The notes under the pieces are model-generated. The model searched no databases. It was not told the origin of the DNA and worked only from the letters and a program-made list of their open reading frames with translations. Below, piece after piece: positions 1-46,417 of a stretch of 46,417 nt of DNA. Source of the stretch: an uncultured candidate division WPS-2 bacterium (GTDB lineage Bacteria; Vulcanimicrobiota; Vulcanimicrobiia; Vulcanimicrobiales; Vulcanimicrobiaceae); the NCBI GenBank assembly GCA_937910425.1, contig CALEOJ010000252.1:1-46417 (forward strand), read 5' to 3'. The position numbers and the translations under genes were made by a program. The stretch's first letter is position 1, and the number at the start of each line of letters is the position of its first letter.

Positions 1-12
1 CTCTTCCGATCT
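1..12. other. Probable Illumina adapter remnant (CTCTTCCGATCT) at contig edge
   Basis: Window starts with ctcttccgatct, an exact match to the 3' end of Illumina TruSeq adapters; immediately followed by amidase coding sequence. Confidence 0.85.
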
Positions 13-660
13 AGCGACAGGCTCGCCCGCGAGCACCTCGTACGCCCGCTGCACGGTGACGATCTCGCGCGCCATCGGTCCCACCGAGTCGAGCCCGACG
101 GCGAGCGGGAAGATGTCGTCGATCGGCAGCGCACCGGTCGCGGGGCGCACGCCGCTGATGCCGTTCAGCGCGGCGGGGATGCGAATCGAGCCGAGCGTGT
201 CGGTACCGAGCGCGAGGTCGCACAGCCCGGCCGCGACCGCCGCGCCGGATCCGCCGCTCGAGCCGCCGGGGATGCGCCGTTCGTCCCACGGGTTCGCGGT
301 GCGTCCGAAATGCGGGTTCTCCGTCGTGACGCCCCACGCGAACTCGTGCGTGTTCGTCTTCCCGACGACGAGCGCGCCGGCCGCGCGCAGCGCCGCGACG
401 ACCGGTGCGTCGCGCACCGGATCGCGACGAAAGAACGAGGAGCCGGCGCGGGTCGGCAGCCCGGCGACGTCGATGATGTCCTTGACGCCGAGCGTCAGGC
501 CATGCAGCGGGCCGCGCGCATCCGGCGCAATCGCGTCGAGGCGCGCGGCGTCGCGCAGCACAGCGGCCTCATCGACGGCGACGTAGCAGTGCAGCCGTGC
601 GTCGACCTCGCGAATGCGCGCGAGCAGCGCCCGCGCGCGTTCGCGCATGGCCAGACTCAT
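13..660 (-). CDS. Amidase signature family protein (3' truncated by contig edge)
   Basis: Minus-strand reading from ATG at 660 gives MSLAMRERARALLARIREVDARLHCYVAVDEAA... with [42 protein letters not shown] (amidase signature Ser motif). Confidence 0.85.
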
Positions 661-739
661 CGAATAGGCTCCATACGCGCCATGACGTAGGGCAAATGGC
701 CCAGGTTCCGTGCAAGGCCGCGCAAAGCGAACGGGTTCG

Positions 740-1453
740 CTATTGCGCCGGCGCCGGGGTCAGGAGCGCGTCCGCGAGCTCGGCGAAGTCTTTCACGACG
801 ATGTCGGGTTGGTACGGCGTCTTCCCGAACGGGCGCTTGCGGCGGTCGATGAACGCGGTCTGCGTGCCGAACGCCTTCGCGCCGATGCAATCGAAGGCGT
901 GGTTGGCGACGAAGAGGATCACGGCCGGGTCGGCACCGGCGATCTCGGCCGCCTTCCGGTAGGTGGCGATGTGCGGCTTGAATGCGTTCGCCGCGGCGAC
1001 CGAGATCACGCGGTCGAACGGGACCTTTGCGTAGGCAACGCCGGCGGCCAGCATGTCGGGGTCGCCGTTGGAGAGGATCACCAGTTCGTAGGTCCCGCGC
1101 AGTCGGTCGAGCGCCGCGGCGACATCCGGAAACGGGCGCAGCCGCGTGATCGCGTCGACCAAGTCGCGAACCTCGTCCTCGGTGTGCGCGATCCCGGCTC
1201 GCTCGAGCGTGTAGTCGACCGCGCGCTGCCCGATCTCGCGGTACGGCGTGTGCTCCTTGTGCAGCAGCGCATCGATCATCGAGTTCTCGAAGTGGGTGCG
1301 CCGCCACCAAGTGACGACCGAGTCCGGCTTGCCTTTATAGCCTTTGCTCTTCAGATACGGGGCGATCGTCTGGGTGAGCCCGCCCTGCATGTCGACGACG
1401 GTCCCGTAGAAGTCGAACATGAGAACGCGTACCGCGGCTGCATCGAACGGCAT
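740..1453 (-). CDS. Haloacid dehalogenase, type II (HAD superfamily)
   Basis: MLMFDFYGTVVDMQGG motif I, VILSNGDPDML motif II, FVANHAFDCIGAKAFG motif region. Confidence 0.85.
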   Translation of the reverse strand: MPFDAAAVRVLMFDFYGTVVDMQGGLTQTIAPYLKSKGYKGKPDSVVTWWRRTHFENSMIDALLHKEHTPYREIGQRAVDYTLERAGIAHTEDEVRDLVDAITRLRPFPDVAAALDRLRGTYELVILSNGDPDMLAAGVAYAKVPFDRVISVAAANAFKPHIATYRKAAEIAGADPAVILFVANHAFDCIGAKAFGTQTAFIDRRKRPFGKTPYQPDIVVKDFAELADALLTPAPAQ

Positions 1454-1564
1454 GATGGGCGCACTACCGAAGCGCGCGGCGCAGTCCCTGCACGGACGTG
1501 CTGCGCCGTCTCACGACGGTCCGCGACGACCGTCGCCGGACGGCTACGTCGAGCGGCCCCGGGC

Positions 1565-1909
1565 TCAGCCCGCTGCGACGAAGGTGAAGCGCGGCTCGCG
1601 GGTGCCCGAGAAGAAGGCGACCATATCGGCCACCATGCGCTCGCAGTCGGCGCGGGTCAGCGCGTAGCCCCGTTCGTCGCGCAGGTACACGGGCGCCAAG
1701 GGCAGCCCGGAGATCGCGTCGACCGCCGGCGGCGCAACGAAACGCGCGACGATGCGATCCGCTCCGCCGAGCTCGACGATCGCGGAGTGGCCTTCGTACG
1801 ACCATTGCACGGCGGTGCCGTCTCTCGAGATACACAAGCGCTCGCCGAAGGTGGTGCCCAAGGGGGCGAACGCCTCGGCGAGCCAGTGTGTGGGCGCGGA
1901 ATGGGCCAT
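1565..1909 (-). CDS. Hypothetical protein (114 aa)
   Basis: Open frame with plausible composition, no family recognised. Confidence 0.5.
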   Translation of the reverse strand: MAHSAPTHWLAEAFAPLGTTFGERLCISRDGTAVQWSYEGHSAIVELGGADRIVARFVAPPAVDAISGLPLAPVYLRDERGYALTRADCERMVADMVAFFSGTREPRFTFVAAG

Positions 1910-1975
1910 GGACCCAGCGTAGCGGCGAACGGGGTCGCGGCCATCGGCCAGCCGGTTAACGCGCCCGGGTTTGCG

Positions 1976-2245
1976 TTATACGGTTCGTGCGGCGAGCCGC
2001 TCGACGATCGTGCCGGCGGCGACCTCGGGCAGCGTCTTTTCGAAGCTCAGCGAGAGGCTGTCCCCGGCGTCGAACGAGAACTTGGCCGTCGCCTCGTCGT
2101 CCTGCAGAGCGGCGACGACGGTCCCGCCGCTGCCGACCCACATCGCGGAGTCCCATGAGAGCTCTTCCGTGCGGACCCCGCGTCCGAGGCGACCACGCAC
2201 CTGGGCGTCGACCGCCTCGACCCATTGATCAAATGTCATATCCAT
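1976..2245 (-). CDS. Hypothetical protein (89 aa)
   Basis: MDMTFDQWVEAVDAQVRGRLGRGVRTEELSWDSAMWVGSG...; no family recognised. Confidence 0.5.
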   Translation of the reverse strand: MDMTFDQWVEAVDAQVRGRLGRGVRTEELSWDSAMWVGSGGTVVAALQDDEATAKFSFDAGDSLSLSFEKTLPEVAAGTIVERLAARTV

Positions 2246-2475
2246 CTCCGTCGCCCTTATCCAAAGGGCCTATATCTTAGCGCGAGCATACCGCGGGGCG
2301 CGGCCGAATGCAAGACGGACGCCGCCCGTCGCTGGCAGCAAGGCCGGTCTCGCCGTTCGGCTTAGCCAGATGGAGCGCCGCGCGAAACGCAGCTTAGACG
2401 CACGTCGAGTGCGCCATGCTTCCTGCCCGGGCTACGGTGTGAAGCCTACACGCTCGTAGGACGCGGAGGATTTTC

Positions 2476-3861
2476 GTGCTTTCATTCTTGGCCGACGTCA
2501 ACCCGTACGTTCCGGCCCCAAGCTTCCTGAACTCAGGCGACACGGCGTGGCAGCTCACCGCCGCGACGTTCGTCGGGATGCAGAGCATCCCGGGTCTCGC
2601 GATCCTGTACGCGGGCCTCGTGAAGAAGAAGTGGGCGCTCAACTCGGCAGTGATGTGCTTCTACGCGTTCTCGATCGTGCTGCTGTGCTGGGTCCTCTGG
2701 GGCTACAATATGGGCTTCGGCAACCCAGCGACGCTGGGGCCGGGGATACTGTCGATGATCGTCGGGATCCCGGGGCCGGCGATCGGCGCCGCGTCCGAGC
2801 TCGGGCAGGCGAACATCCCGCTGGCCGGGTCCGGCTTCCCGCCGCTGCGGTTCTCGGGCTCGGCGATGATCTATTTCCAGTTCGTGTTCGCGGCGATTAC
2901 GCCGATCCTCATCGCCGGTGCCGTGCTCGGGCGGATGAACTTCAAGGCCTGGATGCTGTTCGTACCGCTGTGGAGCTCGCTGGTGTACACGGTCGGCGCG
3001 TTCATGCTGTGGGGCGGCGGTTGGCTCTCGAGTCTGGGCGCCGTCGACTACTCCGGCGGGTACGTCATCCACCTCGCGGCCGGTGTCTCGGGCTTCGTTG
3101 CGGCGGCAATGGTCGGACCGCGGCTGCTGCAAGACCGCACCAGTTTCGATCCCAACAACTTGATCGTCGCGCTCGCCGGCGCCGGCCTGCTGTGGCTGGG
3201 CTGGAACGGCTTCAACGGCGGCGACCCGTACTTCGCGAACGCCGACGCCGCGGCGGCGGTCTTGAACACGAACATCGCGACGGCGGTGGCCTTGCTCGTC
3301 TGGCTGATTCTCGACATGTTCGCGCTGGGTCATCCCTCGGCGGTCTCGATGATCAACGGGATGATCGTCGGCCTCGTCGCCATCACCCCGGCGGCCGGCT
3401 ACGTCGACGGATACGGAGCGATCGCGACCGGCGGCGTTGCCGCTCTGGTGGTCTGGTTCACGCTGAACAAGCTCGGTAAGCTCGCGTTCCTCAAACGCGT
3501 CGACGACACGTTCAGCGTGCTGCACACGCATGGCGTCGCGGGCTTGATGGGCGGTCTATGCGTCGGCCTGTTCGCGAACCCGAACATGCTCGAGTATCTC
3601 AGCAGCGACAAGAAGACGCCCGCGGTCTCCGTGCAGGGGCTCTTCTACGGCAATCCCAAGCAGCTGTGGATCCAGTTCATGGCCGCTGTGGTGATCATCG
3701 TATGGAACGTGATCGCAACCTTTATCGTGCTCAAGATCGTCTCGTTCATCTTCCCGCTGCGTGCCAGCGAGAGTGACATCGAGGGCGGCGATCTGGCGAT
3801 CCACGGCGTCGATCCGGTCCCATCGTTCCCGTCGGCGCCACCGGCTGTGCCGGCGGGCTGA
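2476..3861 (+). CDS. amt: Ammonium transporter (Amt family)
   Basis: 461 aa polytopic protein; VGMQSIPGLAILYAGLVKKKWALN, YVIHLAAGVSGFVAA and LHTHGVAGLMGG (twin-His region). Confidence 0.92.
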   Translation: MLSFLADVNPYVPAPSFLNSGDTAWQLTAATFVGMQSIPGLAILYAGLVKKKWALNSAVMCFYAFSIVLLCWVLWGYNMGFGNPATLGPGILSMIVGIPGPAIGAASELGQANIPLAGSGFPPLRFSGSAMIYFQFVFAAITPILIAGAVLGRMNFKAWMLFVPLWSSLVYTVGAFMLWGGGWLSSLGAVDYSGGYVIHLAAGVSGFVAAAMVGPRLLQDRTSFDPNNLIVALAGAGLLWLGWNGFNGGDPYFANADAAAAVLNTNIATAVALLVWLILDMFALGHPSAVSMINGMIVGLVAITPAAGYVDGYGAIATGGVAALVVWFTLNKLGKLAFLKRVDDTFSVLHTHGVAGLMGGLCVGLFANPNMLEYLSSDKKTPAVSVQGLFYGNPKQLWIQFMAAVVIIVWNVIATFIVLKIVSFIFPLRASESDIEGGDLAIHGVDPVPSFPSAPPAVPAG

Positions 3862-3865
3862 GCGC

Positions 3866-3911
3866 GCCGGCGCGACAACGAGCATCGGTCAGATGTTCGT
3901 TGTCGCGCGGC
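3866..3911. terminator. Long stem-loop after amt (possible bidirectional terminator)
   Basis: GCCGG-CGCGACAACGAgCAT ... ATGtTCGTTGTCGCGCGGC, near-perfect ~18 bp inverted repeat; no clear T-tract. Confidence 0.5.
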
Positions 3912-4436
3912 TACGTCGTCCATGCGCGTTCCGACCGTAGTCGAGGCTGGTCCGCGTCCGGTGCAGCAAGTTCGCTTGCGTCCAACCGGCGCGGTGCCGC
4001 AGCCCCGGATAGAGCATGCTCTCGAACGGCGTCGCCTTGGCCTGAAGCGCTGTCATGAGCCGCGTGGAGTTCTCGAAGATGACGTGGTCGTCGGCCATGC
4101 CGTGGATCAGCAGCAGCGTATTGGGCGCCAGGCGATTCAGCCGCGCGGTGAGATCCGACGCCGCGTAGCCGGCCGCATTGTTACGGCAGCGTCTTCACAT
4201 AGGTGACGCCGGCGAGTTGATCGGCGACGTCCCACGTTCCGAGTTTGCGATCGATCGCGGTCTTGAAGGCGACCGAACGGTTCGGCGTACCGTGGTTGTC
4301 GAGCGCGAAGAGGATGAAGCCCGCTTCGCGCTTGCGCGAGCATCCGGCGCGGCTCGATCGCGCGGCCGGCCGCATCGGGCGCGACCAAGAAGCCGTTCTG
4401 AGCGAACTCGGCCTCGGCTACTAGGAAGCTGACCAA
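3889..4436 (-). pseudogene. Degraded S9 / dipeptidyl-peptidase IV-like peptidase remnant
   Basis: Fragments in separate frames: GFILFALDNHGTPNRSVAFKTAIDRKLGTWDVADQLAGVTYVKTLP*, then NNAAGYAASDLTARLNRLAPNTLLLIHGMADDHVIFENSTRLMTALQAKATPFESMLYPGLRHRAGW (Asp-His end of the S9 catalytic domain); catalytic Ser segment missing. Confidence 0.8.
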
Positions 4437-4462
4437 ACGGCACCCAACTTGCGAGGGGAGCT

Positions 4463-5656
4463 ATGCCGCGCGTAACCCTCTCCTATCGGCGCGACGACTC
4501 GGCGGGGATCGCTCGCCTTATTTTTGAGCGCCTCAAGCCTCGCTATGGCGCCGATTCGGTCTTCATGGACATCGACGCCATCGAGTTCGGCGAAGACTAT
4601 CGCGACAAGATCCATCAAGCGCTGGGACAGACCGACTTTCTCCTCGTGCTGATCGGTCCGCGCTGGCTGGGCCCGACGACGGGCGGCCGGAATCGCATCA
4701 ACGACGCGACCGACCCGGTGCGGATGGAGGTGGAGCGGGCGTTGGAGATCGGTCTGCGCGTCGTGCCCATCCTGCTCGAGAGCACGCCGATGCCGGGTCC
4801 CGACGAACTGCCCGGGACGCTCGGCCGGCTCCCGTTCCTCAACGCGGCCGAGGTTACCGCGGGGCGTGAGTTCGACGGTCAGATCGACCGCATCATCCGC
4901 TTCATCGACCGCACGTTCGCCAAAATCGAAGCGCGCCGCGCGCGCGAGCCAAAGCCCGAACGGCCGCCGGTACGCGTTGACGACCCGCCGCCCGTCGGGC
5001 CGGTCACCCCGACGCCAATCGTCGGGCCGACCACTCCGCCGCGAACCGTCGCCGCACGCTGGTCGAACAGGGCGCTCGTCGTGGGCGGCACCCTCGTCCT
5101 GGTGTGCGTCGTCGGAATCATCGGACTCATCGGACTCGTGAGGTCGAACGGGCACTCCGGCGGGTCCATTGTTGCCGTCGCCACCGAACAGCCGACAGCG
5201 GCGGCCACCCTCCAGGTCTTCTCCCTGCCGACCACGGCGCCGGCCACCGAACGGCCGACAGCGGCGCCGACGCTCAACATCTTCTCCCTGCCGGTCGGCG
5301 CCGCGCCGGCACGGCGCGGCGCCGCGGTGCCGGCCGGATTCGGCGTCATGTACCCCCGATTGAGTGGCCTGTTTTGGAAGCCGACGCAGTGCCGCCAGAG
5401 CGGCAGCAGCGCGCAGGTCGGCATCCAGATCTTCAACGACTACCGCGCGAGCGTCAACACCGACGTCGCGTTGACGAAGCAAGTGGCCAAGTTGGGGGCA
5501 AGTGACTGGCTCCCGGGGCGTCGGCGTTTCGCACCGGGATTGAGTCCCGCGTTCGGCCGCACCATCGCAAACTTCAGGTGCCGGCAATCAGTGGTTTCGG
5601 GGCTGCGCAACGTGCGGTTCGGCGCAGACAGCGGGCCCTACGTCCGTTATTACTGA
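4463..5656 (+). CDS. TIR domain protein with one transmembrane helix and a C-terminal domain of unknown function
   Basis: MPRVTLSYRRDDSAGIARLIFERLKPRYGADSVFMDIDAIEFGEDYRDKIHQALGQTDFLLVLIGPRWLGP (TIR_2-like), TM ALVVGGTLVLVCVVGIIGLIGLV, then Pro/Thr-rich linker and C-terminal domain. Confidence 0.85.
   Translation: MPRVTLSYRRDDSAGIARLIFERLKPRYGADSVFMDIDAIEFGEDYRDKIHQALGQTDFLLVLIGPRWLGPTTGGRNRINDATDPVRMEVERALEIGLRVVPILLESTPMPGPDELPGTLGRLPFLNAAEVTAGREFDGQIDRIIRFIDRTFAKIEARRAREPKPERPPVRVDDPPPVGPVTPTPIVGPTTPPRTVAARWSNRALVVGGTLVLVCVVGIIGLIGLVRSNGHSGGSIVAVATEQPTAAATLQVFSLPTTAPATERPTAAPTLNIFSLPVGAAPARRGAAVPAGFGVMYPRLSGLFWKPTQCRQSGSSAQVGIQIFNDYRASVNTDVALTKQVAKLGASDWLPGRRRFAPGLSPAFGRTIANFRCRQSVVSGLRNVRFGADSGPYVRYY
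5180..5305 (+). repeat. Two 63-bp (21-aa) tandem repeats inside the TIR protein gene
   Basis: ATEQPTAAATLQVFSLPTTAP / ATERPTAAPTLNIFSLPVGAA; nucleotide period 63. Confidence 0.8.
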
Positions 5657-6000
5657 GTCTTTGCCGGCTGAGGTTCTGCCTGTGCAGGCAGTTTCTTGAT
5701 GCTGTTGGTGGCCTGACAAGGAGCGAACTCGACGTCGAGGATGACGGCGGCCGGATGTTCGTTCGCGCCCACCAGGCGGTCGAGCACGCGGGCGATGTTG
5801 CGTCGATCGCCGGCAACGTCGGCGGTGTCCCACGGGACGTCGACGATCGCAACCTGCTGCGAGAACGTCGGCGCGTGGTGCGAGCTGAGCCATTCGAACA
5901 CCGCCCAGTCCCACTCGTGGGGCATCCACAAGGCGGCCGCGGCCATGATGACACCGTACGCGGCGAGCAGCGCCGCGACGCTGCGCGCCCAGCGGGGCAC
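5650..6000 (-). CDS. Short CHASE2-like protein or truncated CHASE2 sensor (116 aa)
   Basis: N-terminal TM then WDWAVFEWLSSHHAPTFSQQVAIVDVPWDTADVAGDRRNIARVLDRLVGANEHPAAVILDVEFAPCQ, resembling the beginning of CHASE2; ends early. Confidence 0.55.
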   Translation of the reverse strand: MPRWARSVAALLAAYGVIMAAAALWMPHEWDWAVFEWLSSHHAPTFSQQVAIVDVPWDTADVAGDRRNIARVLDRLVGANEHPAAVILDVEFAPCQATNSIKKLPAQAEPQPAKTQ

Positions 6001-6025
6001 GCTAAGACGCCCGCCGACTCATAAG

Positions 6026-7042
6026 CTACACGAGCTTTCCGGTCGTCCTTTCGAGCATCTCCCACCCTTTGGAATCGTATTGATCGCGCCACTCGCGATA
6101 GAGGCCCGAGGCGCGGATCACTTGGCTGAACGGTTCGAGCGCCGGGCGATTGAACACCATCCCGTCCGCGGTGAGCGCCGCTTCGACGCTGACTTCTTGC
6201 GTTGTCATCGACTTCGTCGCCGCGGTCGCGGCGGCCCCGAACTCTCGATCGAGAACGTCTTGCACGTTCTTCGGCAGGCGTTGCCAAGCATCGGCGTTCG
6301 CGAAAAGCAGGTACGAGAGGCCGCTGTGATGCGTCAGCGAGCAGTACTTGACCTGTTCGTAGAACTTGAAGTTGCGTACGGTCGGCAACGGCACTTCGAT
6401 GCCGTCGATGAGGTGCGTCTGCAGCGACGTGTAGACTTCCGCGAGCGTGATCACCGTCGGTGACGCTCCGAAGGCCTTGAACGTGCCGACGTCGATCGGC
6501 CCCGGGGGGACGCGGATCTTGAGACCCTTGAGGTCCGCCGGTGCGTTGATGGGGCGGACGCGGTTCTGCACCTCGAAGAAGCCGCCGTAAAAGGACGTGT
6601 CGAACTTGCGAAGGCCGATCTTCGCGCCGGCCTCCCCGATGTACGCGCCGAGCGGACCGTCCGCGGCGGTTTGATACTGTTGCGGGCCCTTGAAGGCGAA
6701 CGGCATGCTGAGCAGCGCGGCCGACGGGATCACGGATCCCATGATGTTGTTACCGATCTGGACGAACTCGATGGCGCCGGACCGCAACTGCGCCAGCATC
6801 TGCGGGTCACCGCCGAGCAGGCTGCTGGGGAACAGTTTGATCTCGATTTGGCCGCCCGAAGCGTCCGCAATGCGTTTGATCGCCTCGGCCGACTGGACGT
6901 TCATCGGGTGCGTCAGCGTCTGATCGTTCGCGAGCTTGTAGGTGAATTGCGCCGCGTCGCCCGGCCACCGAAGGACGCCCACGGAGGCGAAGGCACCGGC
7001 ACCGGCACCGATCGAGAGCAACCGTTTCCGAGAAAGAGTCAT
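6026..7042 (-). CDS. TRAP transporter substrate-binding protein (DctP family)
   Basis: Signal-like MTLSRKRLLSIGAGAGAF; LANDQTLTHPMNVQSAEAIKRIADASGGQIEIKLFPSSLLGGDPQMLAQLRSGAIEF; LKGLKIRVPPGPIDVGTFKAFGASPTVITLAEVYTSLQTHLIDGIEVPL. Confidence 0.92.
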   Translation of the reverse strand: MTLSRKRLLSIGAGAGAFASVGVLRWPGDAAQFTYKLANDQTLTHPMNVQSAEAIKRIADASGGQIEIKLFPSSLLGGDPQMLAQLRSGAIEFVQIGNNIMGSVIPSAALLSMPFAFKGPQQYQTAADGPLGAYIGEAGAKIGLRKFDTSFYGGFFEVQNRVRPINAPADLKGLKIRVPPGPIDVGTFKAFGASPTVITLAEVYTSLQTHLIDGIEVPLPTVRNFKFYEQVKYCSLTHHSGLSYLLFANADAWQRLPKNVQDVLDREFGAAATAATKSMTTQEVSVEAALTADGMVFNRPALEPFSQVIRASGLYREWRDQYDSKGWEMLERTTGKLV

Positions 7043-7181
7043 CGCGAGCCGCCTTTACGCCGGTTTTGCTGCTGTTGGTCCTGGATTGTTGAACAAGTCT
7101 GTAACAGACCCTGGCGGTCAAGCCGAGGCCGCTCCAAGGGGGCGGCGAAGGACTGCGACGGTGAGCCGTGGAGAGACTCGT

Positions 7182-7946
7182 ATGCGCGAACTCGAGGGCT
7201 CTGTCGCGATCGTCACCGGCTCGTCGGACGGGATCGGCTTGGCCACGGCGCGCCGGCTGGCGGAGCTCGGCGCGGCGGTCGTCATCAACTCGCGCTCTCA
7301 GGAGCGCGCCGACATCGTTGCGCGCTCGCTCTGCGACGACGGCCTGCGGGCGATCGCCGTCGGTGCCGATCTCAGCTCGCCGGCAGGGGTCGACCAGCTG
7401 ATCGCGGGCGCCGTCGACGCCTACGGGACGATCGACGTGCTCGTCAACAACGCCGGGATTCCGAGCGTCTCTCCCGCCGAGGATCTGCGCGTCGAGGCTT
7501 GGCGCGCCGTTCTCGACCTGAACCTCACCGCACCGTTCCTCTGCGCGCAAGCCGCCGGCCGAATCATGCTCGCGAAAGGCAAGGGGGTCATCGTCAACGT
7601 GGGGTCGGTCTTTTCACGGCTGGGAATGCCGGGACGCGTCGCCTACAGCGCCAGCAAGCACGGCCTCGACGGGCTCACCGCGACGCTCGGCGTCGAGTGG
7701 GGACCACGCGGGGTGCGCGTCGTGTCGGTCAATGCGGGCTACACCGCGACGGCGCTCGTGCAGCGCGCGATGTCGACGGGGGGCTTCAGCGACGACGACA
7801 TCGCACGGCGCACGCCGCTCGGGCGGCTGGCTTCGCCGGCTGAGGTCGCGAACGTGATCGCGTTCGTGGTCTCCGACGCGGCGTCGTACGTCAACGCCAC
7901 ACACATCTACGTCGACGGCGGCTGGACCGGTTACGGCGGATGGTGA
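7182..7946 (+). CDS. SDR family oxidoreductase
   Basis: VAIVTGSSDGIGLATARRLAELGAAVV, NNAGIPS, YSASKHG, classical SDR motifs. Confidence 0.92.
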   Translation: MRELEGSVAIVTGSSDGIGLATARRLAELGAAVVINSRSQERADIVARSLCDDGLRAIAVGADLSSPAGVDQLIAGAVDAYGTIDVLVNNAGIPSVSPAEDLRVEAWRAVLDLNLTAPFLCAQAAGRIMLAKGKGVIVNVGSVFSRLGMPGRVAYSASKHGLDGLTATLGVEWGPRGVRVVSVNAGYTATALVQRAMSTGGFSDDDIARRTPLGRLASPAEVANVIAFVVSDAASYVNATHIYVDGGWTGYGGW

Positions 7947-8977
7947 GCGTGCTCGATCCGTCCGGCACGCTTGCGCCGGGCGCGGCGGCGCCGCTCGACG
8001 ACGACGACGTTCTCGCCGCCCTGCGCCTGATGAAGCTCAGCCGTGCGTTCGATGCGAAGGGCGCGAGCTTGCAGCGGCAAGGCCGTTTCGGAACCTTTTC
8101 GCAGGTCGGCGGGCAAGAGGCGTCCGTCGTCGGCTCGGCATGGGCGCTCGATCCCGCGCGCGATTGGATCGTGCCGCAATACCGGGAGCTGCCCGCGCTG
8201 CTGCGCCACGGCTATCCGCTCGCGCACTTCATCCGGTATTTCCAGGGGAACCCCGCCGGCGGCGCCATCCCGGACGGCGTGAACATCCTTCCGATTCAGA
8301 TCTCGATCGCTGCGCAACTGCCCCACGCGGTCGGGCTCGCGTGGGGATTGAAGCGACAGAAGAAGGATGCCGTGGTGCTCGTGTACTTCGGTGACGGCGC
8401 CTCGAGCGAAGGCGACTTCCACGAGGCGTGCAATCTCGCCGGGCTGGTCGGCGCTCCGGTCGTGTTCTTCTTGCAGAACAACGGCTGGGCGATCTCGACG
8501 CCGCGCCGCAAGCAGAGCGCGGGCCGGACCCTCGCCGAGCGCGCGCCGGCATACGGCTTTCCCGGCGTTCAGGTCGACGGCAACGACCTCTTCGCCGTCT
8601 ATGCGGCGGCGTCGCGCGCCGTTTCCCGCGCGCGAGGCGGAGACGGTCCAACCCTGATCGAGTCCGTCACGCGGCGCCTCGGACCGCACAACACGGCGGA
8701 CGATCCGACGCGTTACGTCGACCCGGCGGACGCGGAGCACTGGCGAGCGCTCGACCCGATCGACCGCCTGGAGCGCTATCTCGTGCAGCGCAGCGGCGAT
8801 CACCGCGCGCGCATCGCGGCGTTCGAGGCGGACGTCGCAGGTGAGATCGAACGCGCGCTCGCGGAGGCCGCCGAGGGTGATCCGCTCAGCGCGGATCAGC
8901 TGTTCGCACACGTCTACGCCGAACCGCCGGTCCGTCTCGCGCGCCAGCGGGCGGAACGCGCGCAGGGTCGTCCCTGA
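7940..8977 (+). CDS. Thiamine pyrophosphate-dependent 2-oxoacid dehydrogenase E1 alpha (branched-chain type)
   Basis: YFGDGASSEGDFHEACNLAGLVGAPVVFFLQNNGWAIS TPP motif; RLGPHNTADDPTRY resembling BCKDH E1 alpha; start overlaps SDR stop. Confidence 0.9.
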   Translation: MVSVLDPSGTLAPGAAAPLDDDDVLAALRLMKLSRAFDAKGASLQRQGRFGTFSQVGGQEASVVGSAWALDPARDWIVPQYRELPALLRHGYPLAHFIRYFQGNPAGGAIPDGVNILPIQISIAAQLPHAVGLAWGLKRQKKDAVVLVYFGDGASSEGDFHEACNLAGLVGAPVVFFLQNNGWAISTPRRKQSAGRTLAERAPAYGFPGVQVDGNDLFAVYAAASRAVSRARGGDGPTLIESVTRRLGPHNTADDPTRYVDPADAEHWRALDPIDRLERYLVQRSGDHRARIAAFEADVAGEIERALAEAAEGDPLSADQLFAHVYAEPPVRLARQRAERAQGRP

Positions 8978-9957
8978 TGCCCGTGATGACGATGATCCAG
9001 GCGATTCGCACCGAACTCGACGAGGCGCTCGAGGCCGACCCGCGCGTGATGATCATCGGTGAGGACGTCGGCGCGCTCGGCGGCGTGTTCCGCGCGACGG
9101 ACGGGCTGCAGGCAAAGTACGGCGACGAGCGCGTGGTCGACATGCCGCTCGCCGAAGCGTCGATCGTCGGCGCGGCGCTGGGACTTGCCGTCTCCGGAAT
9201 GCGGCCGATCGCGGAGATCCAGTTCCTCGGGTTCGCGCATCAGGCGTTCCATCAGATCGGTCAGCAGGTCGCGCGGATGCGATTCCGCTCGCAAGGCCAT
9301 TGCGCCGTGCCGCTCGTGCTGCGCGCGGCGTTCGGCGGCGGGGTGCGCACTCCCGAGCTGCACAGCGACGCGTTCGAGGCGTTCTACGCGCACTGTCCCG
9401 GGCTCAAGGTCGTCATGCCGGCGACCGCCTACGACGCGAAAGGGCTGTTGGCGACCGCGATCGCCGGCGCCGATCCGGTCTTGTTCTGCGAGCCGTTGCG
9501 CGGATACCGGCTCGTGAAAGACGACGTTCCCGGCGAACCCTACCAGGTACCGTTCGGGCGGCTGCGGATCGCACGTCCCGGCCGTGACGTGACGCTCGTC
9601 GCGTGGAGCGCCGCGGTGCAGCTCGCGGAACGCGCTGCCGACTCGCTCGATACCGCCGGTATCAGCGCGGAGGTGATCGACCTGCGGACGCTCAACCCGC
9701 TCGACGTCGACGGCCTGGCGGAAGCGGTGGCGCGCACCGGCCGCTGCGTCGTCGTGCAGGAAGCGCCGCTCAGCGGCGGATTCGGCGCCGAAGTGGTCGC
9801 GACGATCGTCGAGACGTCGTTCTACGACCTGCACGCTCCGATCGAGCGCGTGAGCGCCCCCGACACGCCGTATCCGTTGGCCGGCGTCGAGGATTTCTAT
9901 CTGCCGTCGGTCGACGACGTCGTCCGCGCTGCACGGCGCACGCTCGCGGGCGCGTGA
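8977..9957 (+). CDS. 2-oxoacid dehydrogenase E1 beta
   Basis: MTMIQAIRTELDEALEADPRVMIIGEDVGALGGVFRATDGLQAKYGDERVVDMPLAEASIVGAALGLA; TGRCVVVQEAPLSGGFGAEV. Confidence 0.93.
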   Translation: MPVMTMIQAIRTELDEALEADPRVMIIGEDVGALGGVFRATDGLQAKYGDERVVDMPLAEASIVGAALGLAVSGMRPIAEIQFLGFAHQAFHQIGQQVARMRFRSQGHCAVPLVLRAAFGGGVRTPELHSDAFEAFYAHCPGLKVVMPATAYDAKGLLATAIAGADPVLFCEPLRGYRLVKDDVPGEPYQVPFGRLRIARPGRDVTLVAWSAAVQLAERAADSLDTAGISAEVIDLRTLNPLDVDGLAEAVARTGRCVVVQEAPLSGGFGAEVVATIVETSFYDLHAPIERVSAPDTPYPLAGVEDFYLPSVDDVVRAARRTLAGA

Positions 9958-11063
9958 ACGAGCCGGCGCTCGTCGAGCTGAAGCTCGCCGACGTTGGCGA
10001 GGGGCTCGCGGAGGCGGAGATCGTCGAGTGGCTCGTGCGGCCCGGCGACATGGTGAAAGCGGATCAACCGGTCGTGATCGTGATGACCGACAAAGCGTCG
10101 GTCGAGATCCCCGCGCCGGCAGACGGGCGCGTGCGTGAATGCATCGGCACGCCCGGCTCGATCGTCGCGACCGGTTCGGTGCTGCTGCGGTTGGAGAGCG
10201 CCGCGCCGCGTGCTCCCGCTCCGCAGGCGGCCCCGAGCACGCGCCGGCGTGCCGGGGAGCTCGGCGTGGATCTGCGGGCGGTCGCCGGGAGCGGTCCGCA
10301 GGGGCGCATCCTGATCGAAGACGTCGAGCGACACGCTGCGTCGTCGCAGCCTTCACCACGCGACACGGACGACGAGATCATCCCGCTGCGCGGCTTGCGG
10401 CGCCAAACGGCGCACGCGGTCGCGCACGCGTGGCGCACGGTGCCCTCGATCGCAGAATTTCGCGACGTCGATGCGACGGAGCTCGTCCGCCTCCAAAGCG
10501 AGGTTCGCGCGCGCCGAACGCCGGGCGATCCGCCGTTTACGTACCTGCCGTTCTTCGTTCGCGCGGTCGCCGTGGCGCTGCAGCGCCACCCGCACTTCAA
10601 CGGTTTTCTCGATCTCGAACGCGGCGAGATCACACGCCGCAGCGCTTGCCACATCGGCATCGCGACGGCGACGGAGGACGGCTTGATCGTCCCCGTGTTG
10701 CGCGACGCCGCGCGCTTGGAACTCGACGAGATCGCGGCGGAACTCGACCGGCTCGTCACCCGCGCGCGCGCGGGCCGGCTGCACGCCGCCGATCTCACCG
10801 GGAGCAGCGTGACGATCACGAACTTCGGCAGCTACGGCACGGAGTTCGGTCTCCCGATCGTGCGCGCAGGAGAGTCCGCGATCGTCGGCTTCGGCCGGAT
10901 TCGCGACGCGGTCGTTCCGCGCGACGGCGTACCCGCGGTGCGTCCGATGCTGCCGCTCACGGTGTCGGCCGATCACCGGCTCAACGACGGGCGGCACCTC
11001 GCGGCGTTCGCGGCGACGATCGCCGAATGTTGTCGCGATCCCGCTGCGCCGGGGAATCGCTAA
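9954..11063 (+). CDS. Dihydrolipoamide acyltransferase E2
   Basis: GTG start overlapping E1b stop; lipoyl motif VMTDKASVEIPAPADG, peripheral subunit-binding segment, DHRLNDGRHLAAF catalytic motif. Confidence 0.92.
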   Translation: MNEPALVELKLADVGEGLAEAEIVEWLVRPGDMVKADQPVVIVMTDKASVEIPAPADGRVRECIGTPGSIVATGSVLLRLESAAPRAPAPQAAPSTRRRAGELGVDLRAVAGSGPQGRILIEDVERHAASSQPSPRDTDDEIIPLRGLRRQTAHAVAHAWRTVPSIAEFRDVDATELVRLQSEVRARRTPGDPPFTYLPFFVRAVAVALQRHPHFNGFLDLERGEITRRSACHIGIATATEDGLIVPVLRDAARLELDEIAAELDRLVTRARAGRLHAADLTGSSVTITNFGSYGTEFGLPIVRAGESAIVGFGRIRDAVVPRDGVPAVRPMLPLTVSADHRLNDGRHLAAFAATIAECCRDPAAPGNR

Positions 11064-11069
11064 CTACGT

Positions 11070-12998
11070 CTAAACGCCGAGTGCGGTGAGTCCGGCCCGA
11101 GCCGGTTCGCGCTGGAGAACGTCCGGACAATCGTGCGCGGCGAGCCCGTAGAGCCGCGCGGCGTCGTCCTTCGAGCCCTGCAGTGCGTAGTATTCCGCCG
11201 TGTAGTAGTTCGCCAAGCACACGTGAACCCGTTCCGTCACCGGATTCGGATTTCGCGCGGCGGCGAGCGTCGCGGCCGGCGAGCTCTGCCCCAGGAAGAG
11301 CCGCACGATCGGAGCCGGCCAGGCGTTCATGTCGAGGCGCTTCGCCGCTTCGGGGAGGCGGCTCGGCACGTGGCTCCGGCGATCCACGAGCTCGACGAGG
11401 AGCGCAGCGTACGCGTTCGTGGGATCGACGGAGGCGGCTTTTTCGAAGTCCGCTCGTGCTCGACCGAGCGGACCCGCGTACAGAAACGCCATCCCGCGCA
11501 CGATGTAGGGGTACGGCAGGTTGGGCGCTACCCGAACCGCGGTCTCATAGTCGGCGAGCGCGCGGCCGCGGTCGTCTTTCGCGCTGTACGCCAGCCCGCG
11601 ATCTTCGTAGACCGCGGCCACCGACGGATCGAGGCGGAGCGATTGCGTGTAGTCGTCGATCGCCCGGTCGAGATCGTTCTTTTCGCTGTACGCCAGCCCG
11701 CGATAGAAGTATCCGTCGGCCATCGCCGGATCGACACGCAGTGCGGCAGTGTAGTCGGCGATCGCCTTGTCGACGTCACCTTTTCGTTTGTTCATCACGC
11801 CGCGATTGAAAAAGGCGTCGACGTTCTGCGGATCGAGGCGAACCGCCGTGGTGTAGTCCGCGATCGCGCGATCGTCGTCTTTCCGGTTGCCGTACGTGAT
11901 CCCGCGGTTGTAGTAGAAGTCCGCTTCCGACGGGTTCAGCCGTATGGCCTCGTCGTAGTCCGCGAGGGCGCGGTCGTAGTTCCTCAGCAGGTCGTAGGCA
12001 TCACCACGATCGCTGTACGCGTCCGCGAACTTCGGATCGAGCCGAATCGCCTCGTCGTCGTCGGCGATTGCTTGCTTGTAGTCGAGCTTGTTGTAGTAGA
12101 CGTCGGCTCGATTGTAGAACGTTACCGCGTCGAGCGGGTTCAAGCGAATCGCTTCGTTGAACGTCTCGAGCGCGCGATCGTAGTCGCCTTTGTCGTCGTA
12201 GAGCACGCCGCGATTGTTGAGCGCGGACGCGATACGTTCGGGATCCCCGCTCTCGCGGGCCAGGGTCAGCTGTGCATCGTAGAGCACCTGCGCTTCCGTG
12301 GGCGACCGAAACGTCTTGGCCGGCGTCGGCGCGTCGGCGGCAAAGGACACGCTCGCTGTACGAGCCGGCGTTATGACGTCGACCGTTCGGACGACGTGAG
12401 ACCGGGCCGAAGCGGCGGCAGCCGATGTCTCCGAAGATTGCCGCGCCGTCGCTCGACCGGGTCCGCTCGCCTCGTCGATTTGAAGTCTTGCCGCGTATCC
12501 GACGTCGACCGCGCCGCGCTTGCACGCGAACGTCACCTTCCGCCCCGACGTGTCGACCGAGAACACGGTGCCGCGCGCCGACGCGGTGAACGTCTGACCG
12601 TATTTCACCTGAAAGAAATTGAGCGCGCCGTGAACGACCGAGAACAGCGCGCTTCCGTGCGCCATACTCGAACGCTCGCCGGCACCGGTCTCCACGAACG
12701 TGAAGCTCGTATCCGGGCGAAGCGTCGTCGTGCTCTTCGCATCCGTCGAGGCGATCACGACGGTCAACCCGAGGGGGACGTCGATGCGTGCCCCGTCCGG
12801 CAGTCTCTGCCGCACGGCCAGCGCCTTGGGACCGCCGCTCGGAAGAGTCACCGTGGCGAAGCGGGTCGCGCCGGGCTGCGTGTGGATCTCCGTCACGACG
12901 TGCTGCCGAACGGCGGCGCCTGCCCCGGCGTCCCCGAACGCGACGAGGGTCGCGGCGAGGCTGAGACAGAGAAGCACGGACTTCGTCGTCGATCCCAT
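11070..12998 (-). CDS. Secreted FecR-domain and TPR-repeat protein
   Basis: Signal peptide MGSTTKSVLLCLSLAATLVAFGDAGAGAA; FecR-like RLPDGARIDVPLGLTVVIAS...GTVFSVDTSGRKVTFACKRGAVDV; 8 TPRs. The longer track ORF to 13877 is a read-through. Confidence 0.85.
   Translation of the reverse strand: MGSTTKSVLLCLSLAATLVAFGDAGAGAAVRQHVVTEIHTQPGATRFATVTLPSGGPKALAVRQRLPDGARIDVPLGLTVVIASTDAKSTTTLRPDTSFTFVETGAGERSSMAHGSALFSVVHGALNFFQVKYGQTFTASARGTVFSVDTSGRKVTFACKRGAVDVGYAARLQIDEASGPGRATARQSSETSAAAASARSHVVRTVDVITPARTASVSFAADAPTPAKTFRSPTEAQVLYDAQLTLARESGDPERIASALNNRGVLYDDKGDYDRALETFNEAIRLNPLDAVTFYNRADVYYNKLDYKQAIADDDEAIRLDPKFADAYSDRGDAYDLLRNYDRALADYDEAIRLNPSEADFYYNRGITYGNRKDDDRAIADYTTAVRLDPQNVDAFFNRGVMNKRKGDVDKAIADYTAALRVDPAMADGYFYRGLAYSEKNDLDRAIDDYTQSLRLDPSVAAVYEDRGLAYSAKDDRGRALADYETAVRVAPNLPYPYIVRGMAFLYAGPLGRARADFEKAASVDPTNAYAALLVELVDRRSHVPSRLPEAAKRLDMNAWPAPIVRLFLGQSSPAATLAAARNPNPVTERVHVCLANYYTAEYYALQGSKDDAARLYGLAAHDCPDVLQREPARAGLTALGV
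11410..12232 (-). repeat. Eight tandem ~102-bp TPR-encoding units
   Basis: Repeating NRGxxYxxKxDYDRAIADYxxAIRLDP, 34-aa period. Confidence 0.85.
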
Positions 12999-13071
12999 GG
13001 CAAGGAGCCTCCAGCGACACGATTCGTGCAGCGCGGCTCCATTCCATTGGCTTGGTCCGAGCCCGGGGCGG

Positions 13072-13440
13072 TCAGGGCCGGGCGGTGCGACTCCAACTGC
13101 TGCCGTTCGCGAAGTGCACGTAGTCGACGAAACAGTCGTTCCGATCGGATTGATACGCGAAGAGGCCGCCGCTGACCGTGCGCCGCAGGTGTCTGGTGAC
13201 GTCGACCCCGGGCGGGAAGACGCCCTTGATATCGAACGTCGCGCGCTTCTCGTGCCGGCCGTACCGTGCGCTGATACGGATCTCGTCCGCCGACAAGGCC
13301 GCGCCGTTGCGGAACGTGACGTCGTACGTCGCGATCTCCATGAGCTCGATGCTCGTGATTCCACCGCTGCAAGCCGAGATCGTGACCGGCGCCGGCGAGG
13401 CGAGAAAGACGGCGACGAAGGCGATCGTGAGCGAGAGCAT
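13072..13440 (-). CDS. Hypothetical secreted protein (122 aa)
   Basis: MLSLTIAFVAVFLASPAPVTISACSGG signal-like start; no known family recognised. Confidence 0.6.
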   Translation of the reverse strand: MLSLTIAFVAVFLASPAPVTISACSGGITSIELMEIATYDVTFRNGAALSADEIRISARYGRHEKRATFDIKGVFPPGVDVTRHLRRTVSGGLFAYQSDRNDCFVDYVHFANGSSWSRTARP

Positions 13441-13456
13441 GTTGAGCACCTCGAGC

Positions 13457-14143
13457 CTACGGAATCTGCGTTTGACGGATCGCCTGTTTCCAGGTGTCGC
13501 CCTCGACACCCATTGCCACGGCTTCGAACTCGCGATACAGGCGCACGGGGTCGCGCATGTCGCGAATCGCGCCGGTCGACAAGAACATGGTGCCGAATCC
13601 CAGCATGCGCCCGAGGAATCCCTGCGACATCGTTGCGCCGGCGAGCGCGGTGTTGCCGACCGGGGTCACCCGGCGCCCGAATAGCCCTTCCACGATGAAC
13701 ACCCGGCGGTTCGTCGTCACGATGCGGTAGGCGCGATAGTGAAAAAGGTGACCGAGTAGCGCGACGATCTCGCGCAACAGAAGCAGCCCGCCGACGATGA
13801 TCACCGCCGTTCGCGCGATCCCCGTCACGAGCGGTATCATGACGTGGTGACCACGAACGATCGGGTGCGTCTCCCACGCGAGCACGACCGCCAGGATCGC
13901 GGCGATGATGACGATCCGCACGACGGGATGGACCAAGATGATCGGATGCGGCGAGCTGGCGAACGTCACGGACTCCGTCGGCAGCAGCATCCCGGCGAGC
14001 TCTGCCGGAGGCGCGGGCACCGTTACGGCCGGCGGCGCGGCAGCGTATGGGACGACGCTCACGTCGCGCGCCGCGGCGTCGAGTGGTGCGGCGGGACCGG
14101 TCTCCGCTCGGGCTAGCCGGCCGGGTTCGTCATTGGGTCGCAT
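13457..14143 (-). CDS. PH domain-containing membrane protein (bacterial PH domain)
   Basis: Two TM segments then FHYRAYRIVTTNRRVFIVEGLFGRRVTPVGNTALAGATMSQGFLGRMLGFGTMFLSTGA. Confidence 0.75.
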   Translation of the reverse strand: MRPNDEPGRLARAETGPAAPLDAAARDVSVVPYAAAPPAVTVPAPPAELAGMLLPTESVTFASSPHPIILVHPVVRIVIIAAILAVVLAWETHPIVRGHHVMIPLVTGIARTAVIIVGGLLLLREIVALLGHLFHYRAYRIVTTNRRVFIVEGLFGRRVTPVGNTALAGATMSQGFLGRMLGFGTMFLSTGAIRDMRDPVRLYREFEAVAMGVEGDTWKQAIRQTQIP

Positions 14144-14163
14144 GGTGTGCCCTCACCTTTCCC

Positions 14164-15381
14164 TCAATCGCTGGCGAGGATGACGTTCCGCAGGACGGGA
14201 TAGATCTGGGCGCTCCAGCGAAGTCCGCTGAAGACGCCGTAATGGCCGACGCCGGCCTGCAGATGGTGGCGCTTCCGGTACGGGCGCAGGCCGCTGCACA
14301 GCTCGTGCGCGGCGAGCGTCTGGCCCAGCCCGCAGACGTCGTCTTTCTCTCCCTCGACCGTCAGCAGCGCGGTCCGCGCGATCGCGCGCGGTTCGACGGG
14401 CCGGCCGCGCCACATGAATTCTCCGCGCGCCAGCGTGTACTCTTGGAATACCGTGCGGACGGTCTCCAAGTAGAACTCGGCCGGGAGATCGAGCACCGCG
14501 AAATACTCGTCGTAGAAGGCGCGCGTCGCACGGACCTTCTCGTCGTCCCCGTTCACCAAACTCCGGAACAGGTCCTGATGTGCCTTCACGTGCTTCTCGA
14601 CGTTCATGCTCATGAACGCGAGCAGCTGAACGAAGCCCGGGTACACGCGGCGCAGTGCGCCCGGATAGCGCAGCGGGACGCCGGCGATCAGGTTCTGCTC
14701 GAACCATTCGATCGGGCGGCTGACGGCAAGTTCGTTGACCTTCGTCGGGCTCACCCGCGCGTCGATCGGCCCCGCCATCAAGGTCATGCTCCGCGGCTGC
14801 GCCGGATTGCCGGCCTCCGCCATGATCGCAACGGCGGCCAGCGCGGTGACGCACGGCTGGCACACCGCGACCACGTGCGCTCCCGGACCGATCGCTTCGA
14901 GAAACCGTATGATGTGATCGATCGAATCGTCGAGGCCGAAGCCCCCGTGCTCCAAGCTCACGTCTCGCGCGTTGTGCCAGTCGGTGAGGTAGACGTCGTG
15001 CTCCGGGAGCATCGTGCGGACCGTCGCACGCAGTAGCGTCGCGAAGTGCCCCGAGAGCGGCGCAACCAGCAGTACCCGCGGCTGCGCCGTGTCGACGTCC
15101 TTCTTGAAGTGCAGCAACGTCCCGAACGGCGTGACGAGGACAGGCTCCTCGCGCACGTCGACCTGGCGGTCGCCGACCTTGACACTGTCGATCCCGAAGG
15201 CAGGGCGCGTGTGACTCAGCCCGGTGCGCGCAACCAGCTCGTACGCAGCCGCAAGATTGCGGATCGGCTCGGCGATGAACGGGACCGGCACGAACTGGCT
15301 GAGCATGCCGCCGGCGACCCCGGCGAACGCGCGAACCGGCCCCAGCATGTCGACCTGTGCTTGATACATTTGGTAGATCAT
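14164..15381 (-). CDS. phaZ: Intracellular polyhydroxyalkanoate depolymerase
   Basis: MIYQMYQAQVDMLGPVRAFAGVAGGM; LLVAPLSGHFATLLRATVRTMLPEHDVYLTDWHNARDVS; VVAVCQPCVTALAA lipase-box-like Cys nucleophile. Confidence 0.9.
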   Translation of the reverse strand: MIYQMYQAQVDMLGPVRAFAGVAGGMLSQFVPVPFIAEPIRNLAAAYELVARTGLSHTRPAFGIDSVKVGDRQVDVREEPVLVTPFGTLLHFKKDVDTAQPRVLLVAPLSGHFATLLRATVRTMLPEHDVYLTDWHNARDVSLEHGGFGLDDSIDHIIRFLEAIGPGAHVVAVCQPCVTALAAVAIMAEAGNPAQPRSMTLMAGPIDARVSPTKVNELAVSRPIEWFEQNLIAGVPLRYPGALRRVYPGFVQLLAFMSMNVEKHVKAHQDLFRSLVNGDDEKVRATRAFYDEYFAVLDLPAEFYLETVRTVFQEYTLARGEFMWRGRPVEPRAIARTALLTVEGEKDDVCGLGQTLAAHELCSGLRPYRKRHHLQAGVGHYGVFSGLRWSAQIYPVLRNVILASD

Positions 15382-15443
15382 CGTCTCATACTTTTGGATA
15401 ACCAGAGTGGTCGAGGACGAGCCGGAAGGCGAACGTACGCCAA

Positions 15444-16091
15444 ATGGCCGCAACTCTTACGATCAGCAGCAAGAATTATTCGTCGTGGTCACTGCGCGGC
15501 TGGCTGCTGTGTAGGATGGCCGGCCTGGACTTCGAGGAGAGACCGCTGCCGCCCGACGATCCGTCGGCCCGCGCGGAGTTACTGCTCTTGTCGCCGTCCT
15601 TTCTTGTCCCCTGCCTCACCCATGACGGCGTCTCGGTATGGGATACGCTGTCGATCGCAGAGTATCTCAACGACGTGACTCCGGATGCGCAGCTCCTGCC
15701 CGCCGATCGTGCAGCGCGCGCACGCTGTCGTTCGATTTGCGGCGAGATGCACTCGGGCTTCGCAAACTTGCGCTCCGCGTTGCCGATGAACCTCAAGGCG
15801 CACTACTCCGGGTTCACCGTGTATCCCGGCGCGCGTCCCGACATCGACCGCATCCTGACCATCTGGCGCGAATGCCTCTCCGGCGGCGGGCCGTACCTCT
15901 TCGGCGCGCGCACGATGGCCGACGCAATGTATGCGCCCGTGGTCACGCGGTTCCTGACCTACGACGTGAAGCTGGACGCGCTGTGCACCGCGTATTGCGA
16001 ACGGATCATGGCGTTGCCCGATATGGTTGAATGGATCCGAGCAGCCAAGGCAGAGCCGGACGAGGTCGAAGAGCTGGACGTCGAGTTCTAA
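15444..16091 (+). CDS. Glutathione S-transferase family protein
   Basis: LTISSKNYSSWSLRGWLLCRMAGLDFEERPLP; SVWDTLSIAEYLND. Confidence 0.9.
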   Translation: MAATLTISSKNYSSWSLRGWLLCRMAGLDFEERPLPPDDPSARAELLLLSPSFLVPCLTHDGVSVWDTLSIAEYLNDVTPDAQLLPADRAARARCRSICGEMHSGFANLRSALPMNLKAHYSGFTVYPGARPDIDRILTIWRECLSGGGPYLFGARTMADAMYAPVVTRFLTYDVKLDALCTAYCERIMALPDMVEWIRAAKAEPDEVEELDVEF

Positions 16092-16095
16092 TGGA

Positions 16096-17057
16096 TCAAT
16101 TTGGGAGCCCGCGGCCGGTCCGAGGCCGGATGGGGTGCCAGGGCTGCGGCGCGATGGCGATGGCGTCGTTGGCGTAGCCGCGTATGTACTGGAACGAGAC
16201 GAACCCGTAACCCTTGGCACCAAAGCCTGTGCCCATGCTGTTGCGAAAGATGAAATACCCGCCGCCGGGGAACGCGCGCGACTCGCGGAAGCCAACGAGG
16301 TCGATGGAATGACCGTCGAACATCGGCGGATTGGAGCCGGTGTTGGCGCTCCGTGGATAGTCCTTGAGCAGTGGGACGCCGCCGACCGTTACCGTGGCGA
16401 AGTTGTTGAGCCACCAGATTCCCGTCGCCACCGGACGGCCGGAACGCAAGATCGCGAGCGTGTTTTGCAGCTCCGCGGCCGTCATCCCGTCGTATTGTCC
16501 CAGACCTTGACGACCGTGAACGCATACTTCACCGGGAACATCGCCTGAGCCGCGGCAATGGCGGCATTGTTCGGTGTAGCGGGATGCTGGGGATCGTACG
16601 CCGCACGATAGGGCATCTGTCGTACGTTGGCGATGCCATGCGCGCTGTACCCGCTCATGAACTTGGTGAAGAATCCGCCGTCGGCGTCTTCGCCCGTTGC
16701 CTGGTTGCCGGCCCAGTTGAGATACTCTTCCGACAGATTGGGCCCCCCGCGCGCGGGTAGCATCCCGGCCTTCTGGTACTCGATCAGAAAGGTCGTGGCA
16801 AAGACGGTGCACGTGCCGCGGTTGCCCTGATCGCGCACATGCAATCGGTACTGCCTGATCTTGGGGCGAAGGTCGACCTCCGGCGCGAGACCGGCGGGGA
16901 AATGCTCGATGAACGTGAGATGGACCGGTACTGCCGGGCGCCACGCGGGGGAGGCGGCCTGCGCAACGCCGGTCATCAGAAACGCCGACACGAGGAACGA
17001 AGCGAGAATCTTGTCCATGAGCAACGCCTCCTTACGAGGTGCGCCGGACTTCCCCAT
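16096..17057 (-). pseudogene. C1 (papain-like) family peptidase interrupted by a single frameshift
   Basis: N-part VDLRPKIRQYRLHVRDQGNRGTCTVFATTFLIEY (active Cys); after frame change near 16499 the C-part GQYDGMTAAELQNTLAILRSGRPVATGIWW...DGHSIDLVGF...YFIFRNSMGTGFGAKGYGFVSF (His, Asn). Confidence 0.8.
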
Positions 17058-17144
17058 CGGTCATCGACAGTCCGTCGCCGCGACCTCGAATCCGTACCCG
17101 TTAGCGGTTCGCCAGGCCGGCCCTCCGTGTGCTACTGTGAAGAG

Positions 17145-17966
17145 ATGAGACGCAGCACCTTCGAGAAGGCCGGAGCAACGTTCTTTTATTCCGCGATCGC
17201 GGACTTCTTGTTCGTGAATTCGTGGTATTCGCTCGTCAGCAAGCTCGATAAGAACGGCGAAGAGACGTTTCTCAACTACGGGTTTGCCGACCTCGACGGT
17301 GCCAAGATCGAGCTCGCTCCGGAACTCGAGGTCCATCGGTATGCTGTTCAGCTCTACCACCACGTCGTGTCGAGGGCAGCCGTTCGAGGGAAAAACGTGC
17401 TCGAGATCGGCTGCGGCCGAGGCGGCGGGGCGTCGTACGTGGCTCAAACCCTGCAGCCGCTACGCTACGTCGGCCTCGACATCAACAGGACCGCCATCGC
17501 CTTCGACCGGAGATTCTACCGGAATCAAAAGAACCTGGAGTTCATCGCCGGCGACGCCCACGCGTTGCCTTTCGCCGACGGCGTCTTCGACGTGGCCGTC
17601 AACGTCGAGTCGTGCCACCACTATCGTGACTTGGACACGTTCTTGGCCGAAGTCCATCGCGTGCTCGAGCCGGGCGGCACCTTCCTGATGGCCTGTTTTC
17701 CCCGCAAGAACGAAATGTCGCTGCTGCGAGAGCCGCTTCGTCGGTCGCGCTTCGAGTGCGTCCTCGAGGAGGACATCACTTCGAACGTGTTGCGTGCGCT
17801 CGAGACCGACAGCGCTCGGAGAGAAGACGCGGTGCGCCGCCTCTGCCCAGCGCCCTTGCGGACGTTCGGACGGGAATTCGCCGGTGTCCGGGATTCAGAG
17901 CTGTACGAATCGTTTGCGTCGGGGAAACGCCCCTACTTGAACTTCGTGCTTCAGAAGAGCACGTGA
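17145..17966 (+). CDS. Class I SAM-dependent methyltransferase
   Basis: VLEIGCGRGGGASYVAQ, YVGLDINRTAI, FDVAVNVESCHHYRDLDTFLAEVHRVLEPGGTFLMACF. Confidence 0.9.
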   Translation: MRRSTFEKAGATFFYSAIADFLFVNSWYSLVSKLDKNGEETFLNYGFADLDGAKIELAPELEVHRYAVQLYHHVVSRAAVRGKNVLEIGCGRGGGASYVAQTLQPLRYVGLDINRTAIAFDRRFYRNQKNLEFIAGDAHALPFADGVFDVAVNVESCHHYRDLDTFLAEVHRVLEPGGTFLMACFPRKNEMSLLREPLRRSRFECVLEEDITSNVLRALETDSARREDAVRRLCPAPLRTFGREFAGVRDSELYESFASGKRPYLNFVLQKST

Positions 17967-17979
17967 AGCGCAGCGCTCC

Positions 17980-18789
17980 CTACCGGTAGAAGTCGCGTTC
18001 CCAGTTTCGTTGATTGTCCTTGGCGTCACGAATGAAAGGCGATCGCGCGGCGACTTGTAGAAGGACCCAGTTCACGACGTTCGCCGGAAACCTCAGTGGC
18101 CGCACGAAGTCGGCGAACAAGACGACGCGCAGCAGGCCGCTCCGGTTCCAGGCTTCGTGCTCGTACGAGTCGTCGAAGATGAGCGCCTTGCCTTCATCCC
18201 AGTGGCAGACTCGCGATCCGACGCGGATCGCCACGTTATCGCTGGTGTCCGGGACGATGAGGCCGAGATGGAGCCGTAACAGCCCGTTATAGGGGCCGCG
18301 ATGCGGTTCCAGGTGCTTCCCGGGTTCGAAGATCGAAAACATCGCCGTCGAGAGGCCCGGAATTTCTCGGAGGATGCGCCAAGTTTGCGGACACTGCTCG
18401 ATGTTGCGCTTTGCCCTGATGCCGACTCCGATCAGAAGGAACGACTTCCAACCACGGTCGCCCGTCACCAAGCCGATGTCCGGCAAGATATCCTGAAAGC
18501 ACGGCAGCTCGTCCTTGCGCGTCAGGACACGATCGAGCTCGGCCCGAATCGTGCGCCAGTCGCGCTCGAGCCTCGGCACCCACGCAAAAGCCGCCGTGTC
18601 GAGCACCGCGTCGTTGGAGACTTTCGAACACGTGCGATTGAGCCGTTCGACGAAGGGAAGAATGCGAACGAGAAGACGAGCCGTTAGCGTCAGCTTGGTC
18701 TTCCCTTGAGAAAGCCAGAGGTACTCGTCCGTGCGGGACGCCACGTCTATTTGATCGATCACGCCCGCTTCGAGGCCCGACTCGACCAT
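17980..18789 (-). CDS. Aspartyl/asparaginyl beta-hydroxylase domain protein
   Basis: FEPGKHLEPHRGPYNGLLRLHLGLIVP...VCHWDEGKALIFDDSYEHEAWNRSGLLRVVLFADFVRP (2-His Fe and Arg motifs). Confidence 0.9.
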   Translation of the reverse strand: MVESGLEAGVIDQIDVASRTDEYLWLSQGKTKLTLTARLLVRILPFVERLNRTCSKVSNDAVLDTAAFAWVPRLERDWRTIRAELDRVLTRKDELPCFQDILPDIGLVTGDRGWKSFLLIGVGIRAKRNIEQCPQTWRILREIPGLSTAMFSIFEPGKHLEPHRGPYNGLLRLHLGLIVPDTSDNVAIRVGSRVCHWDEGKALIFDDSYEHEAWNRSGLLRVVLFADFVRPLRFPANVVNWVLLQVAARSPFIRDAKDNQRNWERDFYR

Positions 18790-18811
18790 CCTTGAATGCG
18801 CAGGAGCAGTA

Positions 18812-19279
18812 TCAGCGTTCGCGCTTCTGGTCTTTCACGGCGCGGGCGACATCCCCACGCGAAAGAATGGTGCCGGCTTCCTCGAGCCCTGAGCGGATTG
18901 CATCCGGCGTCGGGGGACAACCATGGACGAAGATCGCCGCCTCCAACTCGACTCCGGCTCCCTCGCCCGCTTCGGGCGCACCTGCCCAAGGGCCGACGCC
19001 TGCGGCGCAGTCGCCGATTGCCACGACCACCCGGGGAAGGGGGACGGCGTCGACGGTCTGTTCGGCTGCGGCACGCATCGCCACCGTCATCGGACCCGTG
19101 ACGGTGATGACGTCGGCATGCCGCGGTGAGGCGACGATGTCCCAGCCGTCCCGCGTGATATCGTAGTAGGCGTTGTTCAGGGCGTTCATCTCGTGCTCGC
19201 AGCCATTGCAACTTCCGCACACCAGGTGTCGAATACCGAGCGATCCGCGGAAACTCGACTGCGTCATCGGTCGGCACAC
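18812..19279 (-). CDS. Group 4 [NiFe]-hydrogenase-type small subunit (HyfI/NuoB-like)
   Basis: RHLVCGSCNGCEHEMNALNNAYYDITRDGWDIVASPRHADVITVTGP...VVAIGDCAAG...FVHGCPPTPDAI; Cys spacing of NuoB/HycG family. Confidence 0.88.
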   Translation of the reverse strand: MCRPMTQSSFRGSLGIRHLVCGSCNGCEHEMNALNNAYYDITRDGWDIVASPRHADVITVTGPMTVAMRAAAEQTVDAVPLPRVVVAIGDCAAGVGPWAGAPEAGEGAGVELEAAIFVHGCPPTPDAIRSGLEEAGTILSRGDVARAVKDQKRER

Positions 19280-20667
19280 GCATAGCAGAGATTGAAGCTC
19301 TTGTTGACCAATGGAAAATCAGGAACGATGTTGCCGTCCATTGCCGCGGCGACGATCGGCCAGTTGCGATACGAGGCGGAGATGACGTGCAGCCGGCTGA
19401 GGCGGCCTCGATCGTCGACATGGACGGCGACGGTCTCTGCGCCGCGCGGTCCTTCGACGACGCCGATCGCAGCACCGGGCCCGAGGCGCGGCATCTTGGG
19501 CGCGCTTGGCCGCGCGTCGCCAAGCTGCGCGAGCGCCTCGTCGATGGCGCGAAACGAGCCTCGCAGCTCGTCGCGCTTGACGCAGCAGCGCGCGAACGCA
19601 TCTCCACTCGCGGCGGTGGCGGCGTCGACGCGGATTCGTCGATAGGCTCCGTAGGGAGCAAACGCGCGAACGTCGATCTTCCCACCTGACGCGCGACTTG
19701 CCGGACCGACCGCGCCGAAGGCGCGCGCCATCTTGCGGGAAACGACACCGGCGCGTTCCCAGCGGGCAACGACGGACGGGTTGCCAAAGAGCGCCGCGAA
19801 ATAATGTTCGGCGGAACTCGCCAGCACACGAAGAGTCGCGCGGAGTTCCGACGGCTCGCGCAGCGTACTCGGCCCGACGCCACCAGGAACGATCGCGTCG
19901 AAAAGCAGCCGATGCCCGCCTCCGAGCCGGCACGCGCGCATGGCTCGTTCCTTGAGCGCCATCCCCCTGGCGAACCCTGGTCCCCAGCCGGCTCCGGCGG
20001 CGCTGGCGGCCAAGTCCGCAAGGTGATTGTAGACGCGTTCGAGCTCCACTACGACGAGCCGGGCGAGCTCGACACCGGGATCGAGCTCAATGCCGGCGAG
20101 CTGCTCGAGCGCCTGCGCATAGGCCAGCGATCGCGATGCGCTACAGCTGCCGCAGATACGGGCCACACCGGCCGCCGCCTCGAGAGCATCGGTCCCGCAG
20201 AGGTGCCGCTCGACGCCGCGATGCGAATATGAAAGCTGGGCATCGAGATGGACGACCGTTTCGCCGCCGGAGCTGAAGGTGAATCGTCCGGGTTCAATGA
20301 TCCCTGCGTGTACTGGGCCGACGACCATGTGCATGAGCCCGCCACCCGTCGCCAGCAGAGCGTCCGGCATGCGGCCGTCCTGTCCCCGCAACGGGCGTGG
20401 ATCGGGCAGATCGGCGAAGCGCACGTTCCACTCGTCGCGCATTTCGCGCTCGTCCCACGAAAAAAGCGGAAACGTCGCCGAGAATGCCGTCGCCGCTCGA
20501 CCGTCAGCATGCGGGCGCTCGAGCGCAAAGGCTCCCCGCGCCCCGAGGAAAAGATAGTGCACCGCATCTGAAGACGCGTACGCGCCCAGCGGAACGCCGC
20601 TTTCACATTCGGCGCTCACGCCGCGCTCGAATGCGCTCACGTCGAGCTCGTGCGACGGTCCGCTCAT
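19264..20667 (-). CDS. Group 4 [NiFe]-hydrogenase-type large subunit (HyfG/HycE-like), atypical motifs
   Basis: HRGVERHLCGTDALEAAAGVARICGSCSASRSLAYAQALEQLAG and terminal VNKSFNLCYACADR*. Confidence 0.85.
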   Translation of the reverse strand: MSGPSHELDVSAFERGVSAECESGVPLGAYASSDAVHYLFLGARGAFALERPHADGRAATAFSATFPLFSWDEREMRDEWNVRFADLPDPRPLRGQDGRMPDALLATGGGLMHMVVGPVHAGIIEPGRFTFSSGGETVVHLDAQLSYSHRGVERHLCGTDALEAAAGVARICGSCSASRSLAYAQALEQLAGIELDPGVELARLVVVELERVYNHLADLAASAAGAGWGPGFARGMALKERAMRACRLGGGHRLLFDAIVPGGVGPSTLREPSELRATLRVLASSAEHYFAALFGNPSVVARWERAGVVSRKMARAFGAVGPASRASGGKIDVRAFAPYGAYRRIRVDAATAASGDAFARCCVKRDELRGSFRAIDEALAQLGDARPSAPKMPRLGPGAAIGVVEGPRGAETVAVHVDDRGRLSRLHVISASYRNWPIVAAAMDGNIVPDFPLVNKSFNLCYACADR

Positions 20668-22130
20668 GGCGCGGACTCGAGTGTTGCGGCAATGCTCGCC
20701 AGCGATGCTCCGAGCGAGGTCCACGGGACGACGGCGATGCTCAGAGCTCCGATGACCGCGACGGCGATCGCGCCGCTAGCGACCGACGCGAGGAGCGCCG
20801 CGATCCGTTGCTCGGCCGTCCGCGGTATCTCGTGAGCGGGCGAGCTCTCGACCCCCTGCGCCTTCGGAGTACCGGATTCGATCTCGATCGCGCTACGCGC
20901 TATCGCGGCAAAGGCCAGGGCTATGCCGGTGAGGCCCAGCCCCAAGGGAACCCATTGATGCGCCGCGATCCCGGCGAAAACCAAGAGCAGCTCGCTCACG
21001 AACAGTCCGAACGGTGGCATCCCGGAAAGCGCGACGAGCGCCGCGAGCAACAGCCGGCCCGAGCCGCCGCGCTGCCACAGGCCGCGCAATTTCCCCAGTG
21101 TCGTCGTGCTGAAGTCGCGCTGCACCATTCCGGCAGCGAAGAATGCGGCGGACTTCGCAAAAGCATGCCCGACGACGTGCAGCAGAGCCGCGAGAAACCC
21201 GAGCGAGCCGCCGAAGCCCAGCGCCAGCGCCACGATACCCGCGTGCTCGACGGTCGAGTACGCGAGCATTCGCTTCAAGTCTCGTTGCACCAACATGAGA
21301 GCACCGGCAACGATCACCGATGCAGCGCCCAGCCACACCAGGATCTGGTGAAGCAGCGGGGAGACGCCCAGCGCCGCCCCAACCTCGAGCGTGCGCATGA
21401 TGGCGTAGAGCGCGCACGAGACGAGGACTCCAGAGAGAAGCGCGCTGATCGGCGCCGGGGCCTTCGAATGCGCGTCGGGTAGCCATGCGTGCATGGGGAA
21501 AAGCCCCGCTTTGGTGGCGAACCCGACGAGCATCAGGACCGTTGCCAACTGCGCCAGTGATGGAGCGGCCGGCGTGGTATGGCCGGCGATCGCGGTCCAC
21601 GATAGCGTCAGCCGCGGATCGATCCCGGCCGCGATCGCGACGTGCGCCAATGCGACGATCCCGAGCAGCGCGAAGCCGATCCCGACGCTACAGAGCACGA
21701 GATACTTCCAAGCAGCTTCCAGCGCGGTCGCCTCGCCGCTGAAGCCGACGAGGAAGGCCGTCGCGAGCGTGGTGGCCGAGATCCCCAGCCACAGCGCCGC
21801 AAAGTTATCCGCAAGTACGACAAGCAGCATCGCACTCCAGAAAGCGCCGAGGAGAACGAAATACACCGACTTGCGAGACCAGATCGCACGCCCGACCCCC
21901 CAGTCGGGCGCGAACGTTCCGGTCGAGAACGCCGTGGCCAGGAAACCGAGCACGGAAACGATTGCGGTAAACGTGCCCGAAAGACCGTCGATCGTTCCAG
22001 CGAGCGAAAGCGGTAGCGCAGCTGCGACCGCTGCAAGGACGACACGCGCAAACCGCCGCGCCTCGCGATTCCGAAACGCGATCGTCAGAATCGCCGACAA
22101 GAGCGGTGCGGCGATCACCCACGCCATCAT
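20664..22130 (-). CDS. HyfF/NuoN-M-like proton-conducting membrane subunit
   Basis: Proton-antiporter family: GFATKAGLFPMHAWLPDAHSKAPAPISALLSGVLV. Confidence 0.88.
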   Translation of the reverse strand: MMAWVIAAPLLSAILTIAFRNREARRFARVVLAAVAAALPLSLAGTIDGLSGTFTAIVSVLGFLATAFSTGTFAPDWGVGRAIWSRKSVYFVLLGAFWSAMLLVVLADNFAALWLGISATTLATAFLVGFSGEATALEAAWKYLVLCSVGIGFALLGIVALAHVAIAAGIDPRLTLSWTAIAGHTTPAAPSLAQLATVLMLVGFATKAGLFPMHAWLPDAHSKAPAPISALLSGVLVSCALYAIMRTLEVGAALGVSPLLHQILVWLGAASVIVAGALMLVQRDLKRMLAYSTVEHAGIVALALGFGGSLGFLAALLHVVGHAFAKSAAFFAAGMVQRDFSTTTLGKLRGLWQRGGSGRLLLAALVALSGMPPFGLFVSELLLVFAGIAAHQWVPLGLGLTGIALAFAAIARSAIEIESGTPKAQGVESSPAHEIPRTAEQRIAALLASVASGAIAVAVIGALSIAVVPWTSLGASLASIAATLESAP

Positions 22131-22732
22131 CCGCGCAGTCTCCGCAGGGATTCGACATCAAGCAGAGGATCGTGCACGACGATTGCGCGCACGAGGGCTA
22201 GGCCGATGACCGTCGCAACGAGAGCATCGAACGCCGTACCAAGCTCGATCGGTTCCGGCAGACCCGGTGCCAACATCGATGCGGCAAGTCCGATCCCGAT
22301 GCTGAGCACGAGTAAGCCGACCATGTGCGCGAGCAGGTTCCTATGGATGATGAGCATGCCGACTCCGCACAAGACGACGAAAGCGACGAGGTCGGCCATC
22401 GGGACCGTCGCCACCGCCGGGAGACGCGTCACGATCTTGGCGAGCACCGCGAACGCGATCACGATCAGAAGACGGCCGGGAGCGGAAATCGAAGGCCGCA
22501 GATCTGCCGCAGCCGGATTCGCGCGCACGAACAGCACGATTCCGAGGGGCGCTAGAACGACTTTGAGCACCGTCGCAACGGCGAACAGCGCAAAGGTTGC
22601 GGGCGAAGCGAGAGCGGCGGTGATTCCCAGCGCACCAACCATCACGGAAAGAACGACGTAGGCGATCAAGACCTGGAACGTGCGACCGTTCACGAGCAAG
22701 ACGGTACCGGCGACGAGGACGACAACTGCCAT
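22127..22732 (-). CDS. HyfE-like hydrogenase membrane subunit
   Basis: 202-codon polytopic protein between HyfC- and HyfF-like genes; LLIIHRNLLAHMVGLLVLSIGIGLAASML; position and size match HyfE. Confidence 0.75.
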   Translation of the reverse strand: MAVVVLVAGTVLLVNGRTFQVLIAYVVLSVMVGALGITAALASPATFALFAVATVLKVVLAPLGIVLFVRANPAAADLRPSISAPGRLLIVIAFAVLAKIVTRLPAVATVPMADLVAFVVLCGVGMLIIHRNLLAHMVGLLVLSIGIGLAASMLAPGLPEPIELGTAFDALVATVIGLALVRAIVVHDPLLDVESLRRLRG

Positions 22733-22734
22733 CG

Positions 22735-23613
22735 TCACGCGAGCCCTCCCAGCACGCGCAGACCGATGCTCGCCACAGCGAAGATAAACGCCGTGCCGAA
22801 GAGTTGCGGAACCTCGAAGAGCCGCAACTTCGCGAACAGCGTTTCGACGACGGTGACCGCGCCGATGAGGCCGAGGATCCACGGCAGATGGCGCCAGCCC
22901 TCGGCACCGCCCGGAAGCAGCATCGCCGCCAGCACGAGGAAGCAAAGCTGACGGATGTAACCGGCGTACTGGAGCATGGCGAGTTGCCATCCGGAGTATT
23001 CCAGAACCAGCCCCTCATGAATCATCGTGAGCTCATAGTGCGTTTCTTGGTTGTCGATGGGAACGCGCGCGGTCTCCGCAAGGAGCACCAAGAAGAAAGC
23101 CGCAAACGCAAGCATTCCGGCGAGTCCGAACGGCGCATCCAGCAAGAACGATAGGTGCGTTCCCCGGCCTAAGACGGCTCCTCCGAGGAGCGCGAGGAGC
23201 AGCGCAGGCTCGACGAGGCTGCCGAACGCCATCTCGCGGCTGGCTGCCATCCCGGCGAAGGAACTTCGCGTGTCGAGTGCAGCTAGTGCGAGAGCGAACC
23301 GCCCCAGCCCCAAGAGGAAGGCCAACGCGATGATGTCGACGATGCTCCCCATGGCATTCGGCGCGACGATCGGCAGCACGGAAGCGAAGGTAACGGCGAC
23401 GCCGAGCACGATCCCCGGAGCGATCAGCGGTATCGGTGAGACGCCGTACGGGAGCAGCGCCTCTTTGTTCAAGAGCTTCGCCAGATCGCGATACGGTTGC
23501 AGCGGAGACGGCCCGGGACGGCCTTGCAAGTTCGCGCGCAGCCGTTTCATCACTCCCTGTACCAAGGGGGCGAGCACGGCGATCGATACGACCTGAGCGA
23601 GAAGCTGCATCAT
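22735..23613 (-). CDS. HyfC/NuoH-like membrane subunit
   Basis: MKRLRANLQGRPGPSPLQPYRDLAKLLNKEAL; ETARVPIDNQETHYELTMIHEGLVLEYSG. Confidence 0.92.
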   Translation of the reverse strand: MMQLLAQVVSIAVLAPLVQGVMKRLRANLQGRPGPSPLQPYRDLAKLLNKEALLPYGVSPIPLIAPGIVLGVAVTFASVLPIVAPNAMGSIVDIIALAFLLGLGRFALALAALDTRSSFAGMAASREMAFGSLVEPALLLALLGGAVLGRGTHLSFLLDAPFGLAGMLAFAAFFLVLLAETARVPIDNQETHYELTMIHEGLVLEYSGWQLAMLQYAGYIRQLCFLVLAAMLLPGGAEGWRHLPWILGLIGAVTVVETLFAKLRLFEVPQLFGTAFIFAVASIGLRVLGGLA

Positions 23614-25478
23614 CGAGCGAGCGCGACCGTGACGATCAACGCGGCTAGAGCATACGCGAGGTACATTCGCAGACTCCCGCTCTGGACCAGGCGGAACCGG
23701 CGCGCGAACCGCAGGACCACCGCCGCAAAGTGTCGCGCTCCTTCGTCGACGACATAGCGGCTTTCGGTCCGATACGAGATCCGCTCCGGGAGCCATCGGG
23801 ACGACCCCATCTGGTAGCGCCGCTGGCGCTCGGGAAGCAGGACGAAGGCGAAAATCGTGCGGAGCGGCTTGGAGAACGCAGTGGCCGTATATTGCGCCGC
23901 CACGGTGACCGGCGATCCGCAGGTCCAGGTCGGCACGAAGCGTATGCGTCGCCGGGCCGCCATGGCGACGCAGAGGAGAGCACCGGCGAGTGGCAGCAGC
24001 ACCAGTGTTGCCGGCAGCACGGGCAACGCCTGCGGAGTAATCACGACCAGGCCGAGTGTTTTTCCGACGACGCCGGCCAATGGAACGACCGCAAGCGTCG
24101 GGACGACGCCGAGCACGATGCAGAGCCCGGCGAGAAACGCGACTGCCATCGTCGACGCGTCGAACCGCTCGCGAACCGCGGGACGCGCGTTGAGACGTCG
24201 CGACTCGCCGAGGAAAACGACTCCGAAGACCTTGACGAAACAGGCGGCGGCGAGCCCTCCGGTCAGCGCGAGCCCCGCGATCGCTGCAACGAACACGAAC
24301 GTCACCGTCGGGCCGCCGCCGGAGACGCCGCCGACGAGGCTCTGAAAGGTGAGCCACTCTGAGGCGAATCCGTTGAACGGCGGCAGACCGGTGATTGCGA
24401 CGCAGCCGATGAGAAAGAACGGCGCGGTCCAAACGAGCTCGCCCCACAGACCACCCAGACGCTCGAGATCGACCGTGCCTTCCACATCGTTGACGGTACC
24501 GGCACCCAAGAACAGCAGCGCCTTGAACAACCCATGGTTGATCGTGTGGAACAGCGCCGCGACGAGCGCCAATCCCGCGAGAGCGGAGCTTCCGGCGGAC
24601 CGAGCCAGGAGAGCGACGCCGATGCCGATCACGATAATGCCCACGTTCTCTACCGAGTGGTATGCGAGCAGCCGTTTGAGGTCGTGATCGACGAGCGCGT
24701 ACAGGACGCCGCCGACAGCGCTGATGGTGCCGATCGCAACGAGCGCAAGGCCCCACCAGGACGGCCCCGGGGCGGCGAGCTCCAGCGTGACCACGAGTAA
24801 GCCGTACAGGGCGACCTTGAGCATCGCGCCCGAGAGCATGGCGGAGGCACTCGCCGGCGCAACCGGATGAGCACGCGGCAACCAGAAGTGCAACGGCATC
24901 AACCCCGCTTTGGAGCCGAAACCGAGCAACGCGAAAACGAAGACCGTGTCGCGCAATCCGGGCGAAAGTCGGGTCGCGTGCGCCGCGATTCCGGCAAATG
25001 ACGTATCCCCGGCCGCCAGCGCGAGAAGCGTGAGGGCGACGAGCACGCAGAGCGCACCGGTCTGCGCGACGACCAGGTACGTGAAGGTGGCGCGGCGGAC
25101 GCCGCGGCGTTCGTGGTGCGCGGCGACCAAGAAGGCGGAGACCAGCGACATCGTTTCCCACGCGAAGAAGAAGAGTGCGGCGCTCCGGGCTACAAGAACC
25201 AAGAGCATCGCGGCCGTGAATAAAGCGATCAGCAGTGGCTCGCCCGGCGAGCCCCGGCGCATGCACCACAGGGCCACCGCCGTGGTGAGAATCGCCAGAA
25301 GCGCGCAGAACGGCGCGCTCAACGGGGTTACGGCGAATCTCAGCGCCAGTGCCGGAACGGTGCCTTCGAGCGTGTAAGCCGGGATCTCGGAGCCGTGCGA
25401 ACGAAAGCCGATCACCGCGACAGCGGCCGCGAGAATCGCGACGGAGCACATCGCGACGACGCCGGCACTGCGAAGCAT
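23610..25478 (-). CDS. HyfB/NuoL-like proton-conducting membrane subunit
   Basis: FAWETMSLVSAFLV, GFGSKAGLMPLHFWLPRAHPVAPASASAMLSGAMLKVALYG, LFHTINHGLFKALLFLGAG. Confidence 0.92.
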   Translation of the reverse strand: MLRSAGVVAMCSVAILAAAVAVIGFRSHGSEIPAYTLEGTVPALALRFAVTPLSAPFCALLAILTTAVALWCMRRGSPGEPLLIALFTAAMLLVLVARSAALFFFAWETMSLVSAFLVAAHHERRGVRRATFTYLVVAQTGALCVLVALTLLALAAGDTSFAGIAAHATRLSPGLRDTVFVFALLGFGSKAGLMPLHFWLPRAHPVAPASASAMLSGAMLKVALYGLLVVTLELAAPGPSWWGLALVAIGTISAVGGVLYALVDHDLKRLLAYHSVENVGIIVIGIGVALLARSAGSSALAGLALVAALFHTINHGLFKALLFLGAGTVNDVEGTVDLERLGGLWGELVWTAPFFLIGCVAITGLPPFNGFASEWLTFQSLVGGVSGGGPTVTFVFVAAIAGLALTGGLAAACFVKVFGVVFLGESRRLNARPAVRERFDASTMAVAFLAGLCIVLGVVPTLAVVPLAGVVGKTLGLVVITPQALPVLPATLVLLPLAGALLCVAMAARRRIRFVPTWTCGSPVTVAAQYTATAFSKPLRTIFAFVLLPERQRRYQMGSSRWLPERISYRTESRYVVDEGARHFAAVVLRFARRFRLVQSGSLRMYLAYALAALIVTVALAR

Positions 25479-25539
25479 GGCTACGTCGTTAGCGGTTTCC
25501 GCGGCCGGCCCTCCGCGTGCAAGCGCTGCAAGAGCGGCG

Positions 25540-26235
25540 TCAGCCGCACGCGCGTAGCGCGATAACGAGCAGAATCAGCGCCCCCGCGATTTGAGCTGTT
25601 CGGACCGCCGCTCGCCTGACCTTCATCGCGCTGGTTGCGTCGAGTGGCTGCTCGCTCCAAGATGAGGAGGCCTCACCATAAAGCCCGGGCGCCTTTGTCC
25701 AAACCGTACCGGCGTCGGTCACCGCGATTCCCGCGCCGGACGCGATTGCCGCGGCGATGTCGTCGAGAGGGAGTTGGGCCGCCGGACCCATTGTGTTGCT
25801 GAAGAGCCCGATCCGTTCACCACCACTGGTCACGACGGACAACGAGTCTCGAAGGTTGATCAGGCCGAACGAACGGAACGCCTCCTGCCGTCTCTCGACG
25901 GACCGGATCTGCCCGAGCGGAAGCGCGATCACGCGGAACTGCGGTACGAGCAGCCAGCTGTGGCGTTGAGGCACCGTTGCATCGAGGCTCGTTCCTTTGA
26001 TGCTGATTTGGGTCCGGACGACCCCGATCAGCCCAAACGTCATGAAGAGACCGAATCCGGCCATGATGACGCCGGTGATATCGATGATGGCGTTACTGCT
26101 TGGATCGCTTCCACCAACCAGAAGCGGTAGGCTGAAGAGTAAGGCGGCGACGGCGAACATGAATACGGCCGCGAACCCGAGCATGATCCGCATGCCGGGA
26201 TCGAATCGCCACGTCCGATCTGCCGCAGACATCAA
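25540..26235 (-). CDS. Hypothetical membrane protein with PH-like core (231 aa)
   Basis: TM helices at both ends; RHSWLLVPQFRVIALPLGQIRSVERRQEAFRSFG... Confidence 0.6.
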   Translation of the reverse strand: MMSAADRTWRFDPGMRIMLGFAAVFMFAVAALLFSLPLLVGGSDPSSNAIIDITGVIMAGFGLFMTFGLIGVVRTQISIKGTSLDATVPQRHSWLLVPQFRVIALPLGQIRSVERRQEAFRSFGLINLRDSLSVVTSGGERIGLFSNTMGPAAQLPLDDIAAAIASGAGIAVTDAGTVWTKAPGLYGEASSSWSEQPLDATSAMKVRRAAVRTAQIAGALILLVIALRACG

Positions 26236-26236
26236 G
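26202..26236. repeat. Direct repeat copy A (35 bp)
   Basis: CGAATCGCCACGTCCGATCTGCCGCAGACATCAAG; 32/35 identical to 27831-27865. Confidence 0.8.
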
Positions 26237-26266
26237 GAATGCGCTCCGGTGCGGAGTGATGAACTG

Positions 26267-26455
26267 TCAGTGATCGATAAAGTTCGACGCTTCTTTCATC
26301 GTAGGGTCGAGCCGCAGATCTTCATGAGCATATTTTCGGTCTTCATGCCCTCCGGAGACCTCGACTCGCACGAGGACTTCGTGAGGCTGAACATCTTTAA
26401 CGGTCCCTTCTTCCTTGGTTCCGTCAATGTAGACCCTATCGCCGGCCTTCAACAT
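26267..26455 (-). CDS. Small conserved-looking protein (62 aa), KOW/SH3-like
   Basis: MLKAGDRVYIDGTKEEGTVKDVQPHEVLVRVEVSGGHEDRKYAHEDLRLDPTMKEASNFIDH, preceded by GGAGGGAAC RBS-like sequence. Confidence 0.55.
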   Translation of the reverse strand: MLKAGDRVYIDGTKEEGTVKDVQPHEVLVRVEVSGGHEDRKYAHEDLRLDPTMKEASNFIDH

Positions 26456-26719
26456 CGCTGTTCCCTCCAACCGAAGCTGCGCTAGCGCAGTTCGCGTGCC
26501 GCCGGTACTGCGGTATTCCTGAGTAACCTCAACAGATTCACGCGGAAGGGGCACGGGCCTTCTACGTGGTCGGAATCTGACCGAAGGTGGTGACAACGCC
26601 GCTATCGGGCGGTCGGAAGCGCGCTGCGCTCGGTAAAGTCTATTCTGTATCTGATTCTGGGCGCATCTGCTGGGAACATACTTGATTGTACCAGTCGTCA
26701 ATTTGCTGAAAGCAGTGTC

Positions 26720-27826
26720 ATGACCACGAACGCTACGATTCCACAGACTCTCGCAGTTCCGCCCACGACGGGCGGGGCTGCGGTCACGATGAAGGCGCTC
26801 GTCTATCTCGGCGACGGGAAGAAGGGCTACGAGGACCGGCCGAAGCCGAGGATCTCGGCACCCACCGACGCGATCGTCAAGATCACGAAGACGACGATCT
26901 GCGGCACGGATTTGCACATCCTCAAGGGCGACATGCCGGGTGTTGAACCCGGGCGGATTCTCGGACACGAGGGCGTCGGCGTCATCGACGAAGTCGGGTC
27001 AGGCGTGACCGCTTTCGAGCGCGGAGATCGCGTCGTGATATCCTGCGTGACGGCGGATGGCACGTGCGTCTACTGTCGCAAGCTCATGTTCTCGCACTGC
27101 GTGAACGGCGGGTGGATCCTCGGCAACACGATCGACGGCACCCAAGCCGAGTTCGTCCGCATCCCGTACGCGGATACGAGTCTCTATCCGATTCTCGATG
27201 GCGAGGACGAAGAGCCGCTGGTCATGTGCAGCGATATTTTGCCGACCGGTTTCGAGTGCGGCGTCCTCAACGGTCAGGTCACGCCGGGGAGCACGGTAGC
27301 GATCGTCGGATCGGGGCCGGTCGGGCTCGCTGCGTTGCTCACCGCCCAGTTCTACTCGCCCGCCGAGATCATCATGATCGATCTGGACGACAAGCGCCTC
27401 GCGGTTGCGACGAGCTTCGGCGCAACGCACGTCATCAACAGCCGTGACGGCAACGCCGTCGAGGCGGTACTGAAGATCACCGGCAAAGACGGCGTCGACA
27501 CCGCCATCGAGGCGGTCGGCATTCCGGCCACGTTCGAGCTTTGCGGACAACTCGTCGGGCCCGGCGGGCACATCGCCAACATCGGCGTGCACGGGAAGCC
27601 GGTTTCGCTCCATCTCGAGCAGCTCTGGGACCGAAACATCAGCATCACGACGCGGCTGGTCGACACCGTCAGTACGCCCATGCTCCTCAAGCTCGTGCGC
27701 GCGCACAAAATCGATCCCAAACGCCTCATCACGCACCACTTCAAGCTCTTGAACATCATCGATGCGTACGACGCGTTCGCAGATGCGGCGAAGAGCGGAG
27801 CGCTGAAGGTTCTCATCGAGGCGTAG
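26720..27826 (+). CDS. Zinc-dependent alcohol dehydrogenase family protein
   Basis: ICGTDLHILKGDMPGVEPGRILGHEGVGVIDEVGSGV; VAIVGSGPVGLAALLTAQ. Confidence 0.93.
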   Translation: MTTNATIPQTLAVPPTTGGAAVTMKALVYLGDGKKGYEDRPKPRISAPTDAIVKITKTTICGTDLHILKGDMPGVEPGRILGHEGVGVIDEVGSGVTAFERGDRVVISCVTADGTCVYCRKLMFSHCVNGGWILGNTIDGTQAEFVRIPYADTSLYPILDGEDEEPLVMCSDILPTGFECGVLNGQVTPGSTVAIVGSGPVGLAALLTAQFYSPAEIIMIDLDDKRLAVATSFGATHVINSRDGNAVEAVLKITGKDGVDTAIEAVGIPATFELCGQLVGPGGHIANIGVHGKPVSLHLEQLWDRNISITTRLVDTVSTPMLLKLVRAHKIDPKRLITHHFKLLNIIDAYDAFADAAKSGALKVLIEA

Positions 27827-27830
27827 CGAC

Positions 27831-27865
27831 CGAATCGCCAGGTCCGATCTGCTGCAGACAACAAG
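27831..27865. repeat. Direct repeat copy B (35 bp)
   Basis: CGAATCGCCAGGTCCGATCTGCTGCAGACAACAAG; antisense encodes MLSAADRTWRFG versus MMSAADRTWRFD in copy A. Confidence 0.8.
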
Positions 27866-27998
27866 ACTCAACGCCGATCGGGGTGCGGCTTGAAGTTCGG
27901 ATCCCAAGTAGAAACTCGCGCCGCTTACAAGGGAGGGAACGAGCGCCTCGCTCGATAAGTCGCTGACGCTCGCACGGCCTGGGGGTAGGGAGGCGAAC

Positions 27999-29531
27999 AT
28001 GCAATATACGCGCGGGAACGTCTGGGAACTCGGCGGCGACTGGGCAGACCCGATCTTATGGTACGCGCGCGGCGTGGCAGCGATGAAGGCGCGGAAACTT
28101 GCCGAACCGACAAGCTGGCGCTTCTACGGCGCGATCCACGGCATCGATCCGGGCCTCTGGCAGCAACTCGGCTATTTGAGTTTGTCCGACCCGATGCCGA
28201 GTAACGCCGACGTTCAGCGTTTTTGGAAGCAGTGTCAGCACGGCAGCTGGTATTTCTTGCCGTGGCATCGCGGTTATGTCCTCGCCTTCGAGGCGAACAT
28301 CCGCGCGATCGTGACCAAGCTGGGTGGACCGGCGGACTGGGCGTTGCCGTACTGGAATTATTTCAAGCCCAACCAATATCCGTTGCCGCCGGCCTTCGCC
28401 TCACCGAACTGGCCCGACGGACAGGGTGACAATCCGCTCTTCGTCCAGCAACGGTATGGACCGCAGAGCGACGGCAACGTGTATGTGCCCGTCGACCAGA
28501 TCAACCTCGATGCGATGACCGATCCTGATTTCACCGGGGTCGCGAGCGGTGGCAGCCCCGGCTTCGGCGGCGTCGACACGGGATTCGAGCATGGAGGACC
28601 CGTCCACGGCGGTATCGAGTCGCAGCCGCATGACAACGTGCACGGTCTGGTCGGGGGAGGCGATCCGGACAATCCACAGCTTCCGGGCCTGATGTCCGAT
28701 CCAGACACGGCCGGGCTCGATCCGATCTTCTGGTTGCATCATGCCAATATCGACCGGCTGTGGGAGGTATGGCAGCAGAACCCTCCGGCCAATGTCGACC
28801 CGACTGATCCCAACTGGATCAACGGTCCCGGTAACATCGGCGAGCGCGTCTTTTCGATGCCGATGCCGAACGGCAATCCGTGGGACTATATACCCGGTGA
28901 TATGGCTGATCTCGGGAAGCTCGACTATACCTATGACGATCTATCGCCTGCTGCGCCCGCGCAGCCGGGTCAAAGATTGCTGCAGTTCGGAGCGAGCCCC
29001 GAAGTGGTAAAGGCGATACAAGGAGCTGGTGCCGTGCCGAGCGGGAAAAACGTCGAACTCATGGGTGCAAATCAAGGGTCTCTCCGAATCAGCGGCGGCG
29101 AAGCCGGCACCTCCGTTCAGCTCGACACAGGCGTGCGCCGCAAGGTCACTGCGAGCTTTGCCGCGGCCGCAGAGGCGACCGAGCCCGACCGCGTTTTCCT
29201 CAACCTGGAAAATGTCCGCGGGCTCGCCGACTCCACAGCGTTTCAGGTGTACGTCGGCCTGCCCCAGGGCGCGAACCCCGCCGATCATCCCGAACTACGG
29301 GCGGGCAGCGTTGCGCTGTTCGGCGTGCGCAAGGCGAGTCTGACCGATGACGAACATGCGGGGAAAGGCCTGACCTTCGTGTTGGAAATCACCAAGATCG
29401 TCGACGCGCTGCACCTCGGCAACGCGTTCGACGTCGGCGCGCTCGACGTTCGAATCGTGCCGGTGAGGCCCGTTCCCGAAAATGCGCAAATCACCATCGG
29501 GCGTGTCAGCATCTTCCGCCAAGGTCGCTGA
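27999..29531 (+). CDS. Tyrosinase / polyphenol oxidase family protein with PPO-like C-terminal domain
   Basis: CuA: IHGID, CQHGSWYFLPWHRGYVLAFE; CuB: HDNVHGLVGGGD, LDPIFWLHHANIDRLWEVW; C-terminal FQVYVGLPQGA...VTIGRVSIF-like domain. Confidence 0.93.
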   Translation: MQYTRGNVWELGGDWADPILWYARGVAAMKARKLAEPTSWRFYGAIHGIDPGLWQQLGYLSLSDPMPSNADVQRFWKQCQHGSWYFLPWHRGYVLAFEANIRAIVTKLGGPADWALPYWNYFKPNQYPLPPAFASPNWPDGQGDNPLFVQQRYGPQSDGNVYVPVDQINLDAMTDPDFTGVASGGSPGFGGVDTGFEHGGPVHGGIESQPHDNVHGLVGGGDPDNPQLPGLMSDPDTAGLDPIFWLHHANIDRLWEVWQQNPPANVDPTDPNWINGPGNIGERVFSMPMPNGNPWDYIPGDMADLGKLDYTYDDLSPAAPAQPGQRLLQFGASPEVVKAIQGAGAVPSGKNVELMGANQGSLRISGGEAGTSVQLDTGVRRKVTASFAAAAEATEPDRVFLNLENVRGLADSTAFQVYVGLPQGANPADHPELRAGSVALFGVRKASLTDDEHAGKGLTFVLEITKIVDALHLGNAFDVGALDVRIVPVRPVPENAQITIGRVSIFRQGR

Positions 29532-29543
29532 ACAGGTTCCCCG

Positions 29544-30326
29544 ATGACACCCGCCGTCCGTGAGCGCTTGCAGGTCCGTGCGCCCCTGCTGTTGATCAGC
29601 GCGGCCGCGTGGACACTGCTCGTGGTCGAGCCGGGCGGCATGACAATGCCTGTCTACTGCTCAGCTGCGCCGGGGGCAATGCCGCCTGCATCGCTCGACC
29701 TGCTGTTGGCGCTCAACCCGCCCGCATCACTAGCGGCGGGCTGGGCACTGATGCTGGCAGCCATGATGGTGCCGCTGCTGATCGCGCCTGTGCGCCATAT
29801 CCGTGATCGCAGCTTCGCCCAGCGGCGTATCCGCGCCATCGTGCTCTTCGTAGCAATGTATGGCGCGATCTGGATGGCGGCCGGCGTCATGCTGCTAGCA
29901 TTCGCGCTGGCGGTTCGGCTGGTCGTTCCTGGATCGTCGGTGCCGGTGGCGCTGGCGCTGGCGGCGATGATCGCGCTTGTCTGGCAGCTTTCACCCGTCA
30001 AACAGCGGTGTCTCAATCGTTGCCATGCCCAGCCCGCACTAGCAGCCTTCGGTCCCGCGGCGGATATCGGCGCGCTTCGGTTCGGGTTGACGCACGGGAT
30101 CTGGTGCGTCGGCTCGTGTTGGGTTCTGATGCTGCTGCCCATGCTGGTTTCGGGCGGGCACGTCGCTGCGATGGCCGCTGTGGCGCTGTGGCTCTTCGCC
30201 GAACGGCTCGACTCGCCGATGCCGCCGCGCTGGCGCTTCCGCGTCCCGGGTAAGGCGGTGCGAATAGCGATCGCGCAAGCGCAGATGCCGCTGCACCAGT
30301 TCACGCGGCCGCAGGCGGCGAAATAA
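29544..30326 (+). CDS. DUF2182-like metal-binding integral membrane protein
   Basis: Polytopic; QLSPVKQRCLNRCHAQ and FGLTHGIWCVGSCWVLMLLPMLVSGG Cys/His motifs typical of DUF2182. Confidence 0.8.
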   Translation: MTPAVRERLQVRAPLLLISAAAWTLLVVEPGGMTMPVYCSAAPGAMPPASLDLLLALNPPASLAAGWALMLAAMMVPLLIAPVRHIRDRSFAQRRIRAIVLFVAMYGAIWMAAGVMLLAFALAVRLVVPGSSVPVALALAAMIALVWQLSPVKQRCLNRCHAQPALAAFGPAADIGALRFGLTHGIWCVGSCWVLMLLPMLVSGGHVAAMAAVALWLFAERLDSPMPPRWRFRVPGKAVRIAIAQAQMPLHQFTRPQAAK

Positions 30327-30357
30327 AGCGTCGCCATTACCCCCGACGACGCGCATG

Positions 30358-31122
30358 TTACTTTTTGGGACGCCGCGCGGCCACGGCTTTCCAGTGCTCC
30401 TCCGACATCCACGCCTCCGCGAACAGCGAGGCCTCGTTCTCGAGACATTCATCGTCGTCGCGGCGCGGTGCGTCGACCATGCGCTTGATGGTTCGTACGG
30501 CGAGCGCGGAGTTGTCGGCGATCGTTGCGGCGAGCTCGATCGCCGTGTCCAGGGCGCGTCCGTCGTCCGCCAGCCGGTCGACCAATCCCCAGCGCAGCGC
30601 GTCTTCCGCGCCGAAGCGCTCCCCCGTCGCGAGCAACATCAATGCGCGCGAGCGTGGCATGACCTCGCGTAGCCGAGTTGCGCCGCGCCAGGCAGGCGTG
30701 ATCCCCAGCTTCACCTGAAAGAAGCCGAACCGGGCGCCGCGTACCGCGACCCGAATGTCGGCGGCGAGCGCGAACTCGAGTCCGCCGCCGTACGCATCGC
30801 CGTTCATCGCCGCGATCACGATAACGGGTGAGCGTCGCGCCGCGCGGCTGACCCGCTGCATGCGCAGCGACATCGCGATCGCCGCTTCCCGCGTCCTGAT
30901 CTCACCGAACTCGTCGAGGTCCCCGCCCGAGCAAAAGGTACGCTCACCGGCGCCCGTGACGATCAAGCACGAGCAAGCATCCGCTTCCGCCTCGGCGAGG
31001 ATTCGGCCGATCTCGTCGATGGTCGCGAGGCTCAGGGCATTGTGGACCGCGGGGCGGTTCAGGGTCGCGATGCGGATCCCCGGCTGGCCGGTCACGATCA
31101 CCGGCGGAACTTCATGCGTCAC
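30358..31122 (-). CDS. Enoyl-CoA hydratase/isomerase family protein
   Basis: GTG start; IATLNRPAVHNALSLATIDEI; AGERTFCSGGDLDEFGE; AAMNGDAYGGGLEFALAADIRVA. Track ORF extending to 32592 is antisense read-through. Confidence 0.9.
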   Translation of the reverse strand: MTHEVPPVIVTGQPGIRIATLNRPAVHNALSLATIDEIGRILAEAEADACSCLIVTGAGERTFCSGGDLDEFGEIRTREAAIAMSLRMQRVSRAARRSPVIVIAAMNGDAYGGGLEFALAADIRVAVRGARFGFFQVKLGITPAWRGATRLREVMPRSRALMLLATGERFGAEDALRWGLVDRLADDGRALDTAIELAATIADNSALAVRTIKRMVDAPRRDDDECLENEASLFAEAWMSEEHWKAVAARRPKK

Positions 31123-31203
31123 AGCTCTTGCCTCCGGTAGAAATTTTTTGTATGTTGCTTTTACCTCGGCCGGTCCCTCCAGCCGGCGCAAGGAGCATCC
31201 CTG

Positions 31204-32796
31204 GTGGCCATCGACCCGAACGAGCGGGCGACCCCGTCCGGAATCCCGCGTAAGGCATCGTACCTCGCGTCCGATTGGCACCCCGACGACGCCGGCGCTG
31301 ATGCTGCGCCCGGAGCGTACCCCTTCACGCGCGGCGTCGCGCCCGACGGTTACCGTCGCAAGCTCTGGACGATGCGCCAGTATTCGGGCTTCGGCACCGC
31401 CGCCGAGTCGAACCAGCGATATCGGTATCTGCTCGACCGCGGTCAGACGGGACTGAGCGTCGCGCTCGACCTTCCGACCCAGCTCGGCTACGATTCGGAC
31501 GATCCGCGGGCCGAAGAAGAGGTCGGCCGCGTCGGCGTCGCCATCGACAGCTTGGCCGACATCGAGACGCTGTTCGACGGAATTCGATTGGACGGCATCA
31601 CGACGTCGTTCACGATCAACGCGACCGCGAGCGTGCTCCTCGCGATGTACGTCGCGCTCGCGAAGAAGCAAGGCAGCAGCCTCGCTCGCATCTCGGGGAC
31701 GATTCAGAACGACATCCTCAAGGAATACGTCTCGCGCGGGACGTGGATCTATCCCGTGGAGCCGTCGCTGCGGCTGATCGTCGACACGATCGAGTACTGC
31801 TCGACGGAGGTGCCTCGCTTCAACGCGATCAGCGTCGCCGGCGCGCACTTTCGCGACGCCGGGGCGACGGCGGTTCAGGAGCTGGCGTTCACGCTCGCCG
31901 ACGGCATCGCGTACGCGCAGCGCTGCGTGGAACGCGGCCTCGACGTCGATTCCTTCGCGAAGAACATCAGTTTTTTCTTCTATACTCACAGCGACTTTTT
32001 CGAGGAGATCGCGAAATACCGGGCTGCCCGCCGGATTTGGGCGCGCACGATGCGGGAGCGTTTCGGCGCCGTGCAGGAGCGCTCGCTGCATTTTCGGTTC
32101 GGCCTCGTCTGCGGCGGCAGCACGCTCCAGGCTGCGCAGCCGATGAACAATGCGATCCGCGTCGCGTACCAAGCGATGTCGTCGGTGCTCGGCGGCGCGA
32201 CGTCGATCTTCACCGCCGCATGGGACGAACCGTTCGCGATCCCGACCGAGGAGAGCGCGGAGCTGGCGCTGCGCACCCAACAGATCCTCGCGTACGAGAC
32301 GGGCGTCCCGGACGTCGCCGATCCGCTCGGCGGCTCGTACTATGTCGAAGCGCTCACCGACGCCACCGAACGCGAAGTGCTCCGGCTGCTCGACGAGATC
32401 GACGCGCAAGGTGGCATGGTCCGCTGCATCGAGGACGGAATCGTGCAGCAGATGATCGCCGACGAAGCGTACCGGAAGCAGCATCGCCTCGAGCGAGGCG
32501 ACGACGTCGTCGTCGGCGTGAATCGCTTTCAGACGCAGCAGCAGCGAGAGCTCACGCTGTTTTCGCTCGACGAGGGACTGCAGCGCACGCAACTGGAGCG
32601 CTTGCGAGCGGTGCGAGCCGCGCGCGATCCTGTGGCCGCCGAGCGCGCGCTCGAGCGGCTGCGCGAGGTGCTAAATTCCGAGTGCAATTGCATGCCGGTC
32701 CTCATCGAGGCCGCGGAGGCGTACTGCACGATCGGTGAGATGTGCGGGATCATGCGGTCGGTCTTCGGAGAGTTCCGCGAACCGATCGTCGTCTGA
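31204..32796 (+). CDS. Methylmalonyl-CoA mutase-family large (substrate-binding) subunit, split type
   Basis: WTMRQYSGFGTAAESNQRYRYLL, SVALDLPTQLGYDSDDP, GTIQNDILKEYVSRGTWIYPVEPSLR, SISGAHFRDAGA-like region. Confidence 0.92.
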   Translation: MAIDPNERATPSGIPRKASYLASDWHPDDAGADAAPGAYPFTRGVAPDGYRRKLWTMRQYSGFGTAAESNQRYRYLLDRGQTGLSVALDLPTQLGYDSDDPRAEEEVGRVGVAIDSLADIETLFDGIRLDGITTSFTINATASVLLAMYVALAKKQGSSLARISGTIQNDILKEYVSRGTWIYPVEPSLRLIVDTIEYCSTEVPRFNAISVAGAHFRDAGATAVQELAFTLADGIAYAQRCVERGLDVDSFAKNISFFFYTHSDFFEEIAKYRAARRIWARTMRERFGAVQERSLHFRFGLVCGGSTLQAAQPMNNAIRVAYQAMSSVLGGATSIFTAAWDEPFAIPTEESAELALRTQQILAYETGVPDVADPLGGSYYVEALTDATEREVLRLLDEIDAQGGMVRCIEDGIVQQMIADEAYRKQHRLERGDDVVVGVNRFQTQQQRELTLFSLDEGLQRTQLERLRAVRAARDPVAAERALERLREVLNSECNCMPVLIEAAEAYCTIGEMCGIMRSVFGEFREPIVV

Positions 32797-33185
32797 TGCG
32801 CGTCATCGTCGCGAAACCCGGCCTGGACGGGCACGACCGGGGCGCGAAGATCATCGCCCGCGCGCTGATGGAGGCGGGGATGGAAGTGATCTACACCGGG
32901 CTGCGTCAGACGCCCGAGCAGATCGTGAGCGCCGCGATCCAAGAGGACGCCGACGCGATCGGCCTCAGCATTCTCTCGGGCGCGCACGTGGGGCTCACGC
33001 GCAAGATCGTCACGCAGCTTCGTGAACGGGGGTCGGACGACATCGCGGTGCTCGTCGGGGGCGCGATCCCGCCCGCCGACGTCGCGGTGCTGCGCGAGGC
33101 GGGCGCGGTCGAGGTCTTCCCGACGGGCGCGCTGCTCGCCGACGTCGTGTCGGCATTCCGGCGTCATGGCGAACGCCGCGCATGA
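32796..33185 (+). CDS. Methylmalonyl-CoA mutase-family cobalamin-binding small subunit
   Basis: RVIVAKPGLDGHDRGAKIIARALMEAGMEVIYTGLRQTPEQI (DxHxxG B12 motif), GLSILSGAH. Confidence 0.93.
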   Translation: MRVIVAKPGLDGHDRGAKIIARALMEAGMEVIYTGLRQTPEQIVSAAIQEDADAIGLSILSGAHVGLTRKIVTQLRERGSDDIAVLVGGAIPPADVAVLREAGAVEVFPTGALLADVVSAFRRHGERRA

Positions 33186-33865
33186 AAACTCGGTTGGGCG
33201 TGCTGCCGGTGGACTCGTCGTCGCTGTCCAGGCGCGTCCTCGCACAACTGCGCGATCGGATCATCGGGGGAGCCGTCCCCAGCGGCACATGGCTGCGGCT
33301 CGCCGACCTCGCGAGCGAACTCGGGACGAGCATCACGCCCGTGCGCTCGGCGCTGGCGGAACTCGAAACGCAGGGCCTCGTCGATGTCGCGAAAGCGCGC
33401 GGCTACCGCGTCATCCCGCCGACCGATGCCGACATTCGCGATGCCTACCTCGTCGTGGGATTTCTCTCGGGCGAGCTGAGCGCTCGCGCCGCAGCGCAGG
33501 CAGACGACGCCTTCGTCGAGCACGTTAAGGCGCTCGCCCGTGCCGTCGTCGTCGCGTCTCGGTCGGGTTCCGCCGCAGAGGTGGACGCCGCGAATTGGGC
33601 GTTCCACCGCACGATCAACCTTCGGGCCGGCGCTCCACGCCTCGCCCGCCTGCTGCGCGGGGTGACGCACAGCGTGCCGCACGACTTTCACCGGATCGTC
33701 GGCGGCTGGACGAACGTCGCGATCAAGCACCACCGCGAGCTCGTGCGCGCGCTCGCGGCTCGCGATCCCGTGCAAGCACGGGAGGTGGCCCTGAAGCACG
33801 TCGCACTCGGGTGTACCCACCTGCTTCGTCATCTGACAGACGTGCGGAAGGCCGAACGCGGCTGA
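33182..33865 (+). CDS. GntR-family (FadR/FCD-type) transcriptional regulator
   Basis: LSRRVLAQLRDRIIGGAVPSGTWLRLADLASELGTSITPVRSALAELETQGLVDVAKARGYRV; FCD-like C-terminus. Confidence 0.9.
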   Translation: MKTRLGVLPVDSSSLSRRVLAQLRDRIIGGAVPSGTWLRLADLASELGTSITPVRSALAELETQGLVDVAKARGYRVIPPTDADIRDAYLVVGFLSGELSARAAAQADDAFVEHVKALARAVVVASRSGSAAEVDAANWAFHRTINLRAGAPRLARLLRGVTHSVPHDFHRIVGGWTNVAIKHHRELVRALAARDPVQAREVALKHVALGCTHLLRHLTDVRKAERG

Positions 33866-33907
33866 CCGGACGCAGGTCGCTCCAACGTCACTTCGAGGAG
33901 ATCGTCT

Positions 33908-35107
33908 ATGAGGCTCATATTGCTCAGTCGCGCCGTCGCCGGCGCCGTCGCGGTCGCCGTGCTCGGATGGGCGGCTCCTGCGCCGATCGCCGCTGCCGAC
34001 CAGCCTCCGATCGTCATCGGCGCAACGATCTCGGAGACCGGCAGCTACGCCGTCGACGCGAAGTACGCGCTCGAGGGGTACCAGCTGTGGATCAAGGAGC
34101 AGAACGCGAAAGGCGGCCTGCTCGGCCGCAAGATCGAGCTGAAAACGTACGATGACGCGAGCGATCCGGCGACGGCGGTGAACCTCTACGAACGCCTGAT
34201 CGATCAAGACCACGTCGACGTCATCGTCGGTCCGTATTCGAGCGCGATCACGGCCGCTGTGGCGAACGTCGCCGAGAAGCACAAGATGCCGATGATCTCG
34301 CCCGAAGTCTCCGCCGCCGCGCCTTTCAAACGTGGCCTGCGCTACCTCTTCATGGGGATCGCGCAGTCGACGCATTACGTGGAAGGTGTCATCGCCTTGG
34401 CGAAAGCCAACGGCTACAAGCGGATCGCGGTCACCGGCGAAGACAGCGCCTTTCCGCGCTCGATCGCCGGCGCGCTACCCGACTTGGCGAAGGCTGCCGG
34501 ATTGGACATCGTGTACTCCGAGCTCTATCCGCACAATGCGTCCGACTACTCAGCCGTCACGCAGAAGATCAAACAGGCCAACGCTGACGCGCTGTTCTCG
34601 ATCTCCTACTTTCCCGACGCGATCGGTATGCTGCGCGCGCTCAAATCGGCAAACGTGCCGCTGAAGCTCGTGTACTTCGCGGTCGGACCGTCCGAGCCGA
34701 ACTTCGGCAAGGAGGCCGGCAAGGATGCCGACGGCGTGCTCGCCACGACGAACTGGAGCGCGAACCTGAAGACGCCGAACAACGGTGAGTTCGCGCGGGA
34801 CTTCGCCGCAACGTACCACAGCGCGCCGGACTACCATGCCGCCGCGAACTACTCGGCCCTCGAAGTGCTCGGTGCGGCGATCGCCCGCGTGAAGTCGCTC
34901 GACCAGGAAAAACTGCGCGATCAGTTCGCGAACACGAAGATGCAAACGGTGATGGGAAGCTACGAAGTCGACCCTGCGACTGGACTGCAGCTCGGCTACA
35001 CCTCGCTCACGCTGCAGTGGCAGGGCGGGAAGCAGTACATCGTCGCGCCCCCGGCGATGGCGGAGCGGAAGCCGATCGCGCCGTTCCCTGCGTGGTCGGC
35101 GCACTGA
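33908..35107 (+). CDS. Branched-chain amino acid-type ABC transporter substrate-binding protein
   Basis: Signal peptide; PIVIGATISETGSYAVDAKYALEGYQLWIKEQNAKGGLLGRKIELKTYDDASDPATAVNLYERLI. Confidence 0.92.
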   Translation: MRLILLSRAVAGAVAVAVLGWAAPAPIAAADQPPIVIGATISETGSYAVDAKYALEGYQLWIKEQNAKGGLLGRKIELKTYDDASDPATAVNLYERLIDQDHVDVIVGPYSSAITAAVANVAEKHKMPMISPEVSAAAPFKRGLRYLFMGIAQSTHYVEGVIALAKANGYKRIAVTGEDSAFPRSIAGALPDLAKAAGLDIVYSELYPHNASDYSAVTQKIKQANADALFSISYFPDAIGMLRALKSANVPLKLVYFAVGPSEPNFGKEAGKDADGVLATTNWSANLKTPNNGEFARDFAATYHSAPDYHAAANYSALEVLGAAIARVKSLDQEKLRDQFANTKMQTVMGSYEVDPATGLQLGYTSLTLQWQGGKQYIVAPPAMAERKPIAPFPAWSAH

Positions 35108-35982
35108 TGCATCCGGAACTCGCCGCCCAGCTGACGGTCGACGGACTGTTGCTGGGGGGCGTGTTCGCCCTCGCCGCGCTCGGACTCAACGTCATCTTCG
35201 GCGTGACGCGGATCGTCAATCTGGCGCACGGCGAGATCATCGTCCTCGCCGCGCTGTGCGCCGCGGTTGTGTTTCAGCGCTTCGGCATAACGCCGATCGA
35301 GCTGCTGCCGGCCGAGTTCATCGCCGGCGCCCTGCTGGGCGCAATCCTCGAGCGGCTCGTGTTTCGCCGCCTGCCGCCCGATCCGGCCGGTGCGGAGACG
35401 ACGTCGCTGCTGCTCGCGTTCGGGGTCGCGTACTTCATCGTCGGCTTCTCGCTGGCGGTGTTCACCGGTGACTTCCGATCGGTGGCATATCTCACGTCGA
35501 GCTGGCAGCTCGGTCCGATCTCGGTCGGCCAGTCCCGGTTCGTCGCGTTCGTCGCCGCACTGGCGATCGCCGGCGCACTGGCCGTTCTGCTACGGTCCAC
35601 GGCGCTCGGCCGCGGGCTGCGCGCGGCCAGTCAAAACGTGGAAGGCGCGCGCGCCTGCGGGATCGATATCGGCCGGATGCGGACGATCAGCTTCGCGCTC
35701 GGCAGCGGCGTCGCGGCGGCCGCGGGCGGCCTGGTCAGCATGATCTATGCGGTGAACCCGGACTCAGGCTCGCAGCTGACGCTGCTCGCGTTCAGCGTCG
35801 TCGCGCTCGGCGGGCTCGGCAGCTACGCGGGGACGCTGATCGGCGCTGCGATCCTGGGCGTCGCCGTTTCCTTCGGGGGATTCTTGGGGAGTGCGCAGAT
35901 CGGCCAGCTCATTCCCTACGTCATCTTCATCGCGGTCCTGCTGTTCCGTCCGTCGGGGATCCTCGGGAAGAGCGCCACGTGA
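35107..35982 (+). CDS. LivH-type ABC transporter permease
   Basis: LLLGGVFALAALGLNVIFGVTRIVNLAHGEIIVLAA; VALGGLGSYAGTLIGAAILG. Confidence 0.92.
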   Translation: MHPELAAQLTVDGLLLGGVFALAALGLNVIFGVTRIVNLAHGEIIVLAALCAAVVFQRFGITPIELLPAEFIAGALLGAILERLVFRRLPPDPAGAETTSLLLAFGVAYFIVGFSLAVFTGDFRSVAYLTSSWQLGPISVGQSRFVAFVAALAIAGALAVLLRSTALGRGLRAASQNVEGARACGIDIGRMRTISFALGSGVAAAAGGLVSMIYAVNPDSGSQLTLLAFSVVALGGLGSYAGTLIGAAILGVAVSFGGFLGSAQIGQLIPYVIFIAVLLFRPSGILGKSAT

Positions 35983-36899
35983 CCGATCGCCGCATCGCGG
36001 CCAGCGTCGCGATCCTGGCGCTCTGCGCGATCCTGCCGCCGCTGGGCAGCGGGTACGTGCAGTCCGTCTTCTACATTGCGGTGCTCTACATCGCGCTCGC
36101 ATACGGCTGGAACGTCATCGCTGGGTACGGGGGCTATCTCTCGTTCGGCCAGGTGACGTTTTTCGGGATCGGTGCATACGCGGTGGCGCTCGGCGTGACG
36201 CAGTTGCATTTGCCGTGGCTGCTGTGCGCGTTCGCGGGAGGCGCGATCGCGGCGGTGCTCGCGGTGCCGCTCGGGTACCTGATGCTGCGCTTGCGTGGAC
36301 CGTTCTTCGCGCTGGGGATGCTGGGACTGGCACAGACGACGCGGATCGCCGCCGAGGCGGCGCCGTTCACCGGCGGCAGCGCCGGGATCTACTTGCCGCC
36401 GGGGTCCAACACGCTCCCCGCGTACTATTGGACGCTCGCCGTGCTGGCGCTCGCGATGGGGATGACGCTGTGGGTCGACCGCTCGACGTTCGGGCTGCGG
36501 CTGCGTGCGCTGCGCGCCGATGAACGCGCCGCCGGAACGCTCGGCGTCGACGTGACCCGGTTCAAGGTGATGGCGTTCGTGATCAGCGCGATCGTCCCGG
36601 GGCTGCTCGGCGGCGGCTACGCCTGGTATCTGACGTACGTCGATCCGGCATCGGTGTTCTCGACGCACATCGAGCTGCAGACGGTGGCGATGGTGATTCT
36701 CGGCGGGGTCGGGACGTATTGGGGTCCCTTCGTCGGCGGCGCGCTCATGTCGCAGGTCTCTCAGTCGCTCGGCGCGCGCTTCCCACAAGGCCACCTGATG
36801 ATCTTCGGCGGCCTGATCGTCGCGCTGCTGATCGCGCTGCCGCGCGGCATCGTACCGGCGCTGACCGCGGCCCTCGCGAGAAGGTCGGCCCGCGCGTGA
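35979..36899 (+). CDS. LivM-type ABC transporter permease
   Basis: ALAYGWNVIAGYGGYLSFGQVTFFGIGAYAVAL; VILGGVGTYWGPFVGGAL. Confidence 0.92.
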   Translation: MTDRRIAASVAILALCAILPPLGSGYVQSVFYIAVLYIALAYGWNVIAGYGGYLSFGQVTFFGIGAYAVALGVTQLHLPWLLCAFAGGAIAAVLAVPLGYLMLRLRGPFFALGMLGLAQTTRIAAEAAPFTGGSAGIYLPPGSNTLPAYYWTLAVLALAMGMTLWVDRSTFGLRLRALRADERAAGTLGVDVTRFKVMAFVISAIVPGLLGGGYAWYLTYVDPASVFSTHIELQTVAMVILGGVGTYWGPFVGGALMSQVSQSLGARFPQGHLMIFGGLIVALLIALPRGIVPALTAALARRSARA

Positions 36900-37618
36900 G
36901 CGCACTGCTGGACGTCGACGACGTCGCGCGCTCGTTCGGCGGCGTTCGCGCCCTCGACGGCGTCAGCTTTCGGGTCGACGAGGGCGAGATCGTGTGCATC
37001 ATCGGCCCGAACGGCGCCGGAAAGACGACGCTTTTCAACGTGATCAGCGGCGTGATGCGGCCGTCCAAAGGCGACGTGCGCTTTCGCGGTCGTTCCGTGG
37101 TCGGCATGCCGTCCCACCGCATCGCCGCGGCCGGCATCGGCCGAACGTATCAGGTCGTGCGGCCCTTCAGCCGCCTCACCGTCCTCGAGAACGTGATGGT
37201 CGGCGCGCTGCTGCACGAGCGCGGTCTCGCGCCGACCCGCCGGACGGCAGCGACGATTCTGGAAGCCGTCGGCCTGGAGCGGTTCGCCGACGCGCCGGCC
37301 GAGTCGCTGACGCTCACCCAGCGCAAGCGGCTCGAGGTAGCACGAACGCTCGCGATCCGCCCGAAGCTGCTGCTGCTCGACGAGGTGATGGCCGGTCTGA
37401 CGCCGACCGAGGCCGACGCCATGTGCGCGTTCTTGCGCACGCTCCACGAGCAAGGGATCGCCGCGATCGGCGCCGTCGAACACGTGATGCGCGTAGTGAT
37501 GAGCATCTCGCACCGCATCGTCGTGCTCGACTTCGGCAAGACGATCGCTCAGGGAACTCCTGCCGAGGTCTCCGCCGATCCCGCCGTGATCGAAGCGTAC
37601 TTCGGCGCGACGCCGTGA
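36896..37618 (+). CDS. LivG-type ABC transporter ATP-binding protein
   Basis: GTG start; IIGPNGAGKTTLFNVISGVMRPSKG; Walker B LLLLDEVMAGLTPTEA. Confidence 0.92.
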   Translation: MSALLDVDDVARSFGGVRALDGVSFRVDEGEIVCIIGPNGAGKTTLFNVISGVMRPSKGDVRFRGRSVVGMPSHRIAAAGIGRTYQVVRPFSRLTVLENVMVGALLHERGLAPTRRTAATILEAVGLERFADAPAESLTLTQRKRLEVARTLAIRPKLLLLDEVMAGLTPTEADAMCAFLRTLHEQGIAAIGAVEHVMRVVMSISHRIVVLDFGKTIAQGTPAEVSADPAVIEAYFGATP

Positions 37619-38334
37619 GCAGGCTCGAGGTGCGCGATCTGCGCGTGAGCTACGGCGAGTTTGCGGCGCTCCAAGGCGTCTCGCTCGACGTCGAGAGCGG
37701 CGAGATCGTGGCGATCGTCGGCGCGAACGGCGCCGGGAAGAGCACGCTGCTGAAGGCGATCGCGGGGCTCGTGCCGGCGCGCGCCGGGACGATTGCGTTC
37801 GACGGCCGGCGGTGCGACGGGTGCAGCCCGCGCACGCTGGTCGAGCGCGGGATCGCGATGACGCTCGAGGGCCGGCAGCTCTTCCCGGAGATGACGATCG
37901 AGGACAACCTGCTCGCCGGCGCCGAGATCCGCCGTGGACGCGGGCGCGCGAAAGCCAACCTCGCGGCGATCTACGATCGGCTGAGCGTGCTGCGCGAACG
38001 GCGGCACCAGCTGGCCGGGACGCTGTCGGGCGGCGAGCAGCAGATGGTCGCGATCGGCCGGTCGTTGATGTCCGAGCCGGCGCTGCTGCTGCTGGACGAG
38101 CCGTCGCTCGGGCTGGCGCCGCGCATCGTGGGCCGCATCTTCGAGTGGGTGCGCGACATCAATCGTGCTGGAACGACGGTGGTGATCGTCGAGCAGAACA
38201 TCGCCGCATCGCTCGCGCTCGCGTCGCGCGCGTACGTGCTCGCCGAAGGTCGCGTCGTGATGGCCGGAATCGCCGCCGACATCGCGCGCGATGAAGGCGT
38301 GCGCGTCGCGTACCTCGGCGGAGCCGCCCCGTGA
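37615..38334 (+). CDS. LivF-type ABC transporter ATP-binding protein
   Basis: GTG start; IVGANGAGKSTLLKAIAGL; LSGGEQQMVAIGRSLMSEPALLLLDEPSLGLAP. Confidence 0.93.
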   Translation: MSRLEVRDLRVSYGEFAALQGVSLDVESGEIVAIVGANGAGKSTLLKAIAGLVPARAGTIAFDGRRCDGCSPRTLVERGIAMTLEGRQLFPEMTIEDNLLAGAEIRRGRGRAKANLAAIYDRLSVLRERRHQLAGTLSGGEQQMVAIGRSLMSEPALLLLDEPSLGLAPRIVGRIFEWVRDINRAGTTVVIVEQNIAASLALASRAYVLAEGRVVMAGIAADIARDEGVRVAYLGGAAP

Positions 38335-39524
38335 CGGGCGGCGTCCTGGACGGTACGTTCGTCCTCGACCTCACGGTCAGCGTTGCCGGTCCGATGGCCG
38401 CCGCGATGCTAGCCGACGCCGGCGCACGCGTGGTCAAGATCGAGCGGACCACCGGCGAAGTATCGAGCGAGTGGGACAGCGTCGTGCACGGTCTGAGCTC
38501 GTACTATGTCGTCAACGCGCGGAACAAGGAGAGTATCGCGCTCGACCTGCGCGATCCGGAAGCGCTGGCCGCGGTCGCCGCGCTCGCGCGGCACGCCGAC
38601 GTGATCCTGGAGAACTTCTCGCCCGGTGTCGTCGATCGGCTCGGGCTGGGATATGAGGCCGTCGCTCGGGACAACCCCGGCGTCGTGTACGCGCATATCT
38701 CCGGCTACGGCCAGCAGGGCCCGTACCGCAGCGAGAAAGCGTTCGATCTCCTCATCCAAGGCGAGAGCGGCTTGCTGACCCTAACCGGAACGCCCGACGA
38801 GATCTGCAAGGTGCCGATCTCCGTCGTGGATATCGCCGCGGCGATGTATGCGAATCAGGCCGTGCTGCTCGCGCTCATGCACCGGGCGAAGACCGGCGAA
38901 GGTCAGGAGATCGATATCTCCATGCTGCACAGCATCGTCGCGTGGCTCGGTGCGATCCCGTACTTCCATTGGTTTCGCGGCGAGACGCCGCCGCGCACCG
39001 GCGCGAAGCACTACTTGATCGCGCCGTACGGTCCGTATCGCTGCTCCGACGGAAAGTACGTCAACTTCGCCGCCGCCAGCAACGCCGCGTGGACGGCCTT
39101 CGGCACGAACGTCATCGAGCGCCCCGACCTGGCCGAGGATCCGCGCTTCGCGACGAACGAGGGGCGCGTCGCGCACCGTATGGAGCTCGAGCGTGAAGTG
39201 GCCGCAGCGATAGCGACGCGCACGCAGGACGCGTGGATCGCAGCGATGCACGCGCACGACATCCCCTGCGGCCGCGTGCGCGACCTCGGCGAGATGCTGC
39301 AGCATCCGCAGCTCCAGGCGACCGGCGCCTTCATCGAGCAGCCCTCGCGCGTCGGCGCGATTCCGTTCGTACGCAGCCCGATCGAACTGCCGCGCGCGCC
39401 GTCGCGACGCGGCCCGGTACCGCTGCGGGGAGAGCACACCCGCCCGATCCTGGCTGAACTCGGCTACGACGAGCACGCGATCATCGGCATGCTGGAACGA
39501 GGCGCAGCCCGCGAACCCGACTGA
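38331..39524 (+). CDS. CaiB/BaiF family (type III) CoA-transferase
   Basis: VLDLTVSVAGPMAAAMLADAGARVVKIER; NKESIALDLRDPEALAAVAALARHADVILENFSPGVVDRLGLGYEAV. Confidence 0.93.
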   Translation: MTGGVLDGTFVLDLTVSVAGPMAAAMLADAGARVVKIERTTGEVSSEWDSVVHGLSSYYVVNARNKESIALDLRDPEALAAVAALARHADVILENFSPGVVDRLGLGYEAVARDNPGVVYAHISGYGQQGPYRSEKAFDLLIQGESGLLTLTGTPDEICKVPISVVDIAAAMYANQAVLLALMHRAKTGEGQEIDISMLHSIVAWLGAIPYFHWFRGETPPRTGAKHYLIAPYGPYRCSDGKYVNFAAASNAAWTAFGTNVIERPDLAEDPRFATNEGRVAHRMELEREVAAAIATRTQDAWIAAMHAHDIPCGRVRDLGEMLQHPQLQATGAFIEQPSRVGAIPFVRSPIELPRAPSRRGPVPLRGEHTRPILAELGYDEHAIIGMLERGAAREPD

Positions 39525-39541
39525 CTCACAACAGCTCGGTT

Positions 39542-39560
39542 GGCGTGTGGGATTCACGCC
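39542..39560. terminator. Small stem-loop downstream of CoA-transferase
   Basis: GGCGTG-tgggatt-CACGCC, 17 bp after the stop; no T-tract. Confidence 0.35.
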
Positions 39561-39736
39561 TCGCGAACGCCGCGAACATCGGGCCGGGTCGTGATCTTCA
39601 TGTGGCCGAGTCGCTGCGTCACGACGAGCGGCTGGACGCCGGCGGCGAACATCAGCGTTGTCGCTGTGGTCTTCCTCAGCTCGTCGCGCCTTTCAATCAA
39701 TATATCCGCGACGCAATGCGAAAACCGCAGGTTCGC

Positions 39737-40219
39737 CTACCGTTGCAGGTGCCAGAGCTGGTTCGGAGTGCCGTCCTGGTGCCACTGGATGAGCGGCGTT
39801 CCTTGGGTGGTCGAGCCGCCCGCGACGCCGATGACCTTCCCGGAGCCCCGATTGACGAGGAGGGACCGCCCGCCCCCGCGACGTTCCCAGCGCCATTGCT
39901 GGTTCATTGACCCGTCGTCGTGCCACTGGACGATGTTCGCGCCGTCGGCGGTCGAGCCCGCGGCCACGCCGACGCACAGCCCGCTGCCAGCATTGACGAG
40001 CTTGAACCAACCCGCGCCCGTCGGCGTGATCGACCAGCTCTGGCTCGCGTTGCCGTTGCTGTGCCACGTAATGAGCTGCGCACCGTCGTTGGTCGAGGAG
40101 CCCCGCACGCCGATCACGAGACCCGTCGGGACATTCACGATCACTCCCGTTGCTTGCGCCAACGCCGCCCCGGACGTTGCAGCCACGATCAGGAGGGTCA
40201 GCCACATCGCGCGCGTCAT
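39737..40219 (-). CDS. Secreted ricin-type beta-trefoil lectin domain protein
   Basis: Signal peptide plus three QxW repeats: ASQSWSI, MNQQWRW, PNQLWHL. Confidence 0.88.
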   Translation of the reverse strand: MTRAMWLTLLIVAATSGAALAQATGVIVNVPTGLVIGVRGSSTNDGAQLITWHSNGNASQSWSITPTGAGWFKLVNAGSGLCVGVAAGSTADGANIVQWHDDGSMNQQWRWERRGGGRSLLVNRGSGKVIGVAGGSTTQGTPLIQWHQDGTPNQLWHLQR

Positions 40220-40633
40220 AATGCTTGCTCCTTCGACCGGTTCGGTCGGGTAGCGCTAACTGGCCCAGGCCTTGGACGACCGCTTGCCGTTTTCCCACCT
40301 TGAGCGCAGGGGCCTCGCGGCACCGACCATCCGGCGCTTTACACGGCTTGGGAAGCATGTGGCGCCGAAACACTGATCGACGCCAAGAGGCATGAGGACG
40401 AGTGGAATGCTCGCGTTCCCGCTGCGTTGCAAATGCACCACTTTGCGGAAAAGCTTGAAATTCAAAAAAGCACTTGGCAACCGCTGATGCATATACTCAT
40501 TGGATTTACCGGCAGCAACGAAAGCGCTCACCAGTATCAGCGCGACAAGTTGGGCCGGGTTGATGGCGATATGGCGCTGATCGAGCTCTCTTCAACCCGG
40601 CTCGGCCCATCGTTGGTGCTGGAAAACCGTTGA

Positions 40634-41419
40634 CTATTGAACGATTTTCGAAAGGCTGGAGAGCTCTTGCGAACGCGCAGAAAGAACCTTGCGCGCGAGT
40701 GTTTCGTCATTCGCGTCCCCAGACGTTAGCCCGATCGTCGCCATCGAAATCTCCATTGCGTCCAAGCGCATCAGCGCGGGGACAAAGCCCTTATCGACGT
40801 TCGATGATCCCCACCAGAACGATCGCCCTCCCATCATCATCTGGTAGCTATCGCCTTGCCCCATCATCGGGCCGTACCACGGGCCGCTCCCTTGCGCGCG
40901 CGGTCCGCCGTTCTGACCAGGACCGTTACCGCCCATCATGCCTGGGCCATAGCCACTTTGCGCGCTCTGTCCGCCGTTCGGACCAGGACTGTACCCGCCC
41001 ATCATGCCTGGCCCGTTGCCACCCTGACCATAGCCGCCCATCATGCCAGGACCGTATGGGCCGTAGCCACTCTGCGGTGAAGGCCACGCCGGCGGTGCTT
41101 GCCCGTAGCGCTCACTGTACGCCGAACGTACTGCCGCAATGTCGCGCGAACGCTCGCTAGCAACCCGAGCAGCAAACTTCTTTATGGTGACGCTCGTTGC
41201 ATTCTGCTGCGCCGTCTGCGCCATGGACAGCGCAGCCTGATCGAAATGGAGCAGCATGATCTGGAGGTGCTGAGCGAAGGGGTATGCTGTACCGGTCCAC
41301 GATGGATATCCCGGCGCGCCTGACGATGCCGGCTTGGGTTGCGCTGCGACCGGCACAGCGAGCCCGAGGCAAAGCGCGATGCTTGCGAAGTTCAACAAAA
41401 TACCACGTCTCATGTTCAT
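40634..41419 (-). CDS. Secreted DUF305-like protein with Met/Gly-rich insert
   Basis: MNMRRGILLNFASIALCLGLAVPVAAQ; helical DUF305-like halves around GYGPYGPGMMGGYGQGGNGPGMMGGYSPGPNGGQSAQSGYGPGMMGGNGPGQNGG. Confidence 0.7.
   Translation of the reverse strand: MNMRRGILLNFASIALCLGLAVPVAAQPKPASSGAPGYPSWTGTAYPFAQHLQIMLLHFDQAALSMAQTAQQNATSVTIKKFAARVASERSRDIAAVRSAYSERYGQAPPAWPSPQSGYGPYGPGMMGGYGQGGNGPGMMGGYSPGPNGGQSAQSGYGPGMMGGNGPGQNGGPRAQGSGPWYGPMMGQGDSYQMMMGGRSFWWGSSNVDKGFVPALMRLDAMEISMATIGLTSGDANDETLARKVLSARSQELSSLSKIVQ
40875..41085 (-). repeat. Met/Gly-rich GPGMMGG-type repeat-encoding stretch
   Basis: Repeated cccgcccatcatgcc(t/a)gg segments on + strand encoding PGMMGG on -. Confidence 0.75.
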
Positions 41420-41524
41420 TTGAATGTTCCTGTTTAAGCGTTGCATCTTTATTTGGTTACGATTCATAGCTAATAACCGTTGCCATGCCACCATTCATGT
41501 GTTGCTCGTTGTGGCAGTGTGTAG

Positions 41525-41624
41525 TGGAGTTGATCCGCTCTCGTGGAGAGGTTTTGATTGGACATCAAGCGGCTGCATTCATGCGCCGCTCGTAATTGTT
41601 GGGTGAGAGGTAGCCGAGGGCCAC
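41525..41624 (-). mobile_element. IS3-family transposase 3'-end remnant
   Basis: VALGYLSPNNYERRMNAAA* followed by TGTCCAATCAAAACCTCTCCACGAGAGCGGATCAACTCCA, typical IS3-type transposase C-terminus and flank. Confidence 0.7.
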
Positions 41625-41699
41625 CCAGAGCCGCACGCGCTCTCCGGGGCGATACGGGGCCTCCAGGCGCTTCGCGACGATTCCCTCGAGTCCCAAGGC
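41625..41699 (-). pseudogene. LigD/ATP-dependent DNA ligase fragment
   Basis: ALGLEGIVAKRLEAPYRPGERVRLW matches the conserved GLEGIVAKRLDSPYRPGxRSxxW motif of ATP-dependent DNA ligases; abruptly joined to IS3 remnant. Confidence 0.65.
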
Positions 41700-42113
41700 G
41701 CTCGGACTCTGCCGGCGGCGACGATCAGCGCGGCCATCGCCCGCCACATGCGAACCGCTCGCTTCAGTCACCAGAGCTTCCGCTTCCCGGTCACCGCTCG
41801 CCATAGCACCGTCTTGGCCTTGTACCGCGCGCGCGTCTTGATACTGCGCGCGACGGACTTGACGTTGCCGGTCAGTATAGATTCAGCGAGATGCGCGTTC
41901 GATGTCGCGCGCGCGCTCTTGAACAGCGCGGATGCGAGCATGCCGAGAAGCGAGCGCGCCATTTCTATCTCACTCCCATCGGCGCCCACTTTTGATGCGA
42001 CGCGATGATGCGCGCGAGGCTCTGGCGGTCCTCCACGTCCCGGCGGCGCGCGTCCCGCTCGCCGCAGCTACGGCCGGCGTCGCATCGCGTCTGGTGGGAA
42101 CCGTTCAAGCGCA

Positions 42114-42839
42114 TCAGCGCGGCGTGAACCCGTGCTGCATGCTGCCCGACGGAACACCGCCCGTCATCATCCGATGCATCATTTGAGTCATCATTGGACC
42201 GCCGCCAATCGTCATGCCGCCACGAGCCATCATGCCGCGCATCATGCCCATGCCCATTTGTTCCGTGGGCCCATGGCCCGCGCCGCGATTGCCCATCATC
42301 GGCCCGCCGTTGGCCATGACGCTGCGCATCAAGGCTGGCATCCCCTCGCGCGCCAGGTCGCTGACTTCGCCCGCGTGCGCCTGCAGCGCAGCAACGGTTG
42401 CCGGATCGCTCGACGTCTGCGTGAGGATCACGCCCGTAGGCGTTTGCAGGATCTCGGTGTGGATCTTATCCTTGTTCGCAAAGATCGTCGGCAGCGTGTG
42501 GCTAGCCACGTTGAATACTTTGCCGTCCTTTAGTCGCTGATCCATGCTCGCTACATGGGCCTTGATTTCTTTCGCGACCTGCGGGTCCTCCGACTCCGTC
42601 ACGGTGCGGATACCGTTCGGCAGTTTGGTCACGGTGCGCTTGATCTTGTTATGATCGGCGAGCAGCTCATGGACGACGCCCATGTCGGCGCCGAATGCGT
42701 TGTCTTGCTGCGAGCCGCTGATCAGCCCGCTGGACGGCGCTGCGCCACCCTGGGCGCGCGCGATGTCGGGTCCCGAGACGGCCGCCGTGACGGCCAATGC
42801 CGTCAAGGCTCCCGTGGCGAGGAGTGTAATGAGTTTCAA
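42114..42839 (-). CDS. Secreted protein with Met/His-rich C-terminal tail
   Basis: Signal peptide MKLITLLATGALTALAVTAAVSG; tail GGPMMGNRGAGHGPTEQMGMGMMRGMMARGGMTIGGGPMMTQMMHRMMTGGVPSGSMQHGF. Confidence 0.8.
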   Translation of the reverse strand: MKLITLLATGALTALAVTAAVSGPDIARAQGGAAPSSGLISGSQQDNAFGADMGVVHELLADHNKIKRTVTKLPNGIRTVTESEDPQVAKEIKAHVASMDQRLKDGKVFNVASHTLPTIFANKDKIHTEILQTPTGVILTQTSSDPATVAALQAHAGEVSDLAREGMPALMRSVMANGGPMMGNRGAGHGPTEQMGMGMMRGMMARGGMTIGGGPMMTQMMHRMMTGGVPSGSMQHGFTPR

Positions 42840-42866
42840 GAACGTGATCTCCGTTGGTCGATCTGG

Positions 42867-43376
42867 TTAGTGCGTCATCATCATGGCGTGTGCGCCGTGA
42901 TCCGAGATTTGTGCGGCAAACCACCGGTGGACCGCCGCGATCAACGTCGGGTCGGCGGTCTTGTAGCGAATGCTCGCGCCGTTCGACGTCGGCGCGTAGG
43001 TAACGACGATCTTGTGAGCGCCGGCGCGGAGCTGCGCGAGTCCGGGCATGGTCTTTCCATGGATCTCGGCCGGATCGGCGAAGTCGCCGCGAGCGAATGC
43101 AAGAGCTTCCTTGCGCAGATGCGACCGCACGAGCGCGATCTGCTTCGGGTCGCCGTCGTGGACCCGGACCGTCTGCACGCCGCCGTCGGACGAGGGTCGA
43201 AAGATATGCATCGTCCGGTTGAGGTCGAAGGGCATCACGTGCTCGCTGCGGTCGTCGACCATGGCCTTATGCGCAGACGCCGAGGACGACGCATCGGCGA
43301 GCGCAGGGACGCCGGCGTATGAGATTGCAATGCCGGCGACAATCGCAGCATAGATCTGAGGAAGCTTAGGTTTCAC
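42867..43376 (-). CDS. Secreted hypothetical protein ending in DHGAHAMMMTH
   Basis: Signal peptide; globular region HVMPFDLNRTMHIFRPSSDGGVQTVRVHDGDPKQIALVRSHL; Met/His C-terminus. Confidence 0.8.
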   Translation of the reverse strand: MKPKLPQIYAAIVAGIAISYAGVPALADASSSASAHKAMVDDRSEHVMPFDLNRTMHIFRPSSDGGVQTVRVHDGDPKQIALVRSHLRKEALAFARGDFADPAEIHGKTMPGLAQLRAGAHKIVVTYAPTSNGASIRYKTADPTLIAAVHRWFAAQISDHGAHAMMMTH

Positions 43377-43830
43377 GGATCACCTTGATGAGCGTATCGA
43401 GGGCGGTCGCGACGAGGGCGCGCTCCGGCCTCGGAATCGCTGCGAAAATGGTTGAGAATTTGGCTTGACGGGATGCCGCGAGATTCGCGGCCGCGTCGCG
43501 ACCGTCGAGCGTCACGTGGACGTGGACCATGCGAGCGTCACCCTTGTCGCGGCGGCGCTCGACCCAACCGCGCCGTTCGAGGAGCGTTACGATGCGGCTC
43601 ACGGTGCTCTTGTCGAGCCGCAGCCGCGCGGCAAGGCCATTCTGCGTTAGACCCGCTTCGCGGGAAAGTTCGAGCAAAGCATGCGCCTCGGCGACGGCCA
43701 CCGGCTGACCGCATGGTGTGCGATCAGGCTGATGGAGTCCCAGTGCCCGCACGAGCGAGACCATCGAGTCCTGGAAGGCGACAGCTTGCGCCGGGGGTCG
43801 GCGCCGGCGCCGTATAGTTTGACTTTGCAA
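43366..43830 (-). CDS. MarR-family transcriptional regulator
   Basis: LTQNGLAARLRLDKSTVSRIVTLLERRGWVERRRDKGDARMVHVHVTLDGR wHTH; exact start (TTG at 43830 or internal ATG) uncertain. Confidence 0.85.
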   Translation of the reverse strand: MQSQTIRRRRRPPAQAVAFQDSMVSLVRALGLHQPDRTPCGQPVAVAEAHALLELSREAGLTQNGLAARLRLDKSTVSRIVTLLERRGWVERRRDKGDARMVHVHVTLDGRDAAANLAASRQAKFSTIFAAIPRPERALVATALDTLIKVIRET

Positions 43831-43849
43831 CGGTTTGATTATGCAACGG
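43818..43849. promoter_or_regulatory. Two tandem 16-bp direct repeats at the marR 5' end (possible operator)
   Basis: TTTGACTTTGCAACGG / TTTGATTATGCAACGG, 14/16 identical, directly adjacent. Confidence 0.5.
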
Positions 43850-44044
43850 TCGGACGGCGGGGGTCAAGCGCTTCTCACCAGAGCCTCATTCACGGGTGCC
43901 CGCCGGTCGCGCCTGAGCGATCGCCTACATGCGTCGCATCCCTGCACGTGTTCACGTCGATTTCCCCGGTTCTTCTCAGCATCCGCGTACGGTGTGAACC
44001 AAGGAAGAGACGGTATCGGTTATGAGAACTCTTCTGCGGCTGGC

Positions 44045-44341
44045 TTACAACAATTTCGCGAACGTCTCGCCGAGCCGGCGCAGCTCGCTCTCGTCCGCGG
44101 TGCCGTCTTCGGGCCGCAGGCACTGCGCCATGCTGGACACCATGAGATGCACCATGCTGCGGTCGAGCGCGGCACGCGCCGCGGCCATTTGCTGGACGAT
44201 GGCATGACAGTCCGCGCGCTCGTCGAGCATCCGCTCGATCCCGCGGACCTGGCCCTCCAACCGGCGCAGCCGAGACCGCAGGCGTCGTATTTCGTCCTCC
44301 GGCAGCTCCAGCGGCTGCGGCTTTCTTGCTTTCGATGCCAC
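44045..44341 (-). CDS. CsoR/CstR/FrmR-family (metal or persulfide sensing) repressor
   Basis: GTG start; LRSRLRRLEGQVRGIERMLDERADCHAIVQQMAAARAALDRSMVHLMVSSMAQCL (DUF156 family). Confidence 0.88.
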   Translation of the reverse strand: MASKARKPQPLELPEDEIRRLRSRLRRLEGQVRGIERMLDERADCHAIVQQMAAARAALDRSMVHLMVSSMAQCLRPEDGTADESELRRLGETFAKLL

Positions 44342-44348
44342 GCTGCCA

Positions 44349-44391
44349 GTATACCCCCGGTAGTAGCCTTGTGCATACCCCCTGGAGTATG
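44349..44391. promoter_or_regulatory. Candidate CsoR-family operator pair
   Basis: GTATACCCCCGGTAGTA (44349-) and CATACCCCCTGGAGTATG (44374-44391); ATACCCCC repeated with 24-bp spacing, lying between the divergent csoR-like and RND genes. Confidence 0.7.
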
Positions 44392-44405
44392 ATACGAATA
44401 GAGTC

Positions 44406-46417
44406 ATGAACGTGCCGGCCCGGCTCGGTCCCATCGCTCGGGTCGTCCGGGCGTTCCTCGACGCGAAGATCACGGCGGTGCTCGTCGTCGCTACGACGCT
44501 AGTCGGTCTGTTCGCTATCGCGATGACGCCGCGCGAAGAGAACCCGCGCATCACCGTCCCGACGGCCATCGTCACCACGAACGACCAGGGCCGGTCGCGT
44601 GCCGAGATCGAGCAGCTGGTGACGGTGCCGCTCGAACGGGTCATCGGTCAGATCGCCGGCGTCGAGCACGTGTACGCGACGTCGCAGGACGGTCGCTCGA
44701 CGATCACCGTCCGGTATCGCGTCGGCACCGACACGACGCAAGCCTACGTCGACCTCTACACGCGGCTCCTGGGTAACCGCGGCGTCATACCGGCCGACGC
44801 CGCCGATCCCATCGTCACACGCATCGACGTCGACGACGTTCCGGTCGTGGTGCTGACCCTTTCGAGCTCTTCGCTCGACGAAGGCGCGCTGCGAGATCTC
44901 GCCTATCGGATGAGCGACGCAATCGCACCGCTTCCGGGCGTTGGCGGCGTAACGCTGTACGGTGGCCGTAGCCGCGCCGTGAGCGTGGTGCTCGATCCGC
45001 AGCGGCTGCGCGGGTACGGCATCGGTTTCTCCGATCTCGACCCCGCCCTGCGGACGAATGCCGAGCAGCCCGCCGGATACGTGACCGACGGCACGACGCG
45101 CACCGATCTGCGCGCCGGGCAACCTTTCCACAGCGCGTACGACGTGGAACACGCGATCGTCGCGATGCGGGAAGGCGTGCCGATCGAGCTGCGCGAGGTC
45201 GCAAGCGTGCGCGCGGGCTTCGCAGCGCGCGAATCCTACGCATGGTACTCCGCGCCCGGCGGACCGGTCGGACAGAACGCGGTGAGCATCGCCGTTGCGA
45301 AGCGCAACGGCGCGAACGTCGTGCAGGTCGCGGGCGCGGTCCTCTCCGCCGCAAACGCATTCACGCTGCCTGCATCCGCGAGCCTGACGGTGACCCGCGA
45401 CGACGGCGCCAAGGCGAACGATGCCGTCAACGAGCTTCTGCGCCGTCTTCTCGAAGCGATCGCGATCGTCTCGATTCTGCTCGTGCTGACGCTCGGCTGG
45501 CGCGAGGCGGCGGTCGTGGCCCTCGCGATCCCGCTCACGCTCTTCATCACGCTCGGCGCGGCGATGCTCATGCACCAGACGATCAACCGCATCACGCTGT
45601 TCGCCCTGATCCTCTCGCTGGGAATCCTCGTCGACGATGCGATCGTCGTGATCGAGAACGTCCATCGCCAGCTGCGCGGTTCGGTCGGAGATCGCCGCGC
45701 GATCATCGCCGCCGCCGTCGGTCAGGTCGCGAGCCCTACGATCCTGGCGACGCTCACCGTGATCCTCGCCTTCCTTCCCATGGCGTTCGTGACCGGGCTG
45801 ATGGGACCGTACATGCGCCCGATTCCGTTCGACGTTCCCATCGCAATGCTCGCGTCGCTCGCGGTCGCCATCATCGTCACGCCTTGGGCTGCGCTGCGGC
45901 TCGTCCGCGTCGGGCACGCCGCGACTGCGGCGCGCGGCGCGCGCTGGGAGGCGTTCTATCGCAACGCGCTCGGCGGCATGCTGGACAGCAGACGCCGGCG
46001 CCGGGTCTTTCTCGGCCTCGTCACCGTGGCGCTCGCCACGGCCATGGTCCTCCCGCTCGCGCAGCTCGTGAAGTTCCGGATGCTGCCGTCCCAGAACGAA
46101 AACACCTTCGTCGTCGCGATCGACGAGCCGATCGGCACCGACCTCGAGCGCACGCGCGCCGCGACGCGGGCCGTCGAGGCGAAGCTCCTCGGCGATCCGA
46201 ACGTGCGCAACGTCGAGGCTTTCGTCGGCCATCACGCCGTACCCGACTTCAACGGCGTTTTGCGCGGATCGTTCTTCCGCGACGCGCCCTGGTTCGCCGA
46301 GCTGCGCGTCAACCTCGTCGACAAGGCGTCCCGCCACGCCAGTTCCGAGGACATCGTGTGGGGGCTGCGGCCGGTGCTGCAGGCGGCGGGCGCGCCGTTC
46401 GCCGCATCCGTGCGCCT
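44406..46417 (+). CDS. RND-family efflux transporter permease subunit (3' truncated by window end)
   Basis: Frame open from ATG 44406 to window end: MTPREENPRITVPTAIV, EIEQLVTVPLERVIGQIAGVEHVYATSQDG, SLGILVDDAIVVIENVHRQLR. Not listed in ORF track because it runs off the edge. Confidence 0.93.
   Translation, partial: MNVPARLGPIARVVRAFLDAKITAVLVVATTLVGLFAIAMTPREENPRITVPTAIVTTNDQGRSRAEIEQLVTVPLERVIGQIAGVEHVYATSQDGRSTITVRYRVGTDTTQAYVDLYTRLLGNRGVIPADAADPIVTRIDVDDVPVVVLTLSSSSLDEGALRDLAYRMSDAIAPLPGVGGVTLYGGRSRAVSVVLDPQRLRGYGIGFSDLDPALRTNAEQPAGYVTDGTTRTDLRAGQPFHSAYDVEHAIVAMREGVPIELREVASVRAGFAARESYAWYSAPGGPVGQNAVSIAVAKRNGANVVQVAGAVLSAANAFTLPASASLTVTRDDGAKANDAVNELLRRLLEAIAIVSILLVLTLGWREAAVVALAIPLTLFITLGAAMLMHQTINRITLFALILSLGILVDDAIVVIENVHRQLRGSVGDRRAIIAAAVGQVASPTILATLTVILAFLPMAFVTGLMGPYMRPIPFDVPIAMLASLAVAIIVTPWAALRLVRVGHAATAARGARWEAFYRNALGGMLDSRRRRRVFLGLVTVALATAMVLPLAQLVKFRMLPSQNENTFVVAIDEPIGTDLERTRAATRAVEAKLLGDPNVRNVEAFVGHHAVPDFNGVLRGSFFRDAPWFAELRVNLVDKASRHASSEDIVWGLRPVLQAAGAPFAASVR

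What the first reader, a model, noticed from the sequence alone, without database searches (positions are those of the whole stretch)
19264..20667. Hyf-like large subunit with altered L1/L2 motifs and no C-terminal extension
All four potential Ni ligands are kept (RICGSC and CYAC). However, L1 has RxCGxCxxxR instead of the usual terminal His, and L2 reads NLCYACADR instead of DPCxxCxxH/R. The protein ends immediately after ADR, where a maturation protease would normally cut. This suggests a protease-independent maturation route, or a cofactor-binding site repurposed from H2 chemistry.
Basis: partly seen in the sequence, partly recalled or inferred. Interest (0 to 1): 0.65.

Follow-up and report, generated by a model that had tools for sequence, protein, structure and literature searches.

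The report
Hydrogenase-like subunit without its cofactor makers
A soil bacterium carries a proton-pump-type membrane complex whose 'hydrogenase' subunit keeps the four cysteines that normally hold nickel and iron, but the genome, like most of its relatives, lacks the machinery that builds that metal centre, so the cysteines probably hold something else.

Summary
Window 19264-20667(-) encodes a 467-aa HycE/HyfG-type large subunit with RICGSCSASR and NLCYACADR, ending exactly where HycE is processed. It lies in a six-gene operon (HyfB-C-E-F-G-I, no HyfH). The missing C-terminal extension is not novel: about 90 homologues end the same way, and several accepted NiFe-hydrogenase groups naturally lack it. 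The more informative fact lies elsewhere in the genome. The window's genome has no HypC, HypD, HypE or HycI, and no other NiFe hydrogenase. In 34 genomes with the four-cysteine subunit, HypD and HypE occur only in the 13 that also have a separate canonical NiFe hydrogenase. Twenty-one lack both, including a closed Conexibacter chromosome. Within the window's own family, 15 of 19 carriers that are at least 90% complete lack HypD. The quartet is nonetheless invariant (36/36), under purifying selection (dN/dS 0.14-0.25), and is all-or-none across the wider family (39 with four, 52 with none, 2 partial). The tree puts the protein with cysteine-free Ehr-type complexes, not with HycE, HyfG or MbhL. 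Most likely it is an ion-pumping, Ehr-clade redox complex whose cysteine quartet binds a simple, Hyp-independent metal centre. The centre, electron partner and reaction are inferred, not shown.

The parts
19264..20667 (-). HyfG/HycE-like large subunit, 467 aa: N-terminal NuoC-like domain fused to NuoD/NiFe-hydrogenase-like domain
   Evidence: AlphaFold pLDDT 92; nearest solved fold E. coli HycE 7z0s_E, TM 0.91
20131..20160 (-). L1 site RICGSCSASR, residues 170-179 (C172, C175; Arg where hydrogenases have His)
19267..19293 (-). L2 site NLCYACADR, residues 459-467 (C461, C464), at the very C-terminus
18812..19267 (-). HyfI/MbhJ-like small subunit with complete hydrogenase-type proximal-cluster cysteines (GSCNGC, GDC, GCPP); start ATG overlaps the HyfG stop
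20664..22130 (-). HyfF-like antiporter-type membrane subunit, 488 aa; TM5 glutamate replaced by Ser118
22127..22732 (-). HyfE-like membrane subunit
22735..23613 (-). HyfC/HycD/NuoH-like membrane subunit
23610..25478 (-). HyfB-like antiporter-type membrane subunit, 622 aa, TM5 Glu kept

Best explanation
The operon encodes a membrane-bound, ion-translocating redox complex of the hydrogenase/complex I superfamily (HyfB, C, E, F membrane arm; HyfG-HyfI redox module; no HyfH). Its large subunit belongs to the Ehr-type clade but keeps all four cysteines of the former NiFe site. SHOWN: the quartet is invariant and under selection; the protein is made without the C-terminal extension; the carrier genome and most relatives lack the Hyp machinery and the protease; Hyp presence tracks other, canonical hydrogenases. 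INFERRED: the four cysteines hold a centre that can be loaded without Hyp proteins (a rubredoxin-like Fe or Zn ion, or a small Fe-S cluster) next to the proximal [4Fe-4S] cluster of HyfI. Electrons enter at HyfI, perhaps from ferredoxin, and pass to an acceptor other than protons, driving ion pumping through the HyfB/HyfF arm. I put about 0.85 on 'not a NiFe(CN)2CO hydrogenase' and about 0.6 on 'quartet binds another metal centre'.
For: Own genome (92% complete): no HypD, HypC, HypE over cut-off or HycI; its only PF00374 match is this subunit. Of 34 four-Cys genomes, HypD and HypE occur in the same 13, all with a high-scoring canonical NiFe large subunit; 21 lack both, including closed Conexibacter S30A1 (L021 = G074) and seven Eremiobacterota of at least 95% completeness (Fisher P 1.5e-8 for HypD against canonical enzyme). 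In the window's family, 15 of 19 carriers of at least 90% completeness lack HypD, with no association between carrying the subunit and HypD (P 0.72). All four Cys invariant in 36 of 36 four-Cys homologues whereas the other cysteines are not; CxxC persists even where the motif is otherwise TICAAC. The quartet is all-or-none: 39 CCCC, 52 none, 2 partial. dN/dS 0.14-0.25. DP before Cys3, including the canopy Asp D529 of HycE (PMC9474812), is replaced in all 36. Joint four-Cys plus zero-Cys clade apart from HycE, HyfG and MbhL (SH-aLRT 99, trait columns removed). Precedent: a Cys quartet in HycF binds a single metal, tentatively iron (PMC9474812).
Against: No biochemistry was found for this subgroup. 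Glu125 (counterpart of HycE E193, a proton relay) and Arg408 (canopy R478) are kept, as an H2 enzyme would need. Related Desulfosporosinus proteins keep the L1 His and live in genomes that have Hyp proteins, so those could still be NiFe enzymes; literature files Desulfosporosinus and Desulfitobacterium complexes under HydDB group 4f. An unknown Hyp-independent assembly route cannot be excluded.
Confidence: 0.6

Rival explanations
1. A genuine NiFe hydrogenase (HydDB group 4f-like) that matures without a C-terminal extension, using Hyp proteins missed in draft genomes or an unknown assembly route.
For: Four Cys, the proton-relay Glu and the canopy Arg are kept. Small subunit is closest to MbhJ. 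Extension-less hydrogenases are known (PMC7294309). Some four-Cys genomes have Hyp proteins.
Against: 21 of 34 four-Cys genomes lack HypD and HypE, including a closed chromosome; Hyp tracks other hydrogenases. The DP motif is lost in all and the L1 His in most. The tree groups it with cysteine-free Ehr.
Confidence: 0.12
2. The quartet is a non-redox structural site (Zn) or a disulfide pair that keeps the chamber closed; catalysis, if any, happens at the proximal cluster as proposed for MBS.
For: In MBS the proximal [4Fe-4S] cluster does the chemistry and the two remaining Cys of MbsL are not needed (PMC7684303). Proximal-cluster Cys are complete here.
Against: Nothing directly. Unlike MBS, all four Cys are invariant here, and the small-subunit motif is of MBH type, not shortened.
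Confidence: 0.22
3. A decaying remnant of a hydrogenase with no function.
For: Loss of the extension, of the His and DP residues, of HyfH, and of the HyfF TM5 Glu in Eremiobacterota.
Against: dN/dS 0.14-0.25, intact operon in many loci, invariant Cys across several phyla.
Confidence: 0.04

Closest known systems
[quoted passage not shown]
   Same: Same joint clade, same Hyf-type operon genes, no C-terminal extension, PDFPLxNKSFxL ending.
   Different: Ehr complexes are defined by lack of the NiFe-binding residues (PMC6349859, PMC10284858); here all four Cys are invariant.
E. coli formate hydrogenlyase / hydrogenase-4 (HycE, HyfG)
   Same: Best solved match by sequence and fold; fused NuoC-NuoD-like subunit; CxxC + CxxC.
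   Different: No 32-aa extension, no HyfH, no adjacent formate dehydrogenase, DP to NL, His to Arg, no Hyp genes, separate clade.
MBH (MbhL/MbhJ) and MBS (MbsL/MbsJ) of Pyrococcus
   Same: MBH-type small subunit; modular membrane arm; MBS shows that NiFe can be lost while the complex stays active (PMC7684303).
   Different: MBS keeps two of the four Cys and has a shortened small-subunit motif; here four Cys and the MBH-type motif are kept.
HydDB group 4f 'putative formate-coupled' hydrogenases
   Same: Six-gene complexes in Desulfosporosinus and Desulfitobacterium are so classed in the literature.
   Different: HydDB could not be run here. No formate dehydrogenase was found in the flanks examined. 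One survey discarded its group 4f candidates after motif and other checks (PMC9431212).

Membership tests
Canonical group 4 [NiFe]-hydrogenase | Four cysteines in two CxxC motifs | tested here: met
Canonical group 4 [NiFe]-hydrogenase | L1 RxCGxCxxxH and L2 DPCxxCxxH/R in full | tested here: not met
   Arg for His; NL for DP
Canonical group 4 [NiFe]-hydrogenase | Hyp maturation machinery in the genome | tested here: not met
   HypC, HypD, HypE and HycI absent
Canonical group 4 [NiFe]-hydrogenase | C-terminal extension (not universal: 2b, 2d, 4c, 4e, 4g lack it) | tested here: not met
Canonical group 4 [NiFe]-hydrogenase | NiFe(CN)2CO centre and H2 activity | not testable with these tools
   needs biochemistry
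Ehr complex | Clade with Ehr-type large subunits, apart from HycE/HyfG/MbhL | tested here: met
   SH-aLRT 99
Ehr complex | NiFe-ligand cysteines absent | tested here: not met
   four Cys kept
Formate hydrogenlyase / Hyf | HyfH-type 2x[4Fe-4S] subunit and linked formate dehydrogenase | tested here: not met
   No HyfH-like ORF in the operon or in the nearest relatives. Molybdopterin oxidoreductases exist elsewhere in the genome but are not linked.
Complex I | No Cys quartet; His in the beta1-beta2 loop instead of Glu | tested here: not met
   Glu125 and Cys quartet present; the NuoD-like L099 differs
HydDB group 4f | HydDB assignment | not testable with these tools
   database not available

The most novel reading that the evidence does not exclude
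A lineage of energy-converting complexes in several bacterial phyla uses the old NiFe cysteine quartet to hold a different, Hyp-independent redox centre. It would be a living intermediate between NiFe hydrogenases and cysteine-free Ehr or complex I, with a new reaction at the top of an ion pump.
Probability: 0.4. Interest if true: 0.75.

Novelty: new variant of a known kind. Interest (0 to 1): 0.52.

Why it matters
Four cysteines in the hydrogenase pattern are routinely read as evidence for H2 metabolism. If genomes without any Hyp machinery keep this quartet under strong selection, that annotation rule fails for a whole subgroup spread over several phyla. It would also give a testable intermediate for the proposed stepwise loss of the NiFe site on the way to MBS and complex I: cofactor machinery lost first, cysteines later.

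Tried and rejected
Sequencing artefact at the stop: rejected, since homologues end identically and HyfI overlaps the stop. Missing C-terminal extension as the novelty: rejected, known for several groups. A local partner: no conserved neighbour was recognised between window and relatives; Desulfosporosinus loci have Mo/W aldehyde oxidoreductases nearby, and no such link was seen in Eremiobacterota. Association with ferredoxin-reducing 2-oxoacid oxidoreductases or molybdopterin oxidoreductases: uninformative, since nearly every genome has them. Weak HypE matches in Hyp-less genomes (E about 1e-10, far below cut-off) also occur in all 14 control genomes and were read as superfamily background. 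Cys geometry could not be measured because model coordinates were not released. Literature searches found no paper describing a four-Cys, Hyp-less subgroup.

Full report
WHAT IS THERE. Window 19264-20667 (-) encodes a 467-aa protein. Pfam finds Complex1_49kDa (4.5e-33) and NiFeSe_Hases (3.8e-06). The best solved relatives are E. coli HycE (7z0s_E, 3.6e-43) and Pyrococcus MbhL. An AlphaFold2 model from 44 window and locus sequences has pLDDT 92.2 and pTM 0.92, and its nearest PDB fold is HycE (TM 0.91). The operon on the minus strand is HyfB, HyfC, HyfE, HyfF, HyfG, HyfI. No HyfH-like double [4Fe-4S] subunit is present here or in the close relatives; L028 and the second complex of L041 do have one. 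HyfI keeps the complete proximal-cluster cysteines in the hydrogenase spacing and is closest to MbhJ.

THE OBSERVATION. L1 is RICGSCSASR and L2 is NLCYACADR, followed by the stop; the HyfI ATG overlaps that stop. E. coli HycE and HyfG carry a further 32 residues after the same Arg. All terminated full-length homologues aligned to the end stop at this position, so this is a family trait and not an artefact.

THE EXTENSION IS NOT THE NEWS. According to PMC7294309, H2-sensing (2b, 2d), CODH-linked (4c), Ech (4e) and 4g hydrogenases naturally lack the extension and seem to use the normal Hyp machinery.

THE MATURATION MACHINERY IS MISSING. The window's genome has no HypD, HypC, HypE over cut-off or HycI protease. 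Its only NiFe-hydrogenase-family match is this subunit. Among 34 genomes carrying the four-Cys subunit (one of them, L028, with three of the four), HypD and HypE occur in the same 13. Those 13 all have a separate canonical NiFe large subunit. The other 21 have neither HypD nor HypE; one of them (G078) has a partial hydrogenase and a HycI. Fisher P for HypD against canonical enzyme is 1.5e-8. One of the 21 is a closed chromosome, Conexibacter sp. S30A1 (L021/G074), and seven are Eremiobacterota genomes of at least 95% completeness. In a second sample, 19 of 57 genomes of the window's family with at least 90% completeness carry the subunit and only 4 of these 19 have HypD, against 6 of 38 without it (P 0.72). 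Carrying the quartet therefore does not depend on Hyp.

THE CYSTEINES ARE STILL UNDER SELECTION. In 36 four-Cys homologues C172, C175, C461 and C464 are invariant, while the protein's other cysteines are present in 8-39%. Even where L1 has become TICAACSVSR (L135) the CxxC remains. Over the whole alignment the quartet is all-or-none: 39 with four (three of them canonical), 52 with none, and two partial. The locus search used no cysteine-motif peptide from either site. dN/dS against three close relatives is 0.25, 0.15 and 0.14. By contrast D-P before Cys3 is replaced in all 36, and the L1 His is Arg, Asn or Ser in 25 of 36. The cysteine-free relatives keep that His in 45 of 52, so it is not tied to the metal site.

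WHERE IT SITS. With the motif columns removed, four-Cys and zero-Cys subunits form one clade apart from HycE, HyfG and MbhL (SH-aLRT 99). The four-Cys label needs two changes, against 22.6 in shuffles (quick tree; several inner forks are unresolved, so monophyly of the four-Cys set is not claimed). Four-Cys members come from Vulcanimicrobiota/Eremiobacterota, Bacillota (Desulfosporosinus), Actinomycetota, Acidobacteriota and Eiseniibacteriota.

MECHANISM. Known: in MBS two of four Cys are lost and the proximal cluster does the chemistry; [quoted passage not shown] Here the order appears different: cofactor machinery gone, cysteines kept. The most economical reading is that the quartet holds a centre loaded without Hyp proteins. 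Single-metal Cys quartets exist in this superfamily (HycF, tentatively iron; PMC9474812). Electron source and acceptor are unknown. The genome encodes a POR_N-type 2-oxoacid oxidoreductase and molybdopterin oxidoreductases, but none is linked to the operon. These steps are inference.

LIMITS. The window's genome is a 92% complete draft. HydDB could not be run. Desulfosporosinus proteins, which keep the L1 His and coexist with Hyp, may still be real NiFe enzymes.

Noticed in passing
window 20664-22130 (-), HyfF Ser118 (about 21777-21779): The TM5 glutamate of antiporter-type subunits, kept in E. coli HyfF, Desulfosporosinus, Conexibacter and Ehr relatives, is Ser, Ala or Thr in all four-Cys Eremiobacterota HyfF examined, while window HyfB keeps it. 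One of the two putative pump subunits may be uncoupled.
   Followed up: partly
L041 2682-9828 and 10076-17314: Desulfosporosinus sp. I2 carries two four-Cys complexes in tandem; the second has a HyfH-like ferredoxin domain fused to its small subunit.
   Followed up: partly
L015 12459-14252; L014 13533-16259: Desulfosporosinus copies lie next to aldehyde:ferredoxin oxidoreductase or xanthine-dehydrogenase-type molybdoenzymes, molybdopterin-biosynthesis genes and a sigma-54 activator: possible electron donors there.
   Followed up: partly
L028 and L068: Partial quartets: Ozemobacteraceae L028 has three Cys (CYAD), Archaeoglobaceae L068 has one.
   Followed up: no
G000:C314:8090-9763 (own genome): A molybdopterin oxidoreductase frame of about 1118 aa with one in-frame TGA, repeated in many relatives, looks like a selenocysteine formate dehydrogenase.
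   Followed up: no
window 17980-18789 (-): Next to HyfI lies an aspartyl/asparaginyl beta-hydroxylase-like gene close to OlsC, below the family cut-off. In L001 the same gene lies on the other side of the operon, so it is not linked.
   Followed up: partly
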